Assembly: GCA_944327105.1 (NCBI GenBank)
Contig: CALVGN010000007.1
Location: 1-49,333, forward strand
Origin: an uncultured Erysipelotrichaceae bacterium
GTDB lineage: Bacteria; Bacillota_I; Bacilli_A; Erysipelotrichales; Erysipelotrichaceae
Reading direction: 5' to 3'
DNA length: 49,333 bases
In this document: positions 1-49,333 of the stretch, piece after piece
How the letters are laid out: each line of letters starts with the position of its first letter
Position numbering within the stretch: the stretch's first letter is position 1
Made by a program: the position numbers and the translations under genes
Notes under the pieces: model-generated
Database searches by the model: none
The model's input: the letters and a program-made list of their open reading frames with translations, nothing else
Told to the model about the DNA's origin: nothing

Positions 1-804
1 TAAAATAAAGTATTCGGTGTGGAAAAAGCGGGAGTTGGTCTGGAATGCTTTAACGACATTTTCGCCGGCCTTCTTTAATTTTTCCGGAATATCCACAAAC
101 GAATAGAAATAGCAATCCGTCTGATCGTGCAGGATATTCATGATCGGCTGGGGATAATAATGCGCTGTGCAATACAAAATATTGCGTTTGGAATCAGCCA
201 CCCCGTCAAAGCTGACCAGATAACCATCGACAAATTCCTCCATGATCATCTCGTGCCAGTCGTATTCATGGTAAAAATCATGAATGTCTTGCTCACAGGT
301 GATTTTGCTGGTATGGGAAGCACCCATGCCGTTATCCGGTTTGATGATGCAGGGGTATCCCACTTTTTTGGCAAATGCAACTGCATTTTCCACATGTTCA
401 TCCAATAGGTGGTACCGTGCGGTTTTGACGTGGGCTTTTTTATAAAAAGCTTTCATGGCGCTTTTATAACGCAACCCCATGATGGTATCGGAATGGATGC
501 CGGTGGTGATGTTGAAATCATCGCGCAATTTGGCGTCTTGTTCCATCCAGTATTCGTTGTTGGATTCGATCCAGTCGATCTTGCCGTATTTGAAAGCAAA
601 AAAGGCGACAGCTCGGTAAACAGCATCATAATCGTTTAAGGAATTGACTTTGTAATATTCGGTCAAATGGGATTTCAGTGAACCGGAGAGTGCATCGTAT
701 TCACTGTCACCAATGCCCAATACATTGATGCCATAAACGGAAAGCCCTTCGATGAATTGATAGTAATTGGTTGGAAAATTGGGGGAGATGAAGATGAAGT
801 TCAT
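1..804 (-). CDS. ATP-grasp domain protein (3' end outside window)
   Basis: An open minus-strand frame of 268 codons runs from an ATG at 804 to the window edge without a stop. The ATG has a GAGG ribosome-binding site about 8 nt upstream. The N-terminal half (starting MNFIFISPNFPTNYYQF) looks like the pre-ATP-grasp Rossmann-type domain. Further on, GYPCIIKPDNGMGASHT matches the first ATP-binding beta strands and flexible loop of the ATP-grasp fold, and MIMEEFVDG matches the next ATP-contacting strand. Proteins of this type join a carboxylate to an amine or thiol through an acyl-phosphate; the substrate cannot be told from this fragment, and the catalytic Mg-binding C-terminal part is missing. 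The gene is divergent from the dipeptidase at 989. Plus-strand open frames in this stretch are antisense shadows of it. Confidence 0.8.
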   Translation of the reverse strand, partial: MNFIFISPNFPTNYYQFIEGLSVYGINVLGIGDSEYDALSGSLKSHLTEYYKVNSLNDYDAVYRAVAFFAFKYGKIDWIESNNEYWMEQDAKLRDDFNITTGIHSDTIMGLRYKSAMKAFYKKAHVKTARYHLLDEHVENAVAFAKKVGYPCIIKPDNGMGASHTSKITCEQDIHDFYHEYDWHEMIMEEFVDGYLVSFDGVADSKRNILYCTAHYYPQPIMNILHDQTDCYFYSFVDIPEKLKKAGENVVKAFQTNSRFFHTEYFIL

Positions 805-940
805 ATGGATATCCTCGTATCTTTTGATTGATAATGCTTATTTTAACAAAGGAAGCAGGTGGTTTAACCATGGGATGAAAGCGGATACAGAAAGATTTTC
901 AAAGGATTTTCATGATTGTGGTTTTAACCGTGGGATGGAA

Positions 941-960
941 GGGTTCAACCATTCTATAAT
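941..960 (+). promoter_or_regulatory. Promoter of the dipeptidase gene with palindromic motif abutting the -10
   Basis: A TATAAT hexamer lies at 955-960, about 28 nt before the ATG at 989, and the ribosome-binding site AGGAGG follows. No -35 hexamer is recognisable 16-18 nt upstream. Instead a near copy of the dispersed palindrome (GGGTTCAACCA, 941-951) ends 3 nt before the -10. Two further degenerate copies lie upstream (about 870-882 and 919-930). Confidence 0.6.
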
Positions 961-988
961 CTTTCACAAATAACAGGAGGATACAACC

Positions 989-1972
989 ATGCAAGTAGTG
1001 GATATGCATTGTGATACCGTGGTTTCGATCATGAATAAACGAAACAATGGTGAAACCATCGGATTAAAGGAAAACCCGTTAAACATTGATTTAACCAAGA
1101 TGAAAAAAGGCAATTATCTTTTACAGAACTTTGCCATCTTCACCCCATTTGGGAAAGTCGAATCCCCGGAACATCACGCCCTTCAAGGCATTGATATGTT
1201 CTATCAGCTCATGGAAGAAAACCAAGATCTGATCAAACCGGTATTTTCTTATAAAGATATTCAAACCAATATCCAAAATAATACGATGAGTGCATTGCTG
1301 ACTTTGGAAGAAGGTGGCGTGGTCTTCAACGATCTGGCGGTTTTAAGAGATTATTATCGACTTGGGGTACGGATGATCTGTCTGACCTGGAATTATGCCA
1401 ATGGTATTGGTCATCCCAATTTCACCCCGGGTGATGATTCCAGGTCAGACATGCTCCATACAACCAATACGGTCGATGGTTTGACCACTTTTGGAAAAGA
1501 GTACGTCAAAGAAATGGAACGATTAGGGATCATTGTGGACGTTTCGCATTTAGGGGATAAAGGATTCTGGGATGTCGTGGATATCACCACCAAACCCTTT
1601 GTCGCATCCCATTCCAATGCCCGTGCCATCTGTTCCGTTGCACGCAATTTAACCGATGACATGATCCGTGCGTTATATCAAAAAGGTGGGGTCATGGGCA
1701 TCAACTTCTGTCATGATTTTTTAAGTGATGATGGGAACGGAACCATTGCTATGATGGTAAAGCATATTGATCACATCAAGGAAGTGGCCGGGATCGAAGT
1801 CATTGGCATGGGAACGGATTTTGATGGGATCGCACCGCGAAAAGAATTGGAAGATGCATCCAAGATGCCATTATTATGCACAGCATTGCATGATGCGGGT
1901 TATACCGGTGAACAGATCGATTTGATCATGGGTGGCAATGTATTAAGAGTTTACAAGGAAGTTTTGAAATAG
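989..1972 (+). CDS. Membrane dipeptidase (peptidase family M19)
   Basis: The 327-residue product is a zinc metallopeptidase of the renal dipeptidase type, which hydrolyses dipeptides, including some with D-residues at the C-terminal side. The N-terminal VDMHCDTV holds the HxD zinc ligands (H7, D9). LLTLEEGG supplies the bridging Glu, VDVSHLGDKGFWDV and ASHSNARAICSVARNLTDDMI supply the later His ligands and the family signature, and GMGTDFDG carries the late Asp. Length matches bacterial M19 enzymes, and there is no signal peptide, so it should be cytosolic. The start is set by AGGAGG at 976-981. It stands alone, followed by a separate promoter for the next gene. Function as a dipeptidase is secure at family level; the substrate is not known. 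Confidence 0.93.
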   Translation: MQVVDMHCDTVVSIMNKRNNGETIGLKENPLNIDLTKMKKGNYLLQNFAIFTPFGKVESPEHHALQGIDMFYQLMEENQDLIKPVFSYKDIQTNIQNNTMSALLTLEEGGVVFNDLAVLRDYYRLGVRMICLTWNYANGIGHPNFTPGDDSRSDMLHTTNTVDGLTTFGKEYVKEMERLGIIVDVSHLGDKGFWDVVDITTKPFVASHSNARAICSVARNLTDDMIRALYQKGGVMGINFCHDFLSDDGNGTIAMMVKHIDHIKEVAGIEVIGMGTDFDGIAPRKELEDASKMPLLCTALHDAGYTGEQIDLIMGGNVLRVYKEVLK

Positions 1973-1987
1973 CATAAAAGATGCAAA

Positions 1988-2009
1988 TGGTTGAACCATT
2001 GTTTACAAT
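1988..2009 (+). promoter_or_regulatory. Promoter of the small Cys-rich gene (motif plus -10)
   Basis: TGGTTGAACCA lies at 1988-1998 and TACAAT at 2004-2009, with 5 nt between them and no evident -35. The ATG at 2016 begins only 6 nt after the -10, so transcription would start at or beside the first codon (leaderless mRNA). This is read from sequence, not measured. Confidence 0.5.
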
Positions 2010-2015
2010 ATCGAT

Positions 2016-2177
2016 ATGGAAAATAACCAGAGCAAACCCTGTGGGTGTAAGGAAATGGATTGTCAGCAACCCTGTCATTGTGAAGATTGTGATTGCAACG
2101 ACATGATCAATGATGAAACCATATTGCGGGAATATCCGATATTGCGTAAGATTTTAAACCGTGAACAACAAGATTAG
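2016..2177 (+). CDS. Small cysteine-rich, metallothionein-like protein
   Basis: A 53-codon frame starts with ATG at 2016 and ends with TAG at 2175-2177. Residues 9-27 read CGCKEMDCQQPCHCEDCDC: eight cysteines and one histidine in 19 residues, mostly as CxC and CxxC pairs. The rest is a charged, probably helical tail (ILREYPILRKILNREQQD). The clustering suggests a metal or Fe-S binding peptide. No database family is recognised with confidence. The last 17 nt overlap the GTG start of the lipoprotein gene at 2161, so the two are probably translationally coupled. No ribosome-binding site precedes the ATG; a -10 hexamer lies 6 nt upstream. The frame could be fortuitous, but the Cys pattern argues against that. 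Confidence 0.65.
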   Translation: MENNQSKPCGCKEMDCQQPCHCEDCDCNDMINDETILREYPILRKILNREQQD

Positions 2178-3204
2178 TGTATTCCTTGGTTTAATCATGC
2201 TGTTAAACGGGTGCAGCGAAGCCGCTGCACCCGTTTCCACTGCATCATCCAATGATCCCATCGATATTTATATGGTGGATGTAGGGCAAGCGGATGCCAT
2301 GGTTCTAACCAGTGATGATATGGTCATGGTCATTGATGGTGGGAATGTGGATGATGGCGGTCGGATGGTGCATGTATTGGATACATTGGCGATCGATCAT
2401 GTGGATTACATGATCGCCACTCATCCACATGAAGACCATATCGGAGGGTTACAGGATATATTAGAGCATTATCCCGTTGATGTGGTATATACCCCGGTTT
2501 TAGATGATTCGGCCAAAGTCTTTGAAATCTTTATGGAACATGTTACGGATAATGGAGCTGAAGTCATCGTTCCAAAAAATGGTTCGACCATCGATTTCAA
2601 TGGTGCCACCATCTTCATGTATCATTACCCCATTGATCCCGATGAAGACAAAAACAATGAATCCATCGTCACCCAATTATCCACGGGGAATACCACGGCC
2701 TATTTTATGGCGGATGCTGAAGTGGAAGTGGAACAAGCATTATTAAATGATGGTTATATCCATCACGCCGATTTGATCAAGATCGGCCATCATGGATCGT
2801 ATACCTCGACCAGTGAATCACTGATCAAGGCAATGGATCCATCCATTGCCTTGATCAGCTGTGGTTTGGATAATGACTATGGTTATCCCCATGATGAGAC
2901 CATGGAAACACTATCGAATGCGGATATCACCACTTATCGAACCGATTTGGATGGTGATATCCATTGTGTCATGGATGGTTCGACCACGGTACGTCAACCT
3001 TATGAAGGCTTTGGTATTTCTGCGGAAAAGTATGAACCACCGTTAATCGAGTATGAAGCATACTACATTGGTAATACCAACTCCCATGTGGTCCATTCCC
3101 CATCGTGTGAGAATTTACCCAGTGAAAAGAATCAGATCATCTTTGAATCCCTGCAACAAGCCTATGATTATGGCTATCATGATTGCGGCAATTGCATCCA
3201 CTAA
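2161..3204 (+). CDS. Lipoprotein with ComEC-like metallo-beta-lactamase fold and C-terminal Ada-like zinc domain
   Basis: The product has 347 residues and a GTG start inside the end of the upstream small gene. A lipoprotein signal peptide ends LLNGC (Cys18). Residues 33-260 resemble the beta-lactamase-fold domain of ComEC-type proteins: IYMVDVGQADA, VIDGG, then the metal motif THPHEDH (H88, H90, D92, H93) and later KIGHHGS. This fold hydrolyses phosphodiester or ester bonds, and extracellular versions may act on DNA. The C-terminal ~50 residues (YIGNTNSHVVHSPSCENLP ... YGYHDCGNC) match the small Cys-containing Ada-type metal-binding domain that often ends secreted thermonucleases. An extracellular nuclease or phosphodiesterase role is inferred. 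No ribosome-binding site is seen, consistent with coupled translation. Confidence 0.85.
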   Translation: MNNKISVFLGLIMLLNGCSEAAAPVSTASSNDPIDIYMVDVGQADAMVLTSDDMVMVIDGGNVDDGGRMVHVLDTLAIDHVDYMIATHPHEDHIGGLQDILEHYPVDVVYTPVLDDSAKVFEIFMEHVTDNGAEVIVPKNGSTIDFNGATIFMYHYPIDPDEDKNNESIVTQLSTGNTTAYFMADAEVEVEQALLNDGYIHHADLIKIGHHGSYTSTSESLIKAMDPSIALISCGLDNDYGYPHDETMETLSNADITTYRTDLDGDIHCVMDGSTTVRQPYEGFGISAEKYEPPLIEYEAYYIGNTNSHVVHSPSCENLPSEKNQIIFESLQQAYDYGYHDCGNCIH

Positions 3205-3248
3205 ACCAGTGAATAACATGGTATCAACCATATAAAAAGGAGCCACTC

Positions 3249-5408
3249 ATGGATATTATCCAACACCTATCCTCTCAACTAAACATTTCCCTTACCCGTG
3301 TTCAAGCTGCGGTCAACCTGATCGATGAAGGCAACACGATTCCCTTTATTGCCCGCTATCGCAAAGAAGCGACGGGTGCGATGAATGATGAGCAGCTGCG
3401 TGATTTAAGTGAAAAGCTGGAATATTTGCGCAATCTGGAAGATCGCAAACAAACCGTGCTTTCCACCATCGACGCTGCCGGTGCATTAACGGATGAATTG
3501 AAGGCAGCGATCGATGCCTGTACCACTTTGGTGGCCTTAGAAGATCTGTATCGTCCATATAAACCCAAACGCAAAACTCGGGCAACGATTGCCATCGATA
3601 AAGGCATCGAACCTTTTGCCAATGCGATCATCCTGGGTTTAGTCCAGGATATGGATCAAGAAGCCAAAAAATATCTCAGTGATGAACATGAAGTTACCAC
3701 GGTTGATATGGTCAAACAATATGCATCCGATATATTGGCTGAACGATTCAGCGATGATGCGGAAGTGCGCCAGTATGTGCGCGATACCACCTTTAAATAT
3801 GGTTCGATCAGCGCATCCAAAAAGAAAAACGCGGAAGATCCAGACGGAGTGTTTCAAATCTATTACGAATTTTTAAAACCCATCCGCAAAATGCAAGGCT
3901 ATCAGATCCTGGCGCTGGATCGTGGTGAGAACCAGAATATCCTGACAGTTTCGATAACAATCGATGAAGAAGTGATCTTAACCAAAATGCATGAGATGCT
4001 GATCCGTCGTGGTTGTAACCAAGTCCGTACGTTCTTGCAGGACGTGATCCGTGACAGCTATACCCGTTTACTTGCTCCGGCGATCGAACGGGATATCCGC
4101 AATACATTGACGGAAAACGCGCAGGATGGCGCCATGGATGTATTCAAGAACAATCTGCATCAGTTGTTAATGGTTCCACCATTAGCCAACCAGATCGTTT
4201 TAGGATGGGATCCGGCATTCCGTACCGGTTGCAAATTAGCGGTGGTGGATCCTACCGGTAAAGTTTTGGATACCACCGTGGTGTATGTCACTGCACCTGC
4301 CAAAGAAAACCAGATCAAAGCCGGGATCGATACAGTGGTCAAATTGATCAATAAATATCATGTCAGTTTGATCAGCTGCGGCAATGGAACGGCATCTCGC
4401 GAAAGCGAGGCCATCATTGTCCAAATCATCAAACAATGTGACCATGACGTCAAATACATCATTACCAATGAGGCGGGCGCGTCCGTGTATAGTGCATCCA
4501 AAGTCGCAACGGAAGAATTTCCAAAATTCGATGTCGGACAGCGCTCTGCCGTTTCCATTGCCCGCAGAGTCCAGGACCCATTGGCGGAATTGGTCAAGAT
4601 CGACCCCAAAGCCATTGGTGTGGGTCAGTATCAGCATGATATGAACCAGAAGAAACTGGGTATCGCATTGGATGGTGTGGTGGAAAACTGTGTCAATAGT
4701 GTCGGAGTGGATCTCAATACAGCATCGTATGCTTTATTGGAACATGTGGCGGGTATCAGTCATACCTTGGCGAAAAACATCGTGGCCTATCGGGAAAGCC
4801 ATGGTCAATTCAGTCGGCGTGATCAATTGTTGGATGTCAATAAATTAGGTCCAAAGGCCTATCAACAAGCGGCTGGTTTCTTACGCATCCGCAATGGTGA
4901 AGAACCATTGGACAATACGGGTGTCCATCCTGAAAGTTATGCCATTACGCGAGCTTTGATGACAGCATTGAAGCTGAATGGCCTTGATCATGAGCAGATG
5001 GTCAAGATTATTGAGTTGACATTGAAACAACCATCGACACTTAATCGTTTGACCACATCATTGAATGTGGGTCTACCCACATTGATCGATATCTTAAAAG
5101 AAATCGCTAATCCTGGACGAGATCCCCGTGATGAAGCACCAAAACCGATTTTAAGAGCCGATGTATTAAGCATCGATGATCTTAAACCTGGGATGAAATT
5201 AAAAGGTACCGTACGTAATATCACGGACTTTGGCGCATTTGTGGACATTGGTGTCCATCAAGATGGTCTGGTCCACAAATCCAAGATGAGCACGAAGTTT
5301 GTCAAACATCCATTGGACGTGGTCAAGGTCAATGATGTGGTGGATGTGACCGTGATCGAGGTGGATGCGAAACGCAAACGTATCGGTTTGAGCATGGTGG
5401 AAAAATAA
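3249..5408 (+). CDS. tex: Tex-family RNA-binding transcription accessory protein
   Basis: The 719-residue protein has the full Tex layout. A helical N-terminal domain contains NTIPFIARYRKEATGAMNDEQLRDL, the family hallmark. A YqgF/RNase H-like domain begins near residue 316 (VLGWDPAFRTGCKLAVVD). Helix-hairpin-helix segments lie around 490-550 (LLEHVAGISHTLAKNIVAYR). An S1 RNA-binding domain fills the last ~75 residues (LKGTVRNITDFGAFVDIGVHQDGLVH). Tex binds nucleic acid and is linked to transcription and RNA turnover. An AAGGAG site 8 nt upstream sets the start. The next small gene begins 1 nt after its stop. Confidence 0.96.
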   Translation: MDIIQHLSSQLNISLTRVQAAVNLIDEGNTIPFIARYRKEATGAMNDEQLRDLSEKLEYLRNLEDRKQTVLSTIDAAGALTDELKAAIDACTTLVALEDLYRPYKPKRKTRATIAIDKGIEPFANAIILGLVQDMDQEAKKYLSDEHEVTTVDMVKQYASDILAERFSDDAEVRQYVRDTTFKYGSISASKKKNAEDPDGVFQIYYEFLKPIRKMQGYQILALDRGENQNILTVSITIDEEVILTKMHEMLIRRGCNQVRTFLQDVIRDSYTRLLAPAIERDIRNTLTENAQDGAMDVFKNNLHQLLMVPPLANQIVLGWDPAFRTGCKLAVVDPTGKVLDTTVVYVTAPAKENQIKAGIDTVVKLINKYHVSLISCGNGTASRESEAIIVQIIKQCDHDVKYIITNEAGASVYSASKVATEEFPKFDVGQRSAVSIARRVQDPLAELVKIDPKAIGVGQYQHDMNQKKLGIALDGVVENCVNSVGVDLNTASYALLEHVAGISHTLAKNIVAYRESHGQFSRRDQLLDVNKLGPKAYQQAAGFLRIRNGEEPLDNTGVHPESYAITRALMTALKLNGLDHEQMVKIIELTLKQPSTLNRLTTSLNVGLPTLIDILKEIANPGRDPRDEAPKPILRADVLSIDDLKPGMKLKGTVRNITDFGAFVDIGVHQDGLVHKSKMSTKFVKHPLDVVKVNDVVDVTVIEVDAKRKRIGLSMVEK

Positions 5409-5409
5409 A

Positions 5410-5670
5410 ATGCGTGAAACGAATACATGGTTCGCATTATCGAAAGTCACGTTAGATAATGATCCCTTTGATCAAACCATTACGATCACATGTAATGATC
5501 TTGACCATATCCACTATGGCCTTGATCATGGTACATTCACTTTAACGTATGACGATGGGAAGATCCATGAAGTCCATGAGGTCTTTCTTGGTAGTACCAC
5601 TCAATTGGGTGATCCCATCACGGTACAAGATGATTCCACCATCATCTTGAATTATGAAGAAATTGATTGA
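5410..5670 (+). CDS. Small protein of unknown function
   Basis: The 86-residue product is acidic and predicted to be mostly beta strand. It has an even scatter of His (HIHYGLDHG, KIHEVHE) but no clear motif or signal peptide. Its ATG follows the tex stop by one base with no good ribosome-binding site, which suggests reinitiation after tex. A hairpin immediately behind it ends the unit. The frame is in the right place to be real and has codon use like its neighbours, but the family is not recognised. Confidence 0.55.
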   Translation: MRETNTWFALSKVTLDNDPFDQTITITCNDLDHIHYGLDHGTFTLTYDDGKIHEVHEVFLGSTTQLGDPITVQDDSTIILNYEEID

Positions 5671-5701
5671 ATATGCCATCCTTATAACGGATGGCATATT
5701 C
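5669..5701 (+). terminator. Hairpin after the tex unit
   Basis: Perfect 13-bp arms (GAATATGCCATCC / GGATGGCATATTC) enclose a 7-nt loop. Only a weak T tract follows, so termination is probable rather than certain. Confidence 0.6.
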
Positions 5702-5762
5702 ATTGTATAAACATGGTTTGTATGGTTCGTCCAACCATCAATTTTGGTAGAATAGGTGTAGC

Positions 5763-7679
5763 ATGAATAATGATCGACGAACGTATCTATTAACTACATT
5801 GTGCGGTGACTACATCACTGCCGATGCATTAGCATCGGCTTTAGCGATCAGTTCCAAGACGATCCGTAATGACATCCGTTTATTGAATAGTGAATTGAAA
5901 GACCATGGTGCAACCATCGAATCCAAACCCAAAAAAGGATATCGGTTAGTGATCAACGATGCAGCATTATATTCCGCTTATCGAAATTATGATACTCCTA
6001 AAAAAGTCGGTATCCCCAATACCTTCGATGGTCGCGTCATCTTTATCATGGATTATCTACTGAACAGTCAAACCCCTATCAAATTGGATGATCTTGCCGA
6101 TATGCTATACGTTTCTACCAGTGCCTTGACACCTTGTATGAAACAAGTACGTGCGCGTTTATCCACGTATAATCTGCAATTGATCGCTAAAGCTAGCCAA
6201 GGCATCCAAGTTGTTGGTAATGAGTTGGATGTACGGAATGCCTTGATGGCCATCAGTAGTGATTGGCTATTTGACTTGATCGATGACCATTGGGGAAAAG
6301 ATCAAGTCGTTGCTGTGATCCGCACGATCCTTTACCGAAATTTTAGTGCCGCCAATTATCAAATGGCCGAAGTCTCGTTTGAAAATCTTGTTACGCATAT
6401 CTATATCGCATTGATCCGTATCAAGAAAAATCAATTGGCCACGATGAGCGATCATCAACGCCAAGAGATCATGGCATGGGACGAGTATCGATTGGCCAAA
6501 TCCATTTGCAACGATCTTTCCGATGCATTCAAAGTCACTGTTGTTGGTGATGAGATCGCTTATATCGCCGTGCATCTTGCCGCAAAAAAGATCGTGACCA
6601 TCGATCATAGCGAAAGCAATGTAGTGATCAGTAGCGAAGTTTATCAGATCGTTGGACGTATGTTGGATGCGGTCTATAGCGCCTATCAGATCGATCTTAG
6701 GGATGATCTGGAATTACGGATGATGTTGGCATTGCACTTGGTCCCATTTGGCATACGAATGGCATATGATCTTGTATTGCATAATCCATTATTGAAAGAT
6801 ATCAAGACCAATTATGTAATGGCGTATAACTTAGCGGTCGTAGCCAGTGATGAATTGGCGTGCCACTACCATAAAGCGATCCGTGAAGATGAGATCGGTT
6901 ATTTTGCATTGCATTTTAATTTAGCACTGGAGCGTCGCAAACAAACCCAAGGTAAAAAGAATATCTTGGTGGTATGTTCCACAGGTCGCGGGACCGCGCA
7001 ATTGATGAAGTATCAATTCTTGGATCACTTTGGAAAATACTTGAATCAGATCTATACTGCAGATGTGATGCAAGTCGAAAGCTTTGATTTTCATCAAGTG
7101 GACTATGTGATCACTACGGTACCGATCCATGCGGCGGTACCGGTACCGATCTTGCAGATCGGTGCATTCATGGAAGAGCAAACGATCAAGGATATCGAAC
7201 GATTCTTGAATGATACCGATGGGTTGACCATGGGACAGTATTTTGATCCACGATTGTTCTTAACGGATATCGATGGTTCGACCAAGGAAGATGTATTGAA
7301 AACGATGGTCGATACCATCCATACCGTTTATCCAGATACTCCTCATGATTTCTTTGATGCCATCATGCACCGGGAGAGTTTAGCGGTCACAGAATTTGGT
7401 AATGATGTCGCGATCCCTCACCCATTCAAAGCGATGACGAGTCGAACATTCGTATGTATCGCGATCTTGAACAAACCCATCATTTGGGATAAGAAACGGG
7501 TGCAATTGGTATATTTGATGAGCATGGAGAATAATCCAGATCGGGATCTGATGGCTTTTTATAAAGTGTCGTCAAAGTTATTGGTCAATCGCAATTATGT
7601 CCATGAATTGATCATTAAAAAAGATTTTAACATGTTGATGCGTATGGTATCGACCATCGAAAAAGAGGTGCGAAAATGA
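5763..7679 (+). CDS. BglG/LicR-type PRD transcriptional regulator with EIIB and EIIA domains
   Basis: The 638-residue multidomain PTS regulator has these parts in order: an N-terminal DNA-binding HTH (about 1-85, SSKTIRNDIRLLNSELKDHG); two PRD domains with the usual phosphorylatable histidines (about H212 and H271; H325 and H384); an EIIB-like domain with Cys405 in VVCSTGRGTAQL; and a C-terminal EIIA type-2 domain with H553 in NDVAIPHP. In this family, phosphorylation by HPr or by the substrate-specific PTS components switches activation on or off. Because it has an HTH rather than an RNA-binding CAT domain, it should be a DNA-binding activator like LicR or ManR. It overlaps the PTS EIIB gene by 4 nt and is the likely controller of the cluster to 14 kb. 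An AGGTG site lies before the ATG. Confidence 0.93.
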   Translation: MNNDRRTYLLTTLCGDYITADALASALAISSKTIRNDIRLLNSELKDHGATIESKPKKGYRLVINDAALYSAYRNYDTPKKVGIPNTFDGRVIFIMDYLLNSQTPIKLDDLADMLYVSTSALTPCMKQVRARLSTYNLQLIAKASQGIQVVGNELDVRNALMAISSDWLFDLIDDHWGKDQVVAVIRTILYRNFSAANYQMAEVSFENLVTHIYIALIRIKKNQLATMSDHQRQEIMAWDEYRLAKSICNDLSDAFKVTVVGDEIAYIAVHLAAKKIVTIDHSESNVVISSEVYQIVGRMLDAVYSAYQIDLRDDLELRMMLALHLVPFGIRMAYDLVLHNPLLKDIKTNYVMAYNLAVVASDELACHYHKAIREDEIGYFALHFNLALERRKQTQGKKNILVVCSTGRGTAQLMKYQFLDHFGKYLNQIYTADVMQVESFDFHQVDYVITTVPIHAAVPVPILQIGAFMEEQTIKDIERFLNDTDGLTMGQYFDPRLFLTDIDGSTKEDVLKTMVDTIHTVYPDTPHDFFDAIMHRESLAVTEFGNDVAIPHPFKAMTSRTFVCIAILNKPIIWDKKRVQLVYLMSMENNPDRDLMAFYKVSSKLLVNRNYVHELIIKKDFNMLMRMVSTIEKEVRK

Positions 7680-7984
7680 AGATCTTATTGACCTGCTGTA
7701 TCGGGATGAGTACATCATTATTGGCAGAGACCATGCGTCAAAGTGCGATCGAACAAGATCGTGATGATACCATCGATGTCTTGGATATCGAAAAAGCCGA
7801 AGAAGTGATCGATCAATATGATGTGTTATTATTGGCACCGCAATTGAAACATATGTATAAACGTTTAGTGGAAGACTATGGTCAAACCATTCCAATTGCA
7901 ATGATCGATAATAAAAGCTATGGTACGTTAGATGGTACCAAGGTATTGAAGGATACGATCGAAATGGTGAACGAACATCGGTGA
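7676..7984 (+). CDS. PTS lactose/cellobiose-family EIIB component
   Basis: The 102-residue protein begins MKILLTCCIGMSTSLL, the EIIB signature of the lactose/cellobiose family. Cys7 is the expected phosphocysteine (CelA alignment places the catalytic Cys three residues before GMSTS). It takes phosphate from EIIA and passes it to the sugar bound by EIIC. ATGA overlap with the regulator gene means both are made from one transcript. A terminator-like hairpin follows and separates it from the EIIA/EIIC genes. Confidence 0.94.
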   Translation: MKILLTCCIGMSTSLLAETMRQSAIEQDRDDTIDVLDIEKAEEVIDQYDVLLLAPQLKHMYKRLVEDYGQTIPIAMIDNKSYGTLDGTKVLKDTIEMVNEHR

Positions 7985-8046
7985 GCAGTTTGATTAAGCC
8001 GTGTTGGTTCAGGAAAGAATAGATGTTGCTTGCTTCACTAAGTAAT

Positions 8047-8084
8047 ATCACCATCGTTATCATTGGTAATGATGGTGATTTTTA
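8047..8084 (+). terminator. Terminator between EIIB and EIIA genes
   Basis: Arms ATCACCATC / GATGGTGAT with additional inner pairing are followed by TTTTTATT. It ends the regulator-EIIB transcript or attenuates read-through into EIIA. Confidence 0.75.
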
Positions 8085-8097
8085 TTAAATTAACATT

Positions 8098-8143
8098 GAA
8101 GGCCCTTTAAGTGATATTTATCAATAAATAAAGGGATTCCTTC
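8098..8143 (+). other. Nested inverted repeat upstream of EIIA
   Basis: GAAGG (8098-8102) pairs with CCTTC (8139-8143), and inside it CCCTTTA (8103-8109) pairs with TAAAGGG (8129-8135). No T tract follows, so this is not an ordinary terminator. It could be an operator or a leader structure. Confidence 0.35.
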
Positions 8144-8150
8144 ATCATCT

Positions 8151-8209
8151 TTTGGATGGGCATGTGTTCGATCCAAATTTATCTTTTTCCATATTTCCGT
8201 GGAAATATG
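8151..8209 (+). promoter_or_regulatory. Two palindromes before EIIA: candidate PRD-regulator operators
   Basis: TTTGGAT (8151-8157) and ATCCAAA (8171-8177) form one inverted repeat. CATATTTCC-GT-GGAAATATG (8190-8209) is a perfect second one. Both lie 60-120 nt before the EIIA start, where activator sites are expected. Assignment to the PRD regulator is inference from position. Confidence 0.45.
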
Positions 8210-8272
8210 TGGAAATTATGTGTGTGGCGCGATCGAGAAATTTTTAATAAGGTAGTAACTGTAAACGAAGGT

Positions 8273-8617
8273 ATGGAAGAGAAAGCATCATTGATCAATC
8301 CAAGCAATACAGTGGCGTTACCATTGATCGCTTCTGCCGGCAATGCACATGCATATGCCAAGATGGCGATCGATGCTGCACGCCACTATGATTTCAACCA
8401 AGCCGATACGTTGGTTGATCAAGCCAAAGATGCATTGAAGAGTGCCACGCAATGGAGCAATCAATGTATCCAATGTAAAGATTTGAATGCATCTGTTGAT
8501 CTGATCATGGTCCATGCGCAAGATCATTTGACCATTGCCATGAATTGGATCGAACAAGCTCAAGAATTCATTGAGATCTATCGTCAATTGCATGCATTGT
8601 TCCATCATGATCAATGA
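8273..8617 (+). CDS. PTS lactose/cellobiose-family EIIA component
   Basis: From the ATG at 8273 the product has 114 residues, the usual EIIA(lac/cel) size. It is all-helical, with LIMVHAQDHLTIAM near residue 81 carrying the phosphorylatable histidine. It relays phosphate from HPr to EIIB. A longer in-frame ATG at 8156 would add 39 residues of unlike composition crossing the palindromes, so I prefer 8273; GAAGG sits close before it and is not ideally spaced. It is followed by the EIIC gene after 89 nt that contain a copy of the dispersed palindrome (8618-8628). Confidence 0.88.
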   Translation: MEEKASLINPSNTVALPLIASAGNAHAYAKMAIDAARHYDFNQADTLVDQAKDALKSATQWSNQCIQCKDLNASVDLIMVHAQDHLTIAMNWIEQAQEFIEIYRQLHALFHHDQ

Positions 8618-8706
8618 TGGTTCGACCACTGTATCCATTGCTCATACAGATACCGTGGTCTAATCAGCTTCGATATGTTTACAACAAGAAAGGAAGGGGA
8701 TACCAC

Positions 8707-10035
8707 ATGTCCAAATTCAGCGAAAAGTTTGAAAACGGCTTGATCGTCGTTGCTGAAAAAGTCGACAACAATAAGTACCTTGGTGCGATCAAGAATGCCT
8801 TTACCGCATTCATGCCCTTTATCATCGTCGGCTCTTTCGCGTCACTTTTCAACACCTTGATTTGTTCCACATCTACCGGTCTAGCTGCCATTGTCCCAGC
8901 TGCTGCCCAATTGGCACCAGCTTTCACGGCGGTCAACTATGCCACACTATCCATCATGGCTTTACCGATCTGCTATTTGATCGGTCTAGAAATGGCCAAA
9001 CGCAATAAAGTGCCAGAACACATTGGTGCGATCATTAGCTTATGCGCCTTTATTTGCGTGATCCCACAAACTGTTTCCGTCACGGTCGAAGGCTTGGCCG
9101 AAGCAGTGAGCGGCGGCGGTCTTCCAAGTGCAGCGATCGGTGCACAAGGTTTGTTCATCGCTATGTTCGTTTCACTATTGATCAGTGAGTTGTTTGCTAA
9201 ACTGATGAAGATCGATGCCATCAAGATCAAGATGCCACCATCTGTTCCAACCGCGATCTCTCAAAGTTTCAATACATTGATCCCGATCTTGATCTGCTTG
9301 TTAGTTGCTGGTATCGCTGGACAAGTGTTCTTCTTAGCGACCGGTACGTATATGAATGATTGGATCTACTCTGTCGTTCAAGCGCCACTTGAAGCATTGT
9401 TCCAAAGCCCGGTCGGTGCGATCGCATTGTTCGTTGCTGCTCAAGTATTCTGGTTCTTGGGTATCCATGGCAATATGATCATCACCCCGATCCGTAACCC
9501 ATTGATCGCTTCTGCATTGGCTGCGAACGTGGCTGCTGCCGCAGCAGGTCAAGTACCAAATCAACCGATCACATATGGTGCATTGGTCAGCTTCATCGTC
9601 GTTGGTGGTGCAGGTTTGGTCTTGTCATTGGTCATCGCATTGCTACTGTTCAGTAAACGTGAAGATGAACGCTCGATCGCAAAATTAGGATTGTTACCAG
9701 CGATCTTTGGTATCAGTGAACCTGTCGTATTTGGTTTACCGTTGGTATTGAACATTACTTATGCGATCCCATTCATTTTAGCGGGTGGTGTAGGTACCGG
9801 ATTGTTGTTATTAGCCACGAGTATCGGTTTTGTCCCATGTAATATCGTGGATGTCCCATTTGGATTCCCGATCGGTGTATCTGCATTCATCGGTCATGGT
9901 TGGCAAGGTGTCGTATTGCAATTGGTCATCTTAGCCGCTGGTGTGTTGTTATATACACCATTCGTATTGATCAGCAATCGTCAATATAAAAAAGAACAAG
10001 CTGCTAAAGCAGCAAGTGAAAAAGCCAATGGCTGA
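8707..10035 (+). CDS. PTS lactose/cellobiose-family EIIC permease
   Basis: The 442-residue integral membrane sugar transporter has about ten hydrophobic segments. Features of the family include the N-terminal amphipathic stretch (KFENGLIVVAEKVDNNKYLGAIKNAF), FMPFIIVGSF, FWFLGIHGNMIITPIRNP, and FGISEPVVFGLPLVLN, the conserved sugar-binding region. It imports and phosphorylates a beta-glucoside together with the EIIB and EIIA encoded just upstream. The start at 8707 follows AAGGAAGGGG; an upstream in-frame ATG at 8614 lacks a ribosome-binding site. A strong terminator follows. Confidence 0.94.
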   Translation: MSKFSEKFENGLIVVAEKVDNNKYLGAIKNAFTAFMPFIIVGSFASLFNTLICSTSTGLAAIVPAAAQLAPAFTAVNYATLSIMALPICYLIGLEMAKRNKVPEHIGAIISLCAFICVIPQTVSVTVEGLAEAVSGGGLPSAAIGAQGLFIAMFVSLLISELFAKLMKIDAIKIKMPPSVPTAISQSFNTLIPILICLLVAGIAGQVFFLATGTYMNDWIYSVVQAPLEALFQSPVGAIALFVAAQVFWFLGIHGNMIITPIRNPLIASALAANVAAAAAGQVPNQPITYGALVSFIVVGGAGLVLSLVIALLLFSKREDERSIAKLGLLPAIFGISEPVVFGLPLVLNITYAIPFILAGGVGTGLLLLATSIGFVPCNIVDVPFGFPIGVSAFIGHGWQGVVLQLVILAAGVLLYTPFVLISNRQYKKEQAAKAASEKANG

Positions 10036-10058
10036 TCGGTTGGTTTGATCCAACCATC

Positions 10059-11621
<1,563 letters not shown>

Positions 11622-11631
11622 TGGTTGAATC

Positions 11632-12564
11632 ATGGAAATCGCGTTATTGATTTTACAGTCCATCGTCTCTATGGCATTGATGATCATGGTCGGTGTGGTT
11701 TTGACCAAAGGGAAATGGATCCCGGCCAACATGGCGGATTATTTATCCAAGATCGTGATCTATGTGGTATTGCCATCCACGATCATCAATGCCTTTGCGA
11801 TCGAATTTACTCCACAAGTGATGACCAATATGATCTATGCGTTCATCATGGCATTGATCGCTAATATTATCTTAGTGGTCGTACCATCCCTATTGGCTAA
11901 ACCACTGCATTTGGATGCGATCGAAGTTGCTTCGATCGCCTATCCAAATTCTGGTGATATCTTGATCCCGATCGTGATCAGTGTGTTATCCAAAGAGATG
12001 CAAGTGTATTGTTGTGCGTATTTGGTGGTGCAATTGTGTTTTATGTTTACCCATGGCAATGCGTTGATCTCGGGGGAAAAGATCAAAAATCCGCTCGGGC
12101 TACTCAAAAATATCAATGTGATCGCGATCATCATTGGGTTTTGTTTGTTCATCTTTAATATCCATTTACCAAGTATCGTTGCGTCGACCATCAACAGCTT
12201 TGCCGCTATGGTCGCACCATTGAGCATGTTGGTGATCGGGTGTGCTATTGGTAATGCCAAGATCCGTGCACATTTATCCAATACACGTATCTATTGGATC
12301 GTCTTTGCGCGACAGATCATTTCACCGCTCATCTTTTTGCTGTTGATCAAGATCAGTAATGTGGCGTATTTGATCAATGATGGTAAAGCGGTATTGATGA
12401 TCGTCTTCATGGCCACATGTTCTTCCGCTGCTGCCACTATTGCCAATTTGGCCAGTGGATATGGTAAAGACGTCCAATATGCATCCATGATCAATGTCAT
12501 TGGTGTCACTGCATTGATCCTCACCATGCCATTAATGGTGTATTGCTATCAATTGTGGATCTAA
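11632..12564 (+). CDS. AEC-family (auxin efflux carrier-like) permease
   Basis: The 310-residue membrane protein has about ten hydrophobic segments. It shows the AEC features LTKGKWIPANMADYLSKIVIYVVLPSTIINAF near the N-terminus and a second similar half. Family members export organic acids or other small anions. Its position between two phospho-beta-glucosidase genes suggests handling of a fermentation product or aglycone, which is inference. The ATG lies inside a degenerate copy of the dispersed palindrome (TGGTTGAATCA) and has no obvious ribosome-binding site; it probably depends on read-through from the gene ending 10 nt before. Confidence 0.88.
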   Translation: MEIALLILQSIVSMALMIMVGVVLTKGKWIPANMADYLSKIVIYVVLPSTIINAFAIEFTPQVMTNMIYAFIMALIANIILVVVPSLLAKPLHLDAIEVASIAYPNSGDILIPIVISVLSKEMQVYCCAYLVVQLCFMFTHGNALISGEKIKNPLGLLKNINVIAIIIGFCLFIFNIHLPSIVASTINSFAAMVAPLSMLVIGCAIGNAKIRAHLSNTRIYWIVFARQIISPLIFLLLIKISNVAYLINDGKAVLMIVFMATCSSAAATIANLASGYGKDVQYASMINVIGVTALILTMPLMVYCYQLWI

Positions 12565-12575
12565 CCACTATTTAA

Positions 12576-14054
<1,479 letters not shown>

Positions 14055-14064
14055 TCGGAACCAA

Positions 14065-14100
14065 GGGATATTATGGTTGGACCATAATATCCCCTTTTTT
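14065..14100 (+). terminator. Terminator whose stem-loop is built around the dispersed palindrome
   Basis: GGGATATTATGG pairs with CCATAATATCCC and six or more Ts follow. The apical part is the TGGTTGGACCA motif (14074-14084). Confidence 0.88.
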
Positions 14101-14146
14101 ATGGTTGGATGACAGGATTTTGTGAATTTCGACATAATTAACTTTT

Positions 14147-14188
14147 TTAGCACTCTACTCTTGCAAGTGCTAAAAGTGGTGTTACAAT
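14147..14188 (+). promoter_or_regulatory. CIRCE operator and promoter of the hsp20 pair
   Basis: TTAGCACTC (14147-14155), 9 nt, then AAGTGCTAA (14165-14173): the HrcA-binding CIRCE palindrome with one mismatch. It overlaps a -35 (TTGCAA, 14161-14166) that is 16 nt from a -10 (TACAAT, 14183-14188). HrcA would block RNA polymerase until heat stress. Confidence 0.9.
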
Positions 14189-14267
14189 ATAAGGGTAACC
14201 AGAAAGGAAACCTTCTGATGAATGGATAAGCTCCATAGTAAAGAAAGAAAAGCTGAGGTGAAGATTT
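14189..14267 (+). other. Leader of the first hsp20 mRNA
   Basis: The ~75-nt leader contains a short hairpin (AGAAAGG-AAA-CCTTCT, about 14201-14217) and ends with a GAGGTGA ribosome-binding site. A thermosensor role is possible but unsupported beyond the hairpin. Confidence 0.3.
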
Positions 14268-14693
14268 ATGAAGTATGTTCCAACATTATTCGATGTACTC
14301 GACAACGCCTTCAATGACGCTTTCGCCAATGATTCCTGGTTTACCCGTCGCAACAATCTGATGAAAACCGATATCCATCAAAAAGACGGTAAGTATCTGA
14401 TCGAAGTCGATTTACCAGGGTATGCTAAGGATGATATCCAACTGGATCTGAAAAACGGTTATCTGACCATTGCGGCACATCATGATACCAATGATCAAAC
14501 CAAAGATGAAAAAGGCAATGTGATCCGTACTGAACGTTCGTTTGGTTCCGCCACCCGTAGTTTCTATGTGGGTGAAGATGTCAAGCCCACAGATGTGACT
14601 GCAAAGTTTGAAAACGGTGTATTGACATTGACCGTACCGGATACCAGTAACCAACAGATCGAAACCAAATCCGATCCGATCGCCATTGAATAG
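14268..14693 (+). CDS. Hsp20/alpha-crystallin small heat shock protein (first copy)
   Basis: The 141-residue protein has a short N-terminal region (VPTLFDVLDNAFNDAF) and a central alpha-crystallin domain with YLIEVDLPGYAKDDIQLDLKNGYLTI. Near the end are GVLTLTVP and a C-terminal tail in which the usual I-x-I anchor is only loosely kept. Small Hsps hold unfolding proteins for refolding by other chaperones. Control by CIRCE puts it in the HrcA regulon. It is followed within 34 nt by a close paralogue. Confidence 0.95.
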   Translation: MKYVPTLFDVLDNAFNDAFANDSWFTRRNNLMKTDIHQKDGKYLIEVDLPGYAKDDIQLDLKNGYLTIAAHHDTNDQTKDEKGNVIRTERSFGSATRSFYVGEDVKPTDVTAKFENGVLTLTVPDTSNQQIETKSDPIAIE

Positions 14694-14727
14694 TATGGCT
14701 TAACCATAGAAAGAAGAGGTAAAAATT

Positions 14728-15141
14728 ATGCGTTATTATCCATCTGTATTCGACATGTTCGATGATTTCTTCAACGATTCATATACACCGGCGTATTCCA
14801 AACGCGATGTGATGCGTACCGATATCCACGAAAAGGATGGACAGTACTTGTTAGAGGTGGAATTACCCGGTTATACCAAGGAAGATATCAAACTTGATCT
14901 TAAAGATGGTTATCTGACCATCAATGCATCCCATGGTTCAACCAATGAAGATAAGGATGATAAAGGGAATGTGATCCGTAGTGAACGTCGCTTTGGTTCC
15001 GCCACCCGTAGTTTCTATGTGGGTGAAAACGTGAAAAGCGAAGATATCAAAGCGCGTTTCAACAATGGTATCTTGGAATTGAGTGTACCGAGCAACAAAC
15101 AACCCAAAGTCGAAGAAAATACCCGGATCATGATCGAGTAA
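14728..15141 (+). CDS. Hsp20/alpha-crystallin small heat shock protein (second copy)
   Basis: The 137-residue tandem paralogue of the preceding gene shares long identical stretches (for example GSATRSFYVGE and the YLLEVELPGYTKEDIKLDLKDGYLTI block). It looks like a local duplication that has diverged mainly at the N-terminus (YYPSVFDMFDDFFNDSY). The ribosome-binding site AGAAGAGG lies before the ATG. It is transcribed from the same CIRCE-controlled promoter and ends at a strong terminator. The two may form mixed oligomers, which is inference. Confidence 0.95.
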   Translation: MRYYPSVFDMFDDFFNDSYTPAYSKRDVMRTDIHEKDGQYLLEVELPGYTKEDIKLDLKDGYLTINASHGSTNEDKDDKGNVIRSERRFGSATRSFYVGENVKSEDIKARFNNGILELSVPSNKQPKVEENTRIMIE

Positions 15142-15156
15142 TGGTTCAAACCATGA

Positions 15157-15197
15157 CAGGGAGGAATTGATCGTAAGATCAATTCCTCCCTGTTTTT
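15157..15197 (+). terminator. Strong terminator after the hsp20 pair
   Basis: Perfect 16-bp arms starting CAGGGAGGAATTGATC, GTAA loop, followed by TTTTT. Confidence 0.93.
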
Positions 15198-15232
15198 ATA
15201 TGGATTTCACCAAAATATGATATGGTTGAACC

Positions 15233-15724
15233 ATGAGTGATATTCAAACATTATTTATCAAGGAAAAATTATTTTCCTGGTTTGACAACTATGATGTCTA
15301 TGATGAATTCGAAAACCCTGTTTATACCGTCAAGGGTCAATTGGCCTGGGGACATAAATTCAACATTTATGATGCGACCACCGATCAACATGTTGCGACC
15401 ATCAAACAGGAACTGTTAACGTTTCTTCCTCGGTTTACCGTTTGTATACTTGACCATGAAGTTGGAACCATCACCAAAGAGTTGACCTTGTTCAAACCAC
15501 GATTTGAGATCGACTTCATGAACTGGCACGTGGAAGGGGATCTACTTGGTTATAACTATACGATCTATGATGATCTTGGTTCGACCATCGCCATCATTTC
15601 CAAAGCCATATTAAGCTGGAGTGATACCTATCGCATCGATGTCCATGATCCCAATGACATGCTCGCCAGTTTATGTCTGGTTTTAGCCATCGATGCGATC
15701 ATCTGTGATCAAACCCGATCATAA
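15233..15724 (+). CDS. LURP-one-related / YxjI-like protein
   Basis: The 163-residue protein is predicted to be almost all beta strand, with the LURP-one (Tubby/scramblase-like) pattern: FIKEKLFSWFDNYDVYDEFENPVYTVKG, then repeated units such as KFNIYDATTDQHVATIKQE and YTIYDDLGSTIAIISKA. The fold is a 12-strand barrel round a central helix; function in bacteria is unknown. The ATG is part of a motif copy (TGGTTGAACCA, 15223-15233, its last A is the A of ATG). No ribosome-binding site is visible, so a leaderless or unusual initiation is possible. The next gene starts 13 nt after its stop. Confidence 0.85.
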   Translation: MSDIQTLFIKEKLFSWFDNYDVYDEFENPVYTVKGQLAWGHKFNIYDATTDQHVATIKQELLTFLPRFTVCILDHEVGTITKELTLFKPRFEIDFMNWHVEGDLLGYNYTIYDDLGSTIAIISKAILSWSDTYRIDVHDPNDMLASLCLVLAIDAIICDQTRS

Positions 15725-15737
15725 TTAGGAGATAACC

Positions 15738-16499
15738 ATGGATGCTTTGATCGTTTTATTCATTATTTTAGGACTAGGCGGTATGATCATTTCTTGGTTG
15801 CTTGAAGCGATCCAATTTGCTGCGTTTTGGGGTGTTATTTTCGCATTGATCGTTGTGGTTGACCGCTTATTGAAAAAACGTAAGGAAGCGAAGGCACAAA
15901 TCAAAAGCAATGTCGCATTGCCGGGAATCAATCGGCCACGCAGTGAAGATCATCTTTTGGATATGCAACTGCGTTTGAAAAACGCAGCAGCATATCGCAT
16001 TGAACAGCAAACCAGATTTAGAGCCAAAGCCATGGCTAATCCCATTTATGTCATGGTTGAACCAAGTGACAATGAGCGGGATATACGTTCGTTTATCATG
16101 ATGGATAAACGGCATGAAATCATTTTCGACGGATCGATCGGATATGATGCGGATGGTTTGAACCATCGTTTCGGATATTATCGACCACAAATACGTAAAG
16201 TATTGGATGCTGCCACATGCTTGATCAGCTATGACGCGGAAGATCTATTGCATCGTTTAAGATTCAATGGCATCTCATTCGATGGGTATACGATTTCAGT
16301 TGGTGAGGATTTTGCGCGCTACAACGGATCATGGGATCATTATTTCAATGATTTCAAACAGATGTCATTTGCTCAATGTGAAACATTCTTTGGTTTGGAC
16401 CGTACGAATGATCTGGGTGAACAGTGTGATCATTTGATCCAAATTACTGCAAAGATGATTCAAGAAAAACAGATCACAGTTAAAATAACCAAAGAATAA
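15738..16499 (+). CDS. Membrane-anchored protein of unknown function
   Basis: The 253-residue product starts with one or two hydrophobic segments (about 2-45: LIVLFIILGLGGMIISWLL, then AAFWGVIFALIVVVDRLL). A basic stretch follows (KKRKEAKAQIK), and then a soluble domain without recognised motifs. By the positive-inside rule the C-terminal domain should be cytosolic. AGGAG lies 9 nt before the ATG. It probably shares a transcript with the LURP-one-like gene. A motif-based terminator follows. Family not recognised. Confidence 0.75.
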   Translation: MDALIVLFIILGLGGMIISWLLEAIQFAAFWGVIFALIVVVDRLLKKRKEAKAQIKSNVALPGINRPRSEDHLLDMQLRLKNAAAYRIEQQTRFRAKAMANPIYVMVEPSDNERDIRSFIMMDKRHEIIFDGSIGYDADGLNHRFGYYRPQIRKVLDAATCLISYDAEDLLHRLRFNGISFDGYTISVGEDFARYNGSWDHYFNDFKQMSFAQCETFFGLDRTNDLGEQCDHLIQITAKMIQEKQITVKITKE

Positions 16500-16524
16500 A
16501 GGTGGTTGAACCACCTTTTCTTTT
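16498..16524 (+). terminator. Terminator formed by a motif copy
   Basis: AAAGGTGGTTGAACCACCTTT is a self-complementary hairpin made almost entirely of the TGGTTGAACCA palindrome (16503-16513), followed by TTTTCTTTT. It lies between convergent genes. Confidence 0.75.
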
Positions 16525-16527
16525 GGC

Positions 16528-17514
16528 CTATTCATCGATAAACATCATATTGGGGAATATATTTTCCATGGTTGAATCATCGTAATGCTGGTCGATCCAT
16601 ACCGCTAAACCATTCTGTGGTGTGATCCCATCATCCCTTCTTGTCCAACGATATACCACGATCCCAGTAAATATCGAATTGAACAACATGAAAACCACCA
16701 ATATCCAACTGAGGATCTTCCCGACCTTATTGGGGATCAATAAGATCCATACACTCATGCGCGGATAGATGGTTTTGATCCACAAAATACCCAATATTCC
16801 CCAAAACAAGGAGTATAAAAGGCAAATGCGCCCATCCAGATTAAATGGAAAACGTGAATAGTCCCATGAAACCGATCCGAATACCATTTCCTGAAACCAC
16901 GAACACAAATATTCGATGATACTGCCCACGACAAATCCACCAAAAAAGGCATGGGAAGCCGAGCGGTTTCTGAATTTATATAGGGTATAGCTTAACGCCA
17001 ATGCGCCCAATCCATACACCAGATTGAATGGTCCGATCAATAAGCCGGTACGGCTTTCATAATGCCCACGGGTGATCAGACAGAAAATGGTTTCGATTAC
17101 CACACCCCCAAAGCAACCGATAAAAAAGATCCAGAATAATTTGTAGAAATTCAACCCACGGGTGAAATGGTTGGTGATCTTTTCCTGATAGTCGATCTCA
17201 CTGTTGGGTTCCGTCGGTTTGAAGAACCGACGGCCTTTCTTGAGCTGGTTGTGCCACTTGGTATATTCCTTGATCTGTGTATTGATTTCATCGGAGAGAT
17301 GTTCGCAGGTTTCATGGGCGGCTAAATAGAAAGAAGAGGCGTTGGATAAGGCGTTGGCGATATCGAGTAATTTGGACCGACGATCGTCATCCATGGAGCC
17401 ATCGGTGGCATCGATGGCTAAATCATCGAGTTGTTTGCGCACCAATGTTTTGGTGTGATCGATGAAGTGTTGATTGGATGGCTTGAGTTGTTCGAATTCA
17501 TCTTTCAGTTTCAT
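16528..17514 (-). CDS. Membrane protein with CmpB (putative ABC-transporter type IV) domain
   Basis: The 328-residue protein has a soluble helical N-terminal part (about 1-125, coiled-coil-like) and then a CmpB domain of five to six membrane segments. Diagnostic pieces are FFIGCFGGVVIETIFCLITRGHYESRTGLLIGPFNLVYGLGAL, the EYLCSWFQEMVFGSVSWDYSRFPFNLDGRICLLYSLFWG block and a final hydrophobic helix. The domain's function is not established. The gene follows the GNAT gene by 3 nt with GAGGA before the ATG, so the two are an operon. A second CmpB protein is encoded at 24087. Confidence 0.85.
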   Translation of the reverse strand: MKLKDEFEQLKPSNQHFIDHTKTLVRKQLDDLAIDATDGSMDDDRRSKLLDIANALSNASSFYLAAHETCEHLSDEINTQIKEYTKWHNQLKKGRRFFKPTEPNSEIDYQEKITNHFTRGLNFYKLFWIFFIGCFGGVVIETIFCLITRGHYESRTGLLIGPFNLVYGLGALALSYTLYKFRNRSASHAFFGGFVVGSIIEYLCSWFQEMVFGSVSWDYSRFPFNLDGRICLLYSLFWGILGILWIKTIYPRMSVWILLIPNKVGKILSWILVVFMLFNSIFTGIVVYRWTRRDDGITPQNGLAVWIDQHYDDSTMENIFPNMMFIDE

Positions 17515-17517
17515 GAT

Positions 17518-18084
17518 TTAATCCTCAGGTTTTATGGTTGAACCAATATAGATTGGATGGAGCATCTGGGTAAATGATTTGCCATAGGCGGTTTGGTAGG
17601 CATGGACATAATCATCGAATGAAATGGGAACACCATTGGTCAATATCAGATAATCCACATGATACAGGTTGACCAACATATGGGAGTCAGTGAAACCATT
17701 TTTGATATAAAAGTCATATCGTTTTTGACGTTGGTCTGCATTACTGGCACAGGGATCCGGTGCTTCGATTTCTAAAAAAAGCGGTTGGTTTTGATACATG
17801 GTCAACACATGTTTTAGGATGGTTGAACCATATCCTTTATGTTGATGCGCTGGATCAATGGCCAGATAATCGAAGATATCGAATCGATCCCCTTTGGAAA
17901 AAATGGTCAAACCAATGAATGTATTGGTTTTTACAATCGCATAGATGTTGACTTGATCCACCTTCGCTTTATCCAATAATGTATCCATATCGCGGCGTTC
18001 CAAAATTGGAAACGATTGGGTATAGAGAGTGTGGATATGGTTGAACCATGGGTTGTTTTTATCGTCGATACGTATAAATTCCAT
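17518..18084 (-). CDS. GNAT-family N-acetyltransferase
   Basis: The 188-residue protein has the acetyl-CoA binding region DYLAIDPAHQHKGYGSTILKHVL (motif A, with the Q/R-x-x-G-x-G/A-like QHKGYGS). Upstream is the IFIG-like strand NTFIGLTIFSKGDRF, and the C-terminal part (KRYDFYIKNGFTDS) is also typical. It transfers an acetyl group to an amine, with an unknown acceptor. It is first gene of a two-gene minus-strand unit with the CmpB membrane protein. Motif copies lie inside it (17820-17830, 17904-17914) and over the start region (18038-18048). Confidence 0.9.
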   Translation of the reverse strand: MEFIRIDDKNNPWFNHIHTLYTQSFPILERRDMDTLLDKAKVDQVNIYAIVKTNTFIGLTIFSKGDRFDIFDYLAIDPAHQHKGYGSTILKHVLTMYQNQPLFLEIEAPDPCASNADQRQKRYDFYIKNGFTDSHMLVNLYHVDYLILTNGVPISFDDYVHAYQTAYGKSFTQMLHPIYIGSTIKPED

Positions 18085-18190
18085 AGATTCATTCTATTCC
18101 CGAAGCGAACCTTAAGCAAATTTGACACGCCTATGGAAAACAGCAAAAATAATGTTTTGGTTTAGACCATCATCTGATATGGTTGAAACC

Positions 18191-18925
18191 ATGAAAGATA
18201 TCCAATCCTTATTTAAAAACAAATCCGTCATGATCTTTGACATGGATGGAACACTGATCGACTCTGTTGGTATATGGAATGCAGTGGATGAAACCTTCAT
18301 CCAAACCATTCGTAACGATGGTTCGACCATCATCAAAGAAGATATCCAAACCAATCGTGATCGCATCATAACCTTGAATCATGATCAGATCGATCCCTAT
18401 GGATGTTACTTTTTATATCTGAAAGATCTGTATCAATCTTCATATGGTTTAGACCAATTGCATCGATTGCGTTATGAAATCGCTGATCGCTATCTCAAAG
18501 AGAAAGTGGATTATAAACCACACGCCGATCGGTTTATCAAATTATTAAAATCCAAGGGATACCATCTGGCCATCGCCACAACCACCAAACGCCGCAATAT
18601 GGATATTTATCGAACGGTCAATACCAATATCATTTCTAAAGCCAATATCGATGACTATTTCGAAGTGGTCTATACCCGAGAGGATGCGACCAAGATCAAG
18701 CCCGATCCTCAGATCTATCTAAAAGTCATGGATGATTTTGGTGTAACCAATGATCAATGTCTGGTTTTCGAAGATTCTTTGATCGGCATCCAGGCAGCAG
18801 TGGCTGCCGGTATGGATTCCATCGTGATCCATGATCCCTATAGTGAACAGGATAAAGATCGGTTGATGGCGTTAGCCGATGCGTATGTCAGTGGTTATGA
18901 TGCATTGATCAGTTGCATCGAATAA
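18191..18925 (+). CDS. HAD-superfamily phosphatase (beta-phosphoglucomutase-like)
   Basis: From ATG 18191 the product has 244 residues. Motif I is FDMDGTLIDS (D17, D19), motif II is IATTTK, motif III Lys is in KIKPDPQIYL, and motif IV is LVFEDSLIGIQAAVAAGM. The helical cap inserted after motif I puts it with beta-phosphoglucomutase/phosphoglycolate phosphatase-like enzymes; the substrate is unknown. The longer frame from 18122 adds residues of unlike character. The start is preceded by a 4-nt-spacer motif variant and TATGGT (18178-18183), with no ribosome-binding site, so the mRNA may be leaderless. Confidence 0.88.
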   Translation: MKDIQSLFKNKSVMIFDMDGTLIDSVGIWNAVDETFIQTIRNDGSTIIKEDIQTNRDRIITLNHDQIDPYGCYFLYLKDLYQSSYGLDQLHRLRYEIADRYLKEKVDYKPHADRFIKLLKSKGYHLAIATTTKRRNMDIYRTVNTNIISKANIDDYFEVVYTREDATKIKPDPQIYLKVMDDFGVTNDQCLVFEDSLIGIQAAVAAGMDSIVIHDPYSEQDKDRLMALADAYVSGYDALISCIE

Positions 18926-18960
18926 AAACCAGCAGATGTTTTTAAACATCTGCTGGTTTT
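18925..18960 (+). terminator. Bidirectional terminator between the HAD gene and htpG
   Basis: AAAACCAGCAGATGTTT and AAACATCTGCTGGTTTT pair perfectly; the ends give T tracts on both strands. The flanking genes are convergent. Confidence 0.92.
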
Positions 18961-18963
18961 GTG

Positions 18964-20865
18964 TTATTGATTGGCTTTGATCATCAATTCAGTGATCTTA
19001 TTGGTATAGGAAACAGGATCCTCAATGGTCAAACCATCGATCAATCGTGCTTGATCATACAAGACATCGGCATAATCATTGATTTGATCCGGAGCGGAAT
19101 CAAAGATTTTCTGTAATGTTTTGAACAAGTCATGATTGGGATTGATCTCCAATACCGTGGTGGCCTTGACATTATTTTTGACCGGTCCGGCATTCAAGAC
19201 TTTTTCCATCTCCAATGACACACCATCTTCAGCAACTAAGCAGACTGGATGGCTTTTGAGTCGATCGGAAAGGCGGACTTCCTTGACTTTGTCTTTGAGC
19301 GCTTCGCTCATTTTCTCCAATAAGCCTTTGTTAGCATGGGCCAGTTCTTCTCGTGCTTTCTTTTCTTCCTCACTGTCGAGATCCAGATTGCCTTTATTGA
19401 CGCTCTTGAAATCTTTTTCGGCGTAATTGTGCATCATCATGATGGCGAATTCATCCACGTCATCCATGAAGTAGAGCACTTCATAACCTTTTTCCAGGAT
19501 CTTTTCCATTTGTGGTAAGGCTTTGATTGCAGCGATGGTTGGACCACAGGCATAGTAGATTTCTTTTTGGTCTTCTTTCATGCGATCTACATATTCTTTT
19601 AAGGTGGTATAACCATCATTATTGGTGGATTTGAACAATAATAGATCCTGCAAGGTTTCCTTGGCTGCACCATAGTTGGCGTAGACACCGTATTTAATGG
19701 TCAAACCAAAGTTATCCCAGAACTTCTCATAGTCTTCTCGCTCATTTTTGAGCATATCTTCCAAGTAACGTTTGATCTTTTTTTCCAATGATGTTTTCAA
19801 TTGCTTGACTTGGTAGTCTTGTTGCAATAACTCACGGGAGATATTCAAATTCAGATCATCGCTGTCGACCAATCCTTTGACAAAACGGAAGTGGTCGGGC
19901 AACAGATCCTTGGCACAATCCATGATGTAGACGCCTTTGCAATATAACTGTAATGACCCTTGATAATCGGAATTATAGAAGTTATACGGAACCTGGCTTG
20001 GGATATACAGCAAGGCAGTATAGGAGACATTGCCTTCGACGGAATAGTGATAGATCTTGAAGGGGTCCTGCCAGTCCATGAATTTGTCTTTATAGAACTC
20101 ATTGTACTGTTCCGTGGTGATGTCACTCTTGTCTTTTTTCCATAAAGGAACCATGGAATTCAAGGTCTGCATCTCTTTGACGGTTTCGTATTCCGGGGTT
20201 TCCCCTTCTTTGGGTTCACCCTTGGGTTTGCTCACTTCACATTCCATCTGGATGGGATAGCGGACATAGTCACTGTATTTGCTGACTAGGGATTTGATTT
20301 CATATTCTTCCAGATAGTGGGAATAATTCATTTCATCCGTATCGGCTTTCAAATGCAGGGTGATGGTGGTACCAATGGGTGCTTCATCCATCTTTTCGAT
20401 GGTATAACCATCGGCACCTTCACTTTTCCATTGATAGGTATCACAGCCTTCTTTATGACTGAGTACGGTAATGGTATCCGCCACGATAAAGGCAGAGTAG
20501 AACCCAACACCGAATTGACCGATGATATCCACATCAGACGTATTGGCTTCTACTTGCTTTTTGAAATCTTCACTGCCGCTTTTGGCAATGGTTCCCAAAT
20601 TGGATTCCAGTTCCTTTTCATCCATACCGATCCCGTTATCGGTGATGGTCAATGTTCGATTTTCTTTGTTTGGGGTCAAGGTGATCTTCAAAGTGGAACG
20701 GTCGATCGCGGCATTGTTGGTCAATGCCATGTAATAGCGTTTGTCCAGTGCGTCAGAAGCATTGGAGATCAGTTCTCTTAAGAATATGTCACTGTTGGTA
20801 TAGATGGAGTTGATCATCATATTCAACAGTCGTTTGGATTCAGATTTGAATTGTTTTTTGCTCAT
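18964..20865 (-). CDS. htpG: Molecular chaperone HtpG (bacterial Hsp90)
   Basis: The 633-residue protein is full-length HtpG. The N-terminal GHKL ATPase domain has ELISNASDALDK, ITDNGIGMDEKELESNLGTIAKSGS and GQFGVGFYSAFIVAD. The middle domain has VDSDDLNLNISRELLQQ, with the catalytic-loop Arg, and a C-terminal dimerisation domain follows. It assists folding of client proteins in the cytosol using ATP. AAAGGAGG before the ATG fixes the start. A CIRCE operator and a good sigmaA promoter lie immediately upstream, so HrcA control is expected. Divergent from rnmV. Confidence 0.97.
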   Translation of the reverse strand: MSKKQFKSESKRLLNMMINSIYTNSDIFLRELISNASDALDKRYYMALTNNAAIDRSTLKITLTPNKENRTLTITDNGIGMDEKELESNLGTIAKSGSEDFKKQVEANTSDVDIIGQFGVGFYSAFIVADTITVLSHKEGCDTYQWKSEGADGYTIEKMDEAPIGTTITLHLKADTDEMNYSHYLEEYEIKSLVSKYSDYVRYPIQMECEVSKPKGEPKEGETPEYETVKEMQTLNSMVPLWKKDKSDITTEQYNEFYKDKFMDWQDPFKIYHYSVEGNVSYTALLYIPSQVPYNFYNSDYQGSLQLYCKGVYIMDCAKDLLPDHFRFVKGLVDSDDLNLNISRELLQQDYQVKQLKTSLEKKIKRYLEDMLKNEREDYEKFWDNFGLTIKYGVYANYGAAKETLQDLLLFKSTNNDGYTTLKEYVDRMKEDQKEIYYACGPTIAAIKALPQMEKILEKGYEVLYFMDDVDEFAIMMMHNYAEKDFKSVNKGNLDLDSEEEKKAREELAHANKGLLEKMSEALKDKVKEVRLSDRLKSHPVCLVAEDGVSLEMEKVLNAGPVKNNVKATTVLEINPNHDLFKTLQKIFDSAPDQINDYADVLYDQARLIDGLTIEDPVSYTNKITELMIKANQ

Positions 20866-20878
20866 TCTATTTCCTCCT

Positions 20879-20905
20879 TTGGCACTCTCGATGAGCGACT
20901 GCTAA
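20879..20905 (-). promoter_or_regulatory. CIRCE operator upstream of htpG
   Basis: TTGGCACTC (20879-20887), 9 nt, GACTGCTAA (20897-20905): the CIRCE palindrome with one mismatch in each arm. It covers the expected transcription start and the 5' leader of htpG, ending where the ribosome-binding site begins. Confidence 0.85.
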
Positions 20906-20906
20906 A

Positions 20907-20935
20907 ATTATAGGTCGTTTTGCGTTTCGATTCAA
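20907..20935 (-). promoter_or_regulatory. sigmaA promoter of htpG
   Basis: On the minus strand, TTGAAT (20935-20930) and TATAAT (20912-20907) are separated by exactly 17 nt. The start point would fall near 20900, inside CIRCE. Confidence 0.88.
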
Positions 20936-20937
20936 GA

Positions 20938-20959
20938 TGGTTTGACCATCAGCTATAAT
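20938..20959 (+). promoter_or_regulatory. Promoter of rnmV (motif plus -10)
   Basis: TGGTTTGACCA (20938-20948) then TATAAT (20954-20959), 5 nt apart, without a clear -35. The ATG at 20968 begins 8 nt after the -10, so the rnmV mRNA should be leaderless or nearly so. The motif also sits 2 nt outside the -35 of the divergent htpG promoter. Confidence 0.6.
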
Positions 20960-20967
20960 GATTCTGT

Positions 20968-21516
20968 ATGAAAACCATTCAGGAAAAAGTGGTCGTGGAA
21001 GGCAAGCATGATGCAGCGCGGTTGAAAGCACTCTATGATGTGGATTGTATCATCACCCATGGCACATCATTGGATCAAAATACATTGGATTTGATCGGAA
21101 AGTATGTGGATCATCCGGGAGTGATCGTCTTTACCGATCCGGATGCACCTGGGGAAATGATTCGAAAAAAGATCATGGCGGTTTATCCTCAAGTCAAACA
21201 TGCCCATATCCCAAAGCAACATGCACATACCGAAACGAAAGTGGGGGTGGAGCATGGCGATGATGCAAGTATTTGCCGATCGTTGAACACCGTAGCCAGT
21301 TATGATATGGCACATTCGGATGGTTTGACCATGAAAGATATGATGGACTTGGGATTAAGTGGTCAAAGCGACAGTCAATACAAGCGAAATGTGTTATCCA
21401 CCATTTATCCCATTGGTTCGACCAATGCCAAAACCTGTTTGAAACGATTGAATTATTTGCATATTCGCAAAGAAGAATTGGAAAAAATCGATTATGGAAA
21501 AGATCGCAACGTATAA
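20968..21516 (+). CDS. rnmV: Ribonuclease M5
   Basis: The 182-residue protein has a Toprim domain: VVVEGKHDAARLKAL carries the conserved Glu, and VIVFTDPDAPGEMIRKKI carries the DxD-type acidic pair. RNase M5 matures 5S rRNA in low-GC Gram-positives. The gene is in the classic rnmV-rsmA-ispE order. It overlaps rsmA by 23 nt. There is no ribosome-binding site and the -10 box is 8 nt upstream. HIPKQHAHTETKVGVEHGD is a further conserved region of the family. Confidence 0.95.
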   Translation: MKTIQEKVVVEGKHDAARLKALYDVDCIITHGTSLDQNTLDLIGKYVDHPGVIVFTDPDAPGEMIRKKIMAVYPQVKHAHIPKQHAHTETKVGVEHGDDASICRSLNTVASYDMAHSDGLTMKDMMDLGLSGQSDSQYKRNVLSTIYPIGSTNAKTCLKRLNYLHIRKEELEKIDYGKDRNV

Positions 21517-22342
21517 AACCACTAATTATTTATTAAATAAATACAATGGTCATGCCAAGAAAGGGTATGGTCAAAATTTCATCATCGATTACAACACAGT
21601 GTTCAATATCGCATCCATTGGATGCGATATGCAGGACTGTGTGATCGAGATCGGACCGGGATTGGGTGCATTGACCCAATGTCTGGCACTAAGAGCGAAA
21701 GTGGTCTATGCATTTGAGATCGATCCGGCTTGCATCGAGATCCTTGGTGAAACCATGAAGGACTATCCCAATGTCAAAGTGGTCAATCATGATTTTCTCA
21801 GTGTGGATCTGGACTATATCTTAGCGATGCTTTCCAATACCTATGATTCGATCAAGATCGTTTCCAATCTGCCGTATTACATCACCACACCGTTATTGTT
21901 GAAATGTTTTGAAAGCCATGACAAATTGGCTCAGATCACGGTCATGATGCAAAAGGAAGTGGCATTACGGTTTACGGCCATGGTAGATACCAAAGATTAC
22001 AATGGTTTGACCATTTTGGCGCAATATCTTTATGATGCAACCATTGCGTTTGATGTATCCCGTAATATATTCAGCCCGCAACCGAATGTGGACAGTGCGG
22101 TGGTGGTATTCAAACCCAAACCATTGGATCCCACGATCAAGGATACTCAGGGATTCTTTACGTTCGTGCGTCAATGTTTTGCCCAACGGCGCAAAACATT
22201 GACGAATAATCTTAAACACAGCGGATATGATCTGACCAAGGTCAATGCATGGTTGAACCAGAATAAACCAGGTCAAACCATAAGGGCTGAACAGTTATCA
22301 CTGGATGAATTCAAATCATTATATAAAGAGGTGGTTCAATGA
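21494..22342 (+). CDS. rsmA: 16S rRNA (A1518/A1519) dimethyltransferase
   Basis: The 282-residue protein has the RsmA/KsgA SAM-binding signatures: KKGYGQNFIIDYN, VIEIGPGLGALTQCLA (motif I), the acidic end of strand 2 (AFEIDPACIEIL), and the catalytic motif IV NLPYYITTP. It dimethylates two adenosines in helix 45 of 16S rRNA during ribosome maturation. The start overlaps the rnmV 3' end by 23 nt, and its stop overlaps the ispE start (ATGA). The C-terminal helical domain (CFAQRRKTLTNNL) is complete. Confidence 0.96.
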   Translation: MEKIATYKTTNYLLNKYNGHAKKGYGQNFIIDYNTVFNIASIGCDMQDCVIEIGPGLGALTQCLALRAKVVYAFEIDPACIEILGETMKDYPNVKVVNHDFLSVDLDYILAMLSNTYDSIKIVSNLPYYITTPLLLKCFESHDKLAQITVMMQKEVALRFTAMVDTKDYNGLTILAQYLYDATIAFDVSRNIFSPQPNVDSAVVVFKPKPLDPTIKDTQGFFTFVRQCFAQRRKTLTNNLKHSGYDLTKVNAWLNQNKPGQTIRAEQLSLDEFKSLYKEVVQ

Positions 22343-23202
22343 AAGGGCATGCCTATGCCAAGATCAACCTTGGATTGCAAGTATTGGCCACATTCGATAA
22401 TGGCTATCATGATCTGGATATGATCATGATGCCATTGGATCTGTATGATATTTTGACCATTGAACCCAATGGCTCAAACCAGGATCACTTTTTCTGCAAT
22501 ATTGGTGGAAAACATTTTCTTCACGATAATACAGTTTTGGATGCGATCAAATTGATGCGTACCACATTTACGCAGATTACGGATCACTTTGATATTCGAC
22601 TGATCAAACGCATCCCTTCTCAGGCTGGATTGGGTGGTGGCAGTGCAGATGGTGCGTGTGCGTTGAAAATGATCAATCGCATGTATTCCCTTGGTTTGAC
22701 CATGGCACAATTGATGGAACTGGGTGTCAAGATCGGTGCGGATGTTCCGTTTTGCATCGCCAACGCTCCTAGCCGGGTCAAAGGGATCGGCGAAAACGTT
22801 AGACGTTTTCGCAATCAGCTCAACCCTGTTATTATCCTGGTCAAACCAAGTCAGGGTGTGTCGACGGGTGAATGCTTCAAATTATGCAATGATCAGGGAG
22901 ATGGTCATATCAACAATGAACTGGAATTTGCGTTGCGGGATGGGGATTATTTGAAAACGTGTGCTTTGCTCAATAATTCACTGGAACAACCAGCAATGCA
23001 ACTGGTGCCGAAGATCAAATCATTGAAAGATCAATTATTAAGTCTGGGATGTGATGGTGCGATCATGTCGGGCAGTGGTTCCACTGTATTTGGGTTTTGC
23101 AAGGATGAGATCCAAGCCAAAGCAATCGTCAAAATAATGCGAACGAATGCAGCATTCGTGCATATCTGTCATTTCTATTCGCCACGATTGCGATGTCGGT
23201 AA
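22339..23202 (+). CDS. ispE: 4-diphosphocytidyl-2-C-methyl-D-erythritol kinase
   Basis: The 287-residue GHMP kinase has AKINLGLQV near the N-terminus, the ATP-binding glycine loop PSQAGLGGGSADGACAL, and the C-terminal MSGSGSTVFGF. It phosphorylates CDP-methylerythritol in the MEP pathway of isoprenoid synthesis, so the organism probably uses that route. It is the last gene of the rnmV-rsmA-ispE unit, overlapping rsmA by 4 nt. Near its 3' end the sequence becomes AT-rich before the next promoter. Confidence 0.95.
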   Translation: MKGHAYAKINLGLQVLATFDNGYHDLDMIMMPLDLYDILTIEPNGSNQDHFFCNIGGKHFLHDNTVLDAIKLMRTTFTQITDHFDIRLIKRIPSQAGLGGGSADGACALKMINRMYSLGLTMAQLMELGVKIGADVPFCIANAPSRVKGIGENVRRFRNQLNPVIILVKPSQGVSTGECFKLCNDQGDGHINNELEFALRDGDYLKTCALLNNSLEQPAMQLVPKIKSLKDQLLSLGCDGAIMSGSGSTVFGFCKDEIQAKAIVKIMRTNAAFVHICHFYSPRLRCR

Positions 23203-23302
23203 AAATGAAAACTTCTTGAAAATTATTGCCAAAATTTGATCGCTTCATTTCTTTTATGTGCTTTTCATTCCACTATAATGAATCCATAGGAGGACGACAT
23301 TT

Positions 23303-24004
23303 ATGAAAAAGATCCTGACATCTTTGCTTGCACTGACTTTACTGGCGGGTTGCAGTGGCGATGAGATCGATAATGCATTATCTGTGGGCGAAACCGATAC
23401 GCCGCAAACGGTTGAAACGGTAGAATCCGTTTCACCGGTGATCGAAGAAACGGAAACGGTGCAACCTGATGAAACGGTGGATGAAAACGAAACGAGTGCG
23501 ACGGAAGGAAACGTGGTCGAACCAGACGAAGAGGGAAGTGCTTATGGGTATATGGGCGATACCATGCGTACGGCATTTCTCGACTTTGTCGTTGAAGACG
23601 CGTATACCACCCATGAATTTGATGGATTCACACCGGCTGAAGGGAATAAATATGTGGTCGTGACCATCAATATCATCAATACACAACTGACGACATTACC
23701 GATGTTTGATGATGACTTTGAACTGACATGGAACATCAATACCACCAATACGGATATCGAGTCGGTGTATCCGGTCAGTGTATTAGTCGGAGAGGATCCA
23801 AGTGCATATGAATCCTATGAAACGCTCAGTGATCTGCAATTACCGATCACGTATGAAATACCGATCGGGGAAAGCAAAGAAGGGATTTTGTTATTTGAAG
23901 TGCCGGATGATGCAGTCGATTATTTGATGGCATTTGTCGAATATTACACTACCGGGGAAACTGGGAACAGTTACTTCGTTGCATTCAATGCAGTGGAAGA
24001 ATGA
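23303..24004 (+). CDS. Lipoprotein with DUF4352-like domain
   Basis: The 233-residue protein has a lipoprotein signal peptide ending LLAGC (Cys17). A low-complexity acidic linker rich in Glu, Thr and Val follows (about 24-75, encoded by irregular GAAACGG repeats). The C-terminal domain of about 150 residues has FVVEDAYTTHEFDGFTPAEGNKYVVVTINIINTQ, which resembles DUF4352 (an immunoglobulin-like extracellular fold). A TATAAT at about 23272-23277 and AGGAGG before the ATG set promoter and start. Function unknown; the linker would hold the domain away from the membrane through the cell wall. Confidence 0.8.
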   Translation: MKKILTSLLALTLLAGCSGDEIDNALSVGETDTPQTVETVESVSPVIEETETVQPDETVDENETSATEGNVVEPDEEGSAYGYMGDTMRTAFLDFVVEDAYTTHEFDGFTPAEGNKYVVVTINIINTQLTTLPMFDDDFELTWNINTTNTDIESVYPVSVLVGEDPSAYESYETLSDLQLPITYEIPIGESKEGILLFEVPDDAVDYLMAFVEYYTTGETGNSYFVAFNAVEE

Positions 24005-24021
24005 ACACTAATCCCACATTA

Positions 24022-24048
24022 GGCGCATGGTTGAACCATGCGCCTTTT
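24022..24048 (+). terminator. Terminator formed around a motif copy
   Basis: GGCGCATGG pairs with CCATGCGCC; the loop and upper stem are TGGTTGAACCA (24028-24038); TTTT follows. Confidence 0.85.
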
Positions 24049-24086
24049 ACTGTGATTGAACCATATTTGTGGTATGGTTGTACCAT

Positions 24087-25889
24087 ATGAATAAATTGGA
24101 TCATTTAGCTCGTACACAGCTGAAAAAGAAAGCAAAACATACATTCAAAACGCACTATTTTTTCTATGTGGCATTGTGTCTGATCGCCGCTTTTCTATCG
24201 GTAGAATTCACGGATACGTTGGCCGCAGTGCGTTCAACACCATCGGAAAATATGGTTGAAACCACCTCCAAGGACTGGGGCGTGGATTTAAATGATGCTT
24301 TAGAAATTGCACAACAATTCCATATCGCTGAAAGTGATCCGCCAGTGGATGAAAAGCCGGTATCGTTTGACAATCCGATCCTGGGTACGACCAACGGGGT
24401 GTTTGCCAGTGTGGTTTCATCGATTTTATCCGGATCGATCTTTGTTACCTTGGTTTCAACCATATCCAGTATCCTTGGTTCGACCAATGTCGCAGTGATG
24501 CTTCTTGTATTGGCATCATTTGGTTTCTTTTTCATGTTCTGGTTTTATATCCAGAATCTGTATCCAGTATTGATGCGACGGATGATGATGGAATCCAGAG
24601 TCTATGATCAAACACCGTTTTCACGTTTCATGTATCTTTCGCATATCAAAAAATGGAGTAAAGCGGCATGGATCATGGCGGTGAAAACGGTATTGCTCAG
24701 TTTATGGGCTTTGACCATCATCGGTGGGATCATCAAACGCTATTCGTATTATATGGTCCCCTATATCGTGGCAGAAAATCCAAATATCACTGCACGACAA
24801 GCGATTGGTTTATCCCGACGCATGATGGATGGGCATAAGTGGGATGCATTTGTATTGGAAATTTCATTTATCGGGTGGTATCTACTTAACGGTTTGACGT
24901 TTGGATTATCCAATCTTTTCTTTTTGAATCCATATAAGACCGCAACATTCAATGAATATTTCACCCTGTTAAGAGAAGAAGCCATCGACCAGAAAATCGA
25001 TGGTTATACCATTTTCAATGATTTGTATCTGTACACAAAAGCCGATGGTGAAACCATCGAAAATGCCTATGGAGATGTCATTGATATTCTGAATCGACCC
25101 CATGTTTCCCTGGAAATACCCCATGGATTCAAAGGCTTTCTCATGCAAAACTTCGGCATCCTGTTGATGCCCAATGCAAGAGAGAAAGCGTATGAAAAGG
25201 ACCAGTTCGACAGAGAACGCGTTGAAGATCTGATCGATCAGGTCAATGGTCAAAGCTATCCGGTACGCTTATATACTATTGGTGAAACCACCAAACGATC
25301 ATCTTTAGCCAATATCCACTATATCCGCCACTATACCTTGACTTCTTTGATTTTGATGTTTTTTATCTTTGCGTTTATCGGGTGGATCTATGAAGTGGCA
25401 TTGATGCTGGTCACGGAAGGGATATTGGTCAACCGAGGCAGCATGCATGGACCATGGTTACCGATCTATGGTTTTGGCGGGATATTGATCTTAACGGTAT
25501 TGTATCGATTTAGAAAGAATCCCAAACTCGAGTTTGGTCTAGCCATATTACTCTGTGGTTTTCTCGAATATATGACCAGTTATGTCATGGAACTTTCCAC
25601 CGGTATCCGCTGGTGGGACTATACGGGATTCTTTCTGAATTTAAATGGACGGATCTGTGCGGAAGGGTTACTGGTCTTTGGTGTCGGTGGGATGGCTGTC
25701 GTATATGTGGTGGCCCCACTATTGGACAATGTGATCATGAAGTTTAATCATGCCAAAGCACGGATCATTGCTATGGTGTTGACCATCGTTTTTATGATCG
25801 ATGCCATTTACAGTCACTTTGTTCCCAATGTCGGTGAAGGGATCACTGCCGATACACCGTCTGTTTCCGTAGAACCGTCTCAAAGTTGA
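24087..25889 (+). CDS. Large membrane protein: DUF975-like N-terminal half and CmpB C-terminal domain
   Basis: From ATG 24087 the product has 600 residues. The N-terminal region (LARTQLKKKAKHTFKTHYFFYVALCLIAAFLS) and the segment with ITARQAIGLSRRMMDGHKWDAFVLEISFIGWYLL match DUF975. After a cytosolic stretch, the C-terminal part (about 430-585) is a CmpB domain: IFAFIGWIYEVALMLVTEGILVNRG, GPWLPIYGFGG, GFLEYMTSYVMELSTGIRWWDYTGFFLNLNGRICAEGLL. The GTG at 24069 would lengthen it by 6 residues. TATGGT within a motif copy (TGGTTGTACCA, 24075-24085) lies 8 nt before the ATG and no ribosome-binding site is seen. Function unknown; the domain is shared with the protein at 16528. Confidence 0.85.
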   Translation: MNKLDHLARTQLKKKAKHTFKTHYFFYVALCLIAAFLSVEFTDTLAAVRSTPSENMVETTSKDWGVDLNDALEIAQQFHIAESDPPVDEKPVSFDNPILGTTNGVFASVVSSILSGSIFVTLVSTISSILGSTNVAVMLLVLASFGFFFMFWFYIQNLYPVLMRRMMMESRVYDQTPFSRFMYLSHIKKWSKAAWIMAVKTVLLSLWALTIIGGIIKRYSYYMVPYIVAENPNITARQAIGLSRRMMDGHKWDAFVLEISFIGWYLLNGLTFGLSNLFFLNPYKTATFNEYFTLLREEAIDQKIDGYTIFNDLYLYTKADGETIENAYGDVIDILNRPHVSLEIPHGFKGFLMQNFGILLMPNAREKAYEKDQFDRERVEDLIDQVNGQSYPVRLYTIGETTKRSSLANIHYIRHYTLTSLILMFFIFAFIGWIYEVALMLVTEGILVNRGSMHGPWLPIYGFGGILILTVLYRFRKNPKLEFGLAILLCGFLEYMTSYVMELSTGIRWWDYTGFFLNLNGRICAEGLLVFGVGGMAVVYVVAPLLDNVIMKFNHAKARIIAMVLTIVFMIDAIYSHFVPNVGEGITADTPSVSVEPSQS

Positions 25890-26015
25890 TTGATTATTCG
25901 TTGATTTTAGAAGCACAATTGGAAAAGATGTGGCGTTATTTGAGAATATCGATTAACAAGCAAGCGGTTTTTCCATTAAGCAAAACAGAGTTGTGTATAT
26001 TGAAACATATGAACA

Positions 26016-26052
26016 ACATCGGACCACTTTTCAGTGGTCCGATGTGTCTTTT
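26016..26052. terminator. Bidirectional terminator overlapping the end of the transposase-like gene
   Basis: ACATCGGACCACT and AGTGGTCCGATGT pair perfectly around TTTC; a T run follows on the plus strand. The stop codon of the minus-strand gene (26031-26033) is inside the hairpin loop. Confidence 0.8.
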
Positions 26053-26408
26053 TCCATTAAATCCGCTGGGATCACCATGGGCTTGTAATGCCGGCCATGC
26101 TTGCCAGGGGGAAGTTTGGTGATAACCATGTTATAACGGTCAATGGTCTTGACCAGTTCCTTACGCAGTTTTTTATTTTCCTTACGCAGTGCAATGATGG
26201 TTTTGACCAGTTGTTGGGTTTCCATTTTGGTTGCCGGATCATACGTTTTGACATAGATCCCGTGGTCTTTATTATATGTGGTGATCCATTTTTCGACGGT
26301 TTTTAACGGAATCCCGAATTCTTTGGCGGTTTTGGAAGTGGATTGATGCTGATGGATGATCAGATCAATGACCATTTCTTTCAACTCGGGGGTGTATCGT
26401 GTTAACAT
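26031..26408 (-). CDS. Orphan transposase-like HTH protein (OrfA type)
   Basis: From ATG 26408 (with AAAGGCGG upstream) the product has 125 residues. The N-terminal half is a helix-turn-helix of the HTH_Tnp_1 / IS3 OrfA kind: YTPELKEMVIDLIIHQHQSTSKTAKEFGIPLKTVEKWITTY. A coiled-coil follows (LRKENKKLRKELVKTIDRYN) with a basic tail. No OrfB (DDE catalytic part) follows, there are no obvious terminal inverted repeats, and a terminator closes the gene at its stop. It may be a relic of an insertion sequence or a domesticated DNA-binding protein. It is preceded by an upstream in-frame stretch that I exclude. Confidence 0.75.
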   Translation of the reverse strand: MLTRYTPELKEMVIDLIIHQHQSTSKTAKEFGIPLKTVEKWITTYNKDHGIYVKTYDPATKMETQQLVKTIIALRKENKKLRKELVKTIDRYNMVITKLPPGKHGRHYKPMVIPADLMEKDTSDH

Positions 26409-26555
26409 AATGCACCGCCTTTCTCTAACTTTAAGATACAATGGTAATGACCATATTGAAAGCCTTAATGCAAAAAAAACCATGTAAAATCATGGCTAAA
26501 ACACGGATTAGGGAAGTACTGATTTTTATAAATTTAAGGATAGGGGGAACAATTG

Positions 26556-27380
26556 ATGATTATCGCAATGGATATGGATGGAACCATATGTAAAGACGAT
26601 AAAACCATTTCTGAATTTACACTGAATATTTTAAAGAGATTGAAATCAATGGGACATATTCCCATCGTGTGTACCGGAAGAGGCAAAAGTACCATTGGTC
26701 CAACCATTCTCACCGTCTGTGATTATGGGGTATTGGGTACAGGCAGTACCATTTATGATCTGAAAAGTGATCAATGTCTGTACAGTGAAAACATTGATCC
26801 AACCATCATTACCTTGATCCATGAGAAAGGATTGAATCAAGATATCGATATCGATTATTTCAGTGGTGATGAGATCTTTACCGATCCATTTACCTACGAC
26901 CATATCGAATATTATGTGCAAGGGAATACGGGGTTAGCCAAAATGATCCGCGGTGGTCGAACCATTGTTGATGATCCATATACGTATATGAAAGAAAACG
27001 ACCGGCAAGCCCAGCGTGTCAATATTTTTATTGTAGATGATGATTTGAGGGAACAGTGGAAATCATGGTTGAAATCACTGGGATTGGAAGTAGCATCCAG
27101 TGCTTCAACGAATATCGAAGTCACGGCCCCTCGCGTCAATAAAGGCAGTGGATTGAAGTGGTTATGCCATCACTTTGACTGGGATATGAATGATGTGATG
27201 ATGTTCGGGGATGCAAGCAATGATGAGTCGGCTTTGGATATCGTCGGTATACCGGTAGTGATGAAAAACGCATCCGACACCATGAAAAGAAAATACGCGT
27301 ACATTACGGCTAATGATAACAATCATGACGGTGTTGGATGGTTTCTAAAAGAATATTTCCATATCGAAACCATGGTTTAA
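26556..27380 (+). CDS. Cof-type HAD phosphatase
   Basis: The 274-residue protein has motif I IAMDMDGTICKDDKT (DxD), motif II VCTGRGKS, the Cof-type C2B cap in the middle, and motif IV VMMFGDASNDESALDIVG. Family members dephosphorylate sugar phosphates, FMN or pyridoxal phosphate; the substrate is unknown. ATG 26556 follows AGGGGG by about 9 nt. One of four HAD phosphatases in the window (also 18191, 36765, 39952). A motif copy lies just past its stop. Confidence 0.92.
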   Translation: MIIAMDMDGTICKDDKTISEFTLNILKRLKSMGHIPIVCTGRGKSTIGPTILTVCDYGVLGTGSTIYDLKSDQCLYSENIDPTIITLIHEKGLNQDIDIDYFSGDEIFTDPFTYDHIEYYVQGNTGLAKMIRGGRTIVDDPYTYMKENDRQAQRVNIFIVDDDLREQWKSWLKSLGLEVASSASTNIEVTAPRVNKGSGLKWLCHHFDWDMNDVMMFGDASNDESALDIVGIPVVMKNASDTMKRKYAYITANDNNHDGVGWFLKEYFHIETMV

Positions 27381-27460
27381 CCATAACTTTAATGGTGTAA
27401 ATCACGTATATCCTCAAAGCAGTGTTATACTTTTTTTAGAAAGAAAGAGAGTGTTCAAAC

Positions 27461-29041
27461 ATGAGCAAACCTGTTGTTATTGTCGTCATGGATGGTATCG
27501 GTTATAACGATACCGATAACCTCAATGCCGTCAAACACGCCTACAAACCCACATTGGATGCATTATGGTCCACCTGCCCGCATACCCGCATCAAAGCCAG
27601 CGGTGTCGCAGTCGGTTTACCCAGTGACGCCGATATGGGAAATTCCGAAGTCGGTCACAATGCCATTGGTTGCGGCCAGATATATTCCCAAGGTGCCAAA
27701 TTGGTCAATGAATCCATTGAATCCGGTGAGATCTATCAATCCAAAGCATGGAAAGATGCCGTAGCCTATTGCAAAGACCATACCTTGCACTTCCTTGGTT
27801 TGTTGAGTGATGGCAACGTCCATTCCAACATCAGTCATCTGATCGCCATGGTCAAACAAGCCAAAGCTGAAGGCATCCATCATGTTCGTGTCCACATTTT
27901 ATTGGATGGTCGTGACACACCGGAAACCAGTGCATTGATTTATGTGGATCAATTGGAAGATGCATTGAAATCCTTAAATGATGATACATTTGATGGCAAG
28001 ATCGCTTCCGGTGGTGGTCGCATGGTCATCACCATGGACCGCTATGAAGCCGATTGGGGTATGGTCGAAAAAGGATGGCAGACCCATGTCTGTGGGGAAG
28101 GCCGTCAGTTTGAAAGTGCTAAAGAAGCCATTGAAACCTATCGCAACGAAGGCGGCTTCGTTGATCAATACCTCCCTCCCTTTGTCATTGCAGAAAATGG
28201 ACAACCGGTGGGAACCATCAATGATGGTGATTCCGTGATCCTGTTCAATTTCAGAGGTGATCGTGCCATCGAAATTTCCAAGGCGTTCGATGATCCCAAC
28301 TTCAATGCGTTTGTCAAAACCAAAAATCCAAAAGTCTATTACTGCGGCATGCTGCAGTATGACGGGGATGCTAAGATCCCAACGAATTTCTTGGTCGAAC
28401 CACCAAAGATCAAAGATACATTGAGTCAATTACTGGTTGAAAACCACGTGAAAAGCTATGCGATTTCCGAAACCCAGAAATTCGGTCACGTGACCTATTT
28501 CTGGAACGGAAACCGCAGTGAAAAATTTGATGAAAACCTCGAAGATTGGGTCGAGATCCCATCTGATTTGGTCCCCTTTGATCAGCGTCCATGGATGAAG
28601 AGTGCTGAAATCACCGATCAATTGGTCGAAGCCATCGAATCCGGCAAGTATCAGTTCTTACGAACCAACTTCCCCAATGGTGACATGGTCGGCCATACCG
28701 GTGACTATGAAGCCACCATCATCGGTGTGGAATCCGTTGATCTGTGCTTAAAACGCATCAAAGATGCCTGCGATAAAGCCGGTGCGGTATTATTGATCAC
28801 AGCTGATCACGGCAATGCCGATGAAATGGCTGAAAAACGCAAGAAGGATACCGATCCGATCAAGCCGAAAACCAGTCATACCTTATCCTTGGTTCCCTTT
28901 ATCGTCTACAATGGCGGAAATGTCGAATTGAAGGATGTTGAAGACGGCACGTTTGGTTTGAGCAATATTGCTGCAACCATCGTTGACCTGTTAGGTATCA
29001 AACCCTATGATTCATGGAATGAAACCATGATCAAACATTAG
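27461..29041 (+). CDS. gpmI: 2,3-bisphosphoglycerate-independent phosphoglycerate mutase
   Basis: The 526-residue enzyme has the metal-binding start VVIVVMDGIGYND and the phosphoserine site PSDADMGNSEVGHNAIG. LDGRDTPETS and GGRMVITMDRYEADWG follow, and the late metal ligands are in NGDMVGHTGDYEA and ITADHGNADEM. It interconverts 3- and 2-phosphoglycerate in glycolysis using Mn2+. Its own promoter has TATACT at 27426-27431, with a leader of about 25 nt and an AAGAAAGAGAG ribosome-binding region. Codon use is more biased than in its neighbours, as expected of a highly expressed gene. A terminator follows. Confidence 0.97.
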   Translation: MSKPVVIVVMDGIGYNDTDNLNAVKHAYKPTLDALWSTCPHTRIKASGVAVGLPSDADMGNSEVGHNAIGCGQIYSQGAKLVNESIESGEIYQSKAWKDAVAYCKDHTLHFLGLLSDGNVHSNISHLIAMVKQAKAEGIHHVRVHILLDGRDTPETSALIYVDQLEDALKSLNDDTFDGKIASGGGRMVITMDRYEADWGMVEKGWQTHVCGEGRQFESAKEAIETYRNEGGFVDQYLPPFVIAENGQPVGTINDGDSVILFNFRGDRAIEISKAFDDPNFNAFVKTKNPKVYYCGMLQYDGDAKIPTNFLVEPPKIKDTLSQLLVENHVKSYAISETQKFGHVTYFWNGNRSEKFDENLEDWVEIPSDLVPFDQRPWMKSAEITDQLVEAIESGKYQFLRTNFPNGDMVGHTGDYEATIIGVESVDLCLKRIKDACDKAGAVLLITADHGNADEMAEKRKKDTDPIKPKTSHTLSLVPFIVYNGGNVELKDVEDGTFGLSNIAATIVDLLGIKPYDSWNETMIKH

Positions 29042-29062
29042 TATTGCTTGGTTCAAATGAAT

Positions 29063-29095
29063 AAAGCATGGCGTTAATGCCATGCTTTTTCTTTT
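29063..29095 (+). terminator. Terminator after gpmI
   Basis: GCATGGC / GCCATGC stem extended by AAA/TTT, followed by TTTTTCTTTT. Confidence 0.9.
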
Positions 29096-29121
29096 AGAAT
29101 AGGAAAATACGGAATTTTGCA

Positions 29122-30009
29122 TCATGCCGCCTGGAGATCACAGGTGATTGCTTTGAAAAATTCGGCTGACCAAACATCGAGTTCCCGTGGATTTTCGATA
29201 AATGGGAAGACATCGGTTTTCGCGGCAGTATAATCAATCGTATCGAACCGTTGGTTTAACCATGACTTAATCTCTTCAAGCGTACATGCATTGGAATGAT
29301 CAATGAAATGGGATTGAATCAAACGTTGACGCAAGTGTTCTCGATTGAATGGAATATTCATTTGGCGGTAGAAAACGTAATCGTATAGATCACGTCCTTT
29401 TGTCCTTGATTTCCAATTACGACATAGAACTGCATGGAGTTTTCCGGCAAATAATGATGGTCCATCGTATAGTTTGACCTCATATGGAATCGGATAAAGT
29501 GAAAAATGATGCTTATACGATGCCCCTTCTGGGGGATCGGTATCCACTTCGAATTTTATGGTTACTGTCTCGTTTGACGCGTATTGTCGTGCATATTCCT
29601 CGTTCAAATAGAAGGTCAAGATCTGTATTCGTGTGTTGCCCTTTAGAAAAGCTGATTGAATGGTACTTTTTTTTGTTTTGTGCTTCACTTGAATATCGAT
29701 GGATAGACCCAGTTCAGCAAGTATGCGATGAATTTGATTAAAATAGCGCGTAATATCAAAATCAGGGTTCGCGGAAGTCAAAGAAAAATCCAAATCTTCT
29801 GAGAAACGTGGAAGTTTATAGAAAATGCGCAACGCCGTTCCCCCATAAAATGCAGCATGATCAAAAAAGTTTGTACGGGATAAAGCATACAGCAGACATT
29901 CCTGGAGAACTTCCCGTATGAGAGTGGTGCGTTGCAGTGGTGTTAAAACCTGGATATCAATGTTCGAATATTTTCGGATAATCAGTTGTCTAAGCATGTT
30001 TTCGCTCAT
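29122..30009 (-). CDS. AbiEii-type nucleotidyltransferase toxin
   Basis: The 295-residue protein has the DNA-polymerase-beta-like nucleotidyltransferase motif FYGGTALRIFYKLPRFSEDLDFSL: GGTALR at 56-61 and the catalytic acidic pair D72/D74. AbiEii toxins of type IV toxin-antitoxin systems block growth on phage infection, probably by transferring nucleotides to tRNA acceptor ends. ATG 30009 follows AAAGGAGG, better than the TTG one codon earlier. The gene overlaps the antitoxin gene by 20 nt. Base composition is similar to neighbours, but the neighbourhood (convergent with gpmI, flanked by empty sequence) suggests acquisition. Confidence 0.9.
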   Translation of the reverse strand: MSENMLRQLIIRKYSNIDIQVLTPLQRTTLIREVLQECLLYALSRTNFFDHAAFYGGTALRIFYKLPRFSEDLDFSLTSANPDFDITRYFNQIHRILAELGLSIDIQVKHKTKKSTIQSAFLKGNTRIQILTFYLNEEYARQYASNETVTIKFEVDTDPPEGASYKHHFSLYPIPYEVKLYDGPSLFAGKLHAVLCRNWKSRTKGRDLYDYVFYRQMNIPFNREHLRQRLIQSHFIDHSNACTLEEIKSWLNQRFDTIDYTAAKTDVFPFIENPRELDVWSAEFFKAITCDLQAA

Positions 30010-30595
30010 CAATACTTCCTCCTTTAAAAACTTTATATGCGAGTTTTATATTGGATGTGTGATAGCGATCGACTAAATCGCTGAAGATCAACGGATCAAG
30101 CGCATAAAATTTGTTTTCATCGATCCTAAGATCATCGAACAGCAAGCTTCGGATTGATTTTAAATTGTGGACCGGAGCCAATGTAAACAATTTGTCACAT
30201 ATAGACTTTTCAGGTGATGCGATCCAAAAACCTTCATCATCATTTCCGTTATACTCGATGGCATAAGGAAAGACACGAGCCGGTAGAACGGTATAGATGA
30301 ACGTACCATATTGATTGTTGAAACATTTGTTGTTTTTATAGCCGGTCGTTGCACATGTGAAGTTCACAACAGACTCAGGTATTAATCCGTAATACGATAA
30401 CGCCCATTCAAAGGACAGATAGGATGGAGTGATAATAACTTGTGAAAGGTGCGCGCCATTTGCGGTTTTATCAGTTTCAAAGAGTCCTTTTTTAAGTGGA
30501 AATAATTGCCGTGATTGGATCATTCGTCTGATTTTATTTGGAATATTGCTGTATTGTGTCAGTTGATCTGTTAGCATTTTTGTTGATAAAATCAT
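29990..30595 (-). CDS. AbiEi-type antitoxin / transcriptional repressor
   Basis: The 201-residue protein has an N-terminal winged-helix region (ILSTKMLTDQLTQYSNIPNKIRRMIQSRQLFPLKKGLFETDK) and the AbiEi C-terminal domain (IITPSYLSFEWALSYYGLIPE, FWIASPEKSICDKLF). In the known system it represses its own promoter by binding inverted repeats and so limits the toxin, without binding the toxin. An exceptionally good inverted repeat covers the promoter here. It lies first in the operon, overlapping the toxin gene. No ribosome-binding site is evident before ATG 30595. Confidence 0.9.
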   Translation of the reverse strand: MILSTKMLTDQLTQYSNIPNKIRRMIQSRQLFPLKKGLFETDKTANGAHLSQVIITPSYLSFEWALSYYGLIPESVVNFTCATTGYKNNKCFNNQYGTFIYTVLPARVFPYAIEYNGNDDEGFWIASPEKSICDKLFTLAPVHNLKSIRSLLFDDLRIDENKFYALDPLIFSDLVDRYHTSNIKLAYKVFKGGSIDERKHA

Positions 30596-30598
30596 ATG

Positions 30599-30645
30599 TT
30601 TTCCCTAGTAACTACCATTTTAAGGTAGTTACTAGGGAAAATCAA
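30599..30645 (-). promoter_or_regulatory. AbiE promoter and operator palindrome
   Basis: Two 18-nt arms (30599-30616 and 30624-30641, beginning TTTTCCCTAGTAACTACC) are perfect inverted complements round 7 nt. On the minus strand a -35 TTGATT (30645-30640) and -10 TAAAAT (30622-30617) are 17 nt apart, so the repeat brackets the -10. This is the expected binding site for AbiEi autorepression. Confidence 0.85.
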
Positions 30646-30960
30646 CAAATATATAATTAAAAAAGTAATCCTACGTGTAATGAACTGAGAACACTCGATT
30701 GATCTTGCAGGACTAATAATGCATGTAGATTCTTGTTTTTCGCTATTGTAGTATTGTGTGATGCTTTGATTCGATTACGACGACGATTGGAAAGCCCACG
30801 ATTTCAATCGTGATAAAAGTCAGTCAGGATATCTTCTGCAATATTGGTGAGAATGTTGAAAAAAATTGGTTGATCGTCCACCATTTCAAACCCGCGGAGT
30901 AATCAAGAAACACAATCTATTCCCTATTCTAAACCCATGTGGCATTGGGTTAAGCGAAAA
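30646..30960. other. Gene-free stretch between AbiE operon and rhodanese gene
   Basis: I see no gene of convincing length, no motif copy and no RNA gene in these ~315 nt. It is AT-rich and may be scar sequence from the arrival of the AbiE pair. Confidence 0.5.
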
Positions 30961-30993
30961 CAAAACCCACTGCTTTTGAAACAGTGGGTTTTG
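30961..30993. terminator. Terminator of the rhodanese lipoprotein operon
   Basis: CAAAACCCACTG and CAGTGGGTTTTG pair perfectly round 9 nt; T tracts on both strands. Confidence 0.85.
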
Positions 30994-31014
30994 AATACGG
31001 ATCGAACGCTTGGC

Positions 31015-31701
31015 TTATTCAGCGACCGGAGTCAGACCTTCGAAGCTATAGGTTGCATCCACAACCACTTCAGCGCTGTCGACGGTCCATTCATCGAATG
31101 CTTTGTCGGTATACTGACCCATACCGCCAACGTTGTAGATCTTGCTCATGTCATAGCCTTTGGCTTCCAAGATCTGCATCAACTGGCTGACACGACCGCC
31201 GCTTTGGCACATGAAGAAGATGGTGGTGTCTTTCGGGAAGAATTCTTCCAGAAGATCATCGCTTTCTTCATAAGTAGCGACCGGAGCGGTCAATTCACCG
31301 CTATATAGCTGATAGCTGGGTTCGGTGTTGTAAACCAATGCAAAGTAAGGAATGCATTCAAAATTGCGCAGGTGCTTCTTGGCATAGTCGCTATAGTCAC
31401 GCAAATCGATGTACAGCACATCATCCCGACCCAGATATTCGGTCAGATTGGTTTGATCGATACTGGAGCAAGCGGTGGAATAGGTGTTTTCGGTGCAGTT
31501 GACTTCTTCTTCACCTTCACCCGGTGTGTACATTTTGCTGGTGTCACGTGGAGCCGGTAAAGCAGCAGCTTCGCTGACTTCAGCGGTGGTTTCGGTAGCA
31601 GCCGGTGTTTCGGCAGCCGGGGTGGTTTCAGTAGCGGCCGGAGCGCTGGAGCAGCCAGCGAGCAAAGCAGCCAGAGCCAATGTGCTCAGAATCTTTTTCA
31701 T
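31015..31701 (-). CDS. Rhodanese-like lipoprotein with intact catalytic Cys
   Basis: The 228-residue protein has a lipoprotein signal peptide ending LLAGC (Cys17) and an Ala/Thr-rich linker to about residue 55. A rhodanese-fold domain follows: VLYIDLRDYSDYAKKHLRNFECIPYFAL, then the active-site loop FFMCQSGGRVSQLM with Cys165 and Arg170, then KIYNVGGMGQYTD. Rhodaneses move sulfane sulfur through a Cys persulfide. Outside the membrane it could act on thiosulfate or polysulfide, or sense redox state, which is inference. It lies 33 nt downstream of the FMN-binding-like lipoprotein gene in one operon. Codon use is more GC-rich than in the divergent partner operon. It has a clear paralogue at 33882. 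Confidence 0.88.
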   Translation of the reverse strand: MKKILSTLALAALLAGCSSAPAATETTPAAETPAATETTAEVSEAAALPAPRDTSKMYTPGEGEEEVNCTENTYSTACSSIDQTNLTEYLGRDDVLYIDLRDYSDYAKKHLRNFECIPYFALVYNTEPSYQLYSGELTAPVATYEESDDLLEEFFPKDTTIFFMCQSGGRVSQLMQILEAKGYDMSKIYNVGGMGQYTDKAFDEWTVDSAEVVVDATYSFEGLTPVAE

Positions 31702-31734
31702 GATTTAAAAATTACTCCTTAAGAAAAATCTTGA

Positions 31735-32508
31735 TTATTCACCGGTGAAATAGTCATCGGTTGCATGGTATTCAAACAAAGCGTTGAGCATGCGGATGAT
31801 GTTGTTGGCGGATACGCTGGATCCGGAGAAGGTATCGATGGTATAGCCGTCACGACCTTCACCGGCACTGTAGTCAGCCGGGTCGATATCTTCCATGACG
31901 CTTAATGTCTGGATGTAGCGGTAATCCTTGTCAACAAAGAACGGGATGTACTGTTCCTTGAAGTCTTCATACGTTGCACCGGCAGGTGTCGGGTTGGAAT
32001 CGCCCCAGAAACCGGCAGTATATTTATCCTGGGAGTCACGATCGAAACTCAGGAAACGGATCTGGGAATCGTTGATATCGCCGCTATCGGGCAATGTCAA
32101 TTCGACATAGGCGGTCATCCAATAGTTGACATCGGCACTACGGCAGGTACAGGAAAGATAAGTGACCTGGTACTTGATGTAGTTGCGGGCTTCGTATTTG
32201 AAGTTGACGAAGGCGTAGAATTTGCTTTCTTCACGCGGACCATTGACGTGGTCAATGGGGATGATGGCGACAGCGTTACCGATGGTGCCTTCACCTAAGT
32301 CAGCGCTGGTATTGAGATATTCATTGATCATGTCTAGATCCATGGATTCAATCGAGCAGCCACTTCCGGTGGATGCGGTCTCAGCGGTAGCGGTGGTTTC
32401 GCCAGTGGTTGCCGGGGTAGTGGCATCGTTGGTGGCTGGGGTTGAGGAACAACCGGCCAGCAGGCCCAATGTCAAGGCTCCGGTAAACACTTTTTTCAGT
32501 GTGTTCAT
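31735..32508 (-). CDS. Lipoprotein with C-terminal FMN-binding-like domain
   Basis: From ATG 32508, preceded by AAGGAG, the product has 257 residues. A lipoprotein signal ends LLAGC (Cys20), followed by a Thr/Ala linker. The C-terminal end, AGEGRDGYTIDTFSGSSVSANNIIRMLNALFEYH, resembles the FMN_bind domain tail, where SGA(S/T) receives FMN in phosphodiester linkage. Here it reads SGSS, one residue off consensus. The enzyme that makes this bond, ApbE, is encoded divergently 130 nt away. I infer an extracytoplasmic flavoprotein; the middle of the protein (KFYAFVNFKYEARNYIKYQ, a Cys pair at CTC) is not recognised. First gene of the operon with the rhodanese lipoprotein. Confidence 0.72.
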   Translation of the reverse strand: MNTLKKVFTGALTLGLLAGCSSTPATNDATTPATTGETTATAETASTGSGCSIESMDLDMINEYLNTSADLGEGTIGNAVAIIPIDHVNGPREESKFYAFVNFKYEARNYIKYQVTYLSCTCRSADVNYWMTAYVELTLPDSGDINDSQIRFLSFDRDSQDKYTAGFWGDSNPTPAGATYEDFKEQYIPFFVDKDYRYIQTLSVMEDIDPADYSAGEGRDGYTIDTFSGSSVSANNIIRMLNALFEYHATDDYFTGE

Positions 32509-32520
32509 GGTTCTCCTTTC

Positions 32521-32562
32521 TTTGGACTTTATAAGTCGTGAATATTTTAGCATAAGTCCAAA
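32521..32562. promoter_or_regulatory. Inverted repeat in the divergent ApbE/FMN-lipoprotein promoter region
   Basis: TTTGGACTT (32521-32529) and AAGTCCAAA (32554-32562) are perfect complements 24 nt apart between divergent operons. They are a candidate operator for joint control. Confidence 0.4.
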
Positions 32563-32623
32563 TAAAATGTGTGTGATTTGTGAATTTTGATGAACGAGTT
32601 GTTAACAGAATCTTGATTTTCAA

Positions 32624-32629
32624 TACAAT
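32624..32629 (+). promoter_or_regulatory. -10 box of the apbE operon
   Basis: TACAAT lies 8 nt before the apbE ATG at 32638, and TTAACA/TTGATT-like sequence lies upstream. The transcription start would fall within 1-2 nt of the ATG (leaderless); AGGAAG is too close to the ATG to be a normal ribosome-binding site. Confidence 0.5.
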
Positions 32630-32637
32630 TAGGAAGT

Positions 32638-33885
32638 ATGAAAAAAGAATTAGTGATGGTTTTGACCATGATGGTGTGTGGTTGTACCAGTATGGAGCAT
32701 GGTCAAACCACTGTAGCAGTGGAATCTTTCGTTCCACAAGAAACGCGTTATCCGGATAGCAATGAAACACGAGTTTATGAAAATCTCGAAATGATCGAAA
32801 ATGGGGAGGATCTGGTCGTACCATTCAATTCCACCATTTCATTGGAAACATTGGATCAGCAATCCATGGATCTGTTGTATCCGATCTTTGATCAACAGAT
32901 GACATATCTGGCAAAGTTATTTGATGGTTATAACCAATATACCAATGAAGATGGTTCGACCATGAATAATCTGTATATGATCAATGCTTACTATGGTACG
33001 GGTCAAACCATTGAATTGGATGAACCATTGTATGATTTATTGAAATTATCCATGGATCTGACCATTCTAAGCGATGGTGCATTCAATCCGACCATCGGGG
33101 CATTATCCAACGTATGGAAGGATAAGTTCACGCCATTTCCGATGGAAAATACAGACCCAAGTGAGGAAACGATCGATACAGCGTTAACTTGTGTGGTCAA
33201 ACCAGAAGATATGATGGATACGATCGTATTGGATGATTCCAACCATACCGTAACGTTTAATACTTATGCTGGATGCAATAGTCAAGTCATCTTGGATCTG
33301 GGCGGGATCGCCAAAGGTTATGCGGTGGATCTGGTGTCAAAAGCATTGAGTGAAATGAATGAACCATTCATCTTAAATGGTGGAACCAGTTCCATATTGG
33401 CTTATACCCCAGATGATATGGACCATTATTGGTATGTGGGGGTGCGTGATCCTTATGCCAGAGTGTCTTTAAGCTATGATGTGCAATTAACCAATACCGC
33501 GTCTTTTACCAGCAGTGGGGATGATGGGAATTATTTCTTGTTGCCGGATCCAAGTGGGGATGGTTATATCATCCGCCATCATATCCTTGATCCGATCAGT
33601 GGTTATCCCCATAACAGTGTGCGCATGGTGACCTTGGTTTCAACCATGGGCACCAATGGGATATGTGATGCATTAAGTACGGCATTGTTCAATATCGATG
33701 ATGATACCCAACGGATCGAATTGATCAAAACCATCGAAGAAGCCTATGGTATCACCATTGAATATTCCTTCCTGCATCCCTATGACGCTGATGGGGGCAC
33801 GTTGAGTCTATCCAGTGGCTTTGATGCATTGATGATCGAAGATACATTAGCGGATAATATTTATGAAGTGGAGGTACTGCAATGA
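32638..33885 (+). CDS. apbE: FAD:protein FMN transferase, lipoprotein form
   Basis: The 415-residue protein has a lipoprotein signal with MVCGC (Cys16) and then the ApbE domain. Family features are MTYLAKLFDGYNQYTNEDGSTMNNLY, LSDGAFNPTIGAL, the FAD/Mg site ILDLGGIAKGYAVDLVSKAL, NGGTSSILA, HHILDPISGYPHNSVRMVT and GICDALSTALF. ApbE moves FMN from FAD onto a Thr/Ser of partner proteins on the outer face of the membrane. The probable partner is the lipoprotein encoded divergently at 31735-32508. It overlaps the downstream rhodanese-like gene by 4 nt. Confidence 0.93.
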   Translation: MKKELVMVLTMMVCGCTSMEHGQTTVAVESFVPQETRYPDSNETRVYENLEMIENGEDLVVPFNSTISLETLDQQSMDLLYPIFDQQMTYLAKLFDGYNQYTNEDGSTMNNLYMINAYYGTGQTIELDEPLYDLLKLSMDLTILSDGAFNPTIGALSNVWKDKFTPFPMENTDPSEETIDTALTCVVKPEDMMDTIVLDDSNHTVTFNTYAGCNSQVILDLGGIAKGYAVDLVSKALSEMNEPFILNGGTSSILAYTPDDMDHYWYVGVRDPYARVSLSYDVQLTNTASFTSSGDDGNYFLLPDPSGDGYIIRHHILDPISGYPHNSVRMVTLVSTMGTNGICDALSTALFNIDDDTQRIELIKTIEEAYGITIEYSFLHPYDADGGTLSLSSGFDALMIEDTLADNIYEVEVLQ

Positions 33886-34556
33886 AAAGGAGTTCTTTGA
33901 TGATCCTTGGTTTGACCATGTTGATTTCCGGTTGCACATCACCGCTTAACAATGATGAGCCGATCGAATCCACATCAACAATGGTTCAACCATCCTTACC
34001 TGATAAATCCATTCCCGATTCCCCTTTAGCCATTGACAGTCCGATCGATGCCACCACTATCGATCAATATCTGTTTATCGATGGTGTGCAATATGTCGAT
34101 CTTAGAAGTATCGCGCAACTGCAAACCGAAGGCATGATCGCTGGTTTTGAAGTGATTCCATTCTATGATGTATTGGTCTCATATGACTTCAAAGAAAATG
34201 TGTTGTTTACCATGCGTAAGGATGATATGACTAATGCAGATGTGTATTTAGGCGATGTCGGTACCTTTTATCCCAATTATGAAGAAAGTGAATCCGTTTT
34301 GAATAGGATTTTCCAGGATGACGGACCCATCGTTTTCATGAGTACCGCCGGTGTGGAAAGTGCCTATATGATCAATTTATTGATCCAATATGGGTATGAT
34401 CCCGCGTTATTGTACAATGCCGGAACATTCACCAATGGAATGGGCGATATCATCGCATATCGGGATTATGCGAATCATCAATACTACCTTGAACCCAATC
34501 ATGGTTATGGTTATACCGTCAGTTATGATTTTGGTGAATTGACTCCGATCGAATAA
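33882..34556 (+). CDS. Rhodanese-fold lipoprotein lacking the catalytic Cys
   Basis: The 224-residue protein has a lipoprotein signal ending LISGC (Cys18). Its domain aligns with the rhodanese lipoprotein at 31015: VQYVDLRSIAQLQTEGMIAGFEVIPFYDVL; FMSTAGVESAYMINLLIQYGYDPALLYNAGTF; and the end GYTVSYDFGELTPIE matches TYSFEGLTPVAE. At the catalytic position there is Ser154 instead of Cys, and Glu159 replaces the loop Arg, so sulfur transfer is not expected. It may bind a partner or ligand. It is translationally coupled to apbE (ATGA overlap) and ends at a strong terminator. Confidence 0.85.
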   Translation: MKRSSLMILGLTMLISGCTSPLNNDEPIESTSTMVQPSLPDKSIPDSPLAIDSPIDATTIDQYLFIDGVQYVDLRSIAQLQTEGMIAGFEVIPFYDVLVSYDFKENVLFTMRKDDMTNADVYLGDVGTFYPNYEESESVLNRIFQDDGPIVFMSTAGVESAYMINLLIQYGYDPALLYNAGTFTNGMGDIIAYRDYANHQYYLEPNHGYGYTVSYDFGELTPIE

Positions 34557-34593
34557 AAAAAGATGACTCAGGGTGAACTTGAGTCATCTTTTT
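34557..34593. terminator. Terminator between the rhodanese-like gene and the nitroreductase gene
   Basis: AAAAAGATGACTCA and TGAGTCATCTTTTT pair perfectly round 9 nt and serve both convergent genes. Confidence 0.92.
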
Positions 34594-34619
34594 ACTGATG
34601 TGATCTCGACTATCCAGAA

Positions 34620-35597
34620 TTACTCTGCGTTTTCAGTTGTTGCCGATGTTTGTGCATCGGTTGACGCAGAACTTGATGTATCTGAATCCGATGCATCCAC
34701 CTGGGTCTGAGCATCATTCTGGTCAGTTGGTTCAACGATATTTGATTCATCAAAGAAGGAATAATTTGTTGGACGCATATGCTTGGATGCAGCCGTTGTC
34801 GCATCCACATCTGCTGCCGGTTTGCCGATGACCACTGCGGCGACCAGATTCATATTCCCGTCTACGGGGATATCTTTGATATCTTCGCCATAGGTATGAG
34901 CGAAGCCCCAACCGCGCATCAAGTTTTGGTTTTCGAGATAGTAAGTAGGATTGCTTACAGCCACATCCCCTTGTAAAGATCCGAAAATGTGTGTGTTATA
35001 GCCCAATGCATGAGCGGCAAACTGAAGCCAAGCGATGGTAATGCCTGTGTCCATATACGAGGACGATGCTGCTTGTTGGTAATATGAACCCAACGGACTT
35101 TCTGTTCCGTCTGCTAAGGTATAAGTACCATAAGGTAGGGCATGGTCTTCCTGGTCTCTTATTTTATCGGCATAAAATAGGACGGTAACTGTGCCGTTTG
35201 TCACACTTGGGCCAATTGCCTGACCAGAGTTGTCCCAATAGTCTCCGATGACATCAAACTGGTCTTCATAGTCTGTCAGTACAACCATGAATACCTCACT
35301 GTATTGGACGGCAAGCTGGGCTTTGATCGCTGTGTTGAGCATTGTTTCAAGCTCTTCATGTGTTGGTTGATCTGCCGGATCATCGGACCAATAACCGTTA
35401 TCTACTGACATCCAAGCATTTGGATTTTCATTCATCCATTCGATCAATCCGGCTGGATCGTATGTAGATGTTTCTGTGCCTGTCGTTTCAGCAGATGCAG
35501 TCGATTGTGGTGAAGATGATGGCGTAGATGTGGATGAACATGCGGAAAGTGTCAGTGCCAGGGCACCACAAATCAGTGTTTTACTTATTTTAGTCAT
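34620..35597 (-). CDS. Nitroreductase-fold lipoprotein
   Basis: The 325-residue protein has a lipoprotein signal ending LTLSAC (Cys20) and a Ser/Thr linker. A nitroreductase-like FMN-binding domain follows: HEELETMLNTAIKAQLAVQYSEVFMVVL, then SSSYMDTGITIAWLQFAAHALGYNTHIFGSLQ, which corresponds to the dimer helix and flavin-contact region, and NLVAAVVIGKPAAD near the end of the fold. A Ser/Asp/Thr-rich tail of about 45 residues closes it. Nitroreductases are normally cytosolic, so lipid anchoring outside the cell is unusual. It would need FMN and an electron donor there. Divergent from a LysR regulator 72 nt away, which probably controls it. Confidence 0.82.
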   Translation of the reverse strand: MTKISKTLICGALALTLSACSSTSTPSSSPQSTASAETTGTETSTYDPAGLIEWMNENPNAWMSVDNGYWSDDPADQPTHEELETMLNTAIKAQLAVQYSEVFMVVLTDYEDQFDVIGDYWDNSGQAIGPSVTNGTVTVLFYADKIRDQEDHALPYGTYTLADGTESPLGSYYQQAASSSYMDTGITIAWLQFAAHALGYNTHIFGSLQGDVAVSNPTYYLENQNLMRGWGFAHTYGEDIKDIPVDGNMNLVAAVVIGKPAADVDATTAASKHMRPTNYSFFDESNIVEPTDQNDAQTQVDASDSDTSSSASTDAQTSATTENAE

Positions 35598-35646
35598 AAG
35601 TTTTCCTCCTGTTAAAATAATAACGAGCTTATAAGTAGGAGACTTA
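35583..35646. promoter_or_regulatory. Candidate LysR operator half-sites
   Basis: Four half-sites of the same word lie between the divergent genes: ACTTAT (35583-35588), ATAAGT (35596-35601), ATAAGT (35631-35636) and ACTTA (35642-35646). They form ACTTAT-N7-ATAAGT and TAAGT-N5-ACTTA palindromes, as expected for LysR-type boxes. Confidence 0.5.
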
Positions 35647-35668
35647 CGAATTTTTTGGAGGTTCTTTC

Positions 35669-36547
35669 ATGAATTTAGATGACCTTGAATTGCTTCGAAA
35701 TTTGATGGAAACGCAAAGTATTTCAACAACGGCGAGACGACTGTTTCTATCCGCAAGTACAGTGTCGTACCGATTGGCAACACTTGAAAAGGATCTTGGG
35801 ATTCGTCTGTTTTATCACACACGAAATCAGATCATTCTGACAAAAGCTGGAGAATATTATTACAACCATATTTGTGAACTGATGGGACAATATCGGGAAA
35901 TCATTCGAAAAGCCCAGTCTATCGACGAAGAAAAGGAGTTTACACTAGGATTGCCGGCATCTTTTATTTATCGGTATAAAGACGAAATTACGCGCGCATT
36001 CACTTTGAAGTATTCAAGTTTAAAATTTCGAATTCGTTCGTGTGATTTCAGAGAGGGGCTTGAACCGCTAATGTCAGGAGTTGTTGATTATTTAATGACT
36101 TTTCGCTGTCGTACACGGAACATGCCGAAATCAATTTCGATGCACGATCTAATCCATGAGCCATATCATTGTCTCATGAGGGAGGATCATGATTTGGCGG
36201 TTCGCAAATATGTTGTCCCGGATGATTTTAACAGTTACAGATTCTATGCTTTGGAATTCATAAAACCTGCTATTGAATCTTTTATGGCTGATAATGGCAT
36301 TGAATCCATTTCATATAAAATAAAATATTATGATGACTTGCCGGTTATGATCGCGGATTTAAAAAAGGATTGTGCGCTGACTTTGACATCTTATAATCCA
36401 GATACTGTTCTTGTTCCAGGCTGTGTTTATAAACCGGTGCAATCGAATCGCAAGATTTGCTACGTAGGAGTGAATCGGAACGGAGCATTTGATGATATTA
36501 GCGATTGGTTGAGTACTGCGTTGATTGATATATTTCATTCGCAGTAA
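35669..36547 (+). CDS. LysR-family transcriptional regulator
   Basis: The 292-residue protein has an N-terminal winged HTH (MNLDDLELLRNLMETQSISTTARRLFLSASTVSYRLATLEKDLGIRLFYHTRNQIILTKAGE), the standard LysR domain, followed by a linker helix and a type-2 periplasmic-binding-like effector domain. TTGGAGG precedes the ATG. By the usual rule it activates the divergent nitroreductase lipoprotein gene and represses itself, with an unknown co-inducer. Codon use is AT-richer than the surrounding genes. Confidence 0.93.
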   Translation: MNLDDLELLRNLMETQSISTTARRLFLSASTVSYRLATLEKDLGIRLFYHTRNQIILTKAGEYYYNHICELMGQYREIIRKAQSIDEEKEFTLGLPASFIYRYKDEITRAFTLKYSSLKFRIRSCDFREGLEPLMSGVVDYLMTFRCRTRNMPKSISMHDLIHEPYHCLMREDHDLAVRKYVVPDDFNSYRFYALEFIKPAIESFMADNGIESISYKIKYYDDLPVMIADLKKDCALTLTSYNPDTVLVPGCVYKPVQSNRKICYVGVNRNGAFDDISDWLSTALIDIFHSQ

Positions 36548-36714
36548 ATATGGGTAAATACTTTACATAATTGTGGTCGTCGCTAATGGTTTTGGTAATT
36601 TTACGCTTATAGTAACATTTATTCTTCGTTTCGTACTTTTGCGGCATTTTACTTCGGACTTTTGTGATAGAACGTGTATAGGCGGTACATAAAATAGTAA
36701 TATTTTGTAGATTC
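36548..36714. other. AT-rich intergenic stretch
   Basis: No gene, terminator or RNA structure that I can support is visible in these ~165 nt. A minus-strand frame across it overlaps the LysR 3' end and looks fortuitous. Confidence 0.4.
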
Positions 36715-36750
36715 TTGACCTTTCGTCGTTCGTTATTTATGGTTGAACCA
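36715..36750 (+). promoter_or_regulatory. Promoter of the Cof-type HAD gene with motif copy
   Basis: TTGACC (36715-36720) and TATGGT (36738-36743) are 17 nt apart; the motif TGGTTGAACCA (36740-36750) overlaps the -10 and start region. AGGAG and the ATG at 36765 follow. Confidence 0.5.
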
Positions 36751-36764
36751 TAGGAGTACAAGAT

Positions 36765-37538
36765 ATGATCAGAGCCATATTTTTTGATGCCGATGGCACA
36801 TTAATCTCACACAAAACCAAATCTGTCCCGCAATCGGCACGAAAGGCAATCGAGGTCCTTCGTGCGAAAGGAATTAAATGTTTTTTATGCACCGGACGTC
36901 ATAAATTGGAATTGGTAGATCTGCCGATTGCGGACATGGAATTTGATGGATACGTGTGTTTGAATGGTCAGATCATATTGGATGGTTCGACCAATTTTAT
37001 CTGTGGAGATCCATTTGACCAACACACGCTTGAATTCATGGTCAACTGTTTTAATAGGAAAAGTTATCCATTGCTGTTTATTGAAAAAGATCGACTCTAT
37101 CTCAACTATGTTGATGAGATGGTTCAAGCCGTTCAACAGCGTATCTCTTCGCCCATACCATCCATTGGTCAATACCACGGGGATCCAGTGTATATGGCAT
37201 GTGCTTATGCGGATCCAATCCAAGCTGAGGCAATCATTAAATCATTACCCAGTACATTAAAGACGACTTATTGGGCCAATGGTGGGATCGATATCATCAA
37301 TAATGATGGTGGTAAAACCAAAGGTATCCAAAAGGTTCAGGAAATCTATGGTTATACCAGGGAAGAAATCATGGCCATTGGTGATGGAGACAATGATATC
37401 GATATGCTTGACTATGCATCCATTTCCATTGCCATGGGCAATGCCTTGGATGCGGTCAAGCAAATCGCAGATTATGTCACCGCTGATATCGATGATGATG
37501 GCATATGGAATGGTTTAAACCATTATCATCTGCTTTAA
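36765..37538 (+). CDS. Cof-type HAD phosphatase
   Basis: The 257-residue protein has motif I IFFDADGTLISHKT, motif II CTGRHK and a C2B cap. The Lys motif is NDGGKTKGIQKV, and motif IV is IMAIGDGDNDIDMLDYASISIAMGNA. It dephosphorylates an unknown small phosphorylated metabolite. AGGAG lies 9 nt before the ATG. A small intergenic region with its own -10 separates it from the DMT transporter gene. Confidence 0.93.
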   Translation: MIRAIFFDADGTLISHKTKSVPQSARKAIEVLRAKGIKCFLCTGRHKLELVDLPIADMEFDGYVCLNGQIILDGSTNFICGDPFDQHTLEFMVNCFNRKSYPLLFIEKDRLYLNYVDEMVQAVQQRISSPIPSIGQYHGDPVYMACAYADPIQAEAIIKSLPSTLKTTYWANGGIDIINNDGGKTKGIQKVQEIYGYTREEIMAIGDGDNDIDMLDYASISIAMGNALDAVKQIADYVTADIDDDGIWNGLNHYHLL

Positions 37539-37541
37539 CAT

Positions 37542-37572
37542 TGGTTCCACCACTACATAAAACTGGTAGAAT
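37542..37572 (+). promoter_or_regulatory. Promoter of the DMT transporter gene
   Basis: TAGAAT at 37567-37572 lies 7 nt before the ATG at 37580; a motif copy (TGGTTCCACCA, 37542-37552) is upstream. No ribosome-binding site fits, so the transcript is probably leaderless. Confidence 0.5.
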
Positions 37573-37579
37573 ATTGACC

Positions 37580-38473
37580 ATGAACAAGGAATCATTTAAG
37601 TATTCACTCATACTTTTACTGGTGGCATTGATCTGGGGCGCCGCCTTCGTTGCCCAATCCATGGGCAACGCAGCCGGCCCCTTGTCATTCAATGCCGCCA
37701 GAAACATATTGGCAGCCATTTCACTATTGCCCATATTGATCCATCATAAAACCCATCCCAAACCTGGTAAAAACCATTGGAACAGATCCATCGTCATTGG
37801 TGGGATCGTATGTGGCGTGGTTTTAGCCATTGCCTCCAATGCGCAGCAATACGGGTTGATGTATGCATCGGCCGGCAAAGCCGGTTTTATCACCGCCATG
37901 TATATCGTCATTGTACCGATCATGGGATTGTTTGTGAAACATAAACCCAATTTGAATATGGTTATATCACTAGTATTGGCCTGTATCGGTTTATATCTTT
38001 TATGTTGGACCAATGATGGCGCTTTTACCATTTATGATGGATTCCTTTTATTCTGTGCCTTCCTGTATGCCATTCACATTTTAGTCATTGCTCATTTTGG
38101 TGTACGCGGGGATGCGGTATTGATGAGCATGATCCAGTTTCTGGTATGTGGCACAGTGACGCTGATCGCCGCCATATTGTTTGAAGATTTTTCGATCACG
38201 AAGTTAAGTGGTTCCATCATCCCTATCCTATATACCGGGATCTTGTCCAGTGGTGTGGGGTATACCCTGCAGATCATCGGTCAACAACATCTGGATGCCA
38301 CATTGAGCAGTCTGATCCTTTCATTGGAAAGTGTCTTTGCCGTGTTAAGCGGATGGGTGCTTTTGGGAGAGGTACTTAGTTTTCGGGAAATCTTTGGATG
38401 TGTGCTGATGTTTGTTGCCATTATCCTAGCTCAATGTCCTCCATTAAAATTGAACAATAAGAGTTTGAGGTGA
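37580..38473 (+). CDS. DMT-superfamily (EamA) transporter
   Basis: From ATG 37580 the product has 297 residues and ten predicted membrane helices in two EamA repeats. LILLLVALIWGAAFVAQSMG opens the first, and YTGILSSGVGYTLQIIGQQHLDATLSSLILSLESVFAVLSGWVLLGEVLSFREIFGCVLMFVAIILAQ is the classic second-repeat signature. Substrate unknown (drugs, amino acids or metabolites in relatives). The frame extends upstream to 37505 but that overlaps the HAD gene and has no ribosome-binding site. The DUF3644 gene follows 6 nt after its stop. Confidence 0.92.
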   Translation: MNKESFKYSLILLLVALIWGAAFVAQSMGNAAGPLSFNAARNILAAISLLPILIHHKTHPKPGKNHWNRSIVIGGIVCGVVLAIASNAQQYGLMYASAGKAGFITAMYIVIVPIMGLFVKHKPNLNMVISLVLACIGLYLLCWTNDGAFTIYDGFLLFCAFLYAIHILVIAHFGVRGDAVLMSMIQFLVCGTVTLIAAILFEDFSITKLSGSIIPILYTGILSSGVGYTLQIIGQQHLDATLSSLILSLESVFAVLSGWVLLGEVLSFREIFGCVLMFVAIILAQCPPLKLNNKSLR

Positions 38474-38479
38474 AGTTCA

Positions 38480-39466
38480 GTGATTGATGAGAATAAGCGG
38501 ATTATCGAAAAACTCCTTGAAAAGTCGAAAGAATGTTTTGTGTTAGCGATAGAAATTTATAATAAGCCGACAATACGTTATCGAGTTGAAGGATTTGCTT
38601 TGTTTATCTGCAATGCTTGGGAATTGATGCTAAAGGCTCACTTGATTCGAAGGGATGGGCTGGGGAGCATATATTTTAAAGATAATCCCACTCGTACGAT
38701 TAGTTTAGAAGGCTGCCTAAGGAAAATTTATACTAATGAGAAAACTCCATTGCGACGGAATTTGGAAAAAATAATTGAGTTGAGAAATACAAGTACACAT
38801 TTCATTACCGAAGAATATGAAATGGTTTATATTCCATTGTTTCAGGCGTGTGTTTTGAATTTTGTGGAAAAAATGAATGAATATCATTCGATTGATATGA
38901 CGGAAATAATACCACAGAATTTTCTAACGCTGGTTGTGAGTATGAAAGCATTGGACGAGGAAACCATTAAGGTAAAATATCCTCAGCAAATAGCGGAACG
39001 AATTATAAACACGAAAAATGAATTGACACCATTGATTCAGGAGAATAATTCGAGGTTTGCAATTAAGGTCGAACATTTCCATTACCTAACGAAAAATAGG
39101 GATGAGGCAACATCATTTGTTAAAATTGATAATAAAGCCGAGACAGGAGTAAAAATAATCAAGCAAATTCAAGATGTAAATGAAACGCACAAATTCACAA
39201 TGAAGATTGCATGTAAGGAAATCAACTCCAGATTATTGAAAGCTGGGTTTCAGCCAATAATGAATAGTTACGTTTTTGGCTTGTTCAACAAAGTATATGG
39301 TCTTAAGGAGAATCCTAAGTTTTGTTATGTTCATCGCCAGTTTTCACAACCACAATATACGTATTCAATACATGCAATTGATCTGATTTTTGAGGAAATC
39401 AAAAAAGATCCAAATAATATAGTGAATAACCTTAAGAATAGTGTAAAAAGACGGCTTAATAAATAA
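38480..39466 (+). CDS. DUF3644 / HEPN-like protein, possible defence factor
   Basis: The 328-residue protein has a GTG start with GAGGTGA 6 nt upstream. It fits DUF3644: VEGFALFICNAWELMLKAHLIRRDG, then RRNLEKIIELRNTSTHFITEEYE. RNTSTH (R102-x4-H107) matches the R-x4-6-H motif of HEPN ribonucleases. Such proteins occur in bacterial defence islands and may cleave RNA during phage infection; activity here is inferred. The gene is AT-rich, uses codons unlike its neighbours and lacks any copy of the dispersed palindrome, which suggests transfer. It sits between housekeeping-like genes and is followed by a structured intergenic region. Confidence 0.78.
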   Translation: MIDENKRIIEKLLEKSKECFVLAIEIYNKPTIRYRVEGFALFICNAWELMLKAHLIRRDGLGSIYFKDNPTRTISLEGCLRKIYTNEKTPLRRNLEKIIELRNTSTHFITEEYEMVYIPLFQACVLNFVEKMNEYHSIDMTEIIPQNFLTLVVSMKALDEETIKVKYPQQIAERIINTKNELTPLIQENNSRFAIKVEHFHYLTKNRDEATSFVKIDNKAETGVKIIKQIQDVNETHKFTMKIACKEINSRLLKAGFQPIMNSYVFGLFNKVYGLKENPKFCYVHRQFSQPQYTYSIHAIDLIFEEIKKDPNNIVNNLKNSVKRRLNK

Positions 39467-39470
39467 AAAA

Positions 39471-39550
39471 ACTAACCCCAGGGGCAAAGGAATTCTTGGT
39501 AAGTACCTACTCTCATTCGAGAACCCAGCCTTATTCCTTCACGAGTTAGT
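39471..39550 (+). ncRNA. Candidate structured RNA downstream of the DUF3644 gene
   Basis: ACTAAC (39471-39476) pairs with GTTAGT (39545-39550) and AAGGAAT (39487-39493) pairs with ATTCCTT (39533-39539). Inside are shorter hairpins such as GGTAAGTACC and TCTC-ATTC-GAGA. No T tract follows the outer stem, so it is not a simple terminator. No known RNA family is recognised. Confidence 0.4.
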
Positions 39551-39599
39551 TCACTTATATTATTGCATATATTTTGAAATTTATCATTAGGAGATCATT

Positions 39600-39965
39600 A
39601 TGAAACATGCATTGTTGATCTGGTACCCACGCTGTTCTACCTGTATCAATGCCAAAAAAGAACTGGAATCACTTGGCATCGAATTAACATTGAGAGATAT
39701 CGTCAATGAAACCCCATCGGTGGATGAATTGACGACATGGTTTCACCACAGCGGAAAACCATTGAAATCTTTTTTCAATACCAGTGGTAACGTGTATAAA
39801 CAACTGGATCTTAAAAACAAACTGACTTCCATGAGTGAAGATGAACAACTGACTTTGTTGGCGTCCAATGGGATGCTGATCAAACGACCGTTATTGATCG
39901 GGGATGATGGGACCATCATCATCGGAAAGAAAAGCAAGGAGTATGCTGAATATGCCAACCAATAA
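39600..39965 (+). CDS. ArsC/Spx-family thioredoxin-fold protein
   Basis: The 121-residue protein has LIWYPRCSTCINAKKELE, the CxxC near the N-terminus, and KRPLLIGDDGTIIIGKKSKEY, the Arg-containing loop of the ArsC family. Sequence and length match the YffB/Spx/ArsC-like group. It could be a glutaredoxin-like arsenate reductase or a redox regulator; the missing RNA-polymerase-contact features make Spx less likely. AGGAG precedes the ATG. Its 3' end overlaps the next HAD gene by 14 nt. Confidence 0.9.
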   Translation: MKHALLIWYPRCSTCINAKKELESLGIELTLRDIVNETPSVDELTTWFHHSGKPLKSFFNTSGNVYKQLDLKNKLTSMSEDEQLTLLASNGMLIKRPLLIGDDGTIIIGKKSKEYAEYANQ

Positions 39966-40782
39966 TGTTTTGGATTTTTCTGATCAGATCAAATTGATCG
40001 TCACGGATGTGGATGGGACATTGGTCGATTCACATCGTGCGATTCCCGATATCAACATTGAAGCATTCCGTAAAGCTCATCAAAAAGGGATCCCGGTCGT
40101 GGTTGCGACCGGAAGACCCTTGGATGGGATATTGCCGGATATTGAAACGTGGGGATTGGATGATGTGATCACGCATGTTGTGGCCAATAATGGAGCAGAT
40201 ATATACAGTTATATCGATGGTTCCACCATGCATCTGCATTTTATTCCTTCGGATAAAGCGATCCAATTATTGGATCGCTATGGAAATTGGGATGTAGCGA
40301 TTTGCCGTTATCTTGGTCAGACGTTACTCACCAATAAAGTGAATGCAGATTATATCCAGCGCAGCAACTATGCCCATCTTGCAATGCAGACGGTGGATAT
40401 GCATGATTATTTGACTGAAGATCAACCAAAGATGCTGATGATCGCACCATCAGCTACATTGGAAGCTATCGTATCCGATTATGCAAACCATGGCATTGAT
40501 CCGATCAAACTGGTCCATTGTGAGCATAATTTGATTGAAGTATTGCATAAGGATTTATCCAAAGTTTCTGGTGTGGATGTCATTGCATCCAATTATGGTA
40601 TCAACCATGATCAAATCTTATCGTTTGGTGATACCACCAATGATCTGGAAATGATATCCACCTACCATGGTGTTGCGGTCGATAATGCCGTGGATACCAT
40701 CAAGCAGGCTGCCCGTTATATCACGTTAAGTAATGATGAAGGTGGTGTGGGTCGATTCATACTGGATCATGTGATCCATTGA
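39952..40782 (+). CDS. Cof-type HAD phosphatase
   Basis: From ATG 39952 the product has 276 residues. Motif I is LIVTDVDGTLVDSHR, motif II is VVATGRPLDG, the cap domain is C2B, and motif IV is ILSFGDTTNDLEMISTYHGVAVDNA. The start is chosen because AAGGAG (39937-39942) is about 9 nt upstream; ATG 39943 is too close. It is translationally coupled to the ArsC-family gene. The substrate is unknown. Confidence 0.92.
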   Translation: MPTNNVLDFSDQIKLIVTDVDGTLVDSHRAIPDINIEAFRKAHQKGIPVVVATGRPLDGILPDIETWGLDDVITHVVANNGADIYSYIDGSTMHLHFIPSDKAIQLLDRYGNWDVAICRYLGQTLLTNKVNADYIQRSNYAHLAMQTVDMHDYLTEDQPKMLMIAPSATLEAIVSDYANHGIDPIKLVHCEHNLIEVLHKDLSKVSGVDVIASNYGINHDQILSFGDTTNDLEMISTYHGVAVDNAVDTIKQAARYITLSNDEGGVGRFILDHVIH

Positions 40783-40792
40783 AAGGAAGGAT

Positions 40793-41179
40793 ATGGCCAT
40801 AGAAAGCAGTATTGTCTTTTTTCCGGTAACAGATATCCAATCCACCCATGATTTTTATGTCAATAAAATCGGATTGAAACTGCATCAGATCCAAAAAAGC
40901 GAAGCGAGTGAGTGCCGTATTTATGACAGTGGTTACGGTTTTATTGGTTTTTGTCAGTATAACGATGGTCGTACCATTTATGGTGGTTTGTGCATATCCT
41001 TTAATTGCCATGATGATAAGGACGTTGATCAACAATTCAACCGGGTGAAAGACCTGGGCGTAGAAGTGGTCCAACCACCTCAACACCATGCATTGTTTCC
41101 GGTATATTCCTGTTTTTTCAAAGATCCGGATAATTACACCGTCGAATTTCAGTATATCCATGAAAATTCACAGCCGTGA
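40793..41179 (+). CDS. VOC-family (glyoxalase-like) protein
   Basis: The 128-residue protein has two beta-alpha-beta-beta-beta repeats: VFFPVTDIQSTHDFYVNKIGLKLHQI begins the first, and SCFFKDPDNYTVEFQYI ends the second with the usual late Glu metal ligand. Relatives include glyoxalases and small-molecule binding or resistance proteins; the function is not determined. AAAGGAAGG precedes the ATG. It is the last gene of the ArsC-HAD-VOC run. A weak terminator (about 41169-41192) follows. Confidence 0.88.
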   Translation: MAIESSIVFFPVTDIQSTHDFYVNKIGLKLHQIQKSEASECRIYDSGYGFIGFCQYNDGRTIYGGLCISFNCHDDKDVDQQFNRVKDLGVEVVQPPQHHALFPVYSCFFKDPDNYTVEFQYIHENSQP

Positions 41180-41192
41180 GGGCTCTGTTTTT
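41169..41192 (+). terminator. Probable terminator after the VOC gene
   Basis: AGCC-GTGA-GGGCT forms a short hairpin with partly matching flanks (ACAG/CTGT) and TTTTT directly after it. Confidence 0.5.
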
Positions 41193-41239
41193 CACGATTC
41201 TTTCATGAAAAGTTGGATAATTGCAAAATTACATTTTTT

Positions 41240-41268
41240 TGAATGGTTTGATCATATTCATTCGTATT
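41240..41268 (+). promoter_or_regulatory. Candidate ECF-sigma promoter of the His/Cys-rich operon
   Basis: TGAATG (41240-41245), 17 nt, CGTATT (41263-41268). This resembles the SigW-class pattern TGAAAC-N16/17-CGTA. It lies ~50 nt before the operon that itself encodes an ECF sigma factor, so autoregulation is likely. Inference from consensus only. Confidence 0.5.
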
Positions 41269-41318
41269 AATGATGAAAGCAGGGTAAATGCTTGGTTGAA
41301 TCATACGGAGGAATGAAT

Positions 41319-41648
41319 ATGAAAAAGAGTATGAAGTTATTTGCTGGATTGGCATTGTGTGCATTGGTCGTATCATCGGTAAATGTGAATGCCGGGTACA
41401 ATGGCAAAGGATGCCGCAATTATTGCGGCAACAGTTGCTTCCATGATGGTTATGCCCATCATTGCAATTATTATGTGGATGAAAACAAAGATGGGATCTG
41501 TGATCATTGCTATCGGATCAATAATGATGTAACCACAGATAATGGGGTTACGACACCGCTGGTCAATACCACGAATAATAATGGTAATACCAATGGATAT
41601 CATGGTCATCACCATGGATATCATCATGGCAATCACCATTGTCATTAA
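41319..41648 (+). CDS. Secreted His/Cys-rich protein, probable metal binder
   Basis: The 109-residue protein has a Sec signal peptide (1-25, cleavage after VNA; LFAGLALCALVVSS core). A Cys/His cluster follows (C32, C36, C40, H42, H47, H48, C49), then YVDENKDGICDHC (C61, C64), like the D-x-D/N-x-D-G calcium-loop repeats of secreted proteins. It ends in a tail dense in His (GYHGHHHGYHHGNHHCH, 93-109). The composition points to binding of Zn, Ni, Cu or a similar ion outside the cell. ATG 41319 follows CGGAGGA by 7 nt. The ECF sigma gene starts 23 nt after its stop, and the anti-sigma protein has a similar His-rich end, which links the three. Confidence 0.85.
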   Translation: MKKSMKLFAGLALCALVVSSVNVNAGYNGKGCRNYCGNSCFHDGYAHHCNYYVDENKDGICDHCYRINNDVTTDNGVTTPLVNTTNNNGNTNGYHGHHHGYHHGNHHCH

Positions 41649-41671
41649 TGGTTGAACCATAAGGGGATAAC

Positions 41672-42163
41672 ATGCGCAGTGAATCGGATGTGGCACGTGT
41701 CATCGACACCTATGCTGATACCATCAAACGGATCTGCATGGTGTACTTGAAAAACACCGCGGAAACGGAAGACATCTTCCAAACGGTGTTTTTCAAGTAC
41801 GCCACATCCACCATAGAATTTGATAATGATGATCATCTGAAAGCATGGCTGATCAAAATCACGGTCAATCAATGCAAGGATACCTTGAAAAGTTTCTTTC
41901 GCAGCAAAAGGATAGATCTGGATGATGGGATCGAACCAGGCAGTGATGATCCACCGGATTATGGATTTTTATATGATGCATTGAAAAAACTGCCATCCAA
42001 TTCCCGGATGGTACTCTACCTTGAATATTATGAAGGATACAATGCCAAAGAAATTGGTTCCATCATGCATAAAAATGTCAATACCATCTACACCTGGATT
42101 AAAAGAGCCAAAGATCAATTGAAAACGATACTGAAGGAGGAAGGTTATGAAGCAAATGTTTGA
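41672..42163 (+). CDS. ECF-type RNA polymerase sigma factor
   Basis: The 163-residue protein has region 2 (about 5-75: ARVIDTYADTIKRICMVYLKNTAETEDIFQTVFFKY ... LKAWLIKITVNQCKDTLKSFF) and region 4 (about 105-160: LKKLPSNSRMVLYLEYYEGYNAKEIGSIMHKNVNTIYTWIKRAKDQLKTIL). No region 3 is present, as in ECF (group IV) sigmas. AAGGGG lies before the ATG. The stop overlaps the anti-sigma gene by 17 nt. It should direct transcription in response to an envelope signal, probably including its own operon. Confidence 0.94.
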   Translation: MRSESDVARVIDTYADTIKRICMVYLKNTAETEDIFQTVFFKYATSTIEFDNDDHLKAWLIKITVNQCKDTLKSFFRSKRIDLDDGIEPGSDDPPDYGFLYDALKKLPSNSRMVLYLEYYEGYNAKEIGSIMHKNVNTIYTWIKRAKDQLKTILKEEGYEANV

Positions 42164-42872
42164 AAATACCTTTTCTTCGATGCATGCATCGTATGATCTG
42201 GTGGCAAAAACCAAGTCCAGTGTGATGCAACGAATGGAAAAACCACAAAGAAAGTCGTTTGGTTTAACCAAATTGATGATGGGTTTGACCATCATGATGG
42301 TATTGATTGGTGGGGGTTATTGGCTTTATTTCATCCCGGTGGTTACCATCTCGGTGGATATCAATCCCTCTATCGAATTATCGATCAACCGATTGGATCG
42401 GGTGATCGATGTCAAAGCTTATAATTCCGATGGTCAAACCATTATTGATACCCTGGATATCCAGTATCAATCGTATCCGGATGCATTGAATACATTGATG
42501 GATGATCCAACCATTGCCTCCTTGTTATCCAATGATGGGATCGCCAATATCACTGTGGTTGGAAATGACAGTGACCATTGTTTGAAAATGGTCGAAACCA
42601 TCAATACCACTGTCCAGTGTGAAGGAAAGATGCAATGTCATCACGAAGATCAACAAGAACTGCAGGGTGCCCATGATTGTGGCATGTCGTATGGCCGCTA
42701 TGCCATGTATCAGTTTTTATTGGAATATTATCCTAATCTGACGATTGAAGAAGTCAATGCCATGAGCATGCGTCAAATCCGGGATATGTTACAAGATGAA
42801 GGTGTGGATATGGATATCAGCGGTTATGGTCATGGTTATAACCATGGTCATCATGGCGATGGTCATGAATAA
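42147..42872 (+). CDS. RsgI-like membrane anti-sigma factor with His-rich extracellular end
   Basis: The 241-residue protein has a short cytosolic N-terminal part (1-41) and one membrane helix (about 42-63: LMMGLTIMMVLIGGGYWLYFI). An extracellular RsgI-like middle domain begins VVTISVDINPSIELSINRLDRVIDVKAYNSDGQTI. Beyond it comes a Cys/His segment (VQCEGKMQCHHEDQQELQGAHDCG) and a terminal GYGHGYNHGHHGDGHE. Usual RsgI sensors carry carbohydrate-binding domains, so a His/Cys-rich end is a different sensor type, probably for metal. GGAGGAAGG precedes the ATG. Coupled to the ECF sigma gene. Confidence 0.88.
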   Translation: MKQMFENTFSSMHASYDLVAKTKSSVMQRMEKPQRKSFGLTKLMMGLTIMMVLIGGGYWLYFIPVVTISVDINPSIELSINRLDRVIDVKAYNSDGQTIIDTLDIQYQSYPDALNTLMDDPTIASLLSNDGIANITVVGNDSDHCLKMVETINTTVQCEGKMQCHHEDQQELQGAHDCGMSYGRYAMYQFLLEYYPNLTIEEVNAMSMRQIRDMLQDEGVDMDISGYGHGYNHGHHGDGHE

Positions 42873-42908
42873 AACACAAGGACCCGTCAATTGACGGGTC
42901 CTTGTGTT
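42873..42908. terminator. Bidirectional terminator, perfect 36-nt palindrome
   Basis: AACACAAGGACCCGTCAA and its exact complement meet without a loop spacer; the hairpin ends the sigma/anti-sigma operon and the convergent minus-strand gene. A motif copy (TGGTTCAACCA, 42910-42920) lies directly beside it. Confidence 0.85.
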
Positions 42909-42929
42909 ATGGTTCAACCATATATTGAT

Positions 42930-43685
42930 TTATTCAGATTCGATGTATTCCACATCATAGCAGGGTGCACTGACCACCTGGATTTCAAAATGATCATACG
43001 GGATAGCATCATAATTCTCATCAAAGGGTGGCATCACCGTATCCGTTTCACTGGCCTTGGCATACAAATCAAAGAAATAAGCTGGCCGTATGCCAACGAT
43101 CGTTTCATTTTCATCATAGAAAATCAAATTGGCATATACACTGGAAGGTTCATAATCACTCGTATTGGTGGCGGTGACCGGAATATCCCCATATTCATCG
43201 ACTTCGTGGGTCTCAAAGGTGATGTATTGGGCCAAGGAGACACTGGTTGCTGCCTCACAATCGAGATACACACTGACTTCATCCGGTGTATAACCTTCCA
43301 GATACGGAAGGACATAGACGGTTTTGTTACTGTCTAATGCATCCAGATAATCATAATCATCATCCGTGACGATCCCGTTTTCATCCACGACTTCGATTTC
43401 GATGGTCACATCCACACTGATACTGTTGTGATTGGTAATGGATACTACCAGATCATGATTCATGGTTTCAAACACATCGTATTCGATGTTGTCCATCAAG
43501 GTTTGTTTGGAATAGGTCGGGGGTTCGCTAATGTAAATCACGCCAGGTTCACGATAGATCGGGGAAGGATAATCCGGATCATTGGAAACAGAAGGATGGC
43601 TAGATATGATCTGCATCGCAAAATGGGCCACTAGGGCAACGATGGCGAACGCAGCGACAACATAATAAGCAATGCGTTTATTCAT
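42930..43685 (-). CDS. Membrane-anchored protein of unknown function
   Basis: The 251-residue protein has one N-terminal hydrophobic segment (about 6-27: AYYVVAAFAIVALVAHFAMQII) without a lipobox. An acidic, beta-rich extracellular part has two similar modules: VFETMNHDLVVSITNHNSISVDVTIEIEVVDENGIV and DIPVTATNTSDYEPSSVYANLIFYDENETIVG. Both look like immunoglobulin-type domains such as those in DUF5067 or FxLYD proteins. AGGAG precedes the ATG. Role unknown. Convergent with the sigma operon and divergent from pyrG. Confidence 0.75.
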   Translation of the reverse strand: MNKRIAYYVVAAFAIVALVAHFAMQIISSHPSVSNDPDYPSPIYREPGVIYISEPPTYSKQTLMDNIEYDVFETMNHDLVVSITNHNSISVDVTIEIEVVDENGIVTDDDYDYLDALDSNKTVYVLPYLEGYTPDEVSVYLDCEAATSVSLAQYITFETHEVDEYGDIPVTATNTSDYEPSSVYANLIFYDENETIVGIRPAYFFDLYAKASETDTVMPPFDENYDAIPYDHFEIQVVSAPCYDVEYIESE

Positions 43686-43799
43686 GCATGACTCCTTTGT
43701 TCATATTTTACTATGGTTTGACCATGGAAACAGAGGGTAATGGTTAAATTCTTGAAAACAATGATCAGACCATACCATTCTATGGTAGACTATCAAGGT

Positions 43800-45478
<1,679 letters not shown>

Positions 45479-45492
45479 ATCACATAATTTCA

Positions 45493-45512
45493 TGGTCAAA
45501 ACCATGTATAAT
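45493..45512 (+). promoter_or_regulatory. Promoter of the guanine-riboswitch transcript
   Basis: TATAAT at 45507-45512 is preceded after 2 nt by a motif variant with a 4-nt centre (TGGTCAAAACCA, 45493-45504). No -35 is evident. Confidence 0.6.
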
Positions 45513-45523
45513 ACTGTGCGTGA

Positions 45524-45590
45524 ACCGTATATTCCATTGAATAGGGCAATGGAGTTTCTACATGATCACCGTAAATGGTCATACTACGAT
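45524..45590 (+). ncRNA. Guanine (purine class) riboswitch aptamer
   Basis: P1 is formed by CGTA (45526-45529) and TACG (45585-45588). P2 is CCATTG/CAATGG with a 7-nt loop. J2/3 is AGTTTCTAC. P3 is ATGATC/GGTCAT with loop ACCGTAAAT, which can kiss the P2 loop. J3/1 has ACTA, whose C (45584) is the guanine-specifying base. Placement before guaA fits repression of GMP synthesis by guanine. Confidence 0.93.
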
Positions 45591-45610
45591 GAAGCAAACA
45601 ATTAGGGGTG

Positions 45611-45677
45611 TTTCCTTCATCAATTACGGTCATGGTCTTACCGGAGTTTTCCGGGAATGATCTGGTTATGAAGGAAA
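45611..45677 (+). other. Three-helix nested structure between riboswitch and terminator
   Basis: TTTCCTTCAT (45611-45620) pairs with ATGAAGGAAA (45668-45677); GGTCAT (45628-45633) with ATGATC (45657-45662); CCGGA (45641-45645) with TCCGG (45650-45654). CTTCATC can alternatively pair with GATGAAG just after P1 (45588-45594), and GGAAAT (45673-45678) with ATTTCC (45691-45696). It may be the expression platform or a second regulatory element. Confidence 0.5.
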
Positions 45678-45697
45678 TGCGTGTCGAATCATTTCCG

Positions 45698-45732
45698 AAT
45701 GTCATCATTGCCTGCAATGATGACATTTTTTT
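45698..45732 (+). terminator. Riboswitch-controlled terminator before guaA
   Basis: Perfect 13-bp stem (AATGTCATCATTG / CAATGATGACATT), CCTG loop, then seven Ts. Confidence 0.92.
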
Positions 45733-45738
45733 AAAGAA

Positions 45739-45770
45739 TGGTTTGACCATTGGATATAATGGTTGTACCA
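45739..45770 (+). promoter_or_regulatory. Second guaA promoter, flanked by two motif copies
   Basis: TATAAT at 45754-45759 lies 4 nt after TGGTTTGACCA (45739-45749) and directly before TGGTTGTACCA (45760-45770). No -35 is evident. It is downstream of the riboswitch terminator, so transcripts from it would escape guanine control. Confidence 0.55.
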
Positions 45771-45788
45771 GTATACAGAGGAGAAATT

Positions 45789-47327
45789 ATGGCAGATAAG
45801 ATCATCGTATTGGATTTTGGCAGTCAGTATAATCAATTGATCGCCCGTCGCATCCGTGAATTCAATGTATTTTCTCAATTGGAACCGCATACACGCAGTG
45901 CTGAAGAAATCATGGCATTTGGGGATGTCAAAGGCATCGTATTCAGTGGTGGTCCCAACAGTGTTTATGATGATCATGCATTCAAGTGTGATCCAAAAAT
46001 CTTTGAATTGGGTGTCCCCATTCTTGGCATCTGCTATGGCATGCAGATGACCCATTATATGTTGGGTGGGAATGTCAAAGCGTGTGAAACGAAAGAATAT
46101 GGTCGAACCAGTATCGATGTGGTCAAACCCAATCCGTTGTTTGAGGGTACACCGAATCAACAGATCGTCTGGATGAGTCATGGGGATCAGGTCGACAAAC
46201 TGGCCGATGGGTTTGAAGTGATCGCTTCCTCTTCCACCTGCCCGTATGCCGCCAGCTACAATCCGCATAAAAACATCTATACCGTGCAGTTTCATCCGGA
46301 AGTGCGCCACAGTGAATATGGCAATACATTGTTGAAAAATTTCGTATTCAATGTATGTCATGCCACAGCCAACTGGAATATGGCCTCTTTCATCGATATG
46401 AAGGTCAATGAAATTCGGGAAAAAGTTGGCAATGATAAAGTCTTGCTGGCATTAAGTGGCGGAGTGGATTCATCCGTGACGGCCGCTTTATTGGATAAAG
46501 CCATCGGCAGCCAATTGTATTGCATGTTTATCGATCACGGTTTGATGCGTTTGAATGAAGGCGATGCCGTGATGAAAATGTTTGAAGGCAAGGATTTGAA
46601 TATCACCCGCATTGATGCGGCGGATGATTTTTTGGGAAAACTCAAAGGAGTCAGTGATCCAGAGCAAAAGCGAAAGATCATCGGTGCCGAGTTTATCCAT
46701 ACCTTCCAAAGAGAAGTGAAAAAACTGGTGGAAAGCGAAGATATCCATTGGTTGGCCCAAGGGACGTTATATACGGACGTGATCGAAAGTGGTACGACCA
46801 CGGCACAGACGATCAAGAGTCACCATAATGTGGGTGGTTTGCCCAAGGATATGAATTTTAAATTGATCGAACCATTGAATACCTTGTTCAAGGATGAAGT
46901 CCGTGCATTGGGCATTGAATTGGGTTTGCCGGAAGAGATGGTGTGGCGACAACCATTCCCAGGACCTGGTTTAGGTATCCGTGTCATTGGTGAGATCACA
47001 CCGCAGCGTTTGGAAATCGTCCGTCAAAGCGATGCGATCTTACGTGAAGAAATCGCAAAAGCCGGATTGAGTCGAGAAATCTGGCAGTATTTCACCTGCT
47101 GCACCAATATGCGTAGCGTGGGCGTCATGGGAGATCAGAGAACCTATGATTATGCCGTTGCCATCCGTGCAGTGACCAGTATCGACGGGATGACAGCAGA
47201 TTATGCCAAGATCCCATATGAGGTATTGGATGTGATCAGCAATCGCATCGTCAATGAAGTCGCCCATGTCAACCGAGTGGTTTATGACATTACCAGTAAG
47301 CCGCCTGGAACGATCGAGTTCGAATGA
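45789..47327 (+). CDS. guaA: GMP synthase (glutamine-hydrolysing)
   Basis: From ATG 45789 the enzyme has 512 residues. The amidotransferase domain has [19 protein letters not shown], the nucleophile in LGICYGMQ, and the His-Glu in [11 protein letters not shown]. The ATP-pyrophosphatase domain has [17 protein letters not shown]. The dimerisation domain ends [16 protein letters not shown]. It makes GMP from XMP. AGAGGAGA precedes this ATG; the upstream in-frame ATG at 45750 lies in the promoter. The 3' end is a well-known integration target, and a mobile element begins right after the stop. Confidence 0.97.
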
Positions 47328-47458
47328 TTTCAAGGTCTTGAAAAACCGCATAGTTAATCGGTTTCTTGGCTTTTGAAATGCATCGTGGCAACGATTTGGC
47401 AACACTTTTTATTATTTTGTGCAACAAATGGCCTTTCCCGTGGCCTACAAGTGAGGGG
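47328..47458. mobile_element. Probable left end of an integrative element (guaA attachment site region)
   Basis: TTTCAAG-GT-CTTGAAA (47328-47343) is a perfect palindrome that starts at the base after the guaA stop. TGGCAAC is repeated at 47385-47391 and 47396-47402, 11 bp apart, as expected for integrase arm sites. Composition changes here from the host pattern to the element's. The matching repeat at the other end lies beyond the window. Confidence 0.55.
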
Positions 47459-47947
47459 TCAAAAGAGGTCTTGGCGCGGCACTTTCACATAGTTCTGGGC
47501 TTTGTCAAACTCCGGGTAGAGGTAGCGCCACTTGTCGTAATCCTCTTTGGAAATCTCACCAGCCTCCAGCCTGGAAGCAGTCTGCTGCCAGGAGCAGAGC
47601 ATTTGATGCAGTCGGGCGGCGTCTTTATTTTTCCGCACATCGACCTTCAAGCAGACTTCTCCATCCGTCTCGCTGATTTTGAGCCCGTAGTTGTCCTCCA
47701 GGGTAAACAGGGTGTGCATCAGCCCCACATAGGAGTCTATATCCGGGACAGAGAGGGCATGGGGCGAGACATCCAGTACCTGGGCCAAAGCAGCGGTAAG
47801 GTCTGCCTTTGGGGTTCTTGACCCTGTTTCGTACTGAGCAAGGCGCACATCCGCAGACTTCTCCGGGAAGCCCAGCGCCATACCGAGATATTTTTGTGTC
47901 ATCCCCCGCAGGAGACGGAAAAAGTGAATCCGTTCGCCGATCGCCAT
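47459..47947 (-). CDS. XRE-family transcriptional regulator of the integrative element
   Basis: From ATG 47947 the product has 162 residues. The N-terminal HTH is IGERIHFFRLLRGMTQKYLGMALGFPEKSADVRLAQYETGSRTPKADLTAALAQVLDVSPHAL. The C-terminal part (LFTLEDNYGLKISETDGEVCLKVDV, then a helical segment to the end) is typical of regulators near integrases of Firmicute integrative elements. GC content and codon use are higher than in the host genes. It is divergent from xis-int and probably represses them through sites in the intergenic region. Confidence 0.88.
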   Translation of the reverse strand: MAIGERIHFFRLLRGMTQKYLGMALGFPEKSADVRLAQYETGSRTPKADLTAALAQVLDVSPHALSVPDIDSYVGLMHTLFTLEDNYGLKISETDGEVCLKVDVRKNKDAARLHQMLCSWQQTASRLEAGEISKEDYDKWRYLYPEFDKAQNYVKVPRQDLF

Positions 47948-47993
47948 ACATCCAGCTCCCATCTATGGTTGTCCTTATATGAAACATAGCATA

Positions 47994-48109
47994 TTTGCTT
48001 AGTTCTGTCAAGATAATCTAAGCAAATTTATTTAACAATATTTCTTCTAAAAGGCTTGAACTAAGCTTATATGTATAGTATTATAAGAATACTAAGCGGA
48101 TAAGCTTAG
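47994..48109. promoter_or_regulatory. Repeated CTAAGC operator-like sites between XRE and xis genes
   Basis: TTTGCTTAG (47994-48002) and CTAAGCAAA (48018-48026) form an inverted repeat. Further copies are CTAAGCTTAT (48061-48070) and ACTAAGCGGATAAGCTTAG (48091-48109). Four related half-sites in a divergent promoter region suggest binding sites for the XRE repressor. Confidence 0.5.
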
Positions 48110-48250
48110 ATAATATAGCGAATCAAATGGCCCGTCAGATTTTTGGTTGCGAAACCGAGAAAAAGTGGCGGACATAAGTAAGGAGGCATTTATGAAACAC
48201 AACACTTGCAGGCAGCAGTCATTAACAACAACGAAAGGAAGGGATTTACC

Positions 48251-48454
48251 ATGGCAAATCAGATTTTTATGCGTGTGGACGAAGTGGCCGAAGAGCTGGG
48301 GGTGTCCGTACCCTACGCCTATAAGCTCATCCGGCAGATGAACGAGGAACTGGCAAAAACCGGCTGCATCACGATTTCCGGCCGGATCGACCGCAAGTTC
48401 TTCCATGAGAAGTTTTATGGCACGAGAACCGAGACGACGAGAAAGGGGGAGTAA
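48251..48454 (+). CDS. xis: Excisionase (Xis-type winged-helix protein)
   Basis: From ATG 48251, behind AAAGGAAGGG, the product has 67 residues: MANQIFMRVDEVAEELGVSVPYAYKLIRQMNEELAKTG, a MerR/excisionase-type HTH, followed by ISGRIDRKFFHEKFYG. Excisionases bend attachment-site DNA and direct the integrase towards excision. It is 2 nt upstream of the integrase ATG, the usual xis-int arrangement. GC-rich codon use differs from the chromosome to the left. Confidence 0.9.
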   Translation: MANQIFMRVDEVAEELGVSVPYAYKLIRQMNEELAKTGCITISGRIDRKFFHEKFYGTRTETTRKGE

Positions 48455-48456
48455 TT

Positions 48457-49333
48457 ATGGCAGCGTTTAAGAACAAGGACAACGGCACCTGGTATGTGCA
48501 GTTCCGCTACACCGACTGGAAGGGTGAGCGCCAGCAGAAACTCAAAAGGGGCTTTGCCACCAAGCGAGAGGCGCTGGAATGGGAACGGGAGTTTCTGATG
48601 GAAAAGCAGGCCGATGTGAACATGACCTTTGAGAGCTTCGTTGCTCTCTACGAGAGGGACATTAAGCCCAAGTTGAAGCTCAACACCTGGCTCACCAAGG
48701 AGAGCATCATCAAAAAGAAGATCCTGCCCTATTTTGCCAAGCGGAAGCTGTCGGAGATCACGGCCAAGGACATCATGCGCTGGCAGAACGAGATTCGGGA
48801 AATGCGGGACTGCCACGGCAAGCCTCTGTCCAAAACCTACCTGAAAACGGTTCACAATCAGCTCAGCGCCATCTTTAACCACGCTGCCCGATTTTACGGC
48901 CTAAACCTCAACCCGGCTCGGCAGGCGGGCAACATGGGGGCGGAGGAACGAAAGGAGATGCTGTTCTGGACACGGGAGGAGTACACTAAGTTTTCCGAAG
49001 CCATGATGGATAAGCCGCTGTCTTTCTACGCCTTTGAGGTGCTTTACTGGTGCGGCATCCGGGAGGGAGAGCTGCTGGCCCTGACCCCGGCAGACTTCGA
49101 CTTTGAGAAGCGCACCCTCACCATCAACAAGTCGTACCAGCGGCTCAACAAGCAGGATGTCATTACCACCCCTAAGACGCCCAAGAGCAATCGAGTGATC
49201 CAGATTCCCCAGTTCCTGTGTGACGAGTTGCAGGACTACCTCAAGCAACTCTATGGAGTGGAGCCGGGCAGCCGGATGTTTCCCATCAGCAAAAGCTATC
49301 TCCACCGGGAAATGGACCGAGGCTGTAAGCAAA
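48457..49333 (+). CDS. int: Tyrosine recombinase / integrase (3' end outside window)
   Basis: The 292 codons visible start at ATG 48457 after GGGGGAG. The first ~50 residues (MAAFKNKDNGTWYVQFRYTDWKGERQQKLKRGFATKREALEWEREF) are the arm-DNA-binding domain of Tn916/ICE-type integrases. A SAM-like core-binding domain follows (about 60-170). The catalytic domain begins with WTREEYTKFSEAM and carries the first catalytic Arg in YWCGIREGELLAL. The later H-x-x-R and the Tyr nucleophile lie beyond the window. It integrates the element by site-specific recombination, probably at the guaA 3' end. The AbiE and DUF3644 genes are not part of this element. Confidence 0.94.
   Translation, partial: MAAFKNKDNGTWYVQFRYTDWKGERQQKLKRGFATKREALEWEREFLMEKQADVNMTFESFVALYERDIKPKLKLNTWLTKESIIKKKILPYFAKRKLSEITAKDIMRWQNEIREMRDCHGKPLSKTYLKTVHNQLSAIFNHAARFYGLNLNPARQAGNMGAEERKEMLFWTREEYTKFSEAMMDKPLSFYAFEVLYWCGIREGELLALTPADFDFEKRTLTINKSYQRLNKQDVITTPKTPKSNRVIQIPQFLCDELQDYLKQLYGVEPGSRMFPISKSYLHREMDRGCKQ

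Follow-up and report, generated by a model that had tools for sequence, protein, structure and literature searches.

This locus raises the question of what a membrane-bound anti-sigma factor, its sigma factor and a small secreted protein rich in His and Cys respond to and produce together. The window, that is the whole stretch of DNA analysed (49,333 nucleotides), comes from an uncultured Erysipelotrichaceae bacterium with a 1.61-Mb draft genome that is 97% complete (assembly GCA_944327105.1). Positions 41240-42872 are one likely transcription unit with a promoter, the secreted gene, an ECF sigma gene, an anti-sigma gene and a terminator; the compact operon proposed by an earlier sequence-only reading is present, with all three genes and the promoter in their places. 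We read it as a self-contained, single-output ECF/SEAL switch whose main product is a secreted protein of metal-binding type, with the same metal probably seen by the tail of the anti-sigma factor, and we put the probability of this reading at about 0.5. It is backed at the sequence level by the order of the genes, their promoter, the fold and cleavage motif of the anti-sigma domain, a regulon of one site and the co-variation described below; we infer that the domain is cut, the sigma factor released and metal bound, and likewise what the signal is and that the output feeds back.

The operon begins with a plus-strand promoter, TGAATG-N17-CGTATT at 41240-41268, or TGAATGGTTT-N13-CGTATTA when read as -35 and -10 elements to 41269 with the final A. 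It had been picked out just upstream of the genes before, and it behaves as an autoregulatory ECF promoter, with fixed spacing in relatives. A GGAGG sequence (41307-41311, plus strand) lies ahead of the ATG of the secreted gene at 41319, the sigma and anti-sigma genes overlap by 17 bp, and a terminator hairpin with a 16-pair stem (42873..42908) is common to the operon and a convergent gene. This neighbour (42930-43685, minus strand) encodes a protein of 251 aa that is hydrophobic near its N-terminus and matches an FxLYD domain below threshold, and the gene neighbourhoods of 97 loci gave no conserved link between it and the module. The window also abounds in an interrupted palindrome: TGGT-N3-ACCA occurs 87 times and the form with one more spacer nucleotide, TGGT-N4-ACCA, 34 times in its 49 kb, against 0-5 for other spacings, with examples at 41649-41659 and 42910-42920. 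The exact form TGGTTSAACCA occurs at 296 places in the 1.61-Mb host genome, compared with 0-8 in 57 other genera of the family and none in a reversed control. It resembles the cyanobacterial HIP1 element, and its candidate causes are a methylation or restriction site, an uptake sequence, or another process.

The three genes travel together well beyond this genome. A search of 196 genomes from the family found sixteen further loci with an anti-sigma match at E<=5e-29, and 12 of them hold the secreted, sigma and anti-sigma genes in order; in one genome (G167) the sigma and anti-sigma genes lie together and the secreted gene lies elsewhere. At three loci of genus g48 (L004, L009 and L010) the sigma gene has gone from the operon, and the secreted and anti-sigma genes still sit together behind the promoter. 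A closely related sigma gene lies elsewhere in two of these genomes (G110 and G145), and none close was found in the third, which is 80% complete. The same loss, with the same elements retained, is seen at L088 and L092. A scan of 84,980 species genomes returned 462 relatives of the anti-sigma factor, of which the best 80 belong to Lachnospiraceae, Oscillospiraceae, Ruminococcaceae and Erysipelotrichaceae. Among these 80, the 74 loci with >950 bp upstream could be tested; the sigma gene is present in 72 and a secreted gene with the repeat unit in 67, figures that do not describe all 462 relatives because the best 80 were picked by similarity to the window anti-sigma factor. Some of the remaining loci without a scored sigma or secreted gene are divergent or masked. 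The three-gene arrangement, which the sequence-only reading had proposed to look for in related genomes, therefore recurs in many genera of at least four families. No fourth conserved gene accompanies it: apart from antisense readings of the three genes, the most frequent other families are found at no more than 7 of 97 loci, and these neighbourhoods contain no recurring metal transporter or other metal gene.

The sigma factor (163 aa; 41672..42163, plus strand) matches Sigma70_r2 (E=5e-10) and Sigma70_r4_2 (E=2e-11) above the Pfam cut-off, consists of regions 2 and 4 only, and falls within the about 160-200 residues of ECF (group IV) factors, so its first assignment as an ECF factor holds. 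Relatives in the same module are 43-52% identical, and the protein may belong to an existing numbered ECF group. Its only Cys residues are C22 and C68, and it ends after region 4.

Its regulon appears to be narrow. Nearly every relative has the element TGAATGGATT-N13-CGTATTA ahead of the secreted gene, at a fixed distance; the strict pattern was found in 59 of 84 loci, where shuffled sequences would give 0.16, and near variants account for most of the others. In the host genome the site is unique at up to one mismatch, so that the suggested genome-wide search for further promoters of this kind returned the module's own and no other; three sites have two mismatches, one of which, on contig C26, lies inside a surface-protein gene. 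Twenty whole genomes from other genera and families gave 19 sites within the module's contig range, so that 19 of the 20 have the element at the operon, plus two extra one-mismatch matches, equal to the reversed control. All eight exact matches in the family genomes are at the module, and further one-mismatch matches in relatives in most cases do not greatly exceed the reversed control. One of those retrieved is real, the unlinked secreted gene of G167, which starts 22 bp after a promoter copy of its own. Because the promoter is near-invariant, limited to the module apart from chance-level matches, and also present before this unlinked gene, the sigma factor seems to serve essentially its own operon alone, with the secreted protein acting as effector; weaker sites that escape the pattern may exist.

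The secreted protein (109 aa; 41319..41648, plus strand) was delimited from its sequence and its relatives, and neither Pfam nor NCBIfam holds a model that covers the window protein or its relatives above cut-off. A predicted signal peptide (residues 1-25, 41319..41393) runs from MKK through a hydrophobic stretch to VNVNA-G and forms a single helix in a structure model that is otherwise disordered (mean pLDDT 52 for the protein, too low for interpretation). The mature part contains 13 His and 7 Cys in 84 residues, a composition beyond chance (binomial P=8e-11 versus the window background) that confirms the earlier description of a secreted His/Cys-rich protein. On the plus strand follow a Cys cluster, CRNYCGNSC (residues 32-40, 41412..41438), a calcium-type loop, DENKDGICDHC (residues 54-64, 41478..41510), and a His-rich C-terminus, YHGHHHGYHHGNHHCH (residues 94-109, 41598..41645), whose His content co-varies with that of the anti-sigma tail in relatives. 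The loop had been overlooked, and it is the best-conserved part of the family. What the secreted proteins have in common is the loop [YF]-x-Dx[DN]xDG[IV]CD in 1-7 copies, represented in the window protein by a single Dx[DN]xDGICD unit with the core DENKDG, and not the His tail. Its D, [DN], D-or-N and G positions are kept across 191 aligned units, for which the unit pattern itself selects, and CxxC or CxH often flank the loops. Many relatives have DADGDGICDxC, which we take to be close to the thrombospondin type 3 repeat.

Composition varies around this core. The secreted proteins of L013-L015, L018, L022 and L023 have no loop and are His/Cys-rich instead; the L018 homologue (645-968) carries two exact CX2CX4HX4C zinc-knuckle-like strings and a His tail without an Asp loop, and has no Pfam match. 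The secreted proteins of L003, L008 and L019 have few His, and across the family loop number is weakly anti-correlated with His content (rho -0.33). Matches in Pfam, NCBIfam or PDB to Myticin, fatty acid desaturase, zinc ribbons, EF-hand and the adenylate kinase lid were all below cut-off and were dismissed as chance; the EF-hand and zinc-ribbon matches recur weakly at sub-threshold level. The secreted protein itself, used as a query, found almost no matches in the family genomes owing to rapid divergence, and its relatives were located through the neighbouring genes. Given its Cys clusters, its His tail and a Dx[DN]xDG loop of the calcium type, the protein most likely binds a divalent metal outside the cell. 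Since Dx[DN]xDG loops abound and His is scarce in the secreted proteins of many relatives, calcium would be a candidate ligand at least as likely as Zn, Cu or Ni.

The anti-sigma factor (241 aa; 42147..42872, plus strand) is of the SEAL (RsgI_M) type (RsgI_M E=5e-24), in agreement with its first description as RsgI-like. All Foldseek matches of its model at E<0.001 are solved RsgI periplasmic domains, and the SEAL domain of Bacillus subtilis RsgI (8t9n) is a close structural match. The cytoplasmic part (residues 1-39, 42147..42263) has two predicted helices and presumably binds the sigma factor; it has no Cys, and Pfam returned no RsgI_N match at E<=1. A transmembrane helix (residues 40-63, 42264..42335; model helix 38-62 and hydrophobicity) leads to the SEAL domain (residues 67-189, 42345..42713), near whose start lies N73-P74 (42363..42368), invariant in 20 relatives. 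An Asn-Pro autocleavage site in RsgI was reportedly described by Chen et al. 2023, and we take N73-P74 to be this site. Most solved RsgI chains start, at their residue 1, on the equivalent of P74, and the domain probably cuts itself at N73-P74. The Cys/His patch C158..C164HH..AH176DC178 on the SEAL domain (42618..42701) had been singled out as a C-x5-C-H-H ... H-D-C motif. These residues exist; C158 and C178 occur in the window protein only, and C164 (about 12 of 20 relatives) and H176 (14 of 20), counted by eye in the alignment, are part of the RsgI domain itself. Beyond the SEAL domain the anti-sigma factors have about 25-90 disordered residues and no carbohydrate-binding module. In the window protein they end in a His/Gly tail, GYGHGYNHGHHGDGHE (residues 226-241, 42822..42869; pLDDT about 40), and 5 of the last 24 residues are His (P=3e-4). 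The tails are of low complexity across loci, with 24% Gly and about 10% each of Ser, His and Asn, and are His-rich in 67 of 88 loci.

The two outside parts are linked by the joint evolution of their His content. We compared the His fraction of the last 60 secreted residues with that of the anti-sigma tail in 87 loci and obtained a rho of 0.62, with a GC-corrected partial rho of 0.56. Phylogenetically independent contrasts, computed on a tree built from the anti-sigma bodies, gave r 0.50-0.51 (sign-flip p<=0.0001), so that the correlation holds up after correction for both GC content and ancestry. His ranks first among the 20 residues. Cys contrasts also correlate (r 0.33, p 0.0005), Gly and Asn do so more weakly (p about 0.03), and Lys, Glu and Tyr show no co-variation. 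The secreted His fraction is unrelated to that of the sigma factor (r=0.00) or of the cytoplasmic part of the anti-sigma factor (r=0.07), and the Cys contrast against the sigma factor is r=0.03. The coupling links the portions that lie outside the cell and concerns above all residues that can ligand metal. The earlier view that the outside end of the anti-sigma factor mirrors the secreted His tail is thus upheld for His and Cys content, which co-vary after phylogenetic correction, and not for the exact tail residues, which are not conserved among relatives. Since the His/Cys-rich parts persist in character across genera and co-vary, their absence from relatives, named beforehand as an outcome that would speak against a metal sensor, is not observed. 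Because the His and Cys contents evolve together, the secreted protein and the anti-sigma tail probably encounter one metal in common, or are brought together by it; co-variation is no proof of contact, as common exposure to one metal or pH could give the same sign.

In the mechanism that we propose, the anti-sigma factor would hold the ECF sigma factor at the membrane through its short cytoplasmic helical segment, and the SEAL domain, probably self-cut at N73-P74, would stay assembled until an outside event pulls it apart. An extracellular divalent-metal condition may act on the SEAL domain and the tail, whereupon a site-2 protease would cut within the membrane and free the sigma factor. The host genome encodes one M50 site-2 protease, and in the RsgIs of Clostridium thermocellum autocleavage and separation of the first strand are followed by RseP and then ClpXP (PMC12203970). 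The freed sigma factor would transcribe its own operon from the single TGAATGG...CGTATTA site; because it uses this one site, the secreted protein would be its main product. The secreted protein might then buffer the metal, or feed back on the anti-sigma tail, turning the system off and restoring the resting state. A more specific version, in which the SEAL anti-sigma factor is gated by an extracellular divalent metal and a secreted Ca2+ or transition-metal protein is both the sole output and the feedback ligand, meeting the His tail via metal in a closed single-operon loop across gut Firmicutes, is offered tentatively.

Several points count against a metal reading, namely the neighbourhoods without a recurring metal gene, the disorder predicted for the secreted protein (Dx[DN]xDG motifs are usually found within folded regions; PMC3123361), the relatives with few His and the weak co-variation of Gly and Asn. 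The main alternative is a cell-wall or envelope-integrity switch, in which the disordered tail spans the wall, the secreted protein is wall-associated with a structural or protective role, and His and Cys are incidental to a low-complexity spacer or adjust it to pH. The low-complexity, disordered tail and the lack of a binding module on the anti-sigma factor agree with such a switch, as does the match to the SEAL domain of B. subtilis RsgI, a protein that acts in cell-wall homeostasis (PMC7478892). A wall-spanning tail has likewise been proposed for B. subtilis RsgI. However, the co-variation of His and Cys with the secreted protein is the strongest of the 20 residues and is absent from the cytoplasmic parts, and cell-wall genes were found neither under this promoter nor as shared neighbours of the module. 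We regard an envelope switch as possible but doubtful.

The other explanations fare worse. The RsgI-type domain, the Dx[DN]xDG loops known from dockerins and a weak, sub-threshold Dockerin_1 match in one relative would be expected of a polysaccharide sensor like the cellulosome RsgIs with a dockerin-like secreted protein, but such a sensor is very improbable given the missing carbohydrate-binding module, the short disordered stretch after the SEAL domain, the absence of any glycosidase with the promoter, and a sigma factor that is not SigI. Small size, secretion, richness in Cys and His and fast evolution could also mark an antimicrobial or signalling peptide, with the sigma pair switching production and immunity. 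No processing, export or immunity gene recurs, though, and the repeat number varies from 1 to 7 while the Asp loop is strictly kept, which fits a binding function better, so we give this idea little weight. That there is no special module at all, merely an ordinary ECF pair next to an unrelated His-rich protein, might be suspected from the poor conservation of the secreted protein and the near-empty direct search in the family; it is contradicted by the unit-bearing secreted gene found at the same place in most testable loci and by a promoter that precedes this gene even when unlinked, and we consider it the least credible of all.

Sigma factors usually steer many genes. Here, one sigma factor seems to be kept across several bacterial families for one small secreted protein, which makes that protein a strong candidate for an important role at the surface of gut bacteria, and the co-variation is a concrete hint that one metal concerns both this protein and the sensor tail. 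If true, SEAL-domain signalling would reach beyond SigI to true ECF factors and beyond glycans to ions, and a function would be given to a protein family that lacks annotation although many common genera of the gut have it. No description of the motif or the module was found in the searchable open-access literature, and we judge the module to be a widespread variant of ECF/anti-sigma signalling that is apparently undescribed there.

Among known systems, the SigI-RsgI pairs of B. subtilis and C. thermocellum (RsgI1-9) share the extracytoplasmic RsgI/SEAL fold, the Asn-Pro site, the single transmembrane helix, the operon with the sigma gene and autoregulation (PMC12203970). SigI, however, lacks region 4 (PMC10575876), which the present sigma factor has, whereas RsgI_N and a carbohydrate-binding module are absent here and a secreted gene heads the operon. 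With region 4 present and RsgI_N absent, the module is not a SigI-RsgI system, and the earlier comparison with polysaccharide-reading RsgIs is apt for the extracytoplasmic domain and not for the rest. The host has a separate SigI-like/RsgI pair on contig C31 (L111, 841-3840, minus strand), whose sigma factor matches region 2 only, below the Pfam cut-off, and whose anti-sigma factor has a weak, sub-threshold RsgI_N match; after it comes a lipoprotein-like protein with RsgI_M and PepSY domains and no sigma-binding part.

The SigW-RsiW and SigV-RsiV systems resemble the module in ECF architecture, the TGAA/CGTA promoter and presumed regulated intramembrane proteolysis, and differ in having RsiW- or RsiV-type anti-sigma factors in place of an RsgI/SEAL domain, as well as in the apparently single target operon here. 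Metal-controlled ECF activity would be a possible likeness to CorE/CorE2 and CnrYXH. CorE, however, senses metal by a Cys-rich C-terminal extension that the present sigma factor does not have, and the operon has no CnrX-like gene. ZAS anti-sigma factors carry HX3CX2C in a cytoplasmic part, which in the window protein has no Cys in residues 1-39; with HX3CX2C and the Cys-rich extension both missing, the pair belongs to neither the ZAS nor the CorE type. The Dx[DN]xDG core of the secreted family is shared with the calcium loops of thrombospondin type 3 repeats, dockerins, EF-hands and Excalibur. The Excalibur loop is DxDxDGxxCE, whereas the secreted family has Cys at position 8 followed by Asp and no Pfam match above cut-off. 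A system of similar logic, and a precedent for ECF control that responds to calcium and acid, is the Caulobacter CaBP-SigV pair, in which Ca2+ limitation and acid induce an ECF sigma factor together with an exported EF-hand protein (PMC13171946). That pair is proteobacterial, with true EF-hands and independent promoters rather than an operon, and belongs to a different family, for which we claim no homology; common to both is an exported protein of the Dx[DN]xDG type tied to an ECF sigma factor.
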